From positions 310,001 through 374,000 of the forward strand of contig CANLUS010000001.1 in NCBI GenBank assembly GCA_947494325.1: a stretch of 64,000 nucleotides of DNA. Reading direction: 5' to 3'. Below, in pieces: positions 1 to 64,000 of this stretch (positions are counted from its first letter, which is position 1; the number at the start of each line of letters is the position of its first letter). The notes under the pieces were generated by a model. The model ran no database searches, was not told the origin of the DNA, and saw only the letters and a program-made list of their open reading frames with translations. The position numbers and the translations under genes were made by a program. This stretch comes from an uncultured Flavobacteriaceae bacterium. Lineage in GTDB: Bacteria > Bacteroidota > Bacteroidia > Flavobacteriales > Flavobacteriaceae.

Positions 1-1
1 T

Positions 2-286
2 TGGAAAAATTCTGATCAGTTAATGTATGTAGTTGGCGCTACACGACCAGAATATTTCGCTAAGATTCGAAAAATCATCCCAAATCATTTTTTGCTAGTT
101 CCTGGGGTTGGAGCTCAAGGCGGAAGCTTATCTGAAGTATGCAAATACGGCATAAACAGCGATATTGGTTTACTCGTGAATTCTACAAGAGGTATTATTT
201 ATGCCTCTCAAGAAAAAAACTTTGCATTAAAAGCGCAAGAAAAGGCCCTCGAATTACAACTAGAAATGAAAGCCTTTATAAACTAG
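2..286 (+). CDS. pyrF: orotidine 5'-phosphate decarboxylase, C-terminal part (5' end outside window)
   Basis: Only the last 94 codons are present; the frame is open from base 2. OMP decarboxylase makes UMP in the last step of de novo pyrimidine synthesis in the cytoplasm. The visible segment has the family's C-terminal phosphate-binding loop ([11 protein letters not shown]) and the following [10 protein letters not shown] strand, in the form seen in the longer type 2 PyrF proteins. It ends 34 nt before der. Catalytic Lys/Asp residues lie outside the window, so activity cannot be judged. Family assignment is from the motif. Confidence 0.85.
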
Positions 287-320
287 ATAACACTATCTTT
301 GCAAACAATTTCAGTGAACT

Positions 321-1625
321 ATGGGAAACATCGTAGCCATCGTAGGAAGACCGAATGTAGGGAAGTCTACTTTTTTTAATCGTTTAATTCAACGTCGTGA
401 GGCCATTACAGATGCTGTAAGTGGTGTAACACGTGATAGACATTATGGAAAATCGGAATGGAACGGACAAGAATTTACCTTGATTGATACCGGTGGATAT
501 GTGAAAGGTTCGGATGATATCTTTGAAGCTGAAATTGATAAACAGGTAGAGTTAGCAATTGACGAAGCGGATGCTATTATATTTATGGTGGATGTTGAAG
601 CGGGGATAACGGGAATGGATGAAGATGTTGCAAAATTACTCCGCAAAGTAAAAAAACCTATTTTTTTAGTCATTAATAAAGTTGATAACAGCAAACGAAA
701 CGCTGATGCTGTTGAATTTTATGCCTTGGGGCTTGGTGATTATTATACAATAGCGAGTATCAATGGTAGTGGAACTGGTGAATTACTAGATGATTTAGTG
801 AAGGCTTTACCTGAAAAAGAAGAAACTGAAGAAGATGAACTACCTCGATTCGCTGTTGTTGGAAGGCCAAATGCAGGAAAATCATCTTTTATCAATGCTT
901 TAATTGGAGAAGATAGATATATCGTAACCGATATTGCCGGTACCACTCGAGATTCTATTGACACAAAATACAATCGTTTCGGATTTGATTTTAATTTGGT
1001 AGATACCGCTGGGATACGTCGAAAAACAAAAGTAAAAGATGATCTAGAATTCTATTCAGTGATGCGATCTGTTCGTGCCATAGAGCATTGCGATGTCGCC
1101 ATTTTAGTAATTGATGCTACTCGTGGTTTTGAAGGTCAAGATCAAAATATTTTTTGGTTAGCCGTAAAAAATAAAAAAGGTGTTGTAATTCTTGTTAATA
1201 AATGGGATTTAGTCGAAAAAGACACCAAAACCACAAAAGAGTTTGAAACAATAATTAGAAGACAAATAGAACCTTTTACTGATGTCCCCATTGTTTTTAT
1301 TTCGGCCTTGACCAAACAACGTATTTTTAAGGCGATAGAAACGTCTGTTACTGTATATAACAGCCGAAAAAACAGAATTTCTACAAGTAAGTTGAATGAG
1401 ACGATGTTAGATATTGTAACGAACAACCCTCCACCCGCTTACAAAGGAAAATTTGTAAAAATTAAATTCTGTACTCAGCTACCAACACCGACGCCTCAAT
1501 TTGCATTCTTTTGTAATCTACCTCAATATGTAAAAGATCCGTATAAACGATATCTCGAAAACAGAATGCGCGATATTTTTGACTTTAACGGGGTTCCGAT
1601 TATCATTTATTTCAGAAAGAAGTAA
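321..1625 (+). CDS. der: ribosome biogenesis GTPase Der (EngA)
   Basis: A 434-residue double GTPase, the normal family length. It acts in 50S ribosomal subunit assembly in the cytoplasm. Domain 1 has a P-loop GRPNVGKS at residues 9-16, DTGG at 56-59 and NKVD at 119-122. Domain 2 has a second P-loop GRPNAGKS at 181-188, DTAG and NKWD. The C-terminal KH-like domain (about 350-434) ends in the typical [10 protein letters not shown]. All G motifs are intact. The start at [12 protein letters not shown] matches the family. It lies 34 nt after pyrF and may be co-transcribed with it. Confidence 0.97.
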
Positions 1626-1630
1626 GTCTC

Positions 1631-1658
1631 TTGACTTGGTGATAAATTAGTATATTTA
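1631..1658 (+). promoter_or_regulatory. candidate Bacteroidota-type promoter for the gluconokinase/6PGDH fusion gene
   Basis: TTG at 1631-1633 is followed after 17 nt by TATATTTA at 1651-1658, one mismatch from the TAnnTTTG -7 box. The start codon follows at 1677. Inference from the consensus only. Confidence 0.4.
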
Positions 1659-1676
1659 CGTCTTCATCAAGAACAA

Positions 1677-3575
1677 ATGAATTCCAATAAACAATTCGCA
1701 ATATTTATTATGGGAGTTTCTGGTGTTGGTAAATCCACCATTGGAAAATTACTCGCTGATCAACTTTCTATTCCTTTTTTTGATGGTGATGATTATCACC
1801 CAGAAGCCAATAAAAAAAAGATGGCCAATGGTCATCCTTTAAATGATGATGATCGCTACGACTGGCTGCTCAATTTAAACAGATTGGCTAATGATCAAAT
1901 CGCTAACACTTCTTGTGTAATTGCATGTTCGGCACTAAAAGAAAGTTATCGTGAATTACTTAAAAAAGGAATTGAAACAAATATAAAATGGGTGCTGCTT
2001 CATGGTACTTTTGATCAAGTTCTCGAGAGAATTCAGCAAAGAACATCTCATTTTATGCCTACTTCTTTATTAAAGTCTCAATTTGATACCTTAGAAGAAC
2101 CTATCGAGGCTCTTAAAATAAATATTCGTGAGACTCCTCAAAAAATAACAACATTCATAGTGAACGAACTACAAAAAAAATCGGAATTTGGAATTATTGG
2201 ACTCGGGGTGATGGGGAAAAGTCTTGCTAGAAACTTAGCTTCTCACAACTTTACACTCTCTATGTTTAATCGTCACGTTGCAAAATTAGAAGAAAATATA
2301 GCGGAAGACTTTAAAAATGAACATTCCGAACTATCTAAGACGTTGGCCTTTGATGATCTAACGAAATTTGTAAATTCTTTACAATCGCCTCGGAAAATAA
2401 TGCTCATGGTGAATGCAGGAAAACCAGTTGATGCCGTAGTCAAAAGTTTAATCCCTTTATTATCTAAAGACGACGTGATTATCGATGGAGGAAACTCTCA
2501 CTATAAAAAAACCCAAGAGCGTATTGATTTACTCAATAATCACCAGATACATTTTATCGGCGCGGGTGTTTCTGGAGGTGAACAAGGCGCTTTAAAAGGA
2601 CCTTCTATTATGCCTGGCGGTAACGCCGACGCTTACAAATTAATACAGCCATATTTAGAGTCTATTGCTGCAAAAAATAAACACAACCAACCCTGTTGTA
2701 CTTATATTGGTAGCGGAGGTAGCGGTCACTTTATAAAAATGGTGCATAACGGAATTGAGTATGCAGAAATGCAATTATTGGCCGAAGCCTATTTTATATT
2801 GCAAAATGCGGGTAAAAATCCTGATGAAATAGCAGATATCTTGGAATCTTGGTCAACTGCAGCAAGTAGTTATTTATTGGAGATTACGATTTCTATTTTG
2901 AGAAAAAAAGAAGAAGGTGGTTGGCTCATTGACAACATTCTCGACACTTCAGGTAATAAAGGTACTGGTAATTGGACCACCATAGCTACAGCAGAATTAG
3001 GAATGCCTAGCACCATGATTCCGGCATCTTTATTTGCGCGTTATATCTCAGCTTTTAAGACAGAACGGATAGAAATGAACGAGGTATATTCAACTGACCG
3101 AAACAATATCTTTTTGATTGATGAAGGTGAGCTATTAAACGCCTATCAATTGGCAAGAATTGTAAATCATCACCAAGGCTTCAAATTACTGTCTCAAGCT
3201 TCTAATACATATGATTGGAATCTAAATTTATCTAAAATTGCAGGTATCTGGACGAATGGTTGTATTATTAGATCTACGCTTATGGAAGAACTCATAGATC
3301 TTCTTAAAAACGATGATAACATCTTACTAAATAGCACTATAGTTCTTCAAGTGAAGGCACTAAGGTCATCTTTGAATCGGGTCGTTTCGCAAGCTGTGCT
3401 TCATGAAATTACTATCCCTTGTTTGAGTGAAGCTACAAATTTCTTAAATGGCTATTCGACTGCCAATTCATCAGCGAATATTATTCAGGCGCAACGCGAT
3501 TTTTTTGGAGCTCATACTTATCAACGTGTGGATGATGCTAGCGGAACTTTTTACCATACCAACTGGGAAGAGTAG
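1677..3575 (+). CDS. gnd: fused gluconokinase / 6-phosphogluconate dehydrogenase (decarboxylating)
   Basis: One uninterrupted 632-residue frame contains two enzymes. Residues 1-165 are a gluconokinase of the GntK type: P-loop GVSGVGKST at 13-21 and the substrate segment FFDGDDYHPEANKKKM from residue 34. Residues 170-632 are a full 6-phosphogluconate dehydrogenase: Rossmann GLGVMG at 175-180, IIDGGNSHYKKT, the GAGVSGGEQGA loop, GGSGHFIKMVHNGIEY with the catalytic Lys, and a C-terminal tail ending FYHTNWEE. Together they would phosphorylate gluconate and oxidise the product to ribulose 5-phosphate and CO2. Each half has its usual length, so this is a true fusion, not a truncation. No other pentose phosphate gene is adjacent. 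Confidence 0.93.
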   Translation: MNSNKQFAIFIMGVSGVGKSTIGKLLADQLSIPFFDGDDYHPEANKKKMANGHPLNDDDRYDWLLNLNRLANDQIANTSCVIACSALKESYRELLKKGIETNIKWVLLHGTFDQVLERIQQRTSHFMPTSLLKSQFDTLEEPIEALKINIRETPQKITTFIVNELQKKSEFGIIGLGVMGKSLARNLASHNFTLSMFNRHVAKLEENIAEDFKNEHSELSKTLAFDDLTKFVNSLQSPRKIMLMVNAGKPVDAVVKSLIPLLSKDDVIIDGGNSHYKKTQERIDLLNNHQIHFIGAGVSGGEQGALKGPSIMPGGNADAYKLIQPYLESIAAKNKHNQPCCTYIGSGGSGHFIKMVHNGIEYAEMQLLAEAYFILQNAGKNPDEIADILESWSTAASSYLLEITISILRKKEEGGWLIDNILDTSGNKGTGNWTTIATAELGMPSTMIPASLFARYISAFKTERIEMNEVYSTDRNNIFLIDEGELLNAYQLARIVNHHQGFKLLSQASNTYDWNLNLSKIAGIWTNGCIIRSTLMEELIDLLKNDDNILLNSTIVLQVKALRSSLNRVVSQAVLHEITIPCLSEATNFLNGYSTANSSANIIQAQRDFFGAHTYQRVDDASGTFYHTNWEE

Positions 3576-3599
3576 CATGTTTTCATTGATGATTTTTTC

Positions 3600-4544
3600 T
3601 TAAAAAGAAATTTTCATTTCTTGTTTAGCGATATTGAAACCTTTTTTTAAGACGATTTTTTCAGCTTCACTTCCATCAATTAAGAGAGGATTTGTATGGT
3701 TAAAGTGAATGAAAAATATTTTTGCTTTGTTTTTAGGAGACAAGGCTTCAAACAATTGCATACTTTCTTCTACAAAAGGGTGTGGCACCTCATTCATATC
3801 CCTCGCAATTTCTCCATTTTTGAAAAAAGTAGCGTCCAATAGAGCGATATCAACCTCTTCAATATACTGCGAAATATCACGTTCCCATTGATGCCATTTA
3901 TCAATATCAGGAATAAACAATGCTTTTTTCTTTGCATTATGGATTATTAATCCGACCGTTTCTGTAAATTCATCGCGATGAGGCACCTCGATCGGCTCTA
4001 CAGATAGGCGTTCATTTAGTCTAATTATTGAATCTTTTTGTAACAATTTTAATTCAATATTCTTAAGTGATACTAATTGACTCCACGGCCCATTCTGAGT
4101 TAAATAATCTAACATCCTAGGCATTGCATATACCGGCATTTCCTTTGCACTCAAGGCCTCTCTTCCTAAGAACATCAAACCTGTATAATGCCCCATATGA
4201 CCATGAGTTAAGAAAACACCGTCAGGTAGTTGTTTATTATCCTTTAGTTCTTTGGAAAGCAACTTTGTTTGTGCCGTAAAATCGGGCGTCGCATCAAACA
4301 TCCAACTTTCGTTTGAAATTGGATCAATAACAGCTATAGAACTCACCATTCTTTTCGTCGACGGATCCTCATAAGTTCGCTGACAACATGCTTTTTTACA
4401 AGCAATTTGGGGATATCCGGCATCTTGAGCATTTCCTAGAACAAGAAGATAGGGCTCTTCGAATGCTGCTGAAATTTTTTGTTTTTTCTCGCTACACGAG
4501 GAAAACATCGTCAAAATTAGTAGAACACAATAGTACTTTTTCAT
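3600..4544 (-). CDS. PqqB-like metallo-beta-lactamase-fold lipoprotein
   Basis: 314 residues with a lipoprotein signal (Cys17 after LTMFSS). The mature part resembles PqqB and related MBL-fold hydrolases: an N-terminal LVLGNAQDAGYPQ, a Cys cluster (C49, C53, C54) where PqqB has a zinc-binding Cys motif, and a metal motif HGHMGH at 114-119 replacing the usual HxHxDH Asp by Gly. A later HRDE and PDIDKW supply further potential ligands. No other pqq gene is in the window, so PQQ synthesis is not implied; an envelope hydrolase of unknown substrate is more likely. It lies 32 nt downstream of the TPM gene on the same strand. Confidence 0.8.
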   Translation of the reverse strand: MKKYYCVLLILTMFSSCSEKKQKISAAFEEPYLLVLGNAQDAGYPQIACKKACCQRTYEDPSTKRMVSSIAVIDPISNESWMFDATPDFTAQTKLLSKELKDNKQLPDGVFLTHGHMGHYTGLMFLGREALSAKEMPVYAMPRMLDYLTQNGPWSQLVSLKNIELKLLQKDSIIRLNERLSVEPIEVPHRDEFTETVGLIIHNAKKKALFIPDIDKWHQWERDISQYIEEVDIALLDATFFKNGEIARDMNEVPHPFVEESMQLFEALSPKNKAKIFFIHFNHTNPLLIDGSEAEKIVLKKGFNIAKQEMKISF

Positions 4545-4576
4545 ATCTTCAATTCCAAAAATTCTTTAGTAGTAAA

Positions 4577-5395
4577 CTACCAACTCCCTCCGGCACCGCC
4601 ACCGCCAAATCCACCGCCGCCGAAGCCACCACCAAATCCGCCACCACCAAAACTTCCTCCTCCAGAACCACTACCAAAACCACCCCCAAAACCTCCTCGA
4701 CCAGATTTACTCAAAATAATAGCTTCTAAGATAGAACCAGCGACCGAATCTCGACGTCTTCTTCCTCGACCTCCTCTTCGATTATTTCGATTAGATAGAA
4801 TAATGAGCAGTACCACAAAAAATAGAATAATGAATATAACAGGGATTCCATCTGAACTGCTTCGATCGAAATTTCTATTTTCTTGATACTCGCCGTTCAT
4901 TATCTGAATAATCGCTGAAGTTCCTCTATCTAAACCTTGGTAAAAATTACCTTGCTTAAATTGCGGGGTAATAATATTCGTGACAATTCTTTTCGCTAAG
5001 GCATCGGTCAATAAATGTTCAACGCCATATCCTGTTGTGATCCATAACTTCCGATCATCTTTTGCCACTAAAATTAAAACACCGTTATCCTCATTCGCTT
5101 GTCCTATACCCCATTCTTGCGCCCATTTTGTGGCATAAAATGCGATGTCCTCCCCATTGATAGTTTTCACCGTGGCCACAATAATCTGTGTTGATGTCGA
5201 GTCTGCATAATCTATGAGCTTCTGTTCTAAGGCATTCTTTTCGTAACCACTCAATAATTGAGCCTTATCGTAAACACTTGTTTCTTTTGAGGGTTTTGCC
5301 GGTATTTCTGCTTGCGCAAATCCAATAGTATTAAAATGACATATAAAAAGCGTACAAAAAAGTAATTGTAAATATGTAGTTCTGATCTGATGCAT
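4577..5395 (-). CDS. TPM-domain (YgcG/DUF477-type) membrane protein with Gly-rich tail
   Basis: 272 residues. A signal peptide (about 1-28) is followed by a TPM domain (about 36-175; motifs VYDKAQLLSG, NGVLILVAKDDRKLWITTGYG and LTDALAKRIV). A transmembrane helix spans about 184-201. After an Arg-rich stretch comes a nearly pure Gly/Phe/Ser tail at 233-272 ending GGSW, typical of this family. The TPM domain would face the periplasm. The common partner lemA is not adjacent. The low-complexity tail produces a spurious Thr/Ser/Pro-rich reading frame on the other strand. Confidence 0.9.
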   Translation of the reverse strand: MHQIRTTYLQLLFCTLFICHFNTIGFAQAEIPAKPSKETSVYDKAQLLSGYEKNALEQKLIDYADSTSTQIIVATVKTINGEDIAFYATKWAQEWGIGQANEDNGVLILVAKDDRKLWITTGYGVEHLLTDALAKRIVTNIITPQFKQGNFYQGLDRGTSAIIQIMNGEYQENRNFDRSSSDGIPVIFIILFFVVLLIILSNRNNRRGGRGRRRRDSVAGSILEAIILSKSGRGGFGGGFGSGSGGGSFGGGGFGGGFGGGGFGGGGAGGSW

Positions 5396-5498
5396 TCGCT
5401 ACTAACGGAAGTTCTAAAATTTAGTTGCAAGATACTAAAAGCATTGCAATATAATATGTCTAGATATTGTTAGATACGTTACGTATAGCGTTAAAAAA

Positions 5499-5529
5499 TT
5501 GGCTATTAATAAAAATCAAATTACCTTAG
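5499..5529 (+). promoter_or_regulatory. candidate promoter of the Asp-box propeller gene
   Basis: TTG at 5499-5501, a 20-nt spacer, then TACCTTAG at 5522-5529 (one mismatch to TAnnTTTG). It lies in the 160-nt divergent gap, 26 nt before the start codon. Confidence 0.4.
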
Positions 5530-5555
5530 ATGCTCTTAACTAACCTTAACTTAAA

Positions 5556-8500
5556 ATGAAGAAATTAACCTTCCTTGTATTTCTTATTGCTTCCGCGATA
5601 AGCGCTCAACAATTAGATATTGAAAAATTAAAAGGCATGAAACCACGTGCTATTGGTCCGGCCGGAATGAGCGGACGTATTACTGCAATCGACGTAGTAA
5701 ACAACCAACCCGACATTATGTATGTTGGTGCAGCTTCTGGTGGTGTTTGGAAGTCAGAAAGTGGTGGTATTGATTGGAAACCTATTTTTGATGATCAACC
5801 AACTGCTGGCATCGGGGCGATTACGATTCAACAAAGTAATCCTGATGTTATTTGGGTAGGAACAGGTGAAGGAAATCCAAGAAATAGTTTGAACGGAGGT
5901 TATGGGATTTACAAAAGTTTAGACGCTGGAGCCACTTGGCAATCTATGGGGCTTGAAAAAACAAGAAATATTCATAGAATTATTATCGATAAAGACAATC
6001 CGAATACTGTATACGTTGCTGCTATTGGTTCTCCTTGGGGAGAACATCCAGAACGCGGAGTTTTCAAAACAACTGATGGCGGTAAAACTTGGACAAAATC
6101 TTTATTTGTGAATAACAAAACAGGAGCTGCCGATTTAGTAGTCGACCCTGCGAATCCTAATAAATTAATTGCAGCTATGTGGGAACATCGCCGAAAACCC
6201 TGGACCTTCAATTCTGGAGGTAAAGGTTCTGGTTTGTATATTACTTATGACGGTGGAGATACCTGGACAAAAAAAACAGCTGAAGATGGGCTTCCTAAAG
6301 GTAATTTAGGTAGAATTGGCTTAGCCATTGCACCAAGCAATACGAAAGTCGTTTACGCGTTGGTCGAAGCAAAAAAGAATGCGCTGTATAAATCTGAAGA
6401 TGGTGGTATAAAATGGAAAAAAATAAATGATAAACCTGGTATTGGGAATAGACCTTTTTACTATTCTGATCTTTTTGTAGACTCAAAAAATGAGAATCGT
6501 TTATATACGGTATTTACCTATGTAAATGTGAGTGACGACGGAGGGAAATCATTCAAACAATTGATGCCTGCTTATGGCACCTCTGTAGGAGTGCATCCTG
6601 ATCACCACGCTTGGTGGATTCATCCTGATAATCCTAATTTTATGATAGACGGAAATGATGGTGGTTTAAATATTACAAAAGACAAAGGAAAGACGTGGCG
6701 ATTCATTGAAAATCTTCCTGTTGGTCAGTTTTATCATATTGCCTACGATATGGAATATCCTTATAATTTATATGGTGGAATGCAAGACAACGGCTCATGG
6801 GCTGGACCAGCGTATGTTCTAAAAGCGCAAGGTATTCGCAATGCTTATTGGCAAGAAATTTCTTTTGGTGATGGTTTTGATGTTGTTCCTGACCCCAAAA
6901 ACTATCGTTATGGTTATAGTATGTCACAACAGGGATTTGTAAGTATTTATGATCGTGTAACGGGTAATAATAAAATGGTTCGTCCAACACACCCCGACCC
7001 TAATGTCAAGTTACGTTTTAACTGGAATTCTGCGATTGCCATTGATCCTTTTGATAATGAAACCATTTTCTTCGGCAGCCAGTTTGTCCATAAGTCAGCT
7101 AATCGAGGACACGAATGGGATATCATTTCTGGAGATCTCACGACAAATGATCCTGAAAAACAGAAACAACATGAAAGTGGAGGAATTACCATGGATGCTA
7201 CGGGTGCAGAAAATCACTGTACTATTTTAGCAATTACTCCCAGTACTATTGAAAAAGGATTGCTTTGGGTAGGAACAGATGATGGCCAGATACAATTGTC
7301 TAGAAATGGAGGTGAAACCTGGACAAATGTAACTCCTAAAGGAAAAAAAATGCTCAAAGGAGGTTGGATAGCCCAAATAAAAGCATCTAAATTTAATGCC
7401 GGAGAAGCGTATGCGGTGATCAATAACTATAGAAATTTCGATTTTAAACCGTATTTATACCGCACAAAAGATTATGGAAAAACATGGGAAAGTTTATTGA
7501 ATGGTAAAGATGAAACTTTTGGATATTCTCTTTCCTTAATTCAAGACCCAATAGAGAAAAAGCTTGTTTTTTTAGGTACGGAAAACGGATTGTACGTGAG
7601 TTTAGACGAGGCAAAATCTTGGACTAAATGGACAGAAGGATATCCTACTGTGCCAACGATGGATTTAGAAATTCACCCAAGAGAGCATGATTTGGTAGTC
7701 GGTACATTTGGTAGATCTTTTTATGTGTTTGATGATATTCGTCCGCTGCGTGAACTTGCGTCTAACGGAGCACAAGAACTAAAGAAAACACTCAAAATTT
7801 ATAAAGCTCCAAACGCATTTATCAATCAAACACAGCAAGCTTCTGGAACACGTTTCGGTGGGAATGCTATGTTTAATGGTGAGAATAGACGTCGAGGTGC
7901 TATGCTTAGTTATAGTATTAATAAACCTGATTCGACTGATAAAAAATCTAGTAAGAAAGGAGATTCTATCACCATGAAAGTTTACAATTCAAAGAATACT
8001 TTAATCCGAACAGTAAAAAGGAAAGCGCCTAAAAAAAGTGGCTTGCACAGAACTTATTGGAATTTGGGTGAGAAAGGTGTACGAGGCCCATCAAGAAGAG
8101 CTGCACGTAAAAATGCGCCTGAACCTAGAGGCCTTACTGTAGTACCTGGTGATTATAAAGTGGTCATGCATTATGGAAAATCTAAAGACTCAACCATAGT
8201 AACCGTTGCCTATGATCCAAGGGTAAAAATGCCTCAAAAAGTATTACAAAGTAAATATGACTTGCTAAAACAATTAGAAAGCAAAACAGGTCTGGCCGGA
8301 AAAGCTATTGAGCAATTAAAGGCGTCTAAAAAGATAGCACAATCTTATAAAAAACAATTAAAAGCGAAAAAAGATTCTCTATATACCTCGCCCATAAAAG
8401 CGACTGACTCGATCGTAAAATCAATGAATAGGTTAATTGATGGCATGATAGGAAAAGAAGATAAGCGCCAAGGTATTACTCGAAATCCCGATCCAACACC

Positions 8501-8717
8501 TATGACTTTTGTATTTACCGCAAGACGTTATATTGGCTCTTTATTACAAGAACCGGGTAAAACAGAGCGTCAATTGATGAAAACAGCGAATGAAAAGTTA
8601 GATGCAGAAATGACCAAAATAAATGCTTTTTATAAAACAGACTGGCCATCATACAGGAAGCAAATTGAAGCCTTGAATTTAAGTCTATTTAAAGATTTTA
8701 AGGAATTGAAAGAATAA
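5556..8717 (+). CDS. large secreted VPS10/sortilin-like Asp-box (BNR) propeller protein
   Basis: 1053 residues with a cleavable signal peptide (about 1-17, ending ISAQ). The first about 740 residues carry many Asp-box repeats of the SxDxGxTW type (for example KSLDAGATW, KTTDGGKTW, ITYDGGDTW, LSRNGGETW, RTKDYGKTW), which build one or two large beta-propellers. The last 300 residues are Lys-rich, with a beta domain and then helical segments. Related proteins in this phylum are annotated as glycosyl hydrolase or sortilin-like, but no catalytic site is recognisable to me and the substrate is unknown. It stands alone with its own promoter; the next gene converges 6 nt away. Confidence 0.85.
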   Translation: MKKLTFLVFLIASAISAQQLDIEKLKGMKPRAIGPAGMSGRITAIDVVNNQPDIMYVGAASGGVWKSESGGIDWKPIFDDQPTAGIGAITIQQSNPDVIWVGTGEGNPRNSLNGGYGIYKSLDAGATWQSMGLEKTRNIHRIIIDKDNPNTVYVAAIGSPWGEHPERGVFKTTDGGKTWTKSLFVNNKTGAADLVVDPANPNKLIAAMWEHRRKPWTFNSGGKGSGLYITYDGGDTWTKKTAEDGLPKGNLGRIGLAIAPSNTKVVYALVEAKKNALYKSEDGGIKWKKINDKPGIGNRPFYYSDLFVDSKNENRLYTVFTYVNVSDDGGKSFKQLMPAYGTSVGVHPDHHAWWIHPDNPNFMIDGNDGGLNITKDKGKTWRFIENLPVGQFYHIAYDMEYPYNLYGGMQDNGSWAGPAYVLKAQGIRNAYWQEISFGDGFDVVPDPKNYRYGYSMSQQGFVSIYDRVTGNNKMVRPTHPDPNVKLRFNWNSAIAIDPFDNETIFFGSQFVHKSANRGHEWDIISGDLTTNDPEKQKQHESGGITMDATGAENHCTILAITPSTIEKGLLWVGTDDGQIQLSRNGGETWTNVTPKGKKMLKGGWIAQIKASKFNAGEAYAVINNYRNFDFKPYLYRTKDYGKTWESLLNGKDETFGYSLSLIQDPIEKKLVFLGTENGLYVSLDEAKSWTKWTEGYPTVPTMDLEIHPREHDLVVGTFGRSFYVFDDIRPLRELASNGAQELKKTLKIYKAPNAFINQTQQASGTRFGGNAMFNGENRRRGAMLSYSINKPDSTDKKSSKKGDSITMKVYNSKNTLIRTVKRKAPKKSGLHRTYWNLGEKGVRGPSRRAARKNAPEPRGLTVVPGDYKVVMHYGKSKDSTIVTVAYDPRVKMPQKVLQSKYDLLKQLESKTGLAGKAIEQLKASKKIAQSYKKQLKAKKDSLYTSPIKATDSIVKSMNRLIDGMIGKEDKRQGITRNPDPTPMTFVFTARRYIGSLLQEPGKTERQLMKTANEKLDAEMTKINAFYKTDWPSYRKQIEALNLSLFKDFKELKE

Positions 8718-8723
8718 ATAATT

Positions 8724-9434
8724 CTATAATTTATTTTCAGATATCTTTTCAAAAAAGAGTTTCCTGTATGTATTACCTATAGGAAGCTCTTTTTCTTTTA
8801 TCCAAACAACATCATTATCTATTCGATCAATATGTTTCAATGAAATAATATATGATTTATGTATTTGAATAAAATGTGATTGCGCTAAGTTTTTACACAA
8901 ATGCTTTAGTGTATTGTTGGTAATAATTTGCTCCTCTTTTAGTTGAACTGATACATAATTTTTTAATCCTTCAATAAAAAGGATATCCTCTAAAAATACT
9001 TTGACAAATTTATTCTTACCATCCGTTTTTAAAAAAATATAGTTTTCAGAAGATAAGGCCGTTTCATTTGTAGCTTCAGGTGGTAACAACTTAGATACTG
9101 CTTTATAGAAACGTCCAAACTCTATAGGCTTTAATAAATAATCTATTGCAGCAACGTCATAACTTTCGAGTGCAAACTTAGGGTAGGCTGTTGTAAAAAT
9201 AGTCTGAATGTTATTATTGACTATTTTAGAAAGTTGAATCCCGGTAATTTCCGGCATTTGTATATCTAAAAATAGCAGGTCAACATTATTCTCGTGAAGA
9301 AATAACAAGGCTTCTATCGGTTTAGTAAATGTATTTATTAATTTCAAAAACGAAACCTTCTCAATAAATTTTTCGAGCAATCTAATTGCAGCCGGCTCGT
9401 CATCAACAATGATACATTTAAAGACTCTACTCAT
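8724..9434 (-). CDS. LytTR-family response regulator
   Basis: 236 residues. An N-terminal receiver domain has the acidic pair D11/D12 and the phospho-acceptor D57 (LLFLDIQMP), followed by a C-terminal LytTR DNA-binding domain (about 135-236; FLKTDGKNKFVKV, FIQIHKSYIISLKHID). The start overlaps the kinase stop by 4 nt, implying translational coupling. It is the output of the LytS-type kinase upstream. Target genes are unknown; no obvious direct-repeat LytTR site was searched for. Confidence 0.94.
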   Translation of the reverse strand: MSRVFKCIIVDDEPAAIRLLEKFIEKVSFLKLINTFTKPIEALLFLHENNVDLLFLDIQMPEITGIQLSKIVNNNIQTIFTTAYPKFALESYDVAAIDYLLKPIEFGRFYKAVSKLLPPEATNETALSSENYIFLKTDGKNKFVKVFLEDILFIEGLKNYVSVQLKEEQIITNNTLKHLCKNLAQSHFIQIHKSYIISLKHIDRIDNDVVWIKEKELPIGNTYRKLFFEKISENKL

Positions 9435-10468
9435 ATTGGCATTTTTAAGTAGGTATTAAATTGCTGTCCATCTTTATTATAATCTAGTTGATAGGTGTCC
9501 TTAAACAACACATCTAAACGTTTTTTAACGTTGGCAGTACCAATACCCTTATCCATAAATTTATCGGAAGAATTTATTACATTTTCAGTCATGATCTCAA
9601 GATAATCATTACTAAAATTAATTCGGATAGTTGCAGGTTTAGACGCATCATTAATGATACCATGTTTACACAGATTTTCGATAAAATGAATGATAATTAA
9701 CGACGGAATAGATTGCTCACCAATATGACCGTCTATTGATAATTTCACATAAAAATCATCTTCATATCTCTTCTCATAGAAATAAAGGTAATCTTTTATA
9801 AAATTAATTTCTTTATTGAGAGGCATGAAATTTTGTTTTACTTCATAAGTAACGTAGCGCAACAATTGAGATAATTTTAAAATATCATTAGCGGTTTCTG
9901 GTTTATCATCATATAGATCAGAATAAAAACCGTTAAGGGTATTAAACAAAAAATGCGGACCTATTTGCGAACGTAACGCCGATACTTGTGCTTCTTGATG
10001 CTGCAACTCTAGCTGATGCATTCGTGATTTATTCTCATTATATCTAAAGATCAAATACACAACACTGCCATAAAAACATGCCTTAAACGTATAAATGAGG
10101 CTATCTACCAAATAGATAAGTACAATATCATTTCGGTCCAAATTGTAATTATGAACATCAAATAATTTTAGGGTAACTACTTCCTCGAGTAAAAATCGAG
10201 TTAAAGCAAAAACTAATATCAATCCGAAAAACAACACGATGTAGCTAATAAATTTCCGTTTTATTAAAAAACGTGGTGTTAACACAAAATAATTGATCGT
10301 ATAAACTGAGAAAAATGCAATATTATACGTAAAAGTAAATAAGGCGCCGGTCCAAAAGAATTCAAAATTTTTAAACCCTCCTCCTATTAAATCATCCCAA
10401 AACAAATCAAATATTGTAAGAACAATGATTACAAGAAGGTTGTATTTTAATTCTTTCGTAACTTTCAA
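9431..10468 (-). CDS. LytS-type sensor histidine kinase
   Basis: 345 residues. Four hydrophobic segments (about 10-28, 42-66, 73-93, 115-141) form a membrane sensor without an extracytoplasmic domain. The His_kinase domain has the phospho-acceptor H172 in QIGPHFLFNTLNG, followed by an ATP-binding domain with a divergent N box (ENLCKHGI) and the G box DKGIGTANVKKRL. It is the middle gene of a three-gene operon between a DUF5694 protein and the LytTR regulator. Confidence 0.93.
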   Translation of the reverse strand: MKVTKELKYNLLVIIVLTIFDLFWDDLIGGGFKNFEFFWTGALFTFTYNIAFFSVYTINYFVLTPRFLIKRKFISYIVLFFGLILVFALTRFLLEEVVTLKLFDVHNYNLDRNDIVLIYLVDSLIYTFKACFYGSVVYLIFRYNENKSRMHQLELQHQEAQVSALRSQIGPHFLFNTLNGFYSDLYDDKPETANDILKLSQLLRYVTYEVKQNFMPLNKEINFIKDYLYFYEKRYEDDFYVKLSIDGHIGEQSIPSLIIIHFIENLCKHGIINDASKPATIRINFSNDYLEIMTENVINSSDKFMDKGIGTANVKKRLDVLFKDTYQLDYNKDGQQFNTYLKMPI

Positions 10469-10473
10469 TAGGT

Positions 10474-11280
10474 TTAATTTAAGATATCCGAGACGCTTAC
10501 AATTTCAAAATCAGGATTTGTACTAAACAAATGTTTCAAAATAGGTATATGTCCTTGACCAAAAATAACTAATATCTTATCATCATTGGGACGAATTTGT
10601 CGCAATATATTGGTATAAATATATAAATTGGTTTTATACCAACCCGCAACCAAATCAGTTCCAACATAATCAGAATTCTTACCGATTTTTACAAAATACT
10701 TACTGTACATTAAAGCATTTTTCTGTAAAAATTCTTCTGTATTAATCTTCAATAAGAATTCTTTAATTGTAGAAATCTCTAGTTGATCATTAACAACATC
10801 CATAAATGTTTTTCCATACTGGTTAAAATTAGAAATAATGTTTTCTTGTTGGCTATTTTTAGCATAGTCAACAACTTTATCAAAATCGAAATCACCGTAG
10901 TAATTAATCGCCGTAACTCGCGATAAATTTGTTTTTTTAGCAGCCTTAAACCCTAATTGATGTATCTCGTTCTTCGTTAATTTAAATCTATTATTAGAAT
11001 ACTCATTATAAAGACTATCCAACTCTTTTTGTTTTAAGATAGGGTATTCTACACATATCTGTGACGGATTAAAATTGCTTATTTTACCTACTACCTTCTC
11101 AATCTCTTTTTGTTTTTGAGCGCTAAATATAGAGAGCGCATTATTCTTAAAAATATCTGTTTCTGATGGTTCAAAATGTAAAGTGCCCATTAACACAATT
11201 TTAATCTTTTTTTGTTTTAATTTTTGAGCATTAAGAAATGTAACAAAAAGGATAGAGCTTACTAAAATGTAAAATTTCAT
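10474..11280 (-). CDS. DUF5694-like exported protein
   Basis: 268 residues with a signal peptide (about 1-18, ending LNAQ). The mature start VLMGTLHFEPSETD and the C-terminal ILVIFGQGHIPILKHLF are the two conserved ends of DUF5694, related to the broader GumN/TraB/ChaN group with a GTxH...GxGH layout. Biochemical function is unknown. It begins the operon with the LytS/LytTR pair and is separated from the kinase by only 5 nt, so it may be a sensory or target component of that system (inference). Confidence 0.8.
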   Translation of the reverse strand: MKFYILVSSILFVTFLNAQKLKQKKIKIVLMGTLHFEPSETDIFKNNALSIFSAQKQKEIEKVVGKISNFNPSQICVEYPILKQKELDSLYNEYSNNRFKLTKNEIHQLGFKAAKKTNLSRVTAINYYGDFDFDKVVDYAKNSQQENIISNFNQYGKTFMDVVNDQLEISTIKEFLLKINTEEFLQKNALMYSKYFVKIGKNSDYVGTDLVAGWYKTNLYIYTNILRQIRPNDDKILVIFGQGHIPILKHLFSTNPDFEIVSVSDILN

Positions 11281-11532
11281 GATTCATTTTTTAAGTAAAT
11301 GTAGACAGCTTCAAAGCCTATAATTAGAAAATTACACTAACACTCCTTTTTACTACACAAACATCATTTTTCATAAGATTAACTCTACTACCTAATTAGA
11401 AAAACATTTATACCACGATTATTCATATTAATGGAATAAAATAGATAGTTCGTACAAAAATGTCGCTTGTAATATTAAAATTGCATACCATTGATCTCAC
11501 AAATTAAAACGAAATCTCTAAATGTGCTAACC

Positions 11533-12825
11533 ATGAAGAACTTTATCATTTTATTACTATTAACAGGATTATTCTCGTGCACAGATAAACAGGCCAATAA
11601 TCAGTTAAAATCTTTGAAGGAAACGAACAGGGCCATTGAATTAAATTTAGAATATCTCGAAAAACATACAGCCTATTTTACAATAAATAACAATATTTTT
11701 GAAGGGAAAGGTAAAGAAGTAGTCGAAAATTTTATCAACGAATCACAATTTATCGTGTATGGTGAAATGCATGATTCACAACAGACTTCAATTATAACAA
11801 AAGCATTCATCCCTTTACTTAAGCAAGCTGGTTTTGATTATTTCGCTCTAGAAGTTGGACCAACCTCAGCTCAGGTGTTAACTAAGCTATCAACACCTGC
11901 CAAAAAAACGATAGAAAACCTTCATACTTTTAACACAAAATACGCCATAACTGAATTGGACGAAGTAGACTATCCTATCCCTTTCTTTACTGGAATCAGT
12001 GATGCTGAATTTTTACAAGAAGCAAGTGCCAATGAAATGGAATTTTGGGGTATTGATCAAGAATACTATTTCGCCTCATTTTTTCTTTTAGATGAACTTT
12101 TAGAAACCATCATATCGAATCCGAATTTTAGTGAAATGAAGATTCTTAAGGAAAAAGCTAATCAAGCAATGATAAAGCATTTCATGAAAGAATTGGCCGA
12201 TGATAATTATGAAACTTATAAAAACATTATTAAAGATAACCATGTGGTTCACTTCTTTAATTCTTTTAAGAAAACAAATACAAGAGCTCAACAAATAATA
12301 GATGATTTACAAACAAGTTGGGATATTTACATACGATGGCGAGACGACTCGCATGTAGATCGCATAAGTTATATGCGCAATAACTATATGAAACATTATA
12401 ACAAAGCTTCAGAAACAAAAAAATTACCAAAAGTTTTTACTAAAATTGGAAGTTTGCATGCTTCAAAATTAATTTCGAATGGCGCCTTTGATATTGGATG
12501 CTTAACTGAAGAACTGGCTCAAAAGAATGGAACCTATGGTACAAGCATAAACACTTGGAAACCCTACGAACTAGAAAATGATTCAATTGTTAACAATCTT
12601 GAGAGATATAAAAGAAGTTTTAAAAGATACAAACTATTCACTGATCTTTCAAAGCAAGACAAATGGACAATCATCAATTTAAAAGACATCAGAAAAGATC
12701 TTAAAAAAGGTGTTGTAGTGTTACCTATAAATGGTGATTATCATAGACTTAAAAAACTCATAGAAAGTTATGATTATCAAATTATTTTACCTGTAGATGA
12801 AGATGTGAAACCAAATAGAAGTTAA
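11533..12825 (+). CDS. ChaN/erythromycin-esterase-like lipoprotein of unknown function
   Basis: 430 residues from the ATG at 11533, which gives a clean lipoprotein signal (LLLLTGLFSC); an upstream TTG at 11491 would add 14 residues ahead of it and is less likely. The mature protein begins a domain with FIVYGEMHDSQQTSI and FALEVGPTSAQ, which resembles the EreA/ChaN group (GExHxxxx then an acidic strand). A later KIGSLHASK supplies another His. Substrate unknown. Its stop overlaps the stop of the convergent gene by 3 nt. The upstream 250 nt, shared with the DUF5694 gene, show no good promoter match. Confidence 0.75.
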   Translation: MKNFIILLLLTGLFSCTDKQANNQLKSLKETNRAIELNLEYLEKHTAYFTINNNIFEGKGKEVVENFINESQFIVYGEMHDSQQTSIITKAFIPLLKQAGFDYFALEVGPTSAQVLTKLSTPAKKTIENLHTFNTKYAITELDEVDYPIPFFTGISDAEFLQEASANEMEFWGIDQEYYFASFFLLDELLETIISNPNFSEMKILKEKANQAMIKHFMKELADDNYETYKNIIKDNHVVHFFNSFKKTNTRAQQIIDDLQTSWDIYIRWRDDSHVDRISYMRNNYMKHYNKASETKKLPKVFTKIGSLHASKLISNGAFDIGCLTEELAQKNGTYGTSINTWKPYELENDSIVNNLERYKRSFKRYKLFTDLSKQDKWTIINLKDIRKDLKKGVVVLPINGDYHRLKKLIESYDYQIILPVDEDVKPNRS

Positions 12826-13436
12826 GAATCAGAAGGGACCAAACACTTTTTAGTATCCCATTTGTTTTTAAGTGAATCAAGTGGGATTTTTTTTCGAAAA
12901 CAATCTAAAAATGACCCCTCTTTATCTTTACTCAAAATTCGAAGCTTGCCAGATTCTAAGGAATCTATTAACTTTTGCATTACTACTTTTTTAGTCGCTC
13001 TTTTGAAAGTAGATCCGACCGTTATTCCTATTTTGTTATTGTATAAGTCCATATCTGTCGATGGTTTATCTGGCAACAAACCATCTTCCAATCTTCGTTT
13101 TTGATAGGTGCGATAGTTTCCTTTTTCATGTGCTTTCCCAAGGGTATATGCTGCTCTCTTCCCAATATCTTGGGTAAGACGAGCCATCCAATAACTGTGT
13201 TTAAAAGCATCTAACTTACCTCCGCTATTGTCATTTCCAATGACTCCATTTACTTTTTGAATAGAATCTTTAACGCGAAGCACCTCTAAAGAAACCTGAT
13301 AAGCTCTCTTGGCTTTAAATGGATGAAAGACCACCCAAGTTCGTTCTGGCTTAGATAATTTAGACAATGACTGTTTTAACTTAGGTGAACAATTGCTCAA
13401 AATTAATACGGCTAAAATCAGCAATAGGTTTTTCAT
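12822..13436 (-). CDS. DUF6973-like lipoprotein
   Basis: 204 residues with a lipoprotein signal (ILAVLILSNC, Cys16). A conserved His-rich core reads DAFKHSYWMARLTQDIG, then GKAHEKG, then TDMDLYNNKIG, which matches my memory of the DUF6973 family (NAFRHAYW...AHE...MDLHNN). The His/Asp pattern suggests a metal site, but no activity is established. The N-terminus overlaps the upstream region of the aminopeptidase gene on the other strand, so the promoters face each other across about 60 nt. Confidence 0.72.
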   Translation of the reverse strand: MKNLLLILAVLILSNCSPKLKQSLSKLSKPERTWVVFHPFKAKRAYQVSLEVLRVKDSIQKVNGVIGNDNSGGKLDAFKHSYWMARLTQDIGKRAAYTLGKAHEKGNYRTYQKRRLEDGLLPDKPSTDMDLYNNKIGITVGSTFKRATKKVVMQKLIDSLESGKLRILSKDKEGSFLDCFRKKIPLDSLKNKWDTKKCLVPSDS

Positions 13437-13447
13437 GAATTCGTGTA

Positions 13448-13474
13448 TTGAATGCTCACAAATTTATACATTTG
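13448..13474 (+). promoter_or_regulatory. candidate promoter of the aminopeptidase P gene
   Basis: A perfect -7 box TACATTTG lies at 13467-13474, with TTG at 13448-13450 (16-nt spacer, slightly short). The box precedes the ATG at 13498 by 23 nt and supports that start over the longer open frame. Confidence 0.5.
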
Positions 13475-13497
13475 AAAATCAATTAAACAAAACTAAC

Positions 13498-14787
13498 ATG
13501 AAGTATCTACCTATAGATTCAAAACTTTTTATAAAAAATCGTAAAAATTTTGCAGCCCAGATACAGCCCAAAAGTTTGGCTGTTTTTAATTCTAATGATA
13601 TTTATCCGATAAGTGCTGATAGTACTATGCCTTTCGAGCAACATCGTGATATTTTTTATCTAAGTGGTGTAGATCAAGAAGAAAGTGTATTAGTCTTATT
13701 TCCGGATTGCCCAAAAGAAAAGCATCGTGAGATATTATTTTTAAAAGAGACCAATGATCATATCGCAGTTTGGGAAGGTGAGAAATTAACTAAAGAAGCT
13801 GCTTTAAAAACTAGCGGGATTAAAACAGTGTATTGGTTACAAGATATGAAGCGCGTACTTTTCGAAATCATGACACAATGCGATACGATATATATCAATA
13901 CTAATGAACATTACAGAGCATCGGTAGAAACAGAGACTCGCGAAGATCGTTTTACCAAATGGTTAAAAGATACATATCCTGCCCATGCAGTTGCTAAGAG
14001 TAACCCTATTTTACAACGACTACGGTCAGTAAAGGATCCCATTGAAATAGATTTAATTCAACAAGCATGTACTATTACTGAAAAAGGTTTTCGACGAGTA
14101 TTGAACTTCGTAAAGCCTGGTGTTATGGAGTACGAAATTGAAGCAGAGTTTATACATGAATTTCTACGAAATCGTTCGAAAAAATTCGCTTACACTCCTA
14201 TTGTTGCCTCTGGTAATAATGCCAATGTGTTACATTATATAGAAAACAATCAAGAATGTAAACCCGGTGATCTTATTTTGATGGATGTTGGTGCAGAATA
14301 TGCCAATTATGCTAGTGATATGACACGTACCATACCCGTGTCTGGGAAATTCTCGAAGCGACAAAAAGAGGTTTACAATGCGGTGTTACGAGTTAAAAAC
14401 GAAGCGACTAAATTATTAATTCCGGGTACAGATTGGGGTGAATATCACATAGAAGTTGGTAAGATCATGACATCGGAATTAATCGGCTTAAATCTTCTTG
14501 ACAAAAACGACGTGAAAAATGAGAACCCAGAATGGCCGGCATATAAGAAATATTTTATGCACGGAACTTCTCATCACATGGGTCTTGACACACATGATTA
14601 TGGTATATTGACAGAACCTATGCAAGCAAATATGGTTTTTACCGTTGAGCCTGGCATTTACATTCCAGATGAAGGTTTTGGAATTCGTCTAGAAGATGAC
14701 GTGGTAATTCAGAAAAAAGGTGAGCCTATTAACTTAATGAAGAATATTCCTATCGAAGTCGATGAAATCGAAGAGTTGATGTCATAA
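13498..14787 (+). CDS. pepP: aminopeptidase P family Xaa-Pro peptidase
   Basis: 429 residues from ATG 13498 (the frame is open from 13393, but that part overlaps the neighbour's N-terminus and the promoter). It removes N-terminal residues preceding proline. An N-terminal AMP_N domain is followed by the M24 pita-bread domain. The expected dinuclear metal ligands are visible: Asp in LMDVGAEY and SDMTRTIP, His in FMHGTSHHMG, Glu in FTVEPGIYIP and in GIRLEDDVVI. No signal peptide, so cytoplasmic. The following class V aminotransferase-like gene starts 23 nt downstream and is probably co-transcribed. Confidence 0.94.
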   Translation: MKYLPIDSKLFIKNRKNFAAQIQPKSLAVFNSNDIYPISADSTMPFEQHRDIFYLSGVDQEESVLVLFPDCPKEKHREILFLKETNDHIAVWEGEKLTKEAALKTSGIKTVYWLQDMKRVLFEIMTQCDTIYINTNEHYRASVETETREDRFTKWLKDTYPAHAVAKSNPILQRLRSVKDPIEIDLIQQACTITEKGFRRVLNFVKPGVMEYEIEAEFIHEFLRNRSKKFAYTPIVASGNNANVLHYIENNQECKPGDLILMDVGAEYANYASDMTRTIPVSGKFSKRQKEVYNAVLRVKNEATKLLIPGTDWGEYHIEVGKIMTSELIGLNLLDKNDVKNENPEWPAYKKYFMHGTSHHMGLDTHDYGILTEPMQANMVFTVEPGIYIPDEGFGIRLEDDVVIQKKGEPINLMKNIPIEVDEIEELMS

Positions 14788-14810
14788 TTACATCTTTTTA
14801 AAATGTCTTA

Positions 14811-16088
14811 ATGGAATCTAAAAATCGAAGAAAATTTATTCAATCTTTAGCTACAGGTGTGGCTGGTATAACTATGTTTCCGACGTTTGCAACACCGACC
14901 ATTCAAAAACAACTAGAATTTTTATACGATTCAGAAGAAAATACAACGGAAGCTTTTTGGGAACATATCAAAACACAGTTCGTGTTTGCGAGTAAATTGC
15001 ATTATTTTAATAATGCTTCGCTAGGATCTTCTCCTTTCAGTATTCAAAATGCAACAAGAAAATTTAGAGCGACTTTAGATGGGTTTCCATCAAAATATAT
15101 GTGGGGCGGATGGAATGATGAAAAAGAAAACACTCGAAAAAGTGTTGCTGAATTATTTTCTGTTTCTTCTGAAGAAATTGCTATTATTCACAATACCACC
15201 GAAGGTATGAATCTCATAGCTCGAAGTTTTGATTTAGATCCTGGCGATGAGGTTATTCTTGCTGATCATGAACACGCGAGTGGCACAATTCCCTGGCAGG
15301 TTTGGCAACAAACAAAAGGAGTCAAATTAATTCGACCTAGGTTGCCCATACTTCCGAAAAGTATTGACGAAATTGTGGCAGTATATCGAGATGCTATAAC
15401 TCCGAAAACCAAAATCATATCGATGTGCCATATCGTAAATACCAATGGAATGATATTACCAGTAAAGGAAATTTCAGAAATGGCTCATGAAAAGGGAATT
15501 TTAGTTGCTGTTGATGGCGCACAATCTGCAGGAATGTTTCAAATCAATTTACATGATCTATCATGCGATTTTTTTACAGCAAGTTCTCATAAGTGGTTAT
15601 TTTCTCCGAAAGGGGTTGGTATATTTTATGCAAAAAAGGACAGTCAATACCATTTAAAACCTCTATTGGTCGCTCGAGGTTACACTGACAAAAGTATTAG
15701 GCGATTAGAAAACTACAATACTAGAAATTTACCGGAGGTTTTAGGGCTCGGGGCATCCGTCGATTTTCACAATAGTTTAGGATCACAAAAAATTCATAAT
15801 AGATCCTATGAACTTAAAAATTACTTTCGTTCAAAAATTGCATCAAACACGAGTTTTAAACTAAAAACACCTTCATCTGATGACCTTTCATGCGCTATTC
15901 AAGTTGTAGAAATTCTAGGCAAGGATGTGAAAGAAATGAAAATACAATTGTTTGATAATTATGGAATTGATTGTAGACCTATGACCAATTTTGGTCTAAA
16001 CGCATTACGATTTTCATTTGCGATCTACATCACAAAAAAAGACATTGATTATTTAGTGAATGCTTTAGACGAATTATCTAAAAAATAA
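14811..16088 (+). CDS. Tat-exported class V aminotransferase-like PLP enzyme (isopenicillin-N-epimerase-like)
   Basis: 425 residues. The N-terminus has a twin-arginine motif (NRRKFIQSL) and a hydrophobic segment (ATGVAGITMFPTFA), suggesting folded export to the periplasm. The body is fold-type I PLP: AIIHNTTEGMNLI, AVDGAQSAGM and the Schiff-base Lys in TASSHKWLFSPKGVG. Family members are annotated as isopenicillin N epimerase or cysteine desulfurase-like; no Cys-loop of a desulfurase was seen. Substrate unknown. Periplasmic PLP enzymes are uncommon, but this Tat-tagged type recurs in Bacteroidota. Confidence 0.85.
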   Translation: MESKNRRKFIQSLATGVAGITMFPTFATPTIQKQLEFLYDSEENTTEAFWEHIKTQFVFASKLHYFNNASLGSSPFSIQNATRKFRATLDGFPSKYMWGGWNDEKENTRKSVAELFSVSSEEIAIIHNTTEGMNLIARSFDLDPGDEVILADHEHASGTIPWQVWQQTKGVKLIRPRLPILPKSIDEIVAVYRDAITPKTKIISMCHIVNTNGMILPVKEISEMAHEKGILVAVDGAQSAGMFQINLHDLSCDFFTASSHKWLFSPKGVGIFYAKKDSQYHLKPLLVARGYTDKSIRRLENYNTRNLPEVLGLGASVDFHNSLGSQKIHNRSYELKNYFRSKIASNTSFKLKTPSSDDLSCAIQVVEILGKDVKEMKIQLFDNYGIDCRPMTNFGLNALRFSFAIYITKKDIDYLVNALDELSKK

Positions 16089-16096
16089 TCCCTATT

Positions 16097-16552
16097 CTAT
16101 TCGTTCAAAGAAAATTTCGGTTTCGATTGCCAAACTATATTGATGATTTTCCATCCATCAGCTGTATGAACCATATTTAAATAATCTATTCCCCAAACTG
16201 CTGTTACTTTCGTTACTGCAATTTTATCTGACACTTCGAGTACCTCCACTATTCTAGGACTTGATGCATTCGCTTGACCCCCTTTTACATTCCATTTTTT
16301 TGCCAAATTGATTAAGGCTTCAAATGGCATTTCTAATGCATCAGAATATGAACTCTTCTTCGAATCATACCACCAGCCCACTTTTCTTAAATCTTTATGA
16401 ACACTTTTATAAGCCAAGGTCGTATCTACTTTATAAAAAGTATCGATATAATTATAACTAGTTTGAGTCACCTCTTTAATGGCAATTTCCTTTTCTTGGG
16501 CCTTCATTTGAACACAAATAAACAAGAATAAAATAATAGTTAGCTGTTTCAT
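16097..16552 (-). CDS. secreted lumazine-binding-like/NTF2-fold protein
   Basis: 151 residues with a signal peptide (about 1-18, ending QMKAQ). The body (VTQTSYNYIDTFYKVDTTLAYKSVHKDLRKVGWW and a C-terminal MVHTADGWKIINIVWQ) fits the putative lumazine-binding family of the NTF2 superfamily. No catalytic function is known. A strong terminator lies between it and the upstream redox operon, so it is probably transcribed separately. Confidence 0.75.
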   Translation of the reverse strand: MKQLTIILFLFICVQMKAQEKEIAIKEVTQTSYNYIDTFYKVDTTLAYKSVHKDLRKVGWWYDSKKSSYSDALEMPFEALINLAKKWNVKGGQANASSPRIVEVLEVSDKIAVTKVTAVWGIDYLNMVHTADGWKIINIVWQSKPKFSLNE

Positions 16553-16624
16553 AATAAGAGTTTTATGTAAATTTAATTTATAAAAACATGTGTAACAGTT
16601 AATAAAAGCCTAAATTTTTTAACC

Positions 16625-16656
16625 AAAAAAGGTGCACTCTTTCAAGTGCACCTTTT
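16625..16656 (-). terminator. intrinsic terminator of the redox operon
   Basis: A perfect 12-bp stem, AAAAGGTGCACT at 16627-16638 with its complement at 16645-16656, and a 6-nt loop. On the minus strand the stem runs into six T residues. It sits 18 nt after the cupredoxin-like gene. Confidence 0.85.
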
Positions 16657-16673
16657 CACTAATCAAATCTAAA

Positions 16674-17054
16674 CTACTCTACGATTAAACTGTATTGCGG
16701 TGTTGGATTTAAAGGACAGAAATATACATACTCTCCTTTTTTTAACGTAACCGTTTTAGACGTTTCTTTGGTATTATTTTTTACCTGAGAAGTAACATAT
16801 GCATTTTTAATATGGTTCGCTGCATCTGTTTTTCCTTTTGGCGCTAATACAAAACCTACGTTATGTCCTACTTCATTATTCGAAATTTCAAAAATATAAG
16901 TACCCTCAGAAAGTGTGATTTGTTTCTGTGTGAATTCACCTTTTGTTTGTTCTAAAGAAACTATTTTAACTGCTTCTTTCTTAGTCATTTTGTCTTGAGC
17001 CGTAGCTGTTAATGTAAATGCTACTAAAAATAATCCTACTACTAAATTTTTCAT
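16674..17054 (-). CDS. cupredoxin-like secreted protein lacking a full type 1 copper site
   Basis: 126 residues: signal peptide 1-19 (ending TATAQ), then one plastocyanin/azurin-like beta-sandwich (about 35-126; GTYIFEISNNEVGHNVGF, VTLKKGEYVYFCPLNP). A type 1 site needs His, Cys, His and usually Met. Here H64 and C113 are present, but the position of the second His after the Cys is Asn (CPLN) and no Met follows. It therefore probably does not bind copper in the classical way. It is the last gene of the redox operon, before the terminator. Confidence 0.82.
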   Translation of the reverse strand: MKNLVVGLFLVAFTLTATAQDKMTKKEAVKIVSLEQTKGEFTQKQITLSEGTYIFEISNNEVGHNVGFVLAPKGKTDAANHIKNAYVTSQVKNNTKETSKTVTLKKGEYVYFCPLNPTPQYSLIVE

Positions 17055-17102
17055 TGTTTTAATTTTTAAATTGTGATATTATTTCGTTTTAATGTTTCTA
17101 TT

Positions 17103-17459
17103 TTAAGCGTGGTAATAGCGTTCTCTATAAATTTTTCCATCCTTCCATTGAGTAGCTACTGCTTGTTCTGATAGCATCGTACTGCCATCTTTCAATTTTA
17201 ACTCCATTTCGGCAGTATAAAAAGAATAATTTCCTTGAACCGCAATGTCTTTGACGTCATATCTAATAAACTCCTCTAATTGATTGTCAATAAAATCGTT
17301 TTCAAAGTCAAGATTAAATTGCTTTCCTTTCTTTGGGTCCCCATTTCCTTCTCTTAATTCAACATCATCATGTAAATATGTTTCCATGGCTTCAATAAAC
17401 TTAGCTTCTGCCAGTAACTCATGAATGTGTTTCAAATTTTTTTCTATCTGGTTTGACAT
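17103..17459 (-). CDS. SnoaL/NTF2-like small protein
   Basis: 118 residues, no signal peptide. The pattern IHELLAEAKFIEAMETYLHDDVELREGNGDPKKG and a C-terminal VATQWKDGKIYRERYYHA is typical of SnoaL-like NTF2-fold proteins. Catalysis is not established. It lies 17 nt after the AhpD-like gene and 48 nt before the cupredoxin-like gene in the redox operon. Confidence 0.8.
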   Translation of the reverse strand: MSNQIEKNLKHIHELLAEAKFIEAMETYLHDDVELREGNGDPKKGKQFNLDFENDFIDNQLEEFIRYDVKDIAVQGNYSFYTAEMELKLKDGSTMLSEQAVATQWKDGKIYRERYYHA

Positions 17460-17476
17460 TTTATATTTTATTTTAA

Positions 17477-18022
17477 TTAAACTAATTCTTCTAACTTTTG
17501 AACTGCTGGAAAATCAACTGGTATCTGCGTTGTATTGTTGATGTAATTAGAGATTGTTTTATCTCCAACTAAAGAAATAACATCGATCAAATTTCCTTTT
17601 GTATATCCTTCATTAAAGAAGTTTTCTAACAGTGTTGCATCTGTATTTCCTCTACTCTCTGTAATGTTTTTAGCCAATGCAGCTAATGCGTTGTATTTTG
17701 TATCGAAAGAAGCGTTTCCAGCTCTTAATTCTAAGATCTGAGTATCGGTAAAGCCATTCATTTTACTTATTGCGGTATGCGCTGACAAACAATATTCACA
17801 TCCATTTACTTGACTCACTGCTAAGTTTACTACTTCTTTCTCTTTTGTAGAAAGCGACGTTTTTGCATTGCTAAAATTCAAGTAGTTTTCTAACGCTGTG
17901 TCGCTATACGCATAAGTAGCAAATAAATTCGGTACAAATCCTAATCCTTTTTGCAGGTTGTCAAAAATTGCTTGATTTTTTTCTGAAACTTCTTCTCTCG
18001 TTGGTACATTAAATGTGCTCAT
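17477..18022 (-). CDS. AhpD/carboxymuconolactone-decarboxylase-family protein (peroxidase-related)
   Basis: 181 residues. The redox motif CEYCLSAH (C75, C78, H82) is intact and matches AhpD-type alkylhydroperoxidase-related proteins rather than true carboxymuconolactone decarboxylase. The all-helical CMD domain spans about 40-150. It probably handles peroxides or thiol redox in the cytoplasm, and the thioredoxin encoded two genes upstream is a plausible reductant. It starts 24 nt after the stop of the 31-residue CxxC micro-protein. Confidence 0.9.
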   Translation of the reverse strand: MSTFNVPTREEVSEKNQAIFDNLQKGLGFVPNLFATYAYSDTALENYLNFSNAKTSLSTKEKEVVNLAVSQVNGCEYCLSAHTAISKMNGFTDTQILELRAGNASFDTKYNALAALAKNITESRGNTDATLLENFFNEGYTKGNLIDVISLVGDKTISNYINNTTQIPVDFPAVQKLEELV

Positions 18023-18046
18023 AATTTTATTATTTTTTAATTGTTA

Positions 18047-18142
18047 TTATTGTTTTTCTATTGTGTTTGTTAATCTCTCTAAATTGCTTTCATCATACTC
18101 TTGATATCCCCAGCAATTTGGGCATGCATTATAATTTTCCAT
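18047..18142 (-). CDS. 31-residue CxxC micro-protein in the redox operon
   Basis: A short frame starting MENYNACPNCWGYQEY and ending NTIEKQ with two TAA stops. It begins 2 nt after the thioredoxin stop and ends 24 nt before the AhpD-like start, filling the gap exactly. Its CPNCWGYQEY core looks like half a zinc ribbon or a redox CxxC site, followed by a charged helix. I believe similar tiny proteins occur in other Flavobacteriaceae, but cannot confirm it here. The tight operon fit and the non-random N-terminus argue that it is real. Confidence 0.72.
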   Translation of the reverse strand: MENYNACPNCWGYQEYDESNLERLTNTIEKQ

Positions 18143-18144
18143 AT

Positions 18145-18465
18145 TTAGGCTGTTTTTAAATTATTTATCTGTGCTCTTAGATCTCTTTCTGATACTAATC
18201 CGTTTTGTCTATGTACTTCATCACCATTCGATATGAAAACCAATGTTGGTATACTTCTTACACCGAATGAAGCCGCTAACTCGGCATTTTGATCTACGTT
18301 CACTTTTTTTATTAATACGTCTCCATCAAACTCATCAGCTAATTTGTGAACTGTTGGTAATAATGTCTGACATGGACCGCACCAGTCTGCATAAAAATCG
18401 ATGAGTACTTTTTGATTAATTTCAATCGTTTTTTGAAAATCTTCTTGATTTAATTGTATGTCCAT
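18145..18465 (-). CDS. thioredoxin
   Basis: 106 residues from ATG 18465, the usual thioredoxin length. An in-frame GTG at 18495 would add ten residues but falls in the loop of a hairpin and is less likely. The active site WCGPC is at 28-32, with the cis-Pro segment VRSIPTLVF. It leads the operon with the CxxC micro-protein, AhpD-like, NTF2-like and cupredoxin-like genes, and is therefore likely a dedicated rather than housekeeping thioredoxin. Confidence 0.93.
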   Translation of the reverse strand: MDIQLNQEDFQKTIEINQKVLIDFYADWCGPCQTLLPTVHKLADEFDGDVLIKKVNVDQNAELAASFGVRSIPTLVFISNGDEVHRQNGLVSERDLRAQINNLKTA

Positions 18466-18481
18466 TTTTTCTTCGTTTTGG

Positions 18482-18501
18482 ATTTCCGTTTTCACGGAAA
18501 T
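18482..18501. promoter_or_regulatory. 8-bp palindrome in the thioredoxin 5' leader
   Basis: ATTTCCGT at 18482-18489 and its exact complement at 18494-18501 flank a TTTC loop, 17 nt upstream of the ATG. There is no T-run, so this is more likely a regulator site or a leader RNA hairpin than a terminator. Confidence 0.45.
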
Positions 18502-18517
18502 AGTGATTAATATGTAA

Positions 18518-18537
18518 TCTTGATTTTGGAATCAAGA
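18518..18537. promoter_or_regulatory. second 8-bp palindrome upstream of thioredoxin
   Basis: TCTTGATT at 18518-18525 and its exact complement at 18530-18537, with a 4-nt loop. It lies 16 nt from the first palindrome. The same arm and loop size in both suggests paired elements, perhaps bound by the adjacent AraC-type regulator (inference). Confidence 0.45.
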
Positions 18538-18621
18538 AATGTTTGTTTCTAATTACACTACAAAGATGCGGCGGAAAAGAGCCGTAGAAAATGGACAAAA
18601 GTTCCTAGTACTTGGACAAGC

Positions 18622-19467
18622 CTAGTTTTTATACTCTTTTTTAAACTGAAGTGGTGATTTTTGTGCTGATTTCGTGAAGAATCGAGTGAAATAAGCAGGA
18701 TCGTTAAATCCTAAGTCGTAAGCTATCTGTTTTACAGAATCGTCAGAATAGATCAATTGACGCTTTGCTTCTAATAACAATCTATTCTTAATATAGTCAC
18801 TTGGAGAAATAGTTCCATTTTTTTGAAAGTGCTTTGTAATTGATTTAGGAGACAGTCCTAATCTTTCGGCATAATACGTAACCGAATGTTCTTTTTTAAA
18901 ATTCAAATCAACTAGTAAACTAAAATCTTTAAACAGTTTTGTTTGAGGATCCTCTTTTATTTTAAAATCTTCCTTCTTAATCCTAACAGACAATACGATA
19001 AATTGTTTCAAGTATGCCTGTAACATATCATACTGTGCGGTTTCATTGTTCTGAAACTCTTCAATAAGACTACTAATAATAAAATCGAGCTTTTTAATAT
19101 CCGCCTTGCAAGGCTTAACAAATGGAGTTTCATAAATATTATTAAATAGTACGCCATTACAAGAAACTTCCTTATCATGAGTCTGTATACAGTAAAAATC
19201 ACGGATGAAAGTAATTTTGTAAGCTTCTTTAATCTTTTCAGAATCTACGGCAAAAACTTGTCCTGGAGATAAAAAGAATAAAACATTCCCATCAAAAGAA
19301 TAACTTTCAAAATCAATATTATAAGTGCCTTTGCCCTCTTTTATCCAGTACATACTGTATGCATCTACTTGCTCGGGTTTATTCACAACACATGCCTTTT
19401 CAAATTGAACTACACTTAGTGAAAAAGTATCTTTAAAGGTGTATGTCGCGATATCTTGAACAGCCAT
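18622..19467 (-). CDS. AraC-family transcriptional regulator
   Basis: 281 residues. An N-terminal cupin-like sensing domain (about 20-90; YWIKEGKGTYNID, FFLSPGQVF) and a C-terminal double HTH (about 180-281; YYAERLGLSPKSITKHFQK and KQIAYDLGFNDPAYFTRFFTK). It lies just upstream of the redox operon on the same strand and diverges from the D-amino-acid operon across a 191-nt gap, so it could control either or both. Confidence 0.93.
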   Translation of the reverse strand: MAVQDIATYTFKDTFSLSVVQFEKACVVNKPEQVDAYSMYWIKEGKGTYNIDFESYSFDGNVLFFLSPGQVFAVDSEKIKEAYKITFIRDFYCIQTHDKEVSCNGVLFNNIYETPFVKPCKADIKKLDFIISSLIEEFQNNETAQYDMLQAYLKQFIVLSVRIKKEDFKIKEDPQTKLFKDFSLLVDLNFKKEHSVTYYAERLGLSPKSITKHFQKNGTISPSDYIKNRLLLEAKRQLIYSDDSVKQIAYDLGFNDPAYFTRFFTKSAQKSPLQFKKEYKN

Positions 19468-19527
19468 ATAACGGATAACATTTATGAATTAAAATTATTA
19501 GTCGTAATTTTTTTAAAATTTGACACT

Positions 19528-19535
19528 CAAATTTA
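19528..19535 (-). promoter_or_regulatory. candidate -7 box of the AraC regulator gene
   Basis: CAAATTTA on the plus strand gives a perfect TAAATTTG on the minus strand, 61 nt before the start codon. The nearest TTTG lies 26 nt upstream, a little far. Confidence 0.35.
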
Positions 19536-19658
19536 ATAAAGATAAAAATTAGCCGCGTTATCAAATCAAACTAATATTCCAAAGCATACAATCAATGCAT
19601 TTATTTTTATTAAATTCGGGAATTCTATTATGAAACGCTATTAACCCCTTCTCAACTC

Positions 19659-20975
19659 ATGCCATTATTAATTGTTATTTCAGGAATCGTTTTATTATTT
19701 ATTTTAATCGCTGTATTTAAACTCAACGCATTTATCTCATTTATCATAGTATGCCTTTTAGTAGGTATTCTTCAAGGAATGGAACTAACCAATGTGATTC
19801 AATCCATTCAAAATGGTATTGGAAATACGCTTGGATTTTTAGTCATGATTCTAGGGTTTGGAGCCATGCTGGGTAAATTGGTTGCCGATAGTGGAGCGGC
19901 ACAGCGTATCACTTCTAGCTTAGTTTCGAAATTCGGTCTAAAATATGTGCAGTGGGCGCTAGTACTAGCTGGTTTTATTGTAGGTATTCCGATGTTCTAT
20001 TCTGTTGGGTTTGTCATTTTAGTGCCATTGGTATTCACGGTAGCTGCATCAACAGGTCTACCGTTAATTTATGTAGGCCTACCCATGCTTTCATCCTTAT
20101 CTGTTACACATGGTTTCTTACCCCCACATCCAGCACCGAGCGCTATTGCAGAAATGTTCCAGGCGGATATTGGCAAAACATTATTATATGGAATCGTTAT
20201 TGCGATTCCAACTATTATCGTAGCAGGACCTTTATTTTCGAGAACGATTAAACATATAAAAGCAACTCCTTTGAAAGAATTTTATAATCCTGTTATCTTA
20301 AAGGATCATGAAATGCCAAAAATGGGAATTAGTATTTTCACAGCCTTACTTCCTGTAATATTGATCATTATTTCTACCATAGCATCTCATTTTTTTCCCG
20401 GTGAGTCGACGTTTAAAACCATTATCATATTTATGGGTAATCCAGTCATTGCTATGCTTATTTCTGTGTTAGTTGCGATATATACCTTAGGACTTGCAAG
20501 GGGCAAGAAGATGACAGAATTGATGGACTCATTAACAAAGTCTATTTCAAGTATTACCATGGTACTCCTAATTATTGCAGGCGCCGGTGCCCTAAAACAA
20601 ATATTAATTGATAGTGGGGTTAGTACCTATATTGGAGATTTGTTAAGTGACTCAAGCATATCTCCTTTAATTTTAGCTTGGCTCATTGCCACAATTATTC
20701 GAGTATGCGTAGGGTCTGCAACTGTAGCTGGTCTTACAGCAGCTGGAATCGTACTGCCGATAGTAGCAAATACAGGAGTTAGTGCAGAATTAATGGTACT
20801 AGCAATCGGATCCGGAAGTTTAATGTTTTCTCATGTAAACGACAGTGGGTTTTGGTTATATAAAGAATATTTTAATCTGAGTGTGAAGGATACCCTCAAA
20901 ACATGGACCGTAATGGAAACAACAGTTGGGACCATGGGACTTATTGGTGTTTTAATTATGAATGCTGTTATTTAA
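19659..20975 (+). CDS. GntP-family permease (gluconate/D-serine:H+ symporter type)
   Basis: 438 residues with about 12 hydrophobic helices and GntP motifs: GNTLGFLVMILGFGAMLGKLVADSG near the start, GFLPPHPAPSAIAEM in the middle and SHVNDSGFWLYKEYF near the end. Known members import gluconate, idonate or D-serine (DsdX). The following genes encode RidA, a D-serine dehydratase-like PLP enzyme and a dipeptidase, which favours D-serine or a related D-amino acid as the substrate (inference). RidA starts 11 nt after its stop. Confidence 0.93.
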   Translation: MPLLIVISGIVLLFILIAVFKLNAFISFIIVCLLVGILQGMELTNVIQSIQNGIGNTLGFLVMILGFGAMLGKLVADSGAAQRITSSLVSKFGLKYVQWALVLAGFIVGIPMFYSVGFVILVPLVFTVAASTGLPLIYVGLPMLSSLSVTHGFLPPHPAPSAIAEMFQADIGKTLLYGIVIAIPTIIVAGPLFSRTIKHIKATPLKEFYNPVILKDHEMPKMGISIFTALLPVILIIISTIASHFFPGESTFKTIIIFMGNPVIAMLISVLVAIYTLGLARGKKMTELMDSLTKSISSITMVLLIIAGAGALKQILIDSGVSTYIGDLLSDSSISPLILAWLIATIIRVCVGSATVAGLTAAGIVLPIVANTGVSAELMVLAIGSGSLMFSHVNDSGFWLYKEYFNLSVKDTLKTWTVMETTVGTMGLIGVLIMNAVI

Positions 20976-20986
20976 ATAAACTAGAG

Positions 20987-21454
20987 ATGATAAATTTACC
21001 ATCAGAAAAAATAAAAGAATTGAAATTAGAATTTCCGCCTGCACCGCAACCTGCAGGTGTCTATAGACCCGTACTAGTTGTCGACGGGTTTTTGTATGTA
21101 TCTGGTCAAGCTCCTATGAACTTCGATGGCACCTTAATGCAAGGACGCGTAGGTGATACCATTAGTCTTGAAGAAGGTAAATTAGCTGCTAGACAAGTAG
21201 GATTAACGATGTTATCAACCATACAAACACATTTCGGAGCACTCGATAACATTAAAAGATTGGTAAAAGTTTTGGGTATGGTCAATTGTACCCCAGACTT
21301 TCAAAGGCAACCATTAGTAATTAATGGTTTTAGTGAATTAATGGCCGACGTCTTTGGTAAAGAAAATGGTATCGGTGTACGAAGTGCCGTCGGTATGATG
21401 TTACCAGATGGTATTCCTGTTGAAATAGAGGCCGTATTTGAACTTCATAAGTAA
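20987..21454 (+). CDS. ridA: RidA/YjgF/YER057c-family enamine deaminase
   Basis: 155 residues from ATG 20987; the open frame extends upstream into gntP and is discarded. Members hydrolyse reactive enamines such as 2-aminoacrylate, released by serine/threonine dehydratases, to ketoacid and ammonia. The RidA signature region GVRSAVGMMLPDGIPVEIEAVF carries the substrate Arg, and FLYVSGQAPMN is the conserved N-terminal strand. It is slightly longer than E. coli RidA. Position directly before a D-serine-dehydratase-like gene (3-nt gap) fits removal of its intermediate. Confidence 0.92.
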   Translation: MINLPSEKIKELKLEFPPAPQPAGVYRPVLVVDGFLYVSGQAPMNFDGTLMQGRVGDTISLEEGKLAARQVGLTMLSTIQTHFGALDNIKRLVKVLGMVNCTPDFQRQPLVINGFSELMADVFGKENGIGVRSAVGMMLPDGIPVEIEAVFELHK

Positions 21455-21457
21455 AGT

Positions 21458-22567
21458 ATGAGTGCACCTTGGTACCAAATACGAACTACTGAAAATGTTA
21501 TTTCTCCTTCATTATTGGTCTATCCAAAAAGAATTGAAAAGAACATACTTAAGATGATTGATATTGCGGGAGGTACCGATTTCTTACGTCCACATATCAA
21601 GACCTATAAAATGGCTGAAGTTATTCAGTTACAACTAAAACATGGTATTCATCAATTTAAGTGTGCCACGATTGCCGAAGCCGAATTATTGGCTGAATGT
21701 GGTGCTCAAGATGTATTGCTTGCCATGCAACCTGTAGGAGCTAATGTTGATCGGTTTTTTGCCTTACTAAAAGCATATCCTAAGATTAAATTTTCTACGC
21801 TTGTTGATAATCACCAAACCGTCACCAACATAAATAATCTTGCTGATAAAAATAAGGTTACTGTTTCTCTTTTTTTAGATATTAATAATGGAATGAACAG
21901 AACTGGCATTTGGCCGTCAGAAGAAGCACTAGAGTTATATAAAACCATGACTGCATGTTCTAATATTCTAGTAAAAGGGTTGCATGTATATGATGGTCAT
22001 ATCAGAATTACAAATTTTGATGAACGTAAAAAACAATGTGATGCTGCTTTCGAATTGGTAATTCAACTAAAGCGTAACATCGAAAGCTCAGGTCTGAAAA
22101 TAGACACTATTGTTGCCGGAGGTACGCCCAGTTTTCCAATTCATTCCAAAAGAGCAGGTATAGTCGTAAGTCCTGGCACACCATTATTATGGGATCAAGG
22201 ATATACCAATTTATTCCCGGATCTAACATTTTTACCAGCGGCAGTTTTGTTTAGTAGAATTATCAGTAAACCAAATACGAATTTACTCTGTTTAGATCTT
22301 GGTCATAAATCTGTAGCTTCTGAAATGCAGTTTCCGAGAGTTCAATTTTTAAATGTCGATAATTATACACAGATAGGCCATAGTGAGGAACACTTAGTTC
22401 TGTCATGTGATAATACGGATGCTTATCATGTTGGAGATGTAACCTATTCAATACCATATCATATTTGTCCAACGGTAACTAAATACAAGGAGGTATTAAC
22501 CGTAAACGATGGAGAAATAATAGGTGCCTACAAAGTCATTGCTAGAGATCATAAAACGAATATATAA
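21458..22567 (+). CDS. D-serine dehydratase (DSD1-type) / D-threonine aldolase-like PLP enzyme
   Basis: 369 residues of fold-type III. An alanine-racemase-like barrel has the PLP Lys48 in RPHIKTYK. A C-terminal D-serine-dehydratase-like domain carries the metal pair H335/C337 in IPYHICPTV. The family includes metal-dependent D-threonine aldolases and eukaryotic-type D-serine dehydratases, which motifs alone do not separate. The RidA gene 3 nt upstream argues for a dehydratase releasing aminoacrylate. A GntP permease and an M19 dipeptidase flank the pair. Confidence 0.9.
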   Translation: MSAPWYQIRTTENVISPSLLVYPKRIEKNILKMIDIAGGTDFLRPHIKTYKMAEVIQLQLKHGIHQFKCATIAEAELLAECGAQDVLLAMQPVGANVDRFFALLKAYPKIKFSTLVDNHQTVTNINNLADKNKVTVSLFLDINNGMNRTGIWPSEEALELYKTMTACSNILVKGLHVYDGHIRITNFDERKKQCDAAFELVIQLKRNIESSGLKIDTIVAGGTPSFPIHSKRAGIVVSPGTPLLWDQGYTNLFPDLTFLPAAVLFSRIISKPNTNLLCLDLGHKSVASEMQFPRVQFLNVDNYTQIGHSEEHLVLSCDNTDAYHVGDVTYSIPYHICPTVTKYKEVLTVNDGEIIGAYKVIARDHKTNI

Positions 22568-22583
22568 TTAACACATAATCCTT

Positions 22584-23648
22584 ATGTTTATTTTTGATGC
22601 ACATCTAGATCTTTCAATGAATGCCATGGAATGGAATAGAGATCTTACTTTACCGGTTCATGAGTTAAGAAACCAGGAAATTGGAATGTCAGATAAACCC
22701 GATCGAACTAGAAACATGGTTTCTCTTGATGCAATGAGAAGAGGGAACATCGGGCTTTGTGTCGCAACGCAAATCGCCCGCTATGTGAAAAGAGATAATA
22801 ACTTACCGGGATGGAATTCACCGCAACAAGCATGGGCGCAAACACAAGGACAATTAGCATGGTATAAAACCATGGAAGAGTTGGGCGAAATGACTCAGAT
22901 TACCAATTTAACTCAATTAAATCAACATTTTGCAAACTGGACAAAGACCGACGAAAAAAAACCGATAGGTTATATACTAAGCCTTGAAGGAGCTGATTCT
23001 ATAGTAACTATCGATCATCTTGACAGAGCTTATGACCAGGGATTGCGTGCTATCGGCCCTGCACATTATGGCCCGGGAACCTATGCACATGGAACCGATT
23101 CGATTGGTGGTATTGGCACAAAGGGTAAAGAGTTATTAAAAAGAATAGAAGCTCTTAATTTAATTCTCGATGCTACACATCTATGCGATGTAAGTTTTTG
23201 GGAAACGATGAAAGTTTATAATGGTCCGATTTGGGCAAGTCATAATAACTGTAGGACATTTGTAAATCACAATCGACAATTCACAGATGAACAGATAACC
23301 GAGTTGATCCAACGGGATGCTGTAATAGGAGTGGCCTTAGACGCTTGGATGATGGTTCCAAATTGGATTCGAGGTGTTTCCAATCCACGAGAGATGGGTG
23401 TTAGTCTTACTCAGATGATTGATAATATCGATCATATTTGCCAATTGGCTGGTAATTCTTTACATGTAGGTATTGGTACTGATCTTGATGGTGGATTCGG
23501 AAAAGAACAAGCTCCTTATGATATGGATACCATTGCAGATCTACAAAAAATTCCAGATTTACTATTAAAAAAAGGGTATAAGAATATTGACATTGAAAAC
23601 ATCATGCATAAAAATTTCATAGCCTTTTTACAACGAGTTTGGAGCTAA
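22584..23648 (+). CDS. M19 membrane/renal-type dipeptidase, cytoplasmic
   Basis: 354 residues, no signal peptide. Binuclear zinc ligands of the M19 family are visible: H7 and D9 in FDAHLDL, Glu in LSLEGADS, His in LDATHLCDVS and in ASHNNCR, and Asp in GIGTDLDGGFG. M19 enzymes tolerate D-amino acids at the C-terminal position of dipeptides and some act as D-aminoacylases. As the last gene of the permease/RidA/D-serine-dehydratase operon it may liberate D-amino acids from peptides (inference). Confidence 0.93.
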   Translation: MFIFDAHLDLSMNAMEWNRDLTLPVHELRNQEIGMSDKPDRTRNMVSLDAMRRGNIGLCVATQIARYVKRDNNLPGWNSPQQAWAQTQGQLAWYKTMEELGEMTQITNLTQLNQHFANWTKTDEKKPIGYILSLEGADSIVTIDHLDRAYDQGLRAIGPAHYGPGTYAHGTDSIGGIGTKGKELLKRIEALNLILDATHLCDVSFWETMKVYNGPIWASHNNCRTFVNHNRQFTDEQITELIQRDAVIGVALDAWMMVPNWIRGVSNPREMGVSLTQMIDNIDHICQLAGNSLHVGIGTDLDGGFGKEQAPYDMDTIADLQKIPDLLLKKGYKNIDIENIMHKNFIAFLQRVWS

Positions 23649-23660
23649 ATAAATTTGAAT

Positions 23661-24839
23661 TTATAAATTAAAACTCCTTCGAATCCCTACTTCAAGACCT
23701 CTAATTTCCGCCAATCCTTTAAGTCGACCAATAGCCGAATAACCAGGGTTGGTGTCTTTTCTTAAATCATCTAACAATTGATGCCCATGATCAGGTCGCA
23801 TAGGAATATCATAAAATTTCCCTTTCTTTTTTCTTCGAACCTCTTCTTCCAAAATTACCTTCACGACACTAAACATGTCAACATCACCCTCTAAATGATT
23901 TGTTTCATAGAAACTGCCTTCTTCATTTCTTTTAGTACTTCTTAAATGAATAAAATGAATACGGTCCGCAAACCGCTTGAAGATATTTTCCAAGTTGTTT
24001 TCTAAAATAACACCTAGTGACCCCGAACAAAACGTCATTCCGTTATACACACTCGGAACTTGTTCGAAAATATAGCCATAGTCTGCCTCAGTACTTGCGA
24101 TTCGAGGTAACCCTAAAATAGAAAACGGTGGATCATCAGGATGCAAGCACATTAACACTTCATTTTCAATTGCAACAGGTATAATTTCTCTTAAAAATGC
24201 AACTAAATTTTCCTTAAGTTCTTGCGCATTAATTTCATCATAAACATGGAGAGCCTTTCGAAACTGATCTAAGGTATACCCTTCTTCTGCTCCTGGTAAT
24301 CCAGCAATAATGGTTTTGGTAAGTTTGACAATATCTTCTTCTGAAAGGGTTTTATAATAATCCTTTGCTTTCTTTAATTGATCTTCAGAATAGGCGGTTT
24401 TTGCATTGTGTCTTTGAAGGATATAGATTTCAAAAGCAACGAAGGCAGTCATATCAAAACGCAGTGCTTTCGAACCATTTTGCAACTCATATTCTAATGA
24501 AGTTCTTGTCCAGTCTAACACTGGCATAAAATTATAACAAACGACATTAATACGGCATTTCGCCAAATTTTCAAGACTTCTTTTGTAGTTTTCAACGTAC
24601 TGTTGAAAGTTTCCAGACTTCGTCTTTATGTCTTCATGAACCGGAACACTTTCGACCACACTCCAACACAAATTGCAATTTTCAATTTCGTTTTTCCGTT
24701 TTTGTATTTCGTCCAAAGCCCATACTTCACCATTTCGAACATGATGCAACGCCGTAACAACCCCTGTTGCACCAGCTTGTCGAATATCTGATAACGATAC
24801 AGGGTCATCGGGCCCATACCATCTAAAGGTTTGTTTCAT
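23661..24839 (-). CDS. uxuA: mannonate dehydratase
   Basis: 392 residues from ATG 24839, close to the E. coli length; an upstream in-frame ATG at 24860 overlaps the -7 box and is rejected. It dehydrates D-mannonate to 2-keto-3-deoxygluconate in glucuronate breakdown. Motifs include [62 protein letters not shown] and [12 protein letters not shown], with the His/Asp/Cys metal ligands. No uxuB, uxaC or kdgK is nearby, so it appears as a single-gene unit. Confidence 0.96.
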
Positions 24840-24859
24840 ACTATTTTTTAAGAACCACA

Positions 24860-24867
24860 CAAATATA
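24860..24867 (-). promoter_or_regulatory. candidate -7 box of uxuA
   Basis: CAAATATA on the plus strand gives a perfect TATATTTG on the minus strand, 21 nt before the chosen start codon. No good -33 box at proper spacing. Confidence 0.4.
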
Positions 24868-24989
24868 ACATTTACTCATTACAAGAAATAATAACAGAAT
24901 TGTATAAAACAATTACCTAGAATTGGCTTGTTTTTGATAATTTTTTCATCGAACTTAGTGGCACTAATAAATCTCAAAATCTATCATGG

Positions 24990-25697
24990 ATGCTACTTAA
25001 ACTGGGATATCTCGCATTGACTTTAGTCACCATTATATTCTTGTTAAGGATTGGCTTTAAAGCAATTAAATCTTCAAGTTCAAAACCTAAAAGGGATAAA
25101 ATCCTACTAATTTTTGGTCTCGCGATTTGGCAGTTTTTTATCTTATCGCTGTCATCGACTTCTTTATTACAATCATATGAGTTTCCTCCTCGATTTGCCT
25201 TGGCATTTATTGTTCCTTCTTTTATTTTTACCGGAGTGTTTTTATATAGAAGTCGCAACAAAAAATGGATTCATGAGATTCCACAACACTGGATTATTTA
25301 CTTTCAATCATTTAGAATTGTCGTAGAGACGCTCTTTGTTTTTTCTGTAGCCCAAGGGATTTTAAATTATCATGTTACTATCGAAGGGTACAACTTTGAT
25401 ATGATTTTTGGATTTACTGCACCAGTTATTGCCTACGCCGTTTATAACAGAAAATGGCTTTCGAAAAAAGCGGTCCTTTTTTGGAACTATATAGGCTTGG
25501 GCGTATTGGCTAGTGTTATTTTTCTTTTTATAACCGCAATTTATAAACCTGACCTTTATGGAAGTAACATTCCGTTGTTACCATTAGAAGCGTTTACATA
25601 TCCATATGTTCTTATTGCCGGATTTTTAATGCCAGTTGCTGTTTTTTTACATGTACTATCTATCTTGCAGTTACGCAACAGCCATCTCAATTTATAA
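24990..25697 (+). CDS. seven-helix membrane protein of unknown function, partner of a membrane LytTR regulator
   Basis: 235 residues with about seven hydrophobic helices and few charged loops. I do not recognise the family. The next gene, 7 nt away, encodes a membrane-anchored LytTR DNA-binding protein; such pairs recur in Bacteroidota and suggest that this protein modulates or senses for it (inference). The start at ATG 24990 puts the first hydrophobic helix near the N-terminus. Confidence 0.75.
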   Translation: MLLKLGYLALTLVTIIFLLRIGFKAIKSSSSKPKRDKILLIFGLAIWQFFILSLSSTSLLQSYEFPPRFALAFIVPSFIFTGVFLYRSRNKKWIHEIPQHWIIYFQSFRIVVETLFVFSVAQGILNYHVTIEGYNFDMIFGFTAPVIAYAVYNRKWLSKKAVLFWNYIGLGVLASVIFLFITAIYKPDLYGSNIPLLPLEAFTYPYVLIAGFLMPVAVFLHVLSILQLRNSHLNL

Positions 25698-25704
25698 ATA
25701 GTCT

Positions 25705-26472
25705 ATGCAAAACTTACGGCTCAATACTTCTTACAAAAAACATTTTTTAGTCGCTGCAATTATAAGTCTCTGGCTTGTTGGATTTTTAGTGCTTATAGCT
25801 CCTTTTGATATTGCTGAATTGCCTTTTTTAATTCGTTTAGAAATTCTACCCTTTTATGGCGTGATCTCATGTATTTCTTATTTGATCTTAATTCCGATAC
25901 AAAATTGGATGTTTTCAAAATTAGGTCGTTGGACCTTATTCTTGGAAATACTTTTCATTGGTGTATTTAATTTCTTGGCATGGATTGGTAGTTATTTGTA
26001 TTATAGGTCTGACATCATAAACGGCGAATATTCGTTCGAAAAATTTACAACCCAAGTTTATTATCCAATATTCTTTGTATTACTGTCAATACTTGTTTTT
26101 GCACGATGGTTTTTAAATAGAAAAGCACAAAGTGAACCTCTTAAAAAAATAATTCTAAAAGGAGAAAACAAATTAGATGTTTTACAGATAAACCCTTCAG
26201 ATCTGGTTTCCATATCCAGCGCCGACAACTATGTAGAAGTCCATTATTTAAAAGGTAAAAACCTTCAAAAAAAACTACTTAGAAATACTTTAAAGAATAT
26301 TCATGCTGATATTCCAAATTTAGTTAGGGTACATCGTTCACATATCATTAATCCAATTCATTTTAAAGATTGGAAGAATTCAACAACACTCAGTTTAACA
26401 CAACTGGAAGTGCCTATTTCGAAAAAATATAAAGAATCTTTTTTAGCCATTAGTGATACATTCCTTAAATAA
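25705..26472 (+). CDS. membrane-anchored LytTR-family transcriptional regulator
   Basis: 255 residues. Four transmembrane helices (about 15-33, 47-65, 75-97, 118-136) precede a C-terminal LytTR domain (about 155-250; LVSISSADNYVEVHY, NLVRVHRSHIINPIHF). There is no receiver domain or phospho-acceptor Asp, so signalling is probably through the membrane part or its 7-nt upstream neighbour rather than a kinase. It would bind DNA while held at the inner membrane. Confidence 0.9.
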   Translation: MQNLRLNTSYKKHFLVAAIISLWLVGFLVLIAPFDIAELPFLIRLEILPFYGVISCISYLILIPIQNWMFSKLGRWTLFLEILFIGVFNFLAWIGSYLYYRSDIINGEYSFEKFTTQVYYPIFFVLLSILVFARWFLNRKAQSEPLKKIILKGENKLDVLQINPSDLVSISSADNYVEVHYLKGKNLQKKLLRNTLKNIHADIPNLVRVHRSHIINPIHFKDWKNSTTLSLTQLEVPISKKYKESFLAISDTFLK

Positions 26473-26518
26473 AACACCAATGAAAGCATTCTTTACACTA
26501 AAGTAAACCTATCGAAAC

Positions 26519-27823
26519 CTACTCATATTTTGCGGTCGACGAAAAAAGAATGAAGCAATTCACCAATATAAAAGTGACCAATGCTGGCAATACCCAACCT
26601 AAACTATATTGCGACAATGGAATTATCTCTTTTACACCTTGTAGGCTTTCTTTAGGTATTATATATCCAAGAAAGTCGGGAATACTAAATATAAAAGTAG
26701 CCAACACTACGAATCTGAATACCAATTTAGATCCAAATTTTTCAGGTACAATATTTAGTAAAATCAATACAATAGTAATCGGGTAAATGAACATTAAAAC
26801 TGGCAAAGCAATCACAACAATATCATGAAAATCTAATTTTCCAACACCGATACCAATGAGACATGCTATAATAGCTGATGCAGTATACACTTTCTTAGAT
26901 TCATTAAAAAGCCCTTTAAAGTAATCGGCCGTACCGGTTACTATCCCGACTGCCGTGGTAAAACATGCCAACGATATCAACACACTTAAAAAGGAATTTC
27001 CAATGTTGCCTAAAGTCGCTAAACTAATCCCTCGCAACAACGTTGCACGTTGCGCATCATTATTTAACGCACCATCTACAAAAATTTCAGAACCATAAAA
27101 CGCACCTACTGCAATCAAGCCCGCGTAGATCACAAATAATCCTACTCCAGCAATCAGACCTGCCTTTCTTATCAATTCTTTCTTATCCGTCTGTGAAGTA
27201 AAACCTTTTAAGTTCAACGAAATAATAATAACCCCTCCAACGACAACTGCGCCTATGGCATCAAAGGTTTGATATCCTTCTAAGATTCCGCTTACGATAG
27301 GTGCTTCAAAAGTAGAAGGGTTCATACCCATGTCACTCGAAAATAAACCAATCCCGATTACTAAAAATAGAATAACAACGATAAAAGGTGTTAGATACTT
27401 TCCTATTAAATTTAATATCCTAGACCGATTTAATACAAATAACAACACCAAAGAAAAGTACACGCTGCTTGTCACAATTGGGTCTGCACCAAACATAGGG
27501 CCGATGGCAATTTCATGTGTTGCCGATGCCGTTCTTGGTGAAGGCAATGTGATCGAAATAATATAGACAATTACACAGTACACAACACTAAAAGTTGGTG
27601 ACACTTTCTTGGCAAAATCAAACATGGTACCTTGTAATCGGGCATGAGCTAAAATCCCAAGTATTGGAATCATCACGGCAGTGATCATAAATCCGAAAGT
27701 GACCCAAAACCAATCTTCACCTGCATTATATCCTAATAGTGGTGGTAATAATAAATTACCTGCTCCAAAAAAAAGCGAAAATAATGCGAAACCCGTTACC
27801 AGTATTTCTTTAGTTTTGTTCAT
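26519..27823 (-). CDS. brnQ: branched-chain amino acid transport system II carrier protein
   Basis: 434 residues from ATG 27823; the open frame extends to 27880 but that part overlaps the divergent hydrolase. BrnQ/LIVCS-type sodium- or proton-coupled uptake of Leu, Ile and Val. About 12 helices; signature N-terminus ILVTGFALFSLFFGAGNLLLPPLLG and SLNLKGFTSQ. It diverges from the alpha/beta hydrolase gene with only 31 nt between starts. Confidence 0.95.
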   Translation of the reverse strand: MNKTKEILVTGFALFSLFFGAGNLLLPPLLGYNAGEDWFWVTFGFMITAVMIPILGILAHARLQGTMFDFAKKVSPTFSVVYCVIVYIISITLPSPRTASATHEIAIGPMFGADPIVTSSVYFSLVLLFVLNRSRILNLIGKYLTPFIVVILFLVIGIGLFSSDMGMNPSTFEAPIVSGILEGYQTFDAIGAVVVGGVIIISLNLKGFTSQTDKKELIRKAGLIAGVGLFVIYAGLIAVGAFYGSEIFVDGALNNDAQRATLLRGISLATLGNIGNSFLSVLISLACFTTAVGIVTGTADYFKGLFNESKKVYTASAIIACLIGIGVGKLDFHDIVVIALPVLMFIYPITIVLILLNIVPEKFGSKLVFRFVVLATFIFSIPDFLGYIIPKESLQGVKEIIPLSQYSLGWVLPALVTFILVNCFILFSSTAKYE

Positions 27824-27854
27824 TAAGTTTGAATTTTTTTCGAATATACTTAAA

Positions 27855-28637
27855 ATGACTTTACAACATAAAGGAATCAATCTTTTTTACACCGATACTG
27901 GCAAAGGTTCGGCGATTGTACTATTACATGGATTTCTTGAAAATCTTACCATGTGGGATACCATTGTACCGCATCTCTCGAAAAGAAATCGGGTTATTTG
28001 TCTTGATTTATTAGGACATGGACAAACCGAATGCCTAGGTTATGTGCATACCATGGAAGCAATGGCCGAGGCAATAAACACTGTTTTGCAATATTTAAAA
28101 ATTAGACGTTCCGTTTTTATTGGTCATTCTATGGGCGGTTATGTAGCCCTCGCTTTCGCGGAAACATTTCCAGATTCGGTAAAAGGACTTTGTTTACTCA
28201 ACTCTACAGCGAGAGCCGATTCTGTCGAAAAACGACAACATAGGGATAGAGCAATAAAGGTTGTAAAACAAAATCACAAAAGTTTTATACGAATGGCCAT
28301 CACCGATTTATTTAGACCTAAAAATAGAGTGATATTTTCGAATGAAGTACGTCGAGTAAAAAAAGAAGCTTTGAAAACACCATTACAAGGTATTGTCGCT
28401 GCCCTTGAAGGCATGAAAATTAGAAATGATCGTGAAGTATTGCTCCATTTTTCTCCTTATAAAAAAATGATGATCCTAGGAAAGAAGGACCCTATATTAG
28501 CATATCCCGATATTCTTGAGCAACTTTTAAATACTGATGTTCGACTGGTGGAGTTACCTGATGGACATATGAGTTATATTGAAAATTTTGAAGAAACTTT
28601 AAAAGCAATTAAATCATTTGTTAAATCTTGTAATTAA
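27855..28637 (+). CDS. alpha/beta-fold hydrolase
   Basis: 260 residues from ATG 27855; upstream in-frame codons lie antisense to brnQ. Oxyanion segment LLHGFLEN near residue 24, nucleophile S92 in GHSMGG, acid Asp in LGKKDPIL and catalytic His in LPDGHMSYIE are all present. No signal peptide. The substrate class (ester, lactone or C-C hydrolase) cannot be told from the sequence. The TlpA-like lipoprotein gene follows 43 nt downstream. Confidence 0.9.
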   Translation: MTLQHKGINLFYTDTGKGSAIVLLHGFLENLTMWDTIVPHLSKRNRVICLDLLGHGQTECLGYVHTMEAMAEAINTVLQYLKIRRSVFIGHSMGGYVALAFAETFPDSVKGLCLLNSTARADSVEKRQHRDRAIKVVKQNHKSFIRMAITDLFRPKNRVIFSNEVRRVKKEALKTPLQGIVAALEGMKIRNDREVLLHFSPYKKMMILGKKDPILAYPDILEQLLNTDVRLVELPDGHMSYIENFEETLKAIKSFVKSCN

Positions 28638-28680
28638 CTCATTATTTTTACGTCAATTTGTCTATCAAAATATTAGTTTT

Positions 28681-29805
28681 ATGAGGACGCTAGTTCAAAT
28701 CCTTTTTTTATTTTTTGTTATTACTTCATGTACAAAAAAAGAACCCAAGACAGTTGAGATCAATGGACACATTTCTCCTGCATCTGCGACGTACCTTATC
28801 TTGCAAAAAGAAACAGATATCGAACGCAAAATAATCGAGGTCATTGACACTATAAAAGTGGACAGACAAGGTGCTTTTCGAGCATTTTATAACATTGAGC
28901 CTTATGTATATTCTCTAAAGTTTCCCAATAAAAAAAGTGTCACACTTGCAATAGGAAAGAATCAAAATATTCGCGTTGACGTTAAAAATTATAATTCTGA
29001 GAATGCTACCATAACTATTTCTGGATCTCAAGATGCAGAAGATTTAGCGGCCTATGAAAACTTTAGAGTTGAATCTTTAGATCGATTGGTCGAATCGGTA
29101 AGACGCAGTATTAAAGAGTTAAAGAAAGATGAAAATCCTGACCTCCAAAAAATTACTGAATTAGGTCAACTTGAGTTGTCTAACTACCACGCACATTTAG
29201 ATGAATTGAACAAGTTTATTAAGAATAACATGGGCGAGACTGTTGGACTTTATGCAACTTCTTTACGATGGAAAGGAGCTAAAAACCTTGGTCTTTTTGA
29301 TTCTATAGCTTCCAATTTTGAAACGAAATATCCAGATCTTGAAATCTCGAAAAAAATACGAGAAAAAGTAACCAGATTGCAACAAACTTCAATAGGAGGG
29401 CGAACTGCTGATATTCTTTTACCATCTATTGATGGAACGGAGCTTAAATTATCTTCTGTGCGTTCAAGATTTATTTTAATCGATTTTTGGGCAAGTTGGT
29501 GCGGTCCATGTCGCAGAGAAAGTGGTAGTTTAAATGATATTTACGCTACTTATGATCGAGCCGATTTCGATATCTACGGGGTGTCTTTGGATGACCAGAA
29601 GCAAAAATGGATAGACGCCATTGAAAAAGACAACCGTATATGGAGCAATGTTTCTTCATTAGAGCGATTCAAAACACCCGCTGCTTATGATTACGCTGTT
29701 ACAGCTTTACCTGATAACTTTTTAATCGATCAAAATAGAACGATTATTGCTAAAAATGTTCACGGAGAAGAATTAGCCAAGCTTCTTGAAACCCTGTTAA
29801 AATAA
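28681..29805 (+). CDS. TlpA-like thiol-disulfide lipoprotein with DUF4369-type N-terminus
   Basis: 374 residues from ATG 28681, which begins a clear lipoprotein signal (FFVITSC, Cys17). The N-terminal part (about 25-125) is a beta domain resembling DUF4369, then a coiled helical linker (about 135-235), then a thioredoxin fold with WCGPC at 273-277. It would reduce disulfides in the cell envelope. Convergent thiL ends 2 nt away. Confidence 0.92.
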   Translation: MRTLVQILFLFFVITSCTKKEPKTVEINGHISPASATYLILQKETDIERKIIEVIDTIKVDRQGAFRAFYNIEPYVYSLKFPNKKSVTLAIGKNQNIRVDVKNYNSENATITISGSQDAEDLAAYENFRVESLDRLVESVRRSIKELKKDENPDLQKITELGQLELSNYHAHLDELNKFIKNNMGETVGLYATSLRWKGAKNLGLFDSIASNFETKYPDLEISKKIREKVTRLQQTSIGGRTADILLPSIDGTELKLSSVRSRFILIDFWASWCGPCRRESGSLNDIYATYDRADFDIYGVSLDDQKQKWIDAIEKDNRIWSNVSSLERFKTPAAYDYAVTALPDNFLIDQNRTIIAKNVHGEELAKLLETLLK

Positions 29806-29807
29806 CT

Positions 29808-30860
29808 TTAATCTTTTTTTAAGAGTGAATTCCAGCCTTGAGCTGTTAATTCTATTTTTTGATTTGCACGTGTTACCAAATACATTCCTTCGTTAGGATC
29901 AGTCATATGACCAATAACCGATAAATTTGGATTCGCCTTTATTTTAGGATAATCATCAGGATCAATTGTAAACAATAATTCATAATCTTCTCCGCCACTC
30001 AAAGCGACCATCGTACTATCTATATTAAACTCTTCACATGTTGAAATAACTTGCTGATCCAAAGGTATTTTATCTTCATATAAATTACACCCAACTTTAC
30101 TTTGCTGACAAATATGTATGATTTCTGATGATAAACCATCACTAATATCAATCATTGCAGTTGGTTTTACATCAAGATCCTTTAATAATTGAGGAATATC
30201 CTGTCGAGCTTCGGGTTTTAATTGTCGTTCAACTAAATAAGTGTAATTATCTAAATCTGGTTGCGCATTTGGATTCGCTTGAAAAACTTGTTTTTCACGC
30301 TCCAAAACTTGCAACCCTAAATAGGCTGCACCTAAATCTCCTGTAGTTACTAGTAAATTTCCTGATTTCGCACCATTTCTATAAACAATATCCTTTGCCT
30401 CGGCCTCACCAATAGCTGTAACGCTAATTAATAATCCTTTCGTTGATGAAGTTGTATCTCCTCCAATAAGATCAACCCCATATGTTTTACAAGCTAGATG
30501 AATACCGGTATATAATTCTTCTATAGCTTCTAACGGAAAACGATTTGACACAGCAATCGAAACCGTAATTTGAGTGGCATTTGCATTCATAGCATACACA
30601 TCTGATAGATTCACCATTACCGCTTTATAACCGAGGTGTTTTAGAGGTACATACGATAAATCAAAATGCACACCTTCTACCAATAAATCAGTCGAGACTA
30701 CTACTTGTTTTTTACCAAATTCTAATACTGCTGCATCATCCCCAACACCTTTCACAGATGATTTGTGCGATAACTTTATCGAATTCGTTAAGTGTTGTAT
30801 CAATCCAAATTCACCTAATTCGGCCAGTGAAGTTCTTTCTTCGTTTTTATCTTTTAACAT
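29808..30860 (-). CDS. thiL: thiamine-phosphate kinase
   Basis: 350 residues; phosphorylates thiamine monophosphate to the diphosphate cofactor. Motifs: ELGEFGLIQHLT, the magnesium/ATP segment GVGDDAAVL, VSTDLLVEGVHF, GYKAVMVNLSDVYAMNA, LIGGDTTSS and MIDISDGLSSE. The C-terminal GGEDYELLFT is intact. It is a single gene diverging from a surface lipoprotein. Confidence 0.96.
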   Translation of the reverse strand: MLKDKNEERTSLAELGEFGLIQHLTNSIKLSHKSSVKGVGDDAAVLEFGKKQVVVSTDLLVEGVHFDLSYVPLKHLGYKAVMVNLSDVYAMNANATQITVSIAVSNRFPLEAIEELYTGIHLACKTYGVDLIGGDTTSSTKGLLISVTAIGEAEAKDIVYRNGAKSGNLLVTTGDLGAAYLGLQVLEREKQVFQANPNAQPDLDNYTYLVERQLKPEARQDIPQLLKDLDVKPTAMIDISDGLSSEIIHICQQSKVGCNLYEDKIPLDQQVISTCEEFNIDSTMVALSGGEDYELLFTIDPDDYPKIKANPNLSVIGHMTDPNEGMYLVTRANQKIELTAQGWNSLLKKD

Positions 30861-30935
30861 ATATGAAAATTATATGAGCGTAAATTATTATGAATCAATA
30901 CTTTACTATTAATGCATGTTATTTTAAATTGTATG

Positions 30936-30943
30936 CAAAATTA
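30936..30943 (-). promoter_or_regulatory. candidate -7 box of thiL
   Basis: CAAAATTA on the plus strand gives a perfect TAATTTTG on the minus strand, 76 nt before the start codon. No clear -33 partner. The rest of the 231-nt divergent gap shows nothing convincing. Confidence 0.3.
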
Positions 30944-31091
30944 CAAAAGCTAAAAGATAAATGATGATAAAAATTCAACTTAATTTGTATAAATCATGTT
31001 TCATCTAATATTATTGTACTACAGTATAATATAAATCGTTTATTTTGTAGTATTGCATGGTTTTTGATGCTACTACATAAATCCAATTATA

Positions 31092-32450
31092 ATGGCTTAT
31101 ATAAAAAAACATTTTTTATTTATTATTTCAATTACGTTGAGTTTTTGCCTTTTAAATTGTTCTTCTTCTGATGATGAGGATCCAGATCCGGTGGTGATTA
31201 CGATTGATGATGAGGATACCGATGGCATTGCGGATGCTGCCGACAATTGCACAACTGTTTCAAATACAAATCAAGCCGATAGTGATGGTGATGGTATGGG
31301 TGATGCTTGCGATACTACTTTTAGTTTTAGCACGCTTCCTTGTTCTGGAGGTATTGCAGGAACGTTTCCTTGTAATGACTATGACTTGTTACTTCATATT
31401 CCGTTAACACTGTTTAATGCAAGTTCGGCAAATGATTCTTGGGGTTGGACAGATCCAACCACAAACAAAGAATATGCTTTAGTAGGTCTAAACAATGGTG
31501 TTGCTTTTGTAGATATTACAAATCCAAATGAAGCTGTCTATTTAGGAAAGTTACCAACTGCTACGGTATCTAGTTCTTGGAGAGATGTTAAAGTATATAA
31601 CAATTATGCTTTTGTAGTGAGTGAAGCTGATAATCATGGGATGCAGATTTTTGATCTAACTAGATTGAGATCTGTAACAAATGCTCCGGCGACCTTCAAT
31701 GCTGACGTCAGATATACAGGCTTTGGTAGTGCACATAATATTGTGATTAATGAAGATTCGGGTTATGCCTATGCTGTTGGAACATCTAGGAGTGGCACAT
31801 TTAGAGGAGGTCCTCTTTTCATAAATGTTCAAGATCCATTAAATCCGATTGATGAAGGAGGTTACGGTGAAGATGCCTATAGCCACGATGCTCAAACGGT
31901 TATTTATAATGGCCCAGATACAGATTATACTGGTAAAGAAATTCTTATCGGAAGTAATGAAAATGAAATCGCTATCGTTGATGTGACAGACAAAGCGGCT
32001 CCGAAAAGAATTTCAACAATTTCATATAGTAATGTAGGATATACGCATCAAGGTTGGTTCACAGAGGATCAACAATTTTTTATTTTGGGTGATGAGCTCG
32101 ATGAAAGCAACTTAGGTTTTAATACGCGTAGTCTTGTTTTTGATTTTTCTGATTTAGACAATCCTTCATTTAAAATGCAATATTCTGGCCCAACATCGGC
32201 CATTGATCATAATGGTTATGTCAAAGGAAATACTTTTTATCTGGCGAACTATACAGCCGGTATTCGCACGATCGATATTTCGAATATTGCAAGTGGAACA
32301 ATGACCGAAATAGGCTTTTTTGATACATTCATTCCGAACAACGATGCTGCTTTTAGTGGCGTTTGGAATGTCTATCCTTATTTTCCCAGCGGAAATATTC
32401 TCATTAGTGATATTAATGGCGGATTATTTATTGTCAAAAAAAGTAATTAA
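31092..32450 (+). CDS. choice-of-anchor B family lipoprotein with a thrombospondin type 3 calcium motif
   Basis: 452 residues with a lipoprotein signal (SFCLLNC, Cys23) and an acidic linker. Residues about 43-75 form a TSP type 3-like calcium motif (DTDGIADAADNC...DSDGDGMGDACD). The rest matches the choice-of-anchor B family: GLNNGVAFVDITNP, GSAHNIVINEDSGYAYAVG, YSHDAQTVIYNGPD, IAIVDVTDKAAP and HQGWFTEDQ, likely a beta-propeller. Surface or outer-membrane location is likely. The repeat lipoprotein follows 5 nt downstream as a probable operon partner. Confidence 0.88.
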   Translation: MAYIKKHFLFIISITLSFCLLNCSSSDDEDPDPVVITIDDEDTDGIADAADNCTTVSNTNQADSDGDGMGDACDTTFSFSTLPCSGGIAGTFPCNDYDLLLHIPLTLFNASSANDSWGWTDPTTNKEYALVGLNNGVAFVDITNPNEAVYLGKLPTATVSSSWRDVKVYNNYAFVVSEADNHGMQIFDLTRLRSVTNAPATFNADVRYTGFGSAHNIVINEDSGYAYAVGTSRSGTFRGGPLFINVQDPLNPIDEGGYGEDAYSHDAQTVIYNGPDTDYTGKEILIGSNENEIAIVDVTDKAAPKRISTISYSNVGYTHQGWFTEDQQFFILGDELDESNLGFNTRSLVFDFSDLDNPSFKMQYSGPTSAIDHNGYVKGNTFYLANYTAGIRTIDISNIASGTMTEIGFFDTFIPNNDAAFSGVWNVYPYFPSGNILISDINGGLFIVKKSN

Positions 32451-32455
32451 ATACC

Positions 32456-33796
32456 ATGGTTAATTTCAATAGGTTTATTCTTACGTTCATTATAGCAGCA
32501 TGTTGCTTAAGTTGTGCTGATAGTGACACAACGATAACACCTGTGACCTTAACGGGAGAAATAGAATGGCAAAAAACCTTTGGAGGCTCTAATGACGATA
32601 TTGCTCAAGGTATTATTGAGACAACTGATGGCGGGTATGCAGTGATCGGATTGACGAAAAGTATTGACGGAGATATTACCGATAAATCTGTTGAAGAAAA
32701 TGATTTTTGGGTATTAAAATTATCTTCAGAAGGGATGGTAGAATGGCAACAAACTTACGGTGGGAGTGGTGACGATAGAGGAAGAGCTATTATTCAAACA
32801 AATGATGGTGGCTATGCCATAACCGGGCCAAGTAAAAGTGCTGATGGAGACGGTTCAAGAAACCAAGGACAACACGACCATTGGATTATAAAACTCGATA
32901 ATCAAGGAAATATTCAATGGGAACGTTCTTATGGTTTCGCAGGTCATGATCATAGTCGTTCGCTTATTCAAACTAATGATGGTGGGTTTTTTATTGGAGG
33001 TTACTTAGATGTTGATGCGTCTGATGGATCAGGAAACGAAACAATTTCAACTAAACATGGTGTCGGAGAGTTTTGGGCTCAAAAATTAGATGCTACTGGT
33101 AATCTCGAGTGGCGGAGATATTTTGGTGGCACCAACAATGATAGAATTTTTAAAGTTCTTGAGGCGCACGATGGCAACTACCTGTTGGTAGGCGCTTCTG
33201 AAAGTGAGGATTTTGATGTTACGGGCAGTAATGGAAGTTATGACTTCTGGGTTGTTAAAATAGACACAAAAGGGGCGATGCTTTGGGAAAAGTCATATGG
33301 CGGATCTGGTATTGATCAAGGCCATGATGCTATAAGGACCAGTGATGGAAATTATATGATTGTTGGAGCTGCTATTAGCGGTGATGGTGATATTTCGAAT
33401 AGCAAGGGAAATTCGGATGCATGGATACTAAAAATTGATGATAATGGTACCCTAATTTGGGAGAAATCCTTTGGTGGATCCGGATTTGATGCAGCATTCG
33501 CGATTGATTATGGTAAAGGAATATTTAGCTCCTATGTGATTGCCGGTAACTCTAAAAGTACTGATGGTGATGCTTCTAAAAACAATGGAGAAAATGATTT
33601 CTGGGTGTTAAAAATAGATAACAATGGAAAGTTACTTTTTGAAAAATCTCTTGGTGGATCAGGATTGGACTTTGCCAACGGTGTTATTGAAACTAGCGAT
33701 CAAAAAATTGTGGTAGTGGGAGAAACTGAAAGCTCTGATCTCGATATTAGCATGAACCATGGCAAAAAAGATATATGGATTGCCAAAATAAAATAA
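32456..33796 (+). CDS. seven-repeat beta-propeller-like surface lipoprotein
   Basis: 446 residues with a lipoprotein signal (ACCLSC, Cys20). From residue 37 to the end it is built of seven repeats of about 57 residues with the pattern W-x-K-x-[FY]-GG-S-x-x-D, then T-x-DGG-Y-x-x-x-G, then DGD, then DFW-x-x-K-[IL]-D-x-x-G. Seven such units suggest a closed seven-bladed propeller. Function unknown; proteins of this type are common on Bacteroidota surfaces. It starts 5 nt after the choice-of-anchor B gene. Confidence 0.88.
   Translation: MVNFNRFILTFIIAACCLSCADSDTTITPVTLTGEIEWQKTFGGSNDDIAQGIIETTDGGYAVIGLTKSIDGDITDKSVEENDFWVLKLSSEGMVEWQQTYGGSGDDRGRAIIQTNDGGYAITGPSKSADGDGSRNQGQHDHWIIKLDNQGNIQWERSYGFAGHDHSRSLIQTNDGGFFIGGYLDVDASDGSGNETISTKHGVGEFWAQKLDATGNLEWRRYFGGTNNDRIFKVLEAHDGNYLLVGASESEDFDVTGSNGSYDFWVVKIDTKGAMLWEKSYGGSGIDQGHDAIRTSDGNYMIVGAAISGDGDISNSKGNSDAWILKIDDNGTLIWEKSFGGSGFDAAFAIDYGKGIFSSYVIAGNSKSTDGDASKNNGENDFWVLKIDNNGKLLFEKSLGGSGLDFANGVIETSDQKIVVVGETESSDLDISMNHGKKDIWIAKIK
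32564..33793 (+). repeat. seven tandem protein-coding repeats of about 57 codons
   Basis: The first Trp-containing strand of successive repeats reads EWQKTFGGS, EWQQTYGGS, QWERSYGFA, EWRRYFGGT, LWEKSYGGS, IWEKSFGGS and LFEKSLGGS. The third unit is longer and the most divergent. DNA-level identity is low, so recombination is not favoured. Confidence 0.85.
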
Positions 33797-33857
33797 CCAA
33801 TTCCGACAACTTTTTCAAAGGTTATATTAGTATTGAAAAATAAATTAAATTGCATCC

Positions 33858-34748
33858 ATGATGCATTCTATTTTAGACAATGCTTTTAAGAAGGCCAAAC
33901 CTATCACAATTAATTGTGACACCAAACTCATTTTATTTAGTGATGTACATAAAGGCGACAATAGCTACGCAGATGATTTCGCTCATAATATGGAAATTTA
34001 CACACATGCAATTAATCAATATTATGATGAAGGATTTACATACATAGAATTAGGTGATGGCATTGAATTATGGGAAAATGATTCTTTCGAACCCATATAT
34101 AAGGCGCATAAAAACGTATTCGAACTTTTAAAGTTGTTTCATGAAAAGGATAGATTGTATCTACTTTGGGGAAACCATGATATGATTTTTAGAGACCCCT
34201 TAGCAGTAGAACGGATGGTTTATAAATTTATCACCCCAAAAAAGATCAAGGAAAAAGAGCAGCTTTTTGATTTGACATTTCATGAAAGTGTGCTACTAGA
34301 AATCGAAAATACGGACAAGAAAATATTTCTAATACACGGACATCAAGCAGATTGGTTAAATTATAAATTTTGGAAGGTAAGTCGCTTTTTTGTACGTTAT
34401 TTTTGGATGCCGTTACAAAAATGGTTTAACGTTAAAGATCCGACGAGTCCAGCTAAAAATTATAAGAATTTAATCAAAGTCGAACGGAAACTCAAAGATT
34501 GGATGCATAAAAACAATAACCAAATGGTAATTGCTGGTCATACGCATCGTCCACGCTTCCCTGAACCTGGAGACTTACCTTATTTTAATGATGGGAGCTG
34601 CGTACATCCTAATTCGATTATTGGATTAGAAATTAAAGATCTAGAAATATCCTTAGTAAAATGGCACACGAGTATTGATGCGAAAGATCAAACAAAAATT
34701 ACGAAAACGGTCTTAGAAGGACCTAAAAGTTTAGATTTATATTTGTAA
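33858..34748 (+). CDS. calcineurin-like metallophosphoesterase (LpxH-like)
   Basis: 296 residues. All five metal motifs are present: FSDVHKGD (D29, H31), LGDGIELW, WGNHDMIF, LIHGHQAD and AGHTHRPRF. The helical insert (LNYKFWKVSRFFVRYFWMPLQKW) resembles the cap of UDP-diacylglucosamine pyrophosphatase-like enzymes, but the specific substrate is not settled. A start at the second ATG (33861) is equally possible. It ends exactly where the convergent J-domain gene ends. Confidence 0.88.
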   Translation: MMHSILDNAFKKAKPITINCDTKLILFSDVHKGDNSYADDFAHNMEIYTHAINQYYDEGFTYIELGDGIELWENDSFEPIYKAHKNVFELLKLFHEKDRLYLLWGNHDMIFRDPLAVERMVYKFITPKKIKEKEQLFDLTFHESVLLEIENTDKKIFLIHGHQADWLNYKFWKVSRFFVRYFWMPLQKWFNVKDPTSPAKNYKNLIKVERKLKDWMHKNNNQMVIAGHTHRPRFPEPGDLPYFNDGSCVHPNSIIGLEIKDLEISLVKWHTSIDAKDQTKITKTVLEGPKSLDLYL

Positions 34749-35507
34749 TTACATCCCTCGTTCTTTTTGAATCTGTTCGTATGCTTTTTGAATTTTTCTA
34801 AACTTCTCTTCGGCACCTTTTTGATACTCTTCCCCTAAATGACGAATTTTATCGGGATGATGTTTCTTTACCATTTTTCGATAGGCTTTTTTCACCTCAT
34901 CATTGCTCGCATCTTTTGTAATCTCCAATATTTTATAAGAACTAAAGGTATCATTCTTTGTATAAAACATAGCTTTAATAGATTCGAAATCTCTATTACT
35001 TATGTATAAATACACGGATATTTTTCGAATGGATTCAATTTCTAATGATCCAACTAGTCCATCCGCCTTAGCTATACCGAATAAAAAATGAAGCAATTGT
35101 AATCGCGAGGCATGATCCATATGTTGCCGAATTTGAATACAGACTTGTCGTGCTGAAATGTCATTTTTCTTTATAATCCCACTAAATAACCTAAATGCTT
35201 TATTTGCTCGAGATGCGCCGAACATATTTACAAAACTTTGACGCACAAAATCTAATTCACGGCGATCTACATTACCATCGGCCTTTATTACAATAGCCGC
35301 CAAGATTAGCAAACTTACCTCAAAATCTCCTGATTTTGTCGTTGTTGCTCTAGGTTTTCCCTCAGGAATTCGCTGTTGATACCCTTTAATATCTCCTTCT
35401 GTAAAACCATCGATAAAACTTCCTACTACGAAGCCTAAAATTCCGCCAATAGGCCCACCAAAAGACCATCCTAAACTAGCTCCTAACCATTTCGCAAAAT
35501 TTGCCAT
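34749..35507 (-). CDS. TerB-like / C-terminal J-domain protein (DjlA-like)
   Basis: 252 residues. The N-terminus is Gly-rich and hydrophobic ([22 protein letters not shown]), possibly membrane-associating. A TerB-like helical domain (about 60-170) follows, then a C-terminal J domain (about 190-252) with the HPD motif in KKHHPDK. It would stimulate DnaK ATPase at specific sites; DjlA is the closest known architecture. Confidence 0.88.
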
Positions 35508-35533
35508 AAACTTTAATCTATTCTAATAAAATC

Positions 35534-35541
35534 CAAATATA
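35534..35541 (-). promoter_or_regulatory. candidate -7 box of the J-domain gene
   Basis: CAAATATA on the plus strand gives a perfect TATATTTG on the minus strand, 27 nt before the start codon. Confidence 0.4.
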
Positions 35542-35560
35542 CATTTATTGTAATTATATG

Positions 35561-35568
35561 TATCTTTG
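35561..35568 (+). promoter_or_regulatory. candidate -7 box of the bacilliredoxin gene
   Basis: A perfect TATCTTTG, 32 nt before ATG 35600. It falls inside the longer open frame that begins at 35558, supporting the later start. Confidence 0.45.
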
Positions 35569-35599
35569 TCGTCTAATTTGTTACTTAAAAAATATAAAT

Positions 35600-36010
35600 A
35601 TGTATCCAGAAGAAATAGTAAAACCAATGAAAGCAGAGCTTGTAAACGCTGGCTTTCAAGAATTAAATACGGCAACTGATGTTGACAATATACTTGGACA
35701 AACCGGAACTACTTTAGTAATGATTAATTCGGTTTGTGGATGTGCAGCTGGTACAGCTAGACCAGGTACTATCATGTCATTACAAGGCGATAAAAAACCT
35801 TCGAATCTTACCACTGTTTTTGCAGGTGTAGATAGAGAAGCAGTAGATAAGGCTCGTGAACACATGATCCCTTTTCCTCCATCTTCGCCGGCAGTTGCGT
35901 TGTTTAAAGATGGTGAATTGGTACACATGTTAGAACGTCACCATATAGAGGGAAGAACAGCTGAGATGATTGCAGAAAATTTATCAGAAGCTTATCAAGA
36001 ATTCTGTTAA
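35600..36010 (+). CDS. BrxA/BrxB-family bacilliredoxin
   Basis: 136 residues from ATG 35600, matching the family start [10 protein letters not shown]. The CGC active site is at 46-48 ([14 protein letters not shown]). Family members reduce protein-bacillithiol mixed disulfides or act as thiol-disulfide isomerases in the cytoplasm. Whether this organism makes bacillithiol is not shown by the window. A strong terminator follows the stop. Confidence 0.93.
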
Positions 36011-36034
36011 AGAATTGAAAGAAATAATAGAAAG

Positions 36035-36063
36035 AAATCCTCTAAGTTTTTAGAGGATTTTTT
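36035..36063 (+). terminator. intrinsic terminator after the bacilliredoxin gene
   Basis: An 11-bp perfect stem (AAATCCTCTAA at 36035-36045, complement at 36050-36060), a GTTT loop and a run of T through 36063. The next gene starts 11 nt later. Confidence 0.9.
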
Positions 36064-36073
36064 ATTTTGCAGT

Positions 36074-36733
36074 ATGAACGAATCTTTGCTAATAGAAAAA
36101 ACAATTGCCTTTGTAAAAGAAACACTTCACGGTGCCGAAGGTGGCCATGACTGGTTTCACATTCACAGAGTGTTTTTAAATGCTAAACTCATTGCGAAAA
36201 ATGAGAATGTGAATGACCTTATAGTTGCTTTAGGAGCCCTCTTACATGATATTGCCGATGCTAAATTTTATGATGGCGATGAAACCATCGGCCCTAAAAA
36301 GGCTGCTGAATTTTTACTTTCGCTTAATGTGGATAGTGCTATAATCGAACATGTTATCAAAATAATTGAACATATTTCTTTTAAGAACAGTCTCTCTACG
36401 AGAGGTAAAAAATTTACGTCTAAAGAATTAGATGTCATTCAGGATGCTGACAGATTAGATGCTATTGGTGCTATTGGAATTGCGAGATGTTTTAATTATG
36501 GAGGCTTTAAAAATAGAGAAATTCATAATCCAGATATTCAACCAAATTTGAACATGTCAAAAGAAGAATATAAAAATTCAACTGCTCCTACCATTAACCA
36601 TTTTTATGAAAAATTACTACTACTAAAAGATAAAATGAACACCAAAACTGGACAACGAATTGCTGCAAATAGACATAAATTTATGCAACAATATTTGGAT
36701 CAGTTTTATGCAGAATGGGATGGAATTAAGTGA
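36074..36733 (+). CDS. HD-domain metal-dependent phosphohydrolase
   Basis: 219 residues. HD motifs: HDWFHIHRV near residue 25, ALLHDIADAKF with the HD pair, and DADRLDAIGAIGIAR. This matches the small YedJ/YpgQ-type HD hydrolases. Substrate unknown, probably a nucleotide-like phosphate. Cytoplasmic. It converges with the GumN/TraB operon over a hairpin. Confidence 0.9.
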   Translation: MNESLLIEKTIAFVKETLHGAEGGHDWFHIHRVFLNAKLIAKNENVNDLIVALGALLHDIADAKFYDGDETIGPKKAAEFLLSLNVDSAIIEHVIKIIEHISFKNSLSTRGKKFTSKELDVIQDADRLDAIGAIGIARCFNYGGFKNREIHNPDIQPNLNMSKEEYKNSTAPTINHFYEKLLLLKDKMNTKTGQRIAANRHKFMQQYLDQFYAEWDGIK

Positions 36734-36745
36734 CCAACAAAAACA

Positions 36746-36781
36746 TCAAAAGTTCAAAAGATATAATCCTTGAACTTTTGA
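36746..36781. terminator. hairpin between convergent genes, probable terminator
   Basis: A perfect 12-bp stem, TCAAAAGTTCAA at 36746-36757 and its complement at 36770-36781, with a 12-nt loop. The minus-strand exit is T-rich, so it probably stops the leftward operon; the rightward exit is only moderately T-rich. Confidence 0.6.
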
Positions 36782-36811
36782 CATTTGTTAAAGTTTAACA
36801 CTCGATGTGAA

Positions 36812-37678
36812 TTAATTAAAGATTGGAGTTACTTTGAAACCTTTCTTTTTTAATAGGTTAATTACTCCTTGTTTCCCTGCTAAATGTCCTGCTCCAACAG
36901 CGTAAAAAACAGCATCTTTTTTCGAATACGCTTCAATTTTACCGATCCAATTATTATTTCTGTCATCTAATAATTTTTTAGTCATTTCAGGGTCTTTACC
37001 TAGATATTCATCCATGTAATCATACATTCCAGAAATGTCTTCATCCTTATAGAATTTTACCATTTTCAAATAGAGTTCTTTTGTTTTCTTAGCATCTTCA
37101 AGCATTTCAATTAGTCCATCAATTTGCTCATCATATGGTTGAGAATCAAAAATAGCAACCTGTGAAGCAAATGTTTCTAATCCTTCTATTTCTTTCTTTG
37201 ACTTTTTCGCCATTCCAATAAGGGATAGTTCATAACTGGCAGCTTTTTTGCTGACCATTGAAGTCATTATTGCCGACATTAACAAAAATGGTTTTGCCTT
37301 TTGATATGGTGCAATACCAGTAGCACTATGCTTCCTTAAGTAGTTATCTAGTAAGGTATATTCATTATCATCCATAAAGGACTTTAGTTCTTCCCCATCC
37401 TTAAGATATGAAAACTCCATCACTTCTTTCATAAAACCAGGATCTGCCATATCAATTTCTAGGGCTACTACTTCAGATGCATCAAACGCCTGTTGAACTT
37501 TTGGAGTAATTATAAAATCTTCTTGTGGAATTAAGTGAATCGTTCCAAATAGATACGAAGTTTTTATGCTGTCTCCTTCGATCTTCCATAGAAGAGAATT
37601 TTCAGTTTTCTGTGCATTCGACACAAAAACGATAAAAGAAATTATTAGTATGACGAAATATTTTATAAGTATGTTCAT
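36812..37678 (-). CDS. TraB/GumN-family exported protein
   Basis: 288 residues with a signal peptide (about 1-22, ending FVSNAQ). Conserved ends: SYLFGTIHLIPQEDF with VVALEIDM, and the C-terminal FYAVGAGHLAGKQGVINLLKKKGF. The family may contain metal-dependent peptidases (Tiki-like) but activity of bacterial members is unsettled. It is the last gene of a three-gene run with a 35-residue membrane micro-protein and a 131-residue anchored protein. Confidence 0.9.
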   Translation of the reverse strand: MNILIKYFVILIISFIVFVSNAQKTENSLLWKIEGDSIKTSYLFGTIHLIPQEDFIITPKVQQAFDASEVVALEIDMADPGFMKEVMEFSYLKDGEELKSFMDDNEYTLLDNYLRKHSATGIAPYQKAKPFLLMSAIMTSMVSKKAASYELSLIGMAKKSKKEIEGLETFASQVAIFDSQPYDEQIDGLIEMLEDAKKTKELYLKMVKFYKDEDISGMYDYMDEYLGKDPEMTKKLLDDRNNNWIGKIEAYSKKDAVFYAVGAGHLAGKQGVINLLKKKGFKVTPIFN

Positions 37679-37697
37679 TTTAATGTGTTTTTAAAAG

Positions 37698-37805
37698 TTA
37701 GTATTTGATAAATTGATATGAAATATAAATTGCTGCTCCTACGACCATTCCAATGCAAAATTTTATGAGCTGAACTTTGCGATGTTGTTGAGTGTTGTTT
37801 TCCAT
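37698..37805 (-). CDS. 35-residue single-helix membrane micro-protein
   Basis: A short frame starting MENNTQQHRKVQLIKF, then a hydrophobic helix (CIGMVVGAAIYISY) and QFIKY. Its ATG is 1 nt beyond the stop of the 131-residue gene, and it ends 19 nt before the GumN/TraB start. The basic-then-hydrophobic layout fits an inner-membrane peptide with the N-terminus inside. No homologue is known to me. Confidence 0.6.
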   Translation of the reverse strand: MENNTQQHRKVQLIKFCIGMVVGAAIYISYQFIKY

Positions 37806-37806
37806 T

Positions 37807-38202
37807 TTATTGAATTTTTCCGTTTTTAATTATGATTGTTTGATGTTGATCGTTCTTGATAAATTCCAATTCAAGTAGATCTACTTCTTGAAAATCTTTT
37901 ACCTTATCGGATAGAATATTATGGAGTCTCTTTGCTTCTTCTTCGATCGAAGAGAGCTCACATCCAACTAATTGATATTCTCCTTTTTCAGTACTTAAAC
38001 CTTCTTTTCCAAACTGAACTCCCTTCGCATAAATGATTTGATTTACCTCATCACATTGAGATGCCTCTCTAAGTACTTCTAAAATAGTGTCAGAACGATT
38101 ATTAGATTTTAAAATAGACCCTACAGAATATCCAAAGAGTAAACCTATCCCCAGAGCTAAGAAGATTATTTTCCAAAATCTTGAACTTGATGTTGACTTC
38201 AT
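37807..38202 (-). CDS. single-pass membrane protein of unknown function
   Basis: 131 residues. A basic N-terminus is followed by one transmembrane helix (about 10-30, IIFLALGIGLLFGYSVGSIL). The remainder is a small soluble domain with two Cys (CDEVNQIIYAKG, LVGCELSSIEEEAKRLH) and a charged C-terminus. I do not recognise a family. It starts the run leading to the 35-residue micro-protein and GumN/TraB genes. Confidence 0.65.
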   Translation of the reverse strand: MKSTSSSRFWKIIFLALGIGLLFGYSVGSILKSNNRSDTILEVLREASQCDEVNQIIYAKGVQFGKEGLSTEKGEYQLVGCELSSIEEEAKRLHNILSDKVKDFQEVDLLELEFIKNDQHQTIIIKNGKIQ

Positions 38203-38298
38203 TGTTATTGTTTTTAATGATTAATTTCTGAGACAAATAACCAATCAAAAACAACGACAAACAAGGAAAGGATCCCTGTTTTTAAAAAATTAGGGATG

Positions 38299-38306
38299 CA
38301 AATATA
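38299..38306 (-). promoter_or_regulatory. candidate -7 box of the anchored-protein/micro-protein/GumN operon
   Basis: CAAATATA on the plus strand is a perfect TATATTTG on the minus strand, 97 nt before the first gene. An imperfect ATCCCT/AGGGAT hairpin lies just downstream. The rest of the 222-nt gap shows nothing clear. Confidence 0.35.
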
Positions 38307-38424
38307 AATTTAATATATTGATTTTAAGTTATTTAAATATAAGATGGCAAGAATTGTGGTTTAAATTGGCACCAACCCCATATTTATAAATTTAGGGTGA
38401 AAAGCCATACTTTAAGTAACTATT

Positions 38425-40110
38425 TTAATCTAAAGAATTTAATTGCTTAATATAAAAAGACGGATTTAAACCAGTATGTTGTTTAAAATATTTTGTAAAG
38501 GAATCGGAGCTTTTATAACCCAATTCTTCGGCAATAGATTGAATTGAAAATAATCTAAATTTGGAGTCATTTTTTAATCGAAGAATCGAATAATTTATTC
38601 TTAAATCGTTGACATAGGTATTAAAGTTTTTTTGATATCTGGAATTAATAACTTTAGACAAATAGGACGTATTAGTTTTTATTTTCTTCGCGACGTTATA
38701 AGCATTACACTCCTGTTTCAAATAATATTCTTGTTCTTCAAGTTTCTGTAATCCTTCTACTATTTGAGTAACAATTTCTTCATTTACATCTGCAGTGTTC
38801 TTCTCTTCTAAATCATGATCTTTAGTGTCAATAGGACCTTTCTTTTTTGTGGAATTTGCGCTATCCAGTAATTCTTGAAATTTTAACTCATTTTTCTTTT
38901 TAAGCTTGTAAAACCTCAATAAAAAGATCAATAAGATCAAGGCAATCAAAGAAATAAAAAGCGCTGCATATTTTAAGATTCCTTGCTCTTTATTTTTCTC
39001 GTTTTCTAAATCAAATAATTCCTTTTCTTGCATTAAAACACTTACCGCTTTTGTATTTGATTGAGAATTCTTGTAGGTAAGAACATATAATTCAAAGTAC
39101 TTGTTAGCCGCTTCAAAATCACCGAGAGATTTGTAATTTTTTGCCAATAAATTATATACAACCGGACTCACTAAATTTAAGTCGTTCATCTTTGTATAAA
39201 AATCAATAATACTATGAAGTTCCGTCAAACTTTTGTCATAGTTACCCAACTCATAATAATATTTAGCAAGGTTATAAATATTGATCGAATTGGTATAATG
39301 ATTTCCTAATTTGATTCCTAGCTCTTTCCCTTTGCTTAAATTTTTAAAGGCCTCTTCATAGTTTTTGTTGTCCAAATGAATTGTGCCCAAACTACTATAA
39401 AAACCTGCGGTTGTGAAAATATCATCTGTGGTCAATACATGTTTTAATCCTTCTTCGAGATAGGCCAGTGCAGAATCTTTTTGCTTTTCCTCTAAATAAA
39501 TAGATGATAACATAATCATTCCTTTATAATAGACTTCAAAACTCTTCCTATCCAATAATTGATTTTTTTCAATGGTAGCAATGTTGTTTTTTAAAGTTTC
39601 TATTGCTTTTTGAGGTTTTTGAGATTCTTTGTAGATATAGCCCAAACCATGATTCAGGATAACTTTGGTTTGGAGATTACTAGAAGCTTCTGCATACGAT
39701 ACCCCTTCAAAAAGTACGGGCAACGCTTCATTTATTTTACCAAAATCGGCCAAATTATTTGCTTTTGTCAAATGCAATTCTGCTAAAATGCTCTCAGATA
39801 AATTATTCTTTAATGCAAAATCAATTCCGAGATCGGCATATTCTAGTGAAGATTTATACGTTCCTTTGACACGACCTGCTTTTGCCAAATACAAATAAGA
39901 GATTGCTATAGAATCATATAATTTATGCTCTTTACTATAGACCAATAATTTTTTAGCATTATCGATAGCAAGTTGAGGGTTCGCTCTTGTATTATTAACG
40001 ATAAGACTAAACAGCTCTTTCGAAGAATTTATCTGGTTTTGAGAAATAACATATGTTGTTTGCACACAAAACACAAAGGTGAGCAATGCTGTTCGTAAAA
40101 TCTTAAGCAT
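38425..40110 (-). CDS. TPR - transmembrane - AraC-type HTH regulator
   Basis: 561 residues. A signal peptide (about 1-23) precedes a periplasmic array of TPR-like helices (about 30-365). A transmembrane helix (about 377-398, AALFISLIALILLIFLLRF) leads to a cytoplasmic linker and a C-terminal AraC HTH (about 455-561; NVAKKIKTNTSYLSKVINS and QSIAEELGYKSSDSFTKYFKQHTG). It is a one-component membrane regulator. It starts 5 nt after the crotonase gene, itself 5 nt after a histidine kinase. Confidence 0.92.
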   Translation of the reverse strand: MLKILRTALLTFVFCVQTTYVISQNQINSSKELFSLIVNNTRANPQLAIDNAKKLLVYSKEHKLYDSIAISYLYLAKAGRVKGTYKSSLEYADLGIDFALKNNLSESILAELHLTKANNLADFGKINEALPVLFEGVSYAEASSNLQTKVILNHGLGYIYKESQKPQKAIETLKNNIATIEKNQLLDRKSFEVYYKGMIMLSSIYLEEKQKDSALAYLEEGLKHVLTTDDIFTTAGFYSSLGTIHLDNKNYEEAFKNLSKGKELGIKLGNHYTNSINIYNLAKYYYELGNYDKSLTELHSIIDFYTKMNDLNLVSPVVYNLLAKNYKSLGDFEAANKYFELYVLTYKNSQSNTKAVSVLMQEKELFDLENEKNKEQGILKYAALFISLIALILLIFLLRFYKLKKKNELKFQELLDSANSTKKKGPIDTKDHDLEEKNTADVNEEIVTQIVEGLQKLEEQEYYLKQECNAYNVAKKIKTNTSYLSKVINSRYQKNFNTYVNDLRINYSILRLKNDSKFRLFSIQSIAEELGYKSSDSFTKYFKQHTGLNPSFYIKQLNSLD

Positions 40111-40115
40111 ATTTT

Positions 40116-40889
40116 CTAAAAATTAGCTTTCCTCTTTTCTAAGAAAGCAGTAGTGCCCTCTATAAAGTCATCTGTTCCGAAACAGTTGCCAAATTCAGTT
40201 ACTTCAACCTCATAACCGTTAACACCATCTTTAAAATTTGCATTTACTGCTTTAATAGCGGCGGCAATCGCGTTCGGTGAGTTTCGCATGATTTTACTTG
40301 CAATTTTTTGAGCCATTGGCAATAAATCTTCCATAGAGGTCACATGATTTACAAGACCACTTAATGCAGCTTGTTCGGCTGAGATCATTCCTGCAGTCAT
40401 AATTAATTCCATTGCTCTACCTTTTCCCATTAACTGTGATAAACGTTGCGTACCTCCATATCCTGGAATCACTCCTAAACTAACTTCTGGAAGTCCCATT
40501 TTTGCATTGTCTGAAGCGATTCTAAAATGACATGCCATCGCAAGTTCAAGTCCGCCTCCAAGCGCAAAACCATTTACTGCAGCAATTACTGGGGTTGAAA
40601 GGTTTTCGATAAAATCGAACACTAGTTCTTGCCCCATTTTCGCCAATTTCGCACCTTCCTTTACATCAAAATCTGCAAACTCAGAGATATCAGCTCCGGC
40701 CACAAAAGCTTTTTCGCCACTCCCTGTTAAAATAATTACCTTAACATCTGAATCTGTATTAGCCTCTTCAAAAGCCCTATGAAGTTCATCAATGGTAGCT
40801 CTATTCAAAGCATTTAATTTCGATGGTCTATTGATTGTTATCGTTGCAATATTGTGCTCTTTTGATACTAAGATATTATGATAGCTCAT
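40116..40889 (-). CDS. enoyl-CoA hydratase/crotonase-family protein
   Basis: 257 residues, standard length. Both catalytic glutamates are present: E115 in GGGLELAMAC and E135 in GLPEVSLGVIPGYGGTQRL, with the oxyanion segment FVAGADISEF. It probably hydrates short-chain enoyl-CoA (3-hydroxybutyryl-CoA dehydratase type) in fatty acid or amino acid breakdown. It sits between a sensor kinase and a TPR-HTH regulator with 5-nt gaps. Confidence 0.94.
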   Translation of the reverse strand: MSYHNILVSKEHNIATITINRPSKLNALNRATIDELHRAFEEANTDSDVKVIILTGSGEKAFVAGADISEFADFDVKEGAKLAKMGQELVFDFIENLSTPVIAAVNGFALGGGLELAMACHFRIASDNAKMGLPEVSLGVIPGYGGTQRLSQLMGKGRAMELIMTAGMISAEQAALSGLVNHVTSMEDLLPMAQKIASKIMRNSPNAIAAAIKAVNANFKDGVNGYEVEVTEFGNCFGTDDFIEGTTAFLEKRKANF

Positions 40890-40894
40890 TAATT

Positions 40895-42346
40895 TTATTT
40901 TTTTGGAATTGTAACAGTAAATACTGTTCCTCGATTTAGTTCTGTTGTAAAAGTAATACTTCCTCCGTAAGCTTCCACAATATTTTTTATCATTGGTAAC
41001 CCTAGACCCATCCCACTCGATTTGGTTGTAAACTTAGGTTCGAATATTCTATTTTTATCTTCCTCATTAATCCCTTTACCATTATCGGCAACAGAAATAA
41101 TAACATTTCCATTCTGATTACTCACTTTTACCTCTATTTTGGGGTTCTCGACATTTGCCAAAGACTGAGTAGCATTTTTGACCAAATTAGTGACTACTCG
41201 AATTAACTGGGTTTTATCTAATTGAGCAAGAAGTATTTCTTCTTCATGAAAATAATGAATGAAGTCTTCATTAAAAATATCCAAAGCCAATTTAACCACC
41301 TCAACAACATTGAGTTCTTCTCGTTTTTGTTTTGGCATTTCGGCAAAATTAGAAAATGCAGAAGCAATAGAACTCATGGTGTCAATCTGCTGAATCAACG
41401 ATTTGCTAAATTCGTGTATCTTCTCTTTTATTTTCGGGTCGTTGACATCAAAACGTTGTTCAAAGCTCTGTACTGTTAATCGCATTGGGGTTAATGGGTT
41501 TTTAATTTCATGCGCTACTTGCTTTGCCATTTCTCGCCAAGCTTGCTCACGCTCACTCTTAGCCAGTTTTACTGCGCTTTCACCAAGTTCATCAACCATG
41601 TCATTATAAGCATTTACTAGGTTAAATATTTCTTCACTAGCATTGGTTAAAATAATTTTTTCGTTTCTCTTATCTAATCTTGTTTGGTTAATTTTATCAC
41701 TTACATTTTTAATAGATTTAGTGATATACTTTGACATGAAATAAGCAATAATACTCGCAATGAAAAGCATAAACAAGTTCATCATTCCTAATCTAAATAA
41801 AAACTCTTTCAATTCTTTTTCTTGAAACGTATTATCTTCTAAATAAGGTAAGTGTAAAATACCAATGGGTTTAAATTTATTATCATTAATGTAAGTATAA
41901 GAAGCCTGGAATTGAATGCCATTTTTCATTTCTTCATTTACAATTCGGTGTACTGCATTATCTCCAATTTGTTGTAATACCGACTCGTCAATATCATTAC
42001 TTGTTGTATCTTTGATAAAACTCGAAGAGGAACTGATTAATAACTTCCCATCTAAACCATAGATATTAATATCCAGACTATTTATTTCTGAAATATCATA
42101 AATTCTATCTTTAAATATAAGATGTAGTTGTTGAGTTTCTATAGGATAAGTCGTGCGCTGTAATTCTAGGTTAATACTCGACATAATAGCCTTTTCCTTT
42201 CTTTCTAATCTGCCTTGGTGATACTCATCAGATTGCTCTTTATACTGATAGATCGTAATAAGAGCTATCAAAATCGAAGCAATCACAACGATTAAAACCA
42301 TTGAAATGAAAATTCTTGTTCTTAAGGAAAATTTCTTGAGTTGCAT
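40895..42346 (-). CDS. NtrY-like sensor histidine kinase
   Basis: 483 residues. Two transmembrane helices (about 13-33 and 183-204) bracket a periplasmic sensor domain, followed by a HAMP-like segment (about 205-255). The HisKA phospho-acceptor is H279 in VAHEIKNPLTPMRL, the Pro-rich form seen in NtrY. The ATPase has NLVKNATQSL, DNGKGI and GMGLGLPMIKNIVE. No response regulator is adjacent; the next genes are a crotonase and a TPR-HTH regulator. Confidence 0.94.
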   Translation of the reverse strand: MQLKKFSLRTRIFISMVLIVVIASILIALITIYQYKEQSDEYHQGRLERKEKAIMSSINLELQRTTYPIETQQLHLIFKDRIYDISEINSLDINIYGLDGKLLISSSSSFIKDTTSNDIDESVLQQIGDNAVHRIVNEEMKNGIQFQASYTYINDNKFKPIGILHLPYLEDNTFQEKELKEFLFRLGMMNLFMLFIASIIAYFMSKYITKSIKNVSDKINQTRLDKRNEKIILTNASEEIFNLVNAYNDMVDELGESAVKLAKSEREQAWREMAKQVAHEIKNPLTPMRLTVQSFEQRFDVNDPKIKEKIHEFSKSLIQQIDTMSSIASAFSNFAEMPKQKREELNVVEVVKLALDIFNEDFIHYFHEEEILLAQLDKTQLIRVVTNLVKNATQSLANVENPKIEVKVSNQNGNVIISVADNGKGINEEDKNRIFEPKFTTKSSGMGLGLPMIKNIVEAYGGSITFTTELNRGTVFTVTIPKK

Positions 42347-42498
42347 TAAAAAAAGTTATGCCGTAAAGATAGCAAATATCATTCCGAAATAAGAGTGCTC
42401 TTTAGATTGGTTTGAAATCCAGATAGAGATGAATATAATGAAATTACTATTCACGCATAATAAATGTTAAATTTTATCATTATCTTTTCTGGAATATT

Positions 42499-42506
42499 TA
42501 TATTTG
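42499..42506 (+). promoter_or_regulatory. candidate -7 box of the first pheA
   Basis: A perfect TATATTTG, 35 nt before the start codon. No clear -33 TTG. The remaining 194-nt gap contains no aromatic leader peptide or terminator. Confidence 0.45.
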
Positions 42507-42540
42507 CAAATCGCTAAACAATTATACACTTTACCACACA

Positions 42541-43386
42541 ATGAATATTGCAATACAAGGCATTGAAGGCTCTTTTCACCATATGGTGGCCACAAATTAT
42601 TTTGGAGATAATATCAATTTATCTAAATGCATGTCATTTGACGAAATCCCTGACCTTTTAAGAAACAACATAGCCGACGCCTCTGTCATGGCTATAGAGA
42701 ATTCAAACAGTGGCTCTATCTTATCTAATTACGCGATGATAGATAAATTTGATTTGAATATTCAAGGTGAGGTTTATATCCCAATGATTCATAATGTTAT
42801 GGCCTTAAAAGGACAAACTTTGAAGGATATTAAGGAAGTTTGGTCGCATCCTATTGCGATACAACATTGTGAACGTTTTTTTAGACATCACCCACATATA
42901 AAAATTATTGAAGAAAAAGATACAGCTTTTGTTGCCAAACAGATCAACGAAAAAAAGCTCAAGGGAATCGCAACAATCGCGAGTAAAAAAGCTGCAGAAA
43001 TATATGGTTTACACATCCTAGAAGAACATATACAGACAGATAACCTCAACATGACGCGTTTTTTTATTTTGACAAAAAAACGAGATTTTAATATAGATGT
43101 AAGTGTACTGAATAAGGCCTCATTGAAAATTATTACAAATCATGATTTAGGAAGTCTAGCAAAGGTTCTAAATATTTGTAACGAATACGCGTTAAATTTA
43201 TCTAAAATTCAATCCATCCCAATTCAAGATGAACCTTGGAATTATTCGTTTTTCATAGACTTTACCTATGCTGATTATTTAAAATATTGTAATGCATTAA
43301 TAGCACTAGAAAAAGAAGTATCTAGTCTAAAAATATTGGGTGAATATTCTGAGAACAAACCAGATGAAAAAAAAATGACGGCTTAA
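42541..43386 (+). CDS. pheA: prephenate dehydratase paralogue 1
   Basis: 281 residues: a PDT domain (about 1-180) and an ACT regulatory domain (about 190-275). The PDT active-site segments are kept: MAIENSNSGSIL, VWSHPIAIQHC and the catalytic Thr in MTRFFIL. The ACT domain has DLGSLAKVL and the ligand-binding-like KIQSIPI. It converts prephenate to phenylpyruvate if active. It aligns without gaps to the next copy, with about two thirds of residues identical by hand count. It lies upstream of the attenuator with its own likely promoter. Confidence 0.92.
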   Translation: MNIAIQGIEGSFHHMVATNYFGDNINLSKCMSFDEIPDLLRNNIADASVMAIENSNSGSILSNYAMIDKFDLNIQGEVYIPMIHNVMALKGQTLKDIKEVWSHPIAIQHCERFFRHHPHIKIIEEKDTAFVAKQINEKKLKGIATIASKKAAEIYGLHILEEHIQTDNLNMTRFFILTKKRDFNIDVSVLNKASLKIITNHDLGSLAKVLNICNEYALNLSKIQSIPIQDEPWNYSFFIDFTYADYLKYCNALIALEKEVSSLKILGEYSENKPDEKKMTA

Positions 43387-43414
43387 GTCATTTTTCCACT
43401 AATTGTGACTTTTT
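43385..43414 (+). terminator. weak hairpin with T-run after the first pheA
   Basis: AAGTCA at 43385-43390 and TGACTT at 43406-43411 flank a 15-nt loop and run into TTTT. The 6-bp stem is short, so termination may be partial or absent. Confidence 0.35.
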
Positions 43415-43453
43415 GTAATTTTTTGTGTCCTATATGTAAAACCCCTTTATCAT

Positions 43454-43531
43454 ATGGATACACGAAAATATAGAATTCCAAGAAAAGTTCAATTTAAGAA
43501 AGCGATTATAAACCAACATCTTACGTCATGA
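43454..43531 (+). CDS. possible 25-codon micro-ORF coupled to the second pheA
   Basis: A short frame MDTRKYRIPRKVQFKKAI...LTS whose TGA overlaps the ATG of the second pheA (ATGA). It is very basic and not rich in Phe or Tyr, so it does not look like an attenuator peptide. It could couple translation or be chance. Confidence 0.25.
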   Translation: MDTRKYRIPRKVQFKKAIINQHLTS

Positions 43532-44373
43532 ATGTAGCTATTCAAGGAGTTAGAGGGTCTTTTCATCATTTGGTTGCAAATGAGTTTTTTGGAAATGACA
43601 TTGATCTTATCGAATGCATGTCGTTCAGCGAAATGCCAAAATTACTAAGAAATAGTACCGTAGATGCCGCCATCATGGCAATTGAAAACACAAATACCGG
43701 TTCTATTTTATCTAATTATTTACTTATCGACAAATATGATTTAAATATTCAAGGTGAGGTTTACTTACCCATGCAACATAACTTAATGGCATTAGACGGG
43801 CAAGAATTAAGTGATATTGAAGAGGTATGGTCACACCCTATTGCGATCAAAAACTGTGAAGGCTTTTTTAGAAAAAATCCGCACATAAAAGTAATCGAAG
43901 AAAAAGACACGGCTTTTGTCGCAAAACAAATAAATGATTTAAAAATAAAAGGAATTGCGGCAATAGCAAGTAAAACTGCCGCTAATATTTATGGTTTAAA
44001 AATTTTACAAGAATCAATTCAGGGAGCGCAATTAAATATTACTCGTTTTTTCATTCTAACTAAAAATAGAGATTTTAGTATTGATGTTAATCTGCATAAT
44101 AAAGCTTCTCTAAAATTTGTTACAAATCATAAATTAGGTAGTCTCGCCGAAATACTAAATATATGTGTTCGACACAATTTAAATCTATCTCGAATTCAAT
44201 CGATGCCTATTGTAAATGAGCCTTGGAATTACGCCTTCTATATAGATCATGATTTCAATAATTATTTAGAGTATTGTAAAGCACTATTAACCATCGAAAA
44301 GAAAGTTGACACTTTAAAGATCCTAGGAGAATATACAAAAGGAAAAGAATTCTTAGAAAAAGTAAGTACTTAA
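43528..44373 (+). CDS. pheA: prephenate dehydratase paralogue 2
   Basis: 281 residues with the same architecture as paralogue 1. Active-site segments MAIENTNTGSIL, VWSHPIAIKNC and ITRFFIL are intact; the ACT domain has KLGSLAEIL and RIQSMPI. Paralogues 1 and 2 share SNY after SGSIL/TGSIL, whereas paralogue 3 has the PNYALID form I associate with ordinary Flavobacteriaceae PheA, so 1 and 2 look like the derived pair. It is likely co-transcribed with paralogue 1 across a 141-nt gap and lies upstream of the attenuator. Confidence 0.92.
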   Translation: MNVAIQGVRGSFHHLVANEFFGNDIDLIECMSFSEMPKLLRNSTVDAAIMAIENTNTGSILSNYLLIDKYDLNIQGEVYLPMQHNLMALDGQELSDIEEVWSHPIAIKNCEGFFRKNPHIKVIEEKDTAFVAKQINDLKIKGIAAIASKTAANIYGLKILQESIQGAQLNITRFFILTKNRDFSIDVNLHNKASLKFVTNHKLGSLAEILNICVRHNLNLSRIQSMPIVNEPWNYAFYIDHDFNNYLEYCKALLTIEKKVDTLKILGEYTKGKEFLEKVST

Positions 44374-44470
44374 TTTTTATCTAATTTTCAGCGCATTACG
44401 TAAGAAATAAATAATTTAATGTGGTAAAAATTAACAATCTCACAAAAAACACTGCAATGCGTTAAAAAAA

Positions 44471-44501
44471 TTTGTTTTTTAGACTTTAATGTATAGATTT
44501 G
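44471..44501 (+). promoter_or_regulatory. near-consensus promoter of the aromatic attenuator operon
   Basis: TTTG at 44471-44474, a 19-nt spacer, then TAGATTTG at 44494-44501: both boxes match the Bacteroidota consensus at ideal spacing. Transcription would start near 44508, about 14 nt before the leader ATG. This placement excludes the upstream in-frame ATG at 44489 as the start. Confidence 0.7.
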
Positions 44502-44521
44502 TTCCTTCAAGACAGCGAAGC

Positions 44522-44605
44522 ATGAAATTATTAAACACTTGGCAAGCTTATTTTTACTTCTTTTATTTTTATAAGATGAAGCGAGGCTTTGTAGGTGTTA
44601 TGTAA
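44522..44605 (+). CDS. aromatic leader peptide (27 codons) of the pheA3 operon
   Basis: The frame starts MKLLNTWQA, then eight consecutive aromatic codons YFYFFYFY (44549-44572), then KMKRGFVGVM and TAA. A Trp codon lies three codons before the run. It is the kind of peptide used for ribosome-mediated attenuation, as in the E. coli phe leader. The ribosome would stall in the run when charged Phe- or Tyr-tRNA is short. The codons for RGFVG overlap the antiterminator segment, which fits the required geometry. Confidence 0.82.
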   Translation: MKLLNTWQAYFYFFYFYKMKRGFVGVM

Positions 44606-44639
44606 ATATAAAATCAATAATACGAATTATAAAGTCTCG
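44582..44639 (+). promoter_or_regulatory. antiterminator pairing of the aromatic attenuator
   Basis: CGAGGCTTTGTAG at 44582-44594 can pair with TTATAAAGTCTCG at 44627-44639: 13 bp including three G-U pairs, of which the first nine (one G-U) form the core. The 3' partner is the left arm of the terminator, so the two folds exclude each other. The 5' partner lies inside the leader frame just after the aromatic run. Confidence 0.72.
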
Positions 44640-44660
44640 AGAAATCGGGACTTTTTTTTT
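44631..44660 (+). terminator. attenuator terminator upstream of the third pheA
   Basis: AAAGTCTCGA at 44631-44640, a GAAA tetraloop and TCGGGACTTT at 44645-44654 form a 10-bp stem with one T-G wobble, followed by six more T. It ends 9 nt before the third pheA start, so it lies before the gene it would control. Confidence 0.88.
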
Positions 44661-44669
44661 GCACTATTT

Positions 44670-45536
44670 ATGAGTTTGAAGAAAAAAATAGCCATCCAAG
44701 GAATCAAAGGTTCCTTTCATCATCAAGTTGCCAATCAATATTTTGGTGACAATATCATCTTAAATGAGTGTTTATCCTTTGTGGAAATTCCTGAACTTAT
44801 AAATGATAGCACTGTTGATGGTGCTGTTATGGCCATTGAAAATTCTTTGGCTGGTTCTATTTTACCAAATTACGCGCTTATTGACGAGTACAATTTGAAA
44901 ATTCAGGGAGAAGTACACCTACCTATTCACCATCATTTGATGGGGTTAGAAAATCAAACTATAGCGGATATTCAAGAAGTTTGGTCACATCCAATGGCCA
45001 TCTTACAATGTCGTAAATTCTTTAGGTCCTATCCTCATATAAAATTAGTAGAAGCATCTGACACCGCAGAAGTGGCAAAAATAATCCAAGAAAAGCAACT
45101 TAAAGGAATTGCCGCTATTGCGAGCAAAAAAGCTGCGTCTATTTATAAGTTACAGATTATTGAAAATAAGATTCAAACCAGAGAACAAAACTATACTCGC
45201 TTTTTTATTTTAAAGAAACAAGAAGAAGAAATTGAAAAACCGAAATTAATAAATAAGGCATCATTGAGATTTGTGACAAAACATCAAACGGGTAGTTTGG
45301 TTGATGTATTGGCAGTATTCTCAAATTTTAACATGAGTCTTTCTAAAATACAATCGTTACCCATAATTGATAAACCTTGGAATTATGCTTTTTTCGCTGA
45401 TGTGATTTTCGAAGATCATGATCTATTTAAAAAGGCCATTAACAAGATAGAGGAGAAAACTAGTGATGTTAAAATTCTAGGAGAGTATAAACAAAGTAAA
45501 CGCAAAAAGAATGTTGAAGGCGAACAGATTAAATAG
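44670..45536 (+). CDS. pheA: prephenate dehydratase paralogue 3 (attenuator-controlled)
   Basis: 288 residues from ATG 44670; the upstream open frame contains the terminator and is discarded. PDT segments MAIENSLAGSILPNYALID, VWSHPMAILQC and YTRFFIL are intact; the ACT domain has QTGSLVDVL and KIQSLPI. This copy leads the classical Flavobacteriaceae order with aminotransferase, tyrA and DAHP synthase/chorismate mutase, and overlaps the aminotransferase gene by 26 nt. It is therefore the likely housekeeping PheA. Confidence 0.95.
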   Translation: MSLKKKIAIQGIKGSFHHQVANQYFGDNIILNECLSFVEIPELINDSTVDGAVMAIENSLAGSILPNYALIDEYNLKIQGEVHLPIHHHLMGLENQTIADIQEVWSHPMAILQCRKFFRSYPHIKLVEASDTAEVAKIIQEKQLKGIAAIASKKAASIYKLQIIENKIQTREQNYTRFFILKKQEEEIEKPKLINKASLRFVTKHQTGSLVDVLAVFSNFNMSLSKIQSLPIIDKPWNYAFFADVIFEDHDLFKKAINKIEEKTSDVKILGEYKQSKRKKNVEGEQIK

Positions 45537-46656
45537 CGTAAAAGAATATTATTTCTCTAAAAAACTAAGAGAAGTACGAAAGTTGATAGCAGACGGTAAG
45601 CCTATAATAAATTTGGGTATTGGTAGTCCTGATTTACCTCCGTCACAAGAAGTAATAGATGCTATCCAACACAGTCTGACTCATACAACTATTCATGGTT
45701 ATCAAAATTATCAAGGATTACCAGAATTTCGAAATGCAATTGCAACATTCTATCACCAATATTATAATGTGACAGTTGATCAAAGCGATGAGATTTTACC
45801 GTTAATGGGATCTAAAGAAGGCATTATGCATATATCAATGGCATTTTTAAATGCAGGAGATCATGTTTTAATCCCTAATCCAGGTTATCCCACCTATAGT
45901 TCTGTGACAAATTTATTAGAAGCGACTCCTATCTATTATGACTTAACAAAAGCTAATAATTGGTTTCCTGATTTGGATGCTCTAGGTAAACAAGACCTAT
46001 CAAAAGTAAAATTAATGTGGATCAATTATCCGCATATGCCAACGGGCGCAAAAGCGACAATTTCTCAATTTGAACATTTAATAGCTTTCGCTCAAAAGCA
46101 TCAAATTTTATTGGTTAATGACAATCCTTATAGTTTTATTCTCAATGAGAGTCCTCAAAGCATTTTAGCAGTGAAAGGAGCAAAGGAAGTAGCGTTAGAA
46201 TTAAATTCTCTGAGTAAGTCTTTTAATATGGCTGGTTGGCGCGTGGGAATGGTACTAGGTTCATCGAAAAATATACAATCAGTTTTACAAGTTAAGAGTA
46301 ACATGGATTCTGGAATGTTTTATGGTATCCAACAAGGCGCCATAGCAGCCTTAAATAGTCCAGTTAGTTGGTTCGAAGAATTGAACACTATGTATGCAGA
46401 AAGAAGGGAAATAGCTTGGCATATTTTTGATTCCCTAGAGTGTTCATATGACAAAAGTAGTGCTGGTTTGTTCGTATGGGCACAGATTCCGACAGGAAAA
46501 ACCTCCGAACAATTAGCCGATGAATTATTGTATCATCACAATGTTTTCTTAACACCAGGAACAGTGTTCGGTAGCAATGGCGAAGGGTATATAAGATTAT
46601 CTCTTTGCACTCCGAAAGAACAATTAAAAGAAGTATTAACCAGAGTTTCGAACTAA
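45511..46656 (+). CDS. class I/II PLP aminotransferase (probably aromatic)
   Basis: 381 residues. Motifs: NLGIGSPDLPPSQ, GSKEGIMHISMAFLNAGDHVLIPNPGYPTY, the NYPHMPTGA segment, DNPYSFI and the PLP Lys in LNSLSKSFNMAGWRVGM. The start ANRLNSVKEYYFSKKLREV matches related proteins, so the 26-nt overlap with pheA3 is probably real. Between pheA and tyrA it likely transaminates phenylpyruvate and 4-hydroxyphenylpyruvate (inference). Confidence 0.93.
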   Translation: MLKANRLNSVKEYYFSKKLREVRKLIADGKPIINLGIGSPDLPPSQEVIDAIQHSLTHTTIHGYQNYQGLPEFRNAIATFYHQYYNVTVDQSDEILPLMGSKEGIMHISMAFLNAGDHVLIPNPGYPTYSSVTNLLEATPIYYDLTKANNWFPDLDALGKQDLSKVKLMWINYPHMPTGAKATISQFEHLIAFAQKHQILLVNDNPYSFILNESPQSILAVKGAKEVALELNSLSKSFNMAGWRVGMVLGSSKNIQSVLQVKSNMDSGMFYGIQQGAIAALNSPVSWFEELNTMYAERREIAWHIFDSLECSYDKSSAGLFVWAQIPTGKTSEQLADELLYHHNVFLTPGTVFGSNGEGYIRLSLCTPKEQLKEVLTRVSN

Positions 46657-46657
46657 T

Positions 46658-47515
46658 ATGAAAAAAATAGCAGTTATAGGATTAGGACTCATCGGTGGAT
46701 CATTGGCCCTCGAATTAAAAAAATTAACATGGGCGACCATTTATGGTATCGACAATAACCTTGAGCATATTCAAAAAGCTCTTGATCTCGGCATCATTTT
46801 TAAGGAGGCAACAATAGATATTGTTAAAGAAGTTGACGTTGTGATTATTGCTGTACCGGTAAACGTTATTCCCAAAATTTCGTTAGAGGTACTTAATCAG
46901 ATAAACTCAGACACTTTGGTATTTGACGTTGGTTCGACTAAAACTGCCGTATGTGCCGCAGTAAAAAATCATCCGAAAAGAAAAAATTTCGTTGCGCTAC
47001 ATCCAATTTCTGGGACTGAGTTTTCTGGACCTGAAGCAGCAATATACGATCTCTTTAAGGACAAGGTAAATATTATATGTGAGCAACGTTTGAGTGGTGA
47101 AAAAATGATAGAACGAGCTGTTTCTCTATTTGAAAGTATCAAAATGAGAACAGTATTTATGGATTCTGCAGAGCAACATGACAAGCATATAGCCTACGTT
47201 TCTCATTTATCACACATTAGTTCTTTTATGCTAGGTAAAACAGTTTTAGAAATAGAGAAAGATGAGAAAAGTATTTTTGATATGGCTGGAAGCGGATTTG
47301 AATCTACGGTTAGGTTAGCAAAAAGCAATCCTAAAACTTGGACCCCTATTTTTTTACAGAACAAAGACAATGTATTAAAATCACTTAACGAGTATATAAA
47401 AAATTTAGAAACATTTAAAAAACAATTAGAAGCTGATTCTCGCGAAGAAGTATTTGCTATTATGCAAGATACCAATCGAATAAAAGATGTTTTAGCAGGA
47501 ATAAATAACAAATAA
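46658..47515 (+). CDS. tyrA: prephenate dehydrogenase
   Basis: 285 residues. The N-terminal Rossmann motif is GLGLIGGSLALELK, with DVGSTKTAV and the substrate segment FVALHPISGTEFSGPEAA. HIAYVSHLSHISSFML carries the catalytic-region His residues. It oxidises prephenate to 4-hydroxyphenylpyruvate for tyrosine. No ACT domain is attached. One nucleotide separates it from the aminotransferase gene, and 3 nt from the next gene. Confidence 0.95.
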   Translation: MKKIAVIGLGLIGGSLALELKKLTWATIYGIDNNLEHIQKALDLGIIFKEATIDIVKEVDVVIIAVPVNVIPKISLEVLNQINSDTLVFDVGSTKTAVCAAVKNHPKRKNFVALHPISGTEFSGPEAAIYDLFKDKVNIICEQRLSGEKMIERAVSLFESIKMRTVFMDSAEQHDKHIAYVSHLSHISSFMLGKTVLEIEKDEKSIFDMAGSGFESTVRLAKSNPKTWTPIFLQNKDNVLKSLNEYIKNLETFKKQLEADSREEVFAIMQDTNRIKDVLAGINNK

Positions 47516-47518
47516 ATT

Positions 47519-48598
47519 ATGGAATCAACAAATTTTTCAGCGTGGTTAGAGAAAATGGAATTAGCGCATCCCTTAGTTATTGCAGGCCCATGTAGTGCCG
47601 AAACAGAAGAGCAAGTATTAGAAATTGCTCATGAACTTAAAAACACCGACGCAACTGTATATCGAGCGGGTATTTGGAAGCCAAGAACAAGACCGGGTAA
47701 TTTTGAAGGTAATGGAGCTAAAGCATTGCCATGGATTGCTAAAGTAAAAGAAGAAACTGGTATGCTGACAACTGTCGAAGTTGCGAATGCACAGCATGCA
47801 AAATTAGCACTTGAGTTCGACATTGACATAATTTGGATTGGAGCTCGTACAACCGTAAATCCTTTTGCGGTTCAAGAAATTGCTGATGCCTTAAAAGGTA
47901 CTGACAAAATAGTGTTGGTAAAAAATCCGATTAATCCAGATTTAGAATTATGGATAGGTGCGATTGAACGATTTCACTCAGCAGGAATCAAAAATTTAGG
48001 AGCCATTCATCGCGGTTTTTCTTCTTACAAAAAAACAAAATATAGAAATAATCCGCAGTGGCAAATCCCTATAGAGTTAAAAAATAGATACCCTAAATTA
48101 CCTATCATCTGTGATCCATCTCATATTTGTGGAAGAAGGGATACTATTTTTGATGTTTCACAAACCGCTTTAGATTTAAAATTTGAAGGTTTAATGATTG
48201 AATCTCATTGTGATCCTGACAAAGCGTGGAGCGACGCCAAACAACAAATAACACCGAACAGATTAAAAGAAATCACCGAAGATTTACGAGTAAGGAAGGA
48301 TAGAGTCGAAGAGAAAGACAATGTAAAAAAGTTAACTGATTTACGTTCAGAAATAAATCTACTAGATAAACAGCTTATCGAATTATTATCAGAGAGAATG
48401 ACTGTAGCAGAAAATATCGGTTCGGTGAAAAAACAAGCAAATGTTGCAATTTTACAACGTAGTAGATGGCAAGAAGTAATCCAAAAGATGGTCGCTGAAG
48501 GAAATCAAAACGGTTTGAGTTCTGAATTTATTGAAAGAGTTTTCAAGGCAATACATCAAGAATCAATTCAGCACCAAGAAAAAATAGTAAATAGTTAG
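47519..48598 (+). CDS. bifunctional DAHP synthase / chorismate mutase type II
   Basis: 359 residues. Residues 1-265 are a type I-beta (KDO8P-like) DAHP synthase: VIAGPCSAETEEQV, YRAGIWKPRTRPGNFEG, LVKNPINPD, IHRGFSSY, ICDPSHICGRRD and MIESHCDPDKAWSDA. Residues about 270-359 are an AroQ chorismate mutase (LTDLRSEINLLDKQLIELLSERM...IGSVKKQAN). It supplies both the first shikimate-pathway step and prephenate, so the operon spans entry and both terminal branches. Confidence 0.96.
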   Translation: MESTNFSAWLEKMELAHPLVIAGPCSAETEEQVLEIAHELKNTDATVYRAGIWKPRTRPGNFEGNGAKALPWIAKVKEETGMLTTVEVANAQHAKLALEFDIDIIWIGARTTVNPFAVQEIADALKGTDKIVLVKNPINPDLELWIGAIERFHSAGIKNLGAIHRGFSSYKKTKYRNNPQWQIPIELKNRYPKLPIICDPSHICGRRDTIFDVSQTALDLKFEGLMIESHCDPDKAWSDAKQQITPNRLKEITEDLRVRKDRVEEKDNVKKLTDLRSEINLLDKQLIELLSERMTVAENIGSVKKQANVAILQRSRWQEVIQKMVAEGNQNGLSSEFIERVFKAIHQESIQHQEKIVNS

Positions 48599-48608
48599 TC
48601 TGTATTAG

Positions 48609-48616
48609 TACATTTG
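48609..48616 (+). promoter_or_regulatory. candidate -7 box of the following glycosyltransferase-like gene
   Basis: A perfect TACATTTG, 22 nt before the start codon and 10 nt after the aromatic operon ends. No clear -33 box. Confidence 0.4.
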
Positions 48617-48637
48617 CAGTATTAAGCAATTTAATCT

Positions 48638-49363
48638 ATGACAAGTCGATATATCTTTTGTATGAAATGGGGTACTTTGTACGGTCCAGAATATGTGAAT
48701 AGACTCTATTCTATGGTACAACGCAATCTTTCATTAGATTTCAAAATGGTTTGTTTTACTGATGATGAAAAAGGTATTATTGATGATGTCGATTGTTATC
48801 CAATCCCAGAAATTGAGGTTCCTGGAAATTTACCAGAACGTATGTGGAAAAAACTAACCACCCTCAAAGGAGATTTATATGGCTTAAAAGGCACGGCCCT
48901 ATTCTTAGATTTAGATGTTGTTATTGTAGATAATATTGATTGCTTTTTTGAGGCAGAAGGAGATTTTAGAATCATAAAAGATTACAATAAACAATGGCGT
49001 ATTACTGGTAATTCTTCGGTCTACCGATTTGAGATTGGTGAGCATCCATATGTATTCGATTATTTCGTGAAAAACTTCGATTCAATCAGAAAAGAACATA
49101 GAAATGAGCAAGAGTATTTAACTACGGCAATTCATGACAAAGGTAAATTACAATATTGGCCAACAGCATGGTGCCCTAGTTATAAATATGATTGTGTTTC
49201 TAGAATTCCTTTCGCATTTTGGAAAACACCAAAAATACCTGAAGGTTCTAAAATACTGATTTTTCATGGTGAAATAAATCCTCCTAAAGCCATTACTGGT
49301 GGCAGAGGAAAGTGGTACAGATATGTTGCTCCCGCTCCATGGGTAGCAGATTATTGGAAATAA
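48638..49363 (+). CDS. glycosyltransferase-like protein (GT-A fold)
   Basis: 241 residues. The N-terminus FCMKWGTLYGPEYVNRLYSMVQRN, a KLTTLK segment and the acidic DLD at 91-93 (ALFLDLDVVIVDN) resemble nucleotide-sugar-dependent GT-A enzymes of the GT8-like group. A later ILIFHGEINPPKA carries a conserved-looking His. Acceptor unknown. It stands alone between the aromatic operon and a strong terminator. Confidence 0.72.
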   Translation: MTSRYIFCMKWGTLYGPEYVNRLYSMVQRNLSLDFKMVCFTDDEKGIIDDVDCYPIPEIEVPGNLPERMWKKLTTLKGDLYGLKGTALFLDLDVVIVDNIDCFFEAEGDFRIIKDYNKQWRITGNSSVYRFEIGEHPYVFDYFVKNFDSIRKEHRNEQEYLTTAIHDKGKLQYWPTAWCPSYKYDCVSRIPFAFWKTPKIPEGSKILIFHGEINPPKAITGGRGKWYRYVAPAPWVADYWK

Positions 49364-49365
49364 AT

Positions 49366-49395
49366 AAAAACCCACGAATTTTTCGTGGGTTTTTT
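49366..49395 (+). terminator. intrinsic terminator after the glycosyltransferase-like gene
   Basis: A perfect 13-bp stem (AAAAACCCACGAA at 49366-49378, complement at 49382-49394) with a TTT loop. Flanking A and T runs allow it to act in both directions, also for the convergent LysM gene. Confidence 0.9.
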
Positions 49396-49420
49396 ATGTA
49401 ATATGTAAAACGGAATTACA

Positions 49421-49888
49421 CTATTGATCTAAAACAGGAATACGTAATACTTGACCTGGATAAATCTTGTCTGGATGTGTTAACATAGGTTTGTTAGCCT
49501 CAAATATTTCTGGATACTTCATAGCATTGCCATAGTATACTTTTGCTATTTTACTCAAAGAGTCTCCACTCACTACGGTATGAAATTGCGCTTCTGGCTC
49601 CTGAACAGCTGTTGTCATTTGGTCATCAACACTTGCAATTCCTTCAGTATTACCTACAACCAACACTACTTTTTCCCTAGTTGCTTGATTTTCAGCTTCT
49701 CCGTAAACGATCGCCAAATCACCCTCCACATTTACTTGTAGGTTTTCAACCTGTAAATCTAGCGATCGCACTGCTTCGGTTAACTTTGATGCTTTTTCAA
49801 CTGCAGCTTCAGCGGCTTCTTCTTCCGTTGTTTTTCCGATTCCAAACACTTTCGCACCAGCGTTTTTAATAAATGAAAATAATCCCAT
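49421..49888 (-). CDS. lysM: BON-LysM domain protein (Kbp/YgaU-like)
   Basis: 155 residues, close to the 149 of E. coli Kbp. The N-terminus MGLFSFIKNAGAKVFGIGK is typical, followed by a BON domain (about 30-90; VENLQVNVEGDLAIVYGEA) and a LysM domain (about 100-153; FHTVVSGDSLSKIAKVYYGNA...KIYPGQVLRIP). No signal peptide, as in Kbp, a cytoplasmic potassium-binding protein in E. coli. Whether the role is the same here is inference. Confidence 0.93.
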   Translation of the reverse strand: MGLFSFIKNAGAKVFGIGKTTEEEAAEAAVEKASKLTEAVRSLDLQVENLQVNVEGDLAIVYGEAENQATREKVVLVVGNTEGIASVDDQMTTAVQEPEAQFHTVVSGDSLSKIAKVYYGNAMKYPEIFEANKPMLTHPDKIYPGQVLRIPVLDQ

Positions 49889-49971
49889 AATTTTTGTTTT
49901 GTTTTTAATTGATTAATAAAATTTTTGGTCTTGTGAAGATACAAAATTTTCTGTAGTTTCTCTTTTAGAGA

Positions 49972-50005
49972 TTGCATAATTTTTTAATATCATTTCTTAA
50001 CTTTG
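49972..50005 (+). promoter_or_regulatory. candidate promoter of upp
   Basis: TTG at 49972-49974, a 23-nt spacer, then a perfect TAACTTTG at 49998-50005. Transcription would begin about 11 nt before the TTG start codon. Confidence 0.5.
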
Positions 50006-50021
50006 TAAAAACAAAAAGGCC

Positions 50022-50675
50022 TTGATTATACACAATTTAAACACAGAAAATTCAATTCTTAAACAATTTATCACTGAAATTCGAGATGTAAATATTCAAG
50101 GTGATCAAATGCGTTTTAGAAGAAATATCGAACGTATCGGCGAAGTATTGGGATATGAACTTAGTAAAACATTAAATTATGATACTAGAAATATCACAAC
50201 ACCTTTAGATACAATGTCTACTGTCACTGCTCGTGATCAACTAGTTCTTTGCTCTATTCTGAGAGCAGGACTCCCACTCCATCAAGGTTTACTAAATTAT
50301 TTTGATCGCGCTGAAAACGCTTTTATTTCAGCCTTTAGACATCATCCTAATAATGATGATGATTTTGATGTAGTTGTGAAGTATTTGGCAACTCCATCTC
50401 TCAAAAATAAAGTGCTTATAATGGCTGATCCTATGCTCGCAACCGGAAAGACTCTAGAAAATACTATTAAAGCACTAGCATCTTTTGGAACACCATCTCA
50501 AATTCACATAGTTTCTGTTATTGGTTCCAAAGATGGTGTTGCATATATCAAAGATATTTTTCCTGAGAATACTCATTTATGGATAGCCACAATAGACGAA
50601 ACTTTAAATGATAAAGGGTATATTGTACCAGGATTAGGAGATGCTGGAGACCTATCTTACGGTCCTAAATTATAA
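50022..50675 (+). CDS. upp: uracil phosphoribosyltransferase
   Basis: 217 residues starting at a TTG codon; the encoded MIIHNLNTENSILKQF aligns with the usual family start and no ATG is available there. Salvages uracil to UMP with PRPP. The PRPP loop is IMADPMLATGKT, with LCSILRAGLPLHQGLL upstream and the uracil-binding C-terminus YIVPGLGDAGDLSYG. The last 6 nt overlap the convergent DUF6427 gene. Confidence 0.96.
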   Translation: MIIHNLNTENSILKQFITEIRDVNIQGDQMRFRRNIERIGEVLGYELSKTLNYDTRNITTPLDTMSTVTARDQLVLCSILRAGLPLHQGLLNYFDRAENAFISAFRHHPNNDDDFDVVVKYLATPSLKNKVLIMADPMLATGKTLENTIKALASFGTPSQIHIVSVIGSKDGVAYIKDIFPENTHLWIATIDETLNDKGYIVPGLGDAGDLSYGPKL

Positions 50676-51593
50676 AATAAATACGGTTAAGACTACCCCT
50701 AATAAGACATATAAAAACACTTCTTTAAACCATTTTTCTTCTATTATCTGTAAATAATTTGTGAATATTACTGCTATCGGAAAGAACAACAATAACAATT
50801 CTGAACCATTTTTCACTGGCCAAGGCAACACTACAAATAACACGATAAAAAAATGAAATATAACCAAATACCAAGAATTTTTAAATTCGTTATTTACCGT
50901 CGTTATTTTAAATGTTGTAGGAAAAATGGACCAAATAATTAGAGAACTAACAAGTGCTAACGGAATTAAAAGTTTTGAAGAATTAAAAACACCAAAAGAA
51001 AAACTATACATAAATTTGAAATCTTCACTAAAAGTATCTATTCCATTAATCAAATATAAATAGGCAATATAAATAACAATTGGCGAGCAAAACCCAACTA
51101 ATGGTACAATGGCGTTTCTCCAAGTAACCTTGTCAAATAAATAAATTGCCACATATATCAAAAGTATTGCCAACAAACTCCATGGAGCAATTATCGTCGC
51201 AATTCCAATCCAAAAAGCACTATCGAATATTTTCTTTTGTGTTTCTTTAGATGTTCTTAAGCTATAAATTCTCCGATACGCAAACAATAGAATCAAATTC
51301 ACCACTAATAGCTCAAATTCTAATACTGAAAAAGGAAACATCCCGAAAAGAATTACAAATACTAAAATTATATAAGAATTATCTTTCGTTAAATTGTTTT
51401 TTCTAACTATAAAATTAACCGTAAAAATGATAACTAAAAGTAAGGAAAAATTTCCCGCTTTTTTAGCCATGAAGTACAACGTAATCTCTTCATCCAAGTG
51501 GAGTATAATAGAAAAGAGATAAATGAAAAGTAATAAACCAATTATGAATAAGGTATTGATAGGTTTAGTTTTATTAAAAAAATTGGCAATCAT
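50670..51593 (-). CDS. DUF6427-type multi-helix membrane protein
   Basis: 307 residues with about nine hydrophobic helices, starting MIANFFNKTKPINTLFIIGLL. The location between upp and a small DUF6341-like gene and trmB is conserved in Flavobacteriaceae, which supports the family call. Function unknown. Confidence 0.82.
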   Translation of the reverse strand: MIANFFNKTKPINTLFIIGLLLFIYLFSIILHLDEEITLYFMAKKAGNFSLLLVIIFTVNFIVRKNNLTKDNSYIILVFVILFGMFPFSVLEFELLVVNLILLFAYRRIYSLRTSKETQKKIFDSAFWIGIATIIAPWSLLAILLIYVAIYLFDKVTWRNAIVPLVGFCSPIVIYIAYLYLINGIDTFSEDFKFMYSFSFGVFNSSKLLIPLALVSSLIIWSIFPTTFKITTVNNEFKNSWYLVIFHFFIVLFVVLPWPVKNGSELLLLFFPIAVIFTNYLQIIEEKWFKEVFLYVLLGVVLTVFIL

Positions 51594-51613
51594 TACTATA
51601 TTTCATATTTTTG
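51583..51613 (+). promoter_or_regulatory. candidate promoter of the DUF6341/trmB/lysE/ATL genes
   Basis: TTG at 51583-51585, a 20-nt spacer, then a perfect TATTTTTG at 51606-51613. It overlaps the first codons of the divergent DUF6427 gene. Confidence 0.5.
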
Positions 51614-51634
51614 TACGGTAAATATAATTAAGAT

Positions 51635-51835
51635 ATGATTGCAAACAATATTTTTAGAGCTATAGGTGATTTTTGTACAAATTATGCTTTTGCCATTTAT
51701 GACACTTTTCGATCGACAGATGGATGGTGGGCGTCTAATTTAATGAATATCATAATTTTCATGATTGCTACAATCGCACTTTTTTATTGGATGGGTGAAA
51801 TGGTAAAAGATAGTAAGGACCCTAACGCCTTATAA
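51635..51835 (+). CDS. DUF6341-type small membrane protein
   Basis: 66 residues: an amphipathic start (IFRAIGDFCTNYAFAIYDTFRS), WW, one transmembrane helix (NIIIFMIATIALFYWMG) and a short tail. It matches the DUF6341 family I recall between upp and trmB in Flavobacteriaceae. Function unknown. Confidence 0.82.
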   Translation: MIANNIFRAIGDFCTNYAFAIYDTFRSTDGWWASNLMNIIIFMIATIALFYWMGEMVKDSKDPNAL

Positions 51836-51858
51836 ATTATATTTTAAAACTTCACATT

Positions 51859-52530
51859 TTGGGTAGCAAAAATAAATTAAAGCGCTTTCGCGAAAATGAA
51901 ATTTTTGCAAATGTAATTCAACCTACTAGGGAAGAAATTATAGAAGGTTTTCCATTTAGAGGAAAATGGTCTACTTATTTTAAAAATGACAATCCTATTG
52001 TTTTGGAACTAGGCTGTGGTAAAGGAGAATATACCGTGGCTCTTGCTGAACGAAATCCCAATTTTAATTATATAGGAATTGATATTAAAGGGGCTCGCTT
52101 TTGGCGAGGAGCCAAAACCGCCTTAGAAAAGAACTTAACAAATGTGGCTTTTGTAAGAACACAAATTGAGCTTATTGATGCTTGTTTTGCCGAAAATGAA
52201 GTCAATCAAATTTGGATTACATTTCCAGATCCGCAAATTAAGTTCAAACGAATGAAGCATCGTTTGACGAATCCCGATTTTCTAAAAAAATATCAGAAAA
52301 TTCTGACTAAAACCGGATTTGTGCATCTAAAAACTGACAGTGAATTTTTACACGGTTATACCTTAGGTTTGTTGCAAGAGGGTAATCATGAAATATTATA
52401 TGCACATCATGATATTTATAAAAACCTTCACTCGCCTGAGGAAGCAATTTTGACAAAAACTTTTTATGAAAACCAATTTTTAGAGCAAGGCAAAGCAATA
52501 ACCTACATTAAATTTAGGACTAACTATTAA
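51859..52530 (+). CDS. trmB: tRNA (guanosine(46)-N7)-methyltransferase
   Basis: 223 residues from a TTG start giving MGSKNKLKRFRENE, the common Flavobacteriaceae N-terminus; no ATG is nearby. SAM-binding motif VLELGCGKGEYTVALAE, then YIGIDIKGARFWRGA and the tRNA/catalytic TFPDPQIKFKRMKHRLT. It methylates G46 in the tRNA variable loop. It lies 23 nt after DUF6341 and 3 nt before the LysE-like gene. Confidence 0.95.
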   Translation: MGSKNKLKRFRENEIFANVIQPTREEIIEGFPFRGKWSTYFKNDNPIVLELGCGKGEYTVALAERNPNFNYIGIDIKGARFWRGAKTALEKNLTNVAFVRTQIELIDACFAENEVNQIWITFPDPQIKFKRMKHRLTNPDFLKKYQKILTKTGFVHLKTDSEFLHGYTLGLLQEGNHEILYAHHDIYKNLHSPEEAILTKTFYENQFLEQGKAITYIKFRTNY

Positions 52531-52533
52531 TTT

Positions 52534-53151
52534 ATGAGTTTATTTATTCACTTTGCAATCGGATTTGTAACTTCCTTCATTGGAACTACTCCACCTAGCA
52601 TGTTGAATATGACAACCGCTAAAATTTCTTTGGAAAGAACAAAAAATGAAGGTATCAAATTTGCCTTGGGCGTTTCTATTATTGTTCTTATACAAGCTTA
52701 TATTGCGGTTTTATTGGCCAGATATATACATAATAGTGAGAACTTCGAATGGTACATTAAAATTACAGGAATTATCATTTTTATTTTTCTTTCTGTATAC
52801 TTCTTTCTACAAGCTTCCAAAGAACGTAAACAAAAAGACCCTCCAGAATATTCTAAAAAAAGTAGTTTACTCATAGGTATTATATTTTCATCGTTAAATA
52901 TGTTCGCTATTCCCTTTTATTGTGGGGTGAGTAGTGCTTTAAATATGTTCGGTTGGATAACGTTTAATCAAATTAATATTATTTTATTCGTAGTTGGTTC
53001 AGCATTAGGTACATACTCCTTACTCTATGTATATGCAAGTTCAGCAGTTAAAATCCAGCATAAAGCTAGTTTAATAACTAAAAATCTTAATTACATACTA
53101 AGTATTTTAACTGCTATTATGGCTCTAGCGACCTTAATCAATATCTTATGA
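52534..53151 (+). CDS. LysE-family transporter
   Basis: 205 residues with six hydrophobic helices. The N-terminal FAIGFVTSFIGTTPPSMLNMTTAKISLERTKNEGIKFALG fits the LysE/RhtB pattern (Pro-rich then helix). Likely exports an amino acid or a similar small molecule; specificity unknown. Its stop overlaps the start of the ATL gene by 4 nt. Confidence 0.85.
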   Translation: MSLFIHFAIGFVTSFIGTTPPSMLNMTTAKISLERTKNEGIKFALGVSIIVLIQAYIAVLLARYIHNSENFEWYIKITGIIIFIFLSVYFFLQASKERKQKDPPEYSKKSSLLIGIIFSSLNMFAIPFYCGVSSALNMFGWITFNQINIILFVVGSALGTYSLLYVYASSAVKIQHKASLITKNLNYILSILTAIMALATLINIL

Positions 53152-53477
53152 CAAAAACATCCGAGAATTTTTTTGAAAAAGTTTACGAAGTCGCTCGACA
53201 GATTCCCTACGGAAGAGTCACATCATACGGAGCTATTGCCAAATATTTGGGCGCGGCAAGATCTGCTAGAATGGTTGGATGGGCAATGAATGCCTCAAGC
53301 AATGATGATACAGTTCCAGCACATAGAGTTGTAAACAGGATTGGTGTTTTAACTGGCAAGCATCATTTTCAAGGTACCAGTCTTATGCAACAACTTTTAG
53401 AAAGTGAAGGAGTTGAAATTAAAGAACATAAAATAGTAAATTTTGAGACTATTTTCTGGGATCCTGCAAAACAATAA
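53148..53477 (+). CDS. alkyltransferase-like (ATL) DNA-binding protein
   Basis: 109 residues of the MGMT C-terminal domain. The active-site PCHRV of methyltransferases is PAHRV here (A58 replaces the acceptor Cys), the hallmark of ATL proteins, which bind O6-alkylguanine and hand it to nucleotide excision repair. The recognition helix GRVTSYGAIAKYLGAARSARMVGWAM is intact. It overlaps the LysE-like gene by ATGA. Confidence 0.94.
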   Translation: MTKTSENFFEKVYEVARQIPYGRVTSYGAIAKYLGAARSARMVGWAMNASSNDDTVPAHRVVNRIGVLTGKHHFQGTSLMQQLLESEGVEIKEHKIVNFETIFWDPAKQ

Positions 53478-53595
53478 AGAGAAAATATAAGGTTGATACA
53501 ATAATTTTTTATATTTTTAGTTTAAAATACGCTTAATTTAAGAAGCTTGTTTTGGGTTTTTTTTCATAAATTGCGCCATTAAAAAAAGGGTTTAT

Positions 53596-54375
53596 ATGAA
53601 ATCGTATTATAGATTAATCATAATTGTGCTATTAGTTTCTTTCACTAGAACTAATGCTCAACTAGATTTAAGTCATGAATTTGGCATATTTACTGGTCCA
53701 GTTACGTTTCAAAGTGATTATGGTGAGAGAAATCATTTACCAAGTAGTACTGCTACTAGTTTTGGAGTGGCAGCTGTTCATTATTTAAGTTTTTATGGAA
53801 ATAATTATAACTGGAGAAATGGAGCTAGTTATTTTTCTGATCATTTTAAATTACGTACTGAAATATCCTATTACTTTAACAACAATTTTGATCACAAAGG
53901 AAGGTTTGATGACATTCCAGGAACTTTTGGAGAGCAGATTAGAGCAATGCAAGGTAAGACCAAGATTTTCAATATAGGAACACAATTAGAATACTACTTT
54001 AAGAATTTAGAAGATTACGGCCTTTTATTTAATACAGTTGATAGATTTGCCCCTTACGCTAGTGCTGGAATTCAATATAATAGTTTTGATCCTGAATTGA
54101 CGAACACTGCTAATGGAGGTTTTGATCCAAATACTCTACCTGAGAAATGGAGAGATCGGTTTTTTCTTGAACCAGACAAGACTTTTTCACTTACACTTGG
54201 ATTAGGAACAAGATATAAACTTGATAAATTTGATTTTGTGATCGATGGTAGATTCCAATATTTTTTATCGGACAGAATCGATGGTCTAGATCAAATCGAT
54301 GGATCTAGTAAAAACAATGATACACTTATCTTTTTTAGTGTTGGTGTCGTTTTTGACTTAGAAGGAAGTCGATAA
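53596..54375 (+). CDS. THC0290_0291-type outer-membrane beta-barrel protein
   Basis: 259 residues with a signal peptide (about 1-21, ending RTNAQ). Alternating beta strands and the start LDLSHEFGIFTGPVTFQSDYGERNHLPSS resemble the Flavobacteriaceae family labelled THC0290_0291. The C-terminus LIFFSVGVVFDLEGSR fits a barrel strand. Function unknown. No clear promoter or terminator was found in the 118-nt gap upstream. Confidence 0.78.
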   Translation: MKSYYRLIIIVLLVSFTRTNAQLDLSHEFGIFTGPVTFQSDYGERNHLPSSTATSFGVAAVHYLSFYGNNYNWRNGASYFSDHFKLRTEISYYFNNNFDHKGRFDDIPGTFGEQIRAMQGKTKIFNIGTQLEYYFKNLEDYGLLFNTVDRFAPYASAGIQYNSFDPELTNTANGGFDPNTLPEKWRDRFFLEPDKTFSLTLGLGTRYKLDKFDFVIDGRFQYFLSDRIDGLDQIDGSSKNNDTLIFFSVGVVFDLEGSR

Positions 54376-54382
54376 AACTATT

Positions 54383-55207
54383 TCATCCTTTGTTTTTGCG
54401 ATATTTATGCGCATTTTCCTTGATTCCTTTTCTAAATATTTTTCGAATAGTTGAGCGTAAACGCCCATCTACCTTTAGAATAATATTTCGTATTTTCTGA
54501 GATGGTCTTCCTCTAAACGTGGTAACATGAAAATCATCGATTCGATTTTTCCCTTCCGAAAAGTAATAATTAGAAACACAGCACCTTACCCCATCATACC
54601 TTACTCTATTTACCGAATGCCATGAGTTTTGGTGTGTTTCCATCACGACCAATCTATTAAATTTTGTCGAAATTCTTATGGGTTCATTTTTCAAACCATC
54701 TGGCCAAATTTCTAAATTTCCACCATACGACTCTTGCCAATCTGGGGTTACATAATATAAAAGATTCAATGCCCTTCTTCTATTTCTATCTTTATCGTGA
54801 GAATTATCTAAATGTGGATTTAAAAAATTGTCTTTTTTCATTAATGATAAACCGCCCGCATACAAATGCTCATCAGGATAAATTGACTTTAACTTACATA
54901 TTTCTTCAATGATTTTCACAACTCTATTATCTTGAAAAGCATAAATTACTTCTTCAAGAATAGAATTGTATTGATCCATTTGGTAAGCCACATACTTATG
55001 CTCTCTTAAATTTTTCTTCTCAATCGCCACATCTAAACTCGGAAAGTTTTTGAATATAGCATTGACCAGATTTTGGGGTAACATATCGTCTACAATAAAG
55101 AAGCCTATTTTCGACTTTGACTCTTCAAACTGTCTTGTCAATTCGATCTTTTCTTTATGAAGGCTCTCAACTATTAATGACGCTATGTTATTTCTAGAAT
55201 ATTCCAA
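54383..55207 (-). CDS. 2-oxoglutarate/Fe(II) oxygenase
   Basis: 274 residues. Iron ligands H132 and D134 (NPHLDNSHD) and H197 (SWHSVNRV), with R208 in YDGVRCC as a likely 2-oxoglutarate ligand, fit prolyl-4-hydroxylase-like enzymes. The C-terminus is Lys/Arg-rich. The substrate may be a sugar or peptide, given two glycosyltransferases just upstream on the same strand (3-nt gap). Confidence 0.85.
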   Translation of the reverse strand: MEYSRNNIASLIVESLHKEKIELTRQFEESKSKIGFFIVDDMLPQNLVNAIFKNFPSLDVAIEKKNLREHKYVAYQMDQYNSILEEVIYAFQDNRVVKIIEEICKLKSIYPDEHLYAGGLSLMKKDNFLNPHLDNSHDKDRNRRRALNLLYYVTPDWQESYGGNLEIWPDGLKNEPIRISTKFNRLVVMETHQNSWHSVNRVRYDGVRCCVSNYYFSEGKNRIDDFHVTTFRGRPSQKIRNIILKVDGRLRSTIRKIFRKGIKENAHKYRKNKG

Positions 55208-55210
55208 CTG

Positions 55211-55957
55211 TTATTTAATACGTCTAGCTTTAGTTTTCATATAATATTTTATTATCGCCATAACTGTAAATAATGGCCTTAATATTTCTGAACTTTCATC
55301 CACTTTTAATTGAACCTCTTCAAAATACAATTCTTTACTATAGCTTTTTGAAAGCCCATCAGTTCCGCAATAAGCGATTATTCCTTTTATTATTTTCGCC
55401 TTATAATTACTCTTATACAAATTTAAATTTAGAGCGTGGTCTGCCAGAATCTCATACTTTAATGAATATTTATAATTCTCGAATATCTCAGAATTATAAA
55501 AAATAGCTTGATGATGGACCGAATTTTTAAACCATAATTTGGGAGACCATGACGGATTCACTAAACCATCTTTAGTATGAGTATATACCAAATCATTTTT
55601 TTTTAAATCATACTTTATAGAGCCTATAATTAATTTAAACTGCTTAGAAATTGGTTTGGAAAAAACTGTACTCAACACTTCATTATTATATAACTTATCA
55701 TCTGTCCCTAAAAAATAAAGCCATTTGTTCTTGGCCAACAATGCTCCTTTATTCATCGCATGATAAACACCATCATCCTTTTCGCTAATCCAATTAAAAG
55801 GAACTTTTAATTCTTTTAGATAGGTTAATGTGCCATCCGTCGATTGATTATCGATTATCCATACTTCATAATCTTTAAATTTCTGATCGCTAATACTCAC
55901 AATACATTTTTTCAGATTTTGGAGGTTATTGAATGATGGAATTATAATTGAAACCAA
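55211..55957 (-). CDS. family 2 glycosyltransferase
   Basis: 248 residues from a TTG start (no ATG precedes VSIIIPSFNN in frame before a stop). GT2 motifs: SIIIPSFNNLQNLKKCI, WIIDNQSTDGT, EKDDGVYHAMNKG and FLGTDDKLY. It transfers sugar to a cell-surface glycan, acceptor unknown. It lies 20 nt after the GT4 gene and 3 nt before the oxygenase. Confidence 0.9.
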   Translation of the reverse strand: MVSIIIPSFNNLQNLKKCIVSISDQKFKDYEVWIIDNQSTDGTLTYLKELKVPFNWISEKDDGVYHAMNKGALLAKNKWLYFLGTDDKLYNNEVLSTVFSKPISKQFKLIIGSIKYDLKKNDLVYTHTKDGLVNPSWSPKLWFKNSVHHQAIFYNSEIFENYKYSLKYEILADHALNLNLYKSNYKAKIIKGIIAYCGTDGLSKSYSKELYFEEVQLKVDESSEILRPLFTVMAIIKYYMKTKARRIK

Positions 55958-55977
55958 TACTTTTAATTTAGAAAGAC

Positions 55978-57078
55978 TTAGCTAAAATACGTATCTAATT
56001 TTTGTCGTTCATTCTCCCAACAATAATTTTCTTTCATCATTCGTTGATTATTCTTGATCCTCTTTATATGATCTTCATCTAAGAGGAGTAAACGAATCTT
56101 CTCAGCAATATGTTTCGGCTCATGAGTAGCTATTAAAACCCCTACTCCATGTTTATCTATCAACTGTTTTACCTCAACTAAAGGTGAAGCCAAAACAGGC
56201 AACTCATTATGAATATAATCAAAAAGCTTATTTGGAAGCGCATATTTAAAACTCAATCCAACTAGTTCCTCTAAAAGAATTCCGATATCCGCTTTTTTCG
56301 TATAGTTGTGGAGTATGTCATAGTCAATTCTACCTAAAAAAAACACCCTCTCGTTTAACTTTTGTTCAGTGGCAAAATTAACTAGTTCATCTTTTTCTTT
56401 TCCATAACCAATAATTACTAAATCGACTTTCTCTAGATAGTTCAGCGAAAGCATTACCTGCTTCAACCCTCTATTTTCACTCAATGTACCTTGATATAAC
56501 AAAATTTTATTCTTCGTCGGAAACGTTATAGGAATAGGTGTGTCGGCCTTCAGAAGATACGGGACATTTCGTATCACTCCCATTTCGATACCATATTCAT
56601 TTTTATAAAACGCGGCAATATTATTACTAACGGTATAGGCATTTTTAACCTTCGGAACGAACAGTTTTTCAAGCATTTTCCAAAAACTTCGAATAAATTT
56701 CCTTCCCTGTAGTTCTGGTACTTCCGTAAACAACTCATGACTATCATAAACAAGTTTATTTGTCTTTAACCTACTTGCAATAAAGCACGCAGGCAAGGTA
56801 TCTAAGTCATTCGATAAAATATAAGTTGATTTATTTTTTAATAAAAAAATTAAAAGTCTAATGTTATATTCAGCATAAAAAAGAAAATTAGCGTTAAACC
56901 ATAGTTTTCTTCTTACAATTTTATATAATCGATCTACTTCAAAAGTTGTAGGTAATACCCTTCCAAATACCACTACCTCAAATCCCTTTCGAGTTAAATA
57001 GTTCGCCACTTTATGAACTCTCTGATCTGAAGAAATATCATTCGTAACTGCTACTAAAACTCTGCCTTTAGTACTCAA
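55978..57078 (-). CDS. family 4 glycosyltransferase
   Basis: 366 residues of GT-B fold. N-terminal VAVTNDISSDQRVHKVANYLTRKGFEV, C-terminal ILLYQGTLSENRGLKQVM, LVIIGYGKEKDEL and the EX7E-like region GLSFKYALPNKLFDYIHNELPVLAS. Probably builds a surface glycan or glycoconjugate with the neighbouring GT2. It starts 18 nt after ftsE. Confidence 0.92.
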   Translation of the reverse strand: MSTKGRVLVAVTNDISSDQRVHKVANYLTRKGFEVVVFGRVLPTTFEVDRLYKIVRRKLWFNANFLFYAEYNIRLLIFLLKNKSTYILSNDLDTLPACFIASRLKTNKLVYDSHELFTEVPELQGRKFIRSFWKMLEKLFVPKVKNAYTVSNNIAAFYKNEYGIEMGVIRNVPYLLKADTPIPITFPTKNKILLYQGTLSENRGLKQVMLSLNYLEKVDLVIIGYGKEKDELVNFATEQKLNERVFFLGRIDYDILHNYTKKADIGILLEELVGLSFKYALPNKLFDYIHNELPVLASPLVEVKQLIDKHGVGVLIATHEPKHIAEKIRLLLLDEDHIKRIKNNQRMMKENYCWENERQKLDTYFS

Positions 57079-57096
57079 AATAAAGATTTTGTATGT

Positions 57097-57768
57097 CTAT
57101 ACAACTTCGTATACCTTTTCACCATCACATTTAATTGTTTTGTGAGGATATTTTAAAATTAAGGCATAATCATGTGTCGCCATTAAGATGGTTTTTCCGC
57201 TTTTGTTTATTTCCTCTAAAACACTCATCACCTCTAAGGAAGTCTTTGGATCTAAATTACCTGTTGGCTCATCGGCTAATATTAAATCTGGGTCATTCAA
57301 CAACGCTCGAGCGATGGCTACTCGCTGCTGTTCACCTCCAGAAAGTTGATACGCCATCTTAAAACCTTTAGTTTGCATACCTACTTTTTCTAATACTTCA
57401 TTAATTTTTGTATTCATTTTTGTAGTATCCTTCCAACCTGTCGCCTTGAGTACAAATAATAAATTATCATGTACGTTTCTATCATTTAATAATTTAAAAT
57501 CCTGAAAAACAATACCTAATTTTCTTCGTAAAAACGGAATATCTTTTTCTTTTAATGTATTCAAATTAAAATCGACAATAACGCCTTCACCTTTTAGTAA
57601 TGGTAAATCTCCGTATAGCGTTTTCATCAAACTACTTTTGCCACTTCCTGTTTTTCCAATTAGGTACATAAAATCACCTTCAAAAATATCTAAACTAATA
57701 TCAGATAACACTAGGTTTTCTTGTTGAAAAATGGAGGCATCTTTTAATTGAAGTAACGGCTTAGACAT
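57097..57768 (-). CDS. ftsE: cell division ATP-binding protein FtsE
   Basis: 223 residues from ATG 57768; eight extra in-frame codons upstream are unlikely. ABC ATPase: Walker [11 protein letters not shown]-loop VFQDFKLL, signature [15 protein letters not shown], Walker [13 protein letters not shown] and the switch His in MATHDYALI. With FtsX it controls peptidoglycan hydrolases at the septum. ftsX is not adjacent. It leads two glycosyltransferase genes and an oxygenase gene on the same strand. Confidence 0.93.
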
Positions 57769-57789
57769 ATCAGCTACGAATTTATGATG

Positions 57790-57817
57790 CAAACTTACTG
57801 TTTAAATTTCAAACTTA
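57790..57817 (-). promoter_or_regulatory. two candidate -7 boxes of ftsE
   Basis: CAAACTTA occurs at 57790-57797 and again at 57810-57817; each is a perfect TAAGTTTG on the minus strand. The nearer one is 22 nt from the start codon. Confidence 0.4.
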
Positions 57818-57847
57818 AAAAATCAAATCTTATGAAACCTTTTTGTT

Positions 57848-57855
57848 TATATTTG
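57848..57855 (+). promoter_or_regulatory. candidate -7 box of the Kelch lipoprotein gene
   Basis: A perfect TATATTTG, 23 nt before the start codon. No clear -33 box at normal spacing. Confidence 0.4.
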
Positions 57856-57877
57856 AATACTTCTTCAAAATATATAA

Positions 57878-58939
57878 ATGAGAGTAATTATTTTTTCTTT
57901 ATGTTTCGTTTTAATTTGTAGTTGTGTACAAAAGAAAAATCCTAAATCTACTAAAAAATTAACCTCTAGAACACTTAAGAATTTACCCGAGGCATTGACA
58001 AATAATGCCGTCGCAGAAGGTTTTATTGCTGGCAAACCTTTTGTATATTCCTTTGGAGGAATTGATAGTACGTTATCATATCAAGGTATTCATAAGCGAT
58101 CTTATGTGTATGACGTTCTTAATAATTCATGGCGCAAGATTGCAAACTTACCCGATACACTTGGTAAAATTGCTAGTGCAGCTAGCAGAGTAGGTGATAC
58201 CATTTATATTCTTGGCGGATATCATGTTTTTAAAGATAATTCTGAGAAATCTTCGAATAAAGTACATCGCTATAATATCGTAAATGACCTATTTTTAGAA
58301 GATGGGACTCCAATTCCAATACCAATAGACGATCAAGTACAGGCCGTATGGCGTGATAGTTTAGTTTATGTCGTTTCTGGATGGTCTGACAAAGCGAATG
58401 TTGCTAATGTTCAAATTTATAATCCTGCCGAAAATAATTGGAAAACTGGCACATCGATTCCTAATAACAATGTTTATAAGTCATTCGGTGCTTCCGGAAC
58501 CATCATTGGTGATACCATTTTCTATTTTGGTGGCGCTTCCATGGGCACACATTATCCAATTCAAAATGTTCTTCGAAAAGGAGTTATTAATTCGAAAAGT
58601 CCAACAGAAATTAAATGGTCACATACAATTATCGATTCAACAATAGTGGGTTATCGTATGGCCGCAACAACTTTTCGTAATACTCCTTTTTGGTTGGGAG
58701 GAAGTACCACTACCTATAATTATAACGCGGTCGCTTATAATGGGTCTGGAGTTGTCCGACCTTCTAACCGAGTATTGAATTTAAAAAATAATCAATGGAA
58801 ACTTGACCTAGCGGAACATTTACCGATGGATTTGAGAGGAATTGCCGAAATTAACGACTCAACTAAAATAGTTGTTGGTGGTATTTTAGAAAACCAACAA
58901 GTAAGCACTAAAGTATATCTTTTAGAATGGAAAAAATAA
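57878..58939 (+). CDS. Kelch-repeat lipoprotein
   Basis: 353 residues with a lipoprotein signal (FVLICSC, Cys16). Several Kelch-type units (for example VGDTIYILGGYHVFKDN, IGDTIFYFGGASMG, KIVVGGILEN) indicate a beta-propeller. N-acetylneuraminate mutarotase-like proteins share this fold, but no sialic acid genes are nearby and the role is unknown. The TlpA-like gene starts 13 nt before its stop, so the two are translationally coupled. Confidence 0.85.
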   Translation: MRVIIFSLCFVLICSCVQKKNPKSTKKLTSRTLKNLPEALTNNAVAEGFIAGKPFVYSFGGIDSTLSYQGIHKRSYVYDVLNNSWRKIANLPDTLGKIASAASRVGDTIYILGGYHVFKDNSEKSSNKVHRYNIVNDLFLEDGTPIPIPIDDQVQAVWRDSLVYVVSGWSDKANVANVQIYNPAENNWKTGTSIPNNNVYKSFGASGTIIGDTIFYFGGASMGTHYPIQNVLRKGVINSKSPTEIKWSHTIIDSTIVGYRMAATTFRNTPFWLGGSTTTYNYNAVAYNGSGVVRPSNRVLNLKNNQWKLDLAEHLPMDLRGIAEINDSTKIVVGGILENQQVSTKVYLLEWKK

Positions 58940-60162
58940 AATTAAATCTTTTACTCGTATCATTTGCCTTCATCACTTTTCTCTTTTCGTGTAGCTCTAA
59001 AAATGAAATGAAAACCACATTAAACCAAGGTCTTTGGCGCGCCGAAATCAGAATGCAGCAAGATACGCTTCCTTTTAATTTTGAAGTTCTAAAAAATGGC
59101 GACGAATACAGGGCAAATTTGATTAATGGAGATCAAGAAATCATACCTCTTGATGAAATTGAGGTCACCGGAGATTCTGTTTTTATAACCTTGCACATTT
59201 TCGATATCGAACTGCGCGCAAAAATAAATGAAGATATACTTGAAGGACTCTATATAAAAAATTATGAAGAAGGGTATCGTGTACCTTTCACAGCAAAACA
59301 TACCAATGCTAAGCGATTTTTAAATCCAATGAGTTCTTCAAAATTTGATGGTAAATGGCAAGTCACTTTTGTTGAAGAGGATACCATCAAATTTCCAGGA
59401 ATTGGTATTTTCAAAAAAGAAGGAGATCTATTAAAAGGGACTTTTTTAACAGAAACCGGAGATTACAGATACTTAGAAGGTACTGCAACAGATTCTACTA
59501 TGAGTTTATATACTTTTGACGGAAACCATGCATTTATTTTCAACGCAACAGCCAAAAATGACTCTATTAAAGGTGAATTTCTTTCAGGGATGGAGTATCG
59601 AGCGACTTTTTCAGGATATAAAAATCAAGATGCCAAACTTACAAATGCTGATGATCTCACTTTTTTAAAAGAAGGTTACGATAACATAGCTTTTTCTTTT
59701 CCTGGTTTAGATGGTAAAACAGTCACCCTTAATGACAAAAAATATCAAGATAAGGTAGTTTTACTTCAAATTTTTGGAACTTGGTGTCCGAATTGTATGG
59801 ACGAAACTATATTTTATGCAGATTGGTATAACAAACATCAAAACGAAGCAATCGAAATTATTGGTTTAGCCTATGAGGCCAAAAATGACTTTGAATATGC
59901 AAAAGCAAGAGTAGAAAAAATGAAGGCAAAATACAATGTTGGTTATGACTATGTCATTGCAGGAGTTTACGACAAAGAAGCTGCTGCGAAGACCCTACCA
60001 ATGCTGAATCATGTACTGTCGTTTCCAACAACCATTTTCATTGATAAAAAAGGTAAAGTTCGTAAAATTCATACCGGTTTTTCAGGTCCGGCAACTGGTA
60101 TATATTATGAAGAGTTTAAAAATGATTTTAATAGTTTCGTGAATCAATTACTAAATGAGTAA
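58927..60162 (+). CDS. TlpA-like redox lipoprotein with two beta domains
   Basis: 411 residues with a lipoprotein signal (ITFLFSC, Cys22). Residues about 30-240 contain two lipocalin-like or calycin-like beta domains (GLWRAEIRMQQDTLPFNFEV; GKWQVTFVEEDTIKFPG). A thioredoxin fold follows, with WCPNC at 286-290. It would catalyse thiol-disulfide exchange in the envelope. It overlaps the Kelch gene by 13 nt. Confidence 0.9.
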   Translation: MEKIKLNLLLVSFAFITFLFSCSSKNEMKTTLNQGLWRAEIRMQQDTLPFNFEVLKNGDEYRANLINGDQEIIPLDEIEVTGDSVFITLHIFDIELRAKINEDILEGLYIKNYEEGYRVPFTAKHTNAKRFLNPMSSSKFDGKWQVTFVEEDTIKFPGIGIFKKEGDLLKGTFLTETGDYRYLEGTATDSTMSLYTFDGNHAFIFNATAKNDSIKGEFLSGMEYRATFSGYKNQDAKLTNADDLTFLKEGYDNIAFSFPGLDGKTVTLNDKKYQDKVVLLQIFGTWCPNCMDETIFYADWYNKHQNEAIEIIGLAYEAKNDFEYAKARVEKMKAKYNVGYDYVIAGVYDKEAAAKTLPMLNHVLSFPTTIFIDKKGKVRKIHTGFSGPATGIYYEEFKNDFNSFVNQLLNE

Positions 60163-60322
60163 TGTAATTTTGGCGCGATTCATGCAATAGAACCCCTAAA
60201 TGTTAATTTTTTTCTTAACAAAATGTTATATTAATTAACAATTATACAATTTCATTTTAATTGTACGTTGTTTAATTTAAGTACTGTCTTAATCGCAGTA
60301 TTTTTTAAAGAATCCTCAAGCA

Positions 60323-63300
60323 ATGAAGCACAGTAATTCCTGGTTTTTAATACTCCTATTTGTTTTTTCTACAACGAGCTTTGCACAAAAGTCTGATATC
60401 TATACTAACGACTTAAAAGACTATAATCATGCTGTGGCCCTGTACAATAACCGAGATTTTGTTGCCTCAAAACACATGTTCAATAAACTCAAGAATGGTT
60501 TTGATGCAAGTTCGGAACACAAAGCAAATTGCGAATATTATGAAGCTTTTTGTGCTATTCGTTTAGGAGATCAAAAAGGAGATCAACTGATGCGCAGTTT
60601 TGTAGAAAGATACCCAACAAGTACGAAGCAAAATACAGCATTTATAGAAGTGGGTGACTATTATTTTAAAAACGCCAACTATTCATATGCCTTAAAGTGG
60701 TACAATCGTGTTGAAACGAGAAACCTATCAATTGCACAAGAAGAAGAGTATAATTTCAAATATGCTTATGGTTTATTTGCTGTACGCAGCTACAAAAGAG
60801 CCAAAGAATATTTTCAAAAATTACTTACGTCGCAAGAGTATGGTTCTCAAGCTAAGTATTATTACGGATTCATAGCGTATCAAGACGATGATTATGAAAA
60901 TGCCGATCGTTACTTAAGTCAAATATCCGATGATAAAGAACTAGGCGATGATGTACCGTATTACATGGCCAATATTAAATTTAAAACGGGTAATTTCGAA
61001 GAAGCTATTAAGATTGCAAAGCCTTTTCTTACCAAAGCTGACAGAAATCAAAAATCAGAAATTTCAAAAATTATTGGGGAAAGCTATTTCAACCTAGAAA
61101 AATATAAGGAAGCTATTCCGTACCTAAAAGCGTATAGAGGAAAGCGTCGCAAGTGGAATAATACCGATTATTATTTATTAGGTTATTCATATTACAAGCA
61201 AAAAGACTTTAAAAACGCCATTGCAAATTTTAATAAAATTATCAACGGCAAAAATGCTGTCTCACAAAATGCCTATTATCATTTAGCAGAATGCTATTTA
61301 AATAGCGATCAAAAGACAGAAGCACTTAATGCTTTTCGAAACGCCTCTCAAATGGAATTCGATGCAGATATCAAAAAAGATGCTTGGTTGAATTATGCAA
61401 AACTCAGTTACGAAATTGGAAATCCATATCAGAGTGTGCCAGATGTATTACAAGAATATTTAGATACCTACCCTAAATCTGACGCCGTCGATAAAATAAA
61501 TGAATTACTCATCAGTGCATATATTACGTCGGCGGATTACGAAGGTGCCCTTAAGGCTCTAAAAGATAAAAAAGATGCTGATAGTAAAACAGCATATCAA
61601 AAAGTAGCACTTTACAGGGGTATTCAATTATTTAATGAAAACATACTAGATAAGGCTAAAGAGCATTTTGATATAGCTATAAACGATCCTCGTGACACAA
61701 AAGTTTCAGCTAGGGCTATATTTTGGAAAGCCGAAGCAGATTATATCTTAACTAATTACGAGCTAGCACGAGTTGGGTTTAAACAATTTGAAAGCGCCAG
61801 TAACACCGATGACTTATTAGAGAAGCAACTTTTATATTATAGTTTAGGTTACACGCATTTCAAATTAAAATCATACGATCTTGCAAAAATTAATTTCAAA
61901 GGATATTTAATTTCTTCACCAAAAGATGAGGAAAAAATAAGTGATGCAAAAGTACGATTAGGAGACACTTATTTTGTTGAAAGCGATTATAAAAATGCCA
62001 TTAAACAATATAATAACGTGATTGATGAAAAAGGTAAAGCAATTGATTATGCTCATTTTCAACGCGCTATGAGTTATGGTTTTATAGGAAAGAATAACGA
62101 TAAAATTTTAGACCTTACTAAATTTTTAGGTGCCTATTCAAAGTCTAACTATCGAGATGATACCTATTTCGAATTGGGAAATTCATATGTTACGGCGAAT
62201 AAAAATGATGAAGCGTTAGAAGCTTATGCAAAGCTATTGAAATATCACAAACGTAGTTCTTATGTTCCTAAGGCATTGTTGAAACAAGGACTTATCTATT
62301 ATAATACCGAAAGAGATAATCAAGCTTTAGACAAGTATAAAAAAGTGGTAAAAGAGTATCCCGACACAGATGAAGGAAAACAAGCTGTTGCAAATGCAAG
62401 ACAAATTTATGTTGATTTAGGTCGTGTTGACGAATATGCCGATTGGGTAAAAGATGTCGATTTTGTAGAAGTATCTAGTGATGATTTGGATAATGATATG
62501 TATGAATCGGCCGAAAAACAGTATTTACAAAACAATCGTAAAAAAGCCATTTCAGCACTTAAAAAATATGTGGAACGATTCCCGAAAGGGGCTCATGCAT
62601 TACAAGCTAATTTTTACTTGGCCGAATCATTATTCGCAGAAAAGCAGCTGTCATCGTCTGAGAAAAATTACATCTATGTTACCAATCAAGAGCGTAACGA
62701 ATATACCGAACAAGCTCTCTCTAAATTAGCGCAGGTTTATTTAGAAACCGACCAATGGAAAAAAGCAATGCCTATTTTAGAGCGATTAGAAGAACAAGCA
62801 GATTTTCCTCAAAATATCACCTTTGCTCAAAGTAATTTAATGAAAGGGCATTATGAATTAGAACACTATCAGGATGCCGTTTCTTACGCCGAAAAAGTAT
62901 TGAAAAGACCAAAAATAGAAACGAGAGTAAAATCTGATGCCAAGGTAATTATCGCAAGATCAGCGATGAAAACAGGTGATGAAGTTAAAGGTCAAGAGGC
63001 TTATAAAGAAGTTGGTAAAATCGCCACAGGAGAGCTCAAAGCTGAGTCGTTATATTATGATGCCTATTTCAAGCACAACGAAGGTAATTATAAAGTATCA
63101 AATACTGTAGTTCAAAAATTGGTGTCGGATTATGCTGCGCATAAATATTTTAGTGCAAAAGGCTTGGTAATTATGGCCAAAAATTTCTATGGACTGAAAG
63201 ACGCATATCAAGCGACGTATATTTTAGAGAGTGTGATTAAAAACTTTAAAGATTATAAAGATGTCACTGATGCGGCTAAAGCAGAATTACAAAAAATAAA

Positions 63301-63349
63301 AACAGAAGAAGCGAAGACCAACGAGTCGGTAAACCCAGATGGGAATTAA
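60323..63349 (+). CDS. large secreted TPR-repeat protein
   Basis: 1008 residues with a signal peptide (about 1-21, ending TSFAQ). The whole mature chain is TPR-like helical repeats of 34-38 residues (for example NSYVTANKNDEALEAYAKLLKYH; GYSYYKQKDFKNAIANFNKII). Such solenoids serve as periplasmic or outer-membrane scaffolds. It precedes by 44 nt a TonB-receptor-like barrel protein, a pair that may form one envelope complex. The 160-nt gap upstream is AT-rich with GTTAA/TTAAC repeats but no clear promoter. Confidence 0.9.
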   Translation: MKHSNSWFLILLFVFSTTSFAQKSDIYTNDLKDYNHAVALYNNRDFVASKHMFNKLKNGFDASSEHKANCEYYEAFCAIRLGDQKGDQLMRSFVERYPTSTKQNTAFIEVGDYYFKNANYSYALKWYNRVETRNLSIAQEEEYNFKYAYGLFAVRSYKRAKEYFQKLLTSQEYGSQAKYYYGFIAYQDDDYENADRYLSQISDDKELGDDVPYYMANIKFKTGNFEEAIKIAKPFLTKADRNQKSEISKIIGESYFNLEKYKEAIPYLKAYRGKRRKWNNTDYYLLGYSYYKQKDFKNAIANFNKIINGKNAVSQNAYYHLAECYLNSDQKTEALNAFRNASQMEFDADIKKDAWLNYAKLSYEIGNPYQSVPDVLQEYLDTYPKSDAVDKINELLISAYITSADYEGALKALKDKKDADSKTAYQKVALYRGIQLFNENILDKAKEHFDIAINDPRDTKVSARAIFWKAEADYILTNYELARVGFKQFESASNTDDLLEKQLLYYSLGYTHFKLKSYDLAKINFKGYLISSPKDEEKISDAKVRLGDTYFVESDYKNAIKQYNNVIDEKGKAIDYAHFQRAMSYGFIGKNNDKILDLTKFLGAYSKSNYRDDTYFELGNSYVTANKNDEALEAYAKLLKYHKRSSYVPKALLKQGLIYYNTERDNQALDKYKKVVKEYPDTDEGKQAVANARQIYVDLGRVDEYADWVKDVDFVEVSSDDLDNDMYESAEKQYLQNNRKKAISALKKYVERFPKGAHALQANFYLAESLFAEKQLSSSEKNYIYVTNQERNEYTEQALSKLAQVYLETDQWKKAMPILERLEEQADFPQNITFAQSNLMKGHYELEHYQDAVSYAEKVLKRPKIETRVKSDAKVIIARSAMKTGDEVKGQEAYKEVGKIATGELKAESLYYDAYFKHNEGNYKVSNTVVQKLVSDYAAHKYFSAKGLVIMAKNFYGLKDAYQATYILESVIKNFKDYKDVTDAAKAELQKIKTEEAKTNESVNPDGN

Positions 63350-63393
63350 AATCAACCAGCCAAGCTGAGTTTAACGATGATTTATAAACACAT

Positions 63394-64000
63394 ATGAAAA
63401 ATACTCTTTTACTATTCATATTACTAATAAGCACAACCATGCTTGTTGGTCAAAACAAAAAGAAAGACACTCTTGATACAGAGGTTATCAATGTTGTAAA
63501 ACCATATAGTCCAACGGTTTCTGATGCTTTTAAAATAAAAGTAGCTCCTGAGATCAACGACACCATTTTTGGCAAGAAAAAGCCTATCGAATATTCGATT
63601 TTTTCGATACCAGTGGCCTCTACATTTACACCAGCAAAAGGAAAAGCAAAAGTACTAAGAGTCGATCCAAGTGCTCCAATTTATGATAACTATATAACTG
63701 CTGGGTTCGGGAATTTTGGAACTCCGGCACTAGAAATTTTTGCACATAGCAATAGTAATAATTATAACGAGTTTGGTGGGTTTTTAAACTATCACTCTTC
63801 TAGAGGCGGGATTAAAGATGTACAGCTAGATGACAATTTTTTAGATACTCGCTTAGATCTTTTCTATAAGCAAGAAGAACGAGATTTCGATTGGCAACTA
63901 AATGGAGGCTTTCGATATCAAAAATACAATTGGTACGGTTTACCTGACGGATTAAATTTCATACAATCGGCATTGAATAGTATCGATGAAGCTCAAAATT
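63394..64000 (+). CDS. TonB-dependent-receptor-like outer-membrane protein, N-terminal part (runs off window)
   Basis: The first 202 codons from ATG 63394; the 3' end is outside. A signal peptide (about 1-20, ending MLVGQ) is followed by EVINVVKPYSPTVSDAFKI, a segment typical of a Flavobacteriaceae group annotated as TonB-dependent receptors. Barrel-like strands follow (ITAGFGNFGTPALEIFAHSNSN; LDLFYKQEERDFDWQLNGGFRY). I see no clear carboxypeptidase-like domain or plug, so this may be a plug-less barrel. It follows the giant TPR gene. Confidence 0.75.
   Translation, partial: MKNTLLLFILLISTTMLVGQNKKKDTLDTEVINVVKPYSPTVSDAFKIKVAPEINDTIFGKKKPIEYSIFSIPVASTFTPAKGKAKVLRVDPSAPIYDNYITAGFGNFGTPALEIFAHSNSNNYNEFGGFLNYHSSRGGIKDVQLDDNFLDTRLDLFYKQEERDFDWQLNGGFRYQKYNWYGLPDGLNFIQSALNSIDEAQN

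Follow-up and report, generated by a model that had tools for sequence, protein, structure and literature searches.

A probable ribosome-mediated attenuator ahead of the phenylalanine/tyrosine operon in Flavobacteriaceae

What decides whether a flavobacterium transcribes its genes for phenylalanine and tyrosine synthesis is the question raised by a short region ahead of a pheA gene in an uncultured Flavobacteriaceae bacterium. We analysed the region within a window, the whole stretch of 64,000 nucleotides under study, and among related loci. In all likelihood (probability about 0.92) the Phe/Tyr branch operon is governed here by classical transcription attenuation mediated by the ribosome, and the proposed response to charged Phe- and Tyr-tRNA is strongly supported comparatively.

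Leader, switch RNA and operon in the window

The region upstream of the gene contains the following elements.

44471..44501, + strand: promoter-like site TTTG-N19-TAGATTTG of the Bacteroidota -33/-7 type (TTTG at 44471-44474, TAGATTTG at 44494-44501)
44522..44605, + strand: leader ORF MKLLNTWQAYFYFFYFYKMKRGFVGVM, 27 codons plus stop (ATG at 44522, stop at 44603-44605)
44534..44599, + strand: predicted leader hairpin of the minimum free energy fold, 44534-44541 with 44592-44599, tentatively a 1:2 or pause hairpin
44540..44542, + strand: single Trp codon of the translated leader, 5′ of the aromatic run
44549..44572, + strand: sensor run YFYFFYFY, eight consecutive Tyr/Phe codons
44582..44594, + strand: antiterminator 5′ arm (region 2), within the leader frame, core at 44583-44587
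44627..44639, + strand: region 3, partner of 44582-44594 in the antiterminator, overlapping the terminator 5′ arm
44631..44660, + strand: intrinsic terminator, stem 44631-44654, GAAA loop, T-run to 44660

Regions 2 and 3 form 13 pairs, three of them G-U, and the terminator ends 9 nt before the pheA ATG (44670). An earlier note on this DNA had placed the promoter, leader, aromatic run, antiterminator arms and terminator, and on direct reading every coordinate checked proved right. The -33/-7 promoter consensus of Bacteroidota is named in the accessible portion of PMC7366714. Among relatives, TAnnTTTG occurs within 60 nt 5′ of the leader ATG in 37/95 leaders, compared with 0.058 in shuffled upstream DNA, and in 32 of these 37 the motif ends 16–25 nt ahead of the ATG (20 nt in the window). 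A second in-frame ATG at 44489 lies just 5′ of the -7 element, but the leaders of relatives align with the start at 44522, which is preceded by A at -3 and by C at -6. The density of aromatic codons sets this frame apart. Among 698 ATG ORFs of 10–60 aa in the 64-kb window, each counted from its first ATG, the pheA leader is the only one with at least seven F/Y in any nine residues, and three others reach six.

The window leader folds better than 198/200 dinucleotide shuffles (z -2.46). The duplex of the predicted 1:2 hairpin has z<-2 in 45/96 related leaders, and its z of -0.8 in the window leader is not significant. The terminator at 44631-44660 is the sole + strand terminator-like site in 43500-50000, where such sites number three in total versus 3.3 in shuffles, i.e. 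no excess. Chance is discarded as an explanation because the leader and the switch are conserved among relatives; an origin of the leader as a chance AT-rich ORF is likewise ruled out by conservation.

Four closely packed genes follow the terminator.

44670..45536, + strand: third pheA copy, prephenate dehydratase (Pfam PF00800, E 4.2e-57; best NCBIfam match prephenate dehydratase at 205.4 bits, under its cut-off of 219)
45511..46656, + strand: class I/II aminotransferase (Pfam PF00155; the NCBIfam matches shown lie under their cut-offs)
46658..47515, + strand: tyrA, prephenate dehydrogenase (NCBIfam NF006307, 351.7 bits, exceeding the cut-off of 295)
47519..48598, + strand: DAHP synthase fused to chorismate mutase (Pfam PF00793 and PF01817)

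The pheA and aminotransferase genes overlap by 26 bases and the next gaps are 1 and 3 bases. These Pfam/NCBIfam assignments agree with the gene identities given in the earlier note, and by them the genes 3′ of the leader make the sensed amino acids.

The third pheA belongs to a tandem of three prephenate dehydratase genes (42541-43386, 43528-44373 and 44670-45536), the first two of which are 67% identical to each other and 55–56% identical to the third. Three copies also occur in the two nearest relatives read (L205, L206) and two in L210 and L211, while the third type stands alone in L207-L209 within the stretch read. Ahead of the upstream copies (42541, 43528) there is no F/Y-rich ORF with six or more F/Y in nine residues. 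By eye, TATATTTG can be read 34 nt 5′ of the start of the first copy (42541).

Conservation of the leader and of its alternative pairing

Similarity to the aminotransferase, and not to the leader, was the basis on which we gathered 110 loci; some genomes are represented twice. A pheA start is in hand for 106 of them, the other four being L013, L014 and L084, where it lies off the contig, and L105, which has no pheA match. A mechanical rule (an ATG leader with at least five F/Y in nine residues) finds an aromatic-run leader in 103/106 loci, the weakest being L019 with five, and the total becomes 105/106 once L036 and L103 are scored with another pheA start. A conserved Phe/Tyr-rich leader in relatives had been proposed beforehand as a check, and it is borne out by these counts. 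No aromatic leader was found ahead of pheA in Kordia aestuariivivens (L053), unlike Kordia jejudonensis (L050), which has one. L036 and L103, whose pheA start is misplaced, and the leaderless L053 were excluded from the terminator and pairing tests, leaving 103 loci with 96 distinct leaders.

Both Phe and Tyr are present in 96/96 distinct leaders, at means of 5.9 and 3.2 per leader, and the longest F/Y/W run is at least five in 92/96. The leader starts have A at -3 in 78% and A at -6 in 61% of the 96, and none (0/96) has an SD-like motif. Bacteroidota are described in the available text of PMC6847099 as a phylum without Shine-Dalgarno sequences, and according to the same text A at -3 favours translation initiation in Flavobacterium johnsoniae. 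The element thus begins with a short ORF rich in codons for the product amino acids, in a start context that appears suited to translation.

A terminator lies between leader and pheA in 103/103 loci. The competing antiterminator duplex has a mean of -14.3 kcal/mol over the 96 distinct leaders, versus -6.4 with leader arms shuffled to preserve base composition only, as in all duplex and spacing shuffles here; z is below -2 in 88/96 and above it in 8/96. The five core pairs (44583-44587 with 44634-44638) are formed in 95–96 of 96 leaders. One of them, 44584-44637, is A-U in 51, G-C in 45 and mismatched in none. The pair at 44582 is formed in 81/96, and the outer pairs at 44588-44594 are poorly kept, being formed in 33–75 of 94–96 leaders. 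As such, the element has a terminator between the leader and the first gene and an antiterminator that excludes it, the latter in its core pairs only.

The earlier note had also called for compensatory changes in both stems, and these are present: the antiterminator core keeps its pairing through two-sided changes, and the terminator has two-sided changes too. Against a shuffle control that is inflated by kinship among the sequences, the covariation score is 0.286 for the antiterminator (shuffled 0.207; slid at most 0.145) and 0.300 for the terminator (shuffled 0.195; slid at most 0.123). The terminator has 64 cells with a two-sided change, a number attained in 0/500 shuffles, while the antiterminator does no better than shuffles in one of five measures, further pair types, where 110/500 attain the same. 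Within the family, a phylogenetic test encounters too few independent changes, and none of the pairs listed is significant; the A-U/G-C switch shows two contrasts on well-supported branches there, both concordant. In this test and the wider one that follows, the same switch involves 4–7 independent changes. Because the family alone gave so few contrasts, we widened the test to a tree of 132 pheA proteins, in which the five core pairs yield about 13.7 independent contrasts toward pairing, about 0.2 against and about 35 without partner difference, summed over neighbouring pairs that are not mutually independent. Core pairs are formed in 115–132 of these 132 in a wide alignment where region 2 is out of place in a small number of distant rows (e.g. 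L150, L151, L185, L191). Terminator arms swapped across species give an off-diagonal mean of -11.0 versus -14.3 for native pairs, with a median of 17% of foreign arms pairing better, in a control that is weak since terminator arms are alike within the family.

The distance from the last aromatic codon to the start of the core is 8–14 nt in 96/96 leaders and 9–12 nt in 92 of them (10 nt in the window), with the run defined mechanically, and the first base of the stop codon lies between -3 and +26 nt from the core start (+20 in the window). The geometry proposed for a stalled ribosome is therefore kept in all 96. We infer that this conserved spacing of run, core and stop reflects the reach of the ribosome, such that stalling in the run would free the core and a ribosome at the stop would cover it.

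A proposed mechanism and its competitors

Sequence and comparison together establish an aromatic-codon leader, a terminator and a region 2 core that pairs alternatively with the terminator 5′ arm (region 3). In the mechanism that we propose, transcription would start near 44508. With Phe- or Tyr-tRNA uncharged, translation would stall in the run 44549-44572, which ends 10 nt short of the core of region 2; pairing of region 2 with region 3 would then block the terminator, and pheA, the aminotransferase gene, tyrA and the DAHP synthase/chorismate mutase gene would be transcribed. With both charged, the ribosome would proceed to the stop at 44603 and, with the usual ribosome footprint, cover part of region 2, so that the terminator would form and transcription would stop near 44660.

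The competitor that fares best, though improbable, is a nascent-chain arrest in which the leader peptide itself senses free aromatic amino acids rather than tRNA charging, much as the TnaC arrest peptide senses tryptophan. A conserved leader peptide and ribosome stalling are equally expected of such a device, but the residues 3′ of the run vary widely (RGFVGVM, KRGTGLL, KRNEALYV, KSRD and others) while the RNA pairing persists. By eye, Phe and Tyr also swap places within the run among relatives, and a spacing of 8–14 nt suits stalling on the codons of the run.

We consider it very unlikely that the hairpin is a plain terminator of the upstream pheA copies and that the F/Y-rich ORF simply reflects AT-rich DNA. 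The 258 nt between the end of the second pheA and the start of the terminator would be compatible with it, as would the count of terminator-like sites, no commoner in the region than in shuffles. Three genomes whose stretch read has no upstream pheA copies (L207, L208, L209) nevertheless keep the leader (loci L011, L007 and L009 of the same genomes), and the leader arm covaries with the terminator arm. Moreover, 284/877 F/Y codons over the 96 leaders end in C, so the aromatic run is not a mere T-tract.

Hardly more credible is a real switch whose antiterminator is acted on by a protein or small molecule, in the manner of a riboswitch or RNA-binding protein, with the leader ORF helping by translation only. 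A mutually exclusive pair of hairpins is riboswitch anatomy too, but the window contains no match to any Rfam family at gathering score, and in an alignment starting at the leader ATG no aptamer-like conserved block is seen by eye outside the run and the arms. A T-box or known riboswitch was rejected on the same Rfam search, in which matches of any family at gathering score numbered zero.

Least likely of all, to a degree that we regard as negligible, is a leader that boosts pheA translation by ribosome reinitiation, a general proposal for short leader-gene distances that peak at 11–14 bp in Bacteroidetes (in the part of PMC4833913 available), since here 64 nt with a terminator in between separate the leader end from pheA and the leader-pheA distance is 51–207 nt in 103 loci, some pheA starts possibly being misassigned.

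Attenuation by tRNA charging thus stands as the preferred reading, and it may extend to a third amino acid. Exactly one Trp occurs in 62/96 distinct leaders, and in 62/62 it lies upstream of at least four F/Y of the run. Because a lone Trp codon precedes at least four F/Y codons in these 62 leaders, shortage of any of the three aromatic amino acids could open the operon, including its gene for DAHP synthase, the entry enzyme of the aromatic pathway. That one leader reads Phe, Tyr and Trp is a tentative suggestion, to which we give rather less credence than doubt. If it were true, then in Bacteroidota, which initiate translation in the absence of SD sequences, the leading ribosome would have to follow RNA polymerase closely.

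Range of the element and comparison with known systems

A search model built from the sequence of all element columns and the base pairs of the terminator only matches 270/299 family genomes and 219/236 genera at E<=0.001, the neighbouring gene not being part of this count. It is without a match in 29/299 family genomes (19 of the 249 good ones). Outside the family, 18/20 class- and phylum-level matches read precede pheA with an aromatic leader, as do 15/20 further class-level regions in preceding pheA, and one pheA-linked match (L148) belongs to another class. At the order level 9/14 best matches precede pheA; six secondary matches, from genomes of several ranks, do not. For 23 of 27 pheA-linked regions outside the family the antiterminator duplex averages -18.5 versus -7.4 when shuffled for base composition, with z<-2 in 22/23; the regions omitted are L156, at a contig end, and L159, L160 and L163, which share their leader peptide with L019. 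For 13 of 15 in the further class set the corresponding values are -17.0 and -8.1, with z<-2 in 10/13, after omission of L180 (region too short) and L188 (no terminator by rule). The distant arms are often of other sequence (GCCGGGAC with GTCCCGG), although the search model holds the family's arm sequence.

Class-wide, 45/345 sampled genomes match at E<=1e-4, 11 of them within the family, and the pheA element is absent or unrecognised in most of the 345. At a looser E<=0.01, 120/246 order genomes and 109/296 phylum genomes match, and the weak end of these lists likely holds plain terminators. Two further arrangements emerged from the matches. In a genome of the same order (L162:201-420), two tandem aromatic leaders, MNNLVSTFRFFGFFFFRKEGAMS and MNQNTQQNFSFFGFFFFKWKSEAVD, stand before pheA and each is matched by the model. 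A side match of the pheA model in the class-level regions L169, L170 (reverse strand) and L195 is a Thr/Ile leader at base 201 (e.g. MIFNTSIITTIIITTGINQRG) with a strong terminator behind it; no Thr/Ile leader was found before the homoserine dehydrogenase gene of the window's own genome.

Other biosynthetic operons of this genome have leaders of their own. MNFIQLHHHHFHICTQAN precedes hisG (L202, reverse strand, leader at base 696) and MNSKLNNTWWWNSRNSKFVN precedes trpE (L203, leader at 540), each with a terminator, and the latter scores 56.1 bits against RF01692, exceeding the cut-off of 49. Two Ile/Val-rich ORFs lie before ilvD (L204, at 207 and 343) with no terminator by rule; they may represent two successive leaders. 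RF01692 (Bacteroid-trp) is a leader attenuator family of the same phylum, with Trp codons and trpE instead of Phe/Tyr codons and pheA, and it gives no match to the pheA element at E<=10.

The closest known parallel is the phe attenuator of E. coli and other enterobacteria, where pheA is preceded by a leader ORF containing a stretch of aromatic codons and by competing antiterminator and terminator hairpins. RF01859 (Phe_leader) is the best Rfam match of the window element, spanning all 125 model positions at 31.2 bits (E 0.0013 in a 251-base search), below the 55-bit gathering score for membership. Of 10 other loci, two match it (L023 at 36.1 bits, L157 at 34.3 bits) and eight are without a match at E<=0.5. 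The pheA element appears to work like Phe_leader, though under that family's cut-off. The E. coli phe leader peptide has Phe but is not known to contain Tyr, unlike the leaders compared here, which mix Tyr with Phe; the flavobacterial system differs further in the four genes, including tyrA and DAHP synthase, that follow the leader, and in having no SD-like motif.

Nearer at hand, the accessible text of PMC9723704 (2021) reports strong clues of leader-peptide attenuation before amino-acid operons in F. psychrophilum and a conserved, unnamed, original 5′ element upstream of pheA in Flavobacteriaceae; in that text, neither the sequence of a leader nor its covariation, spacing or occurrence beyond the family is given for the pheA element. 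Leader-like ORFs are described in Bacteroides in the portion of PMC7366714 consulted. By its description, the element in PMC9723704 occupies the same place before pheA as ours, and five Flavobacterium loci in our set (L066, L079, L082, L094, L107) have the leader. The openly readable literature yielded no detailed account of the pheA leader, its covariation or its spacing.

The kind of mechanism is thus already known and an element at this place has already been noticed; here the observation is confirmed and its interpretation supported in a clean, family-wide case. To a region previously listed only as conserved we add an explicit, testable model, with its mechanism, covariation, a spacing rule and a combined Phe and Tyr (often Trp) leader. 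Seen beside the his and trp leaders of this genome, the model points to classical attenuation as a general means by which the family governs amino-acid synthesis. Because attenuation needs ribosome and polymerase in step, the pheA leader also offers a convenient means of studying transcription-translation coupling in bacteria whose phylum lacks Shine-Dalgarno sequences.
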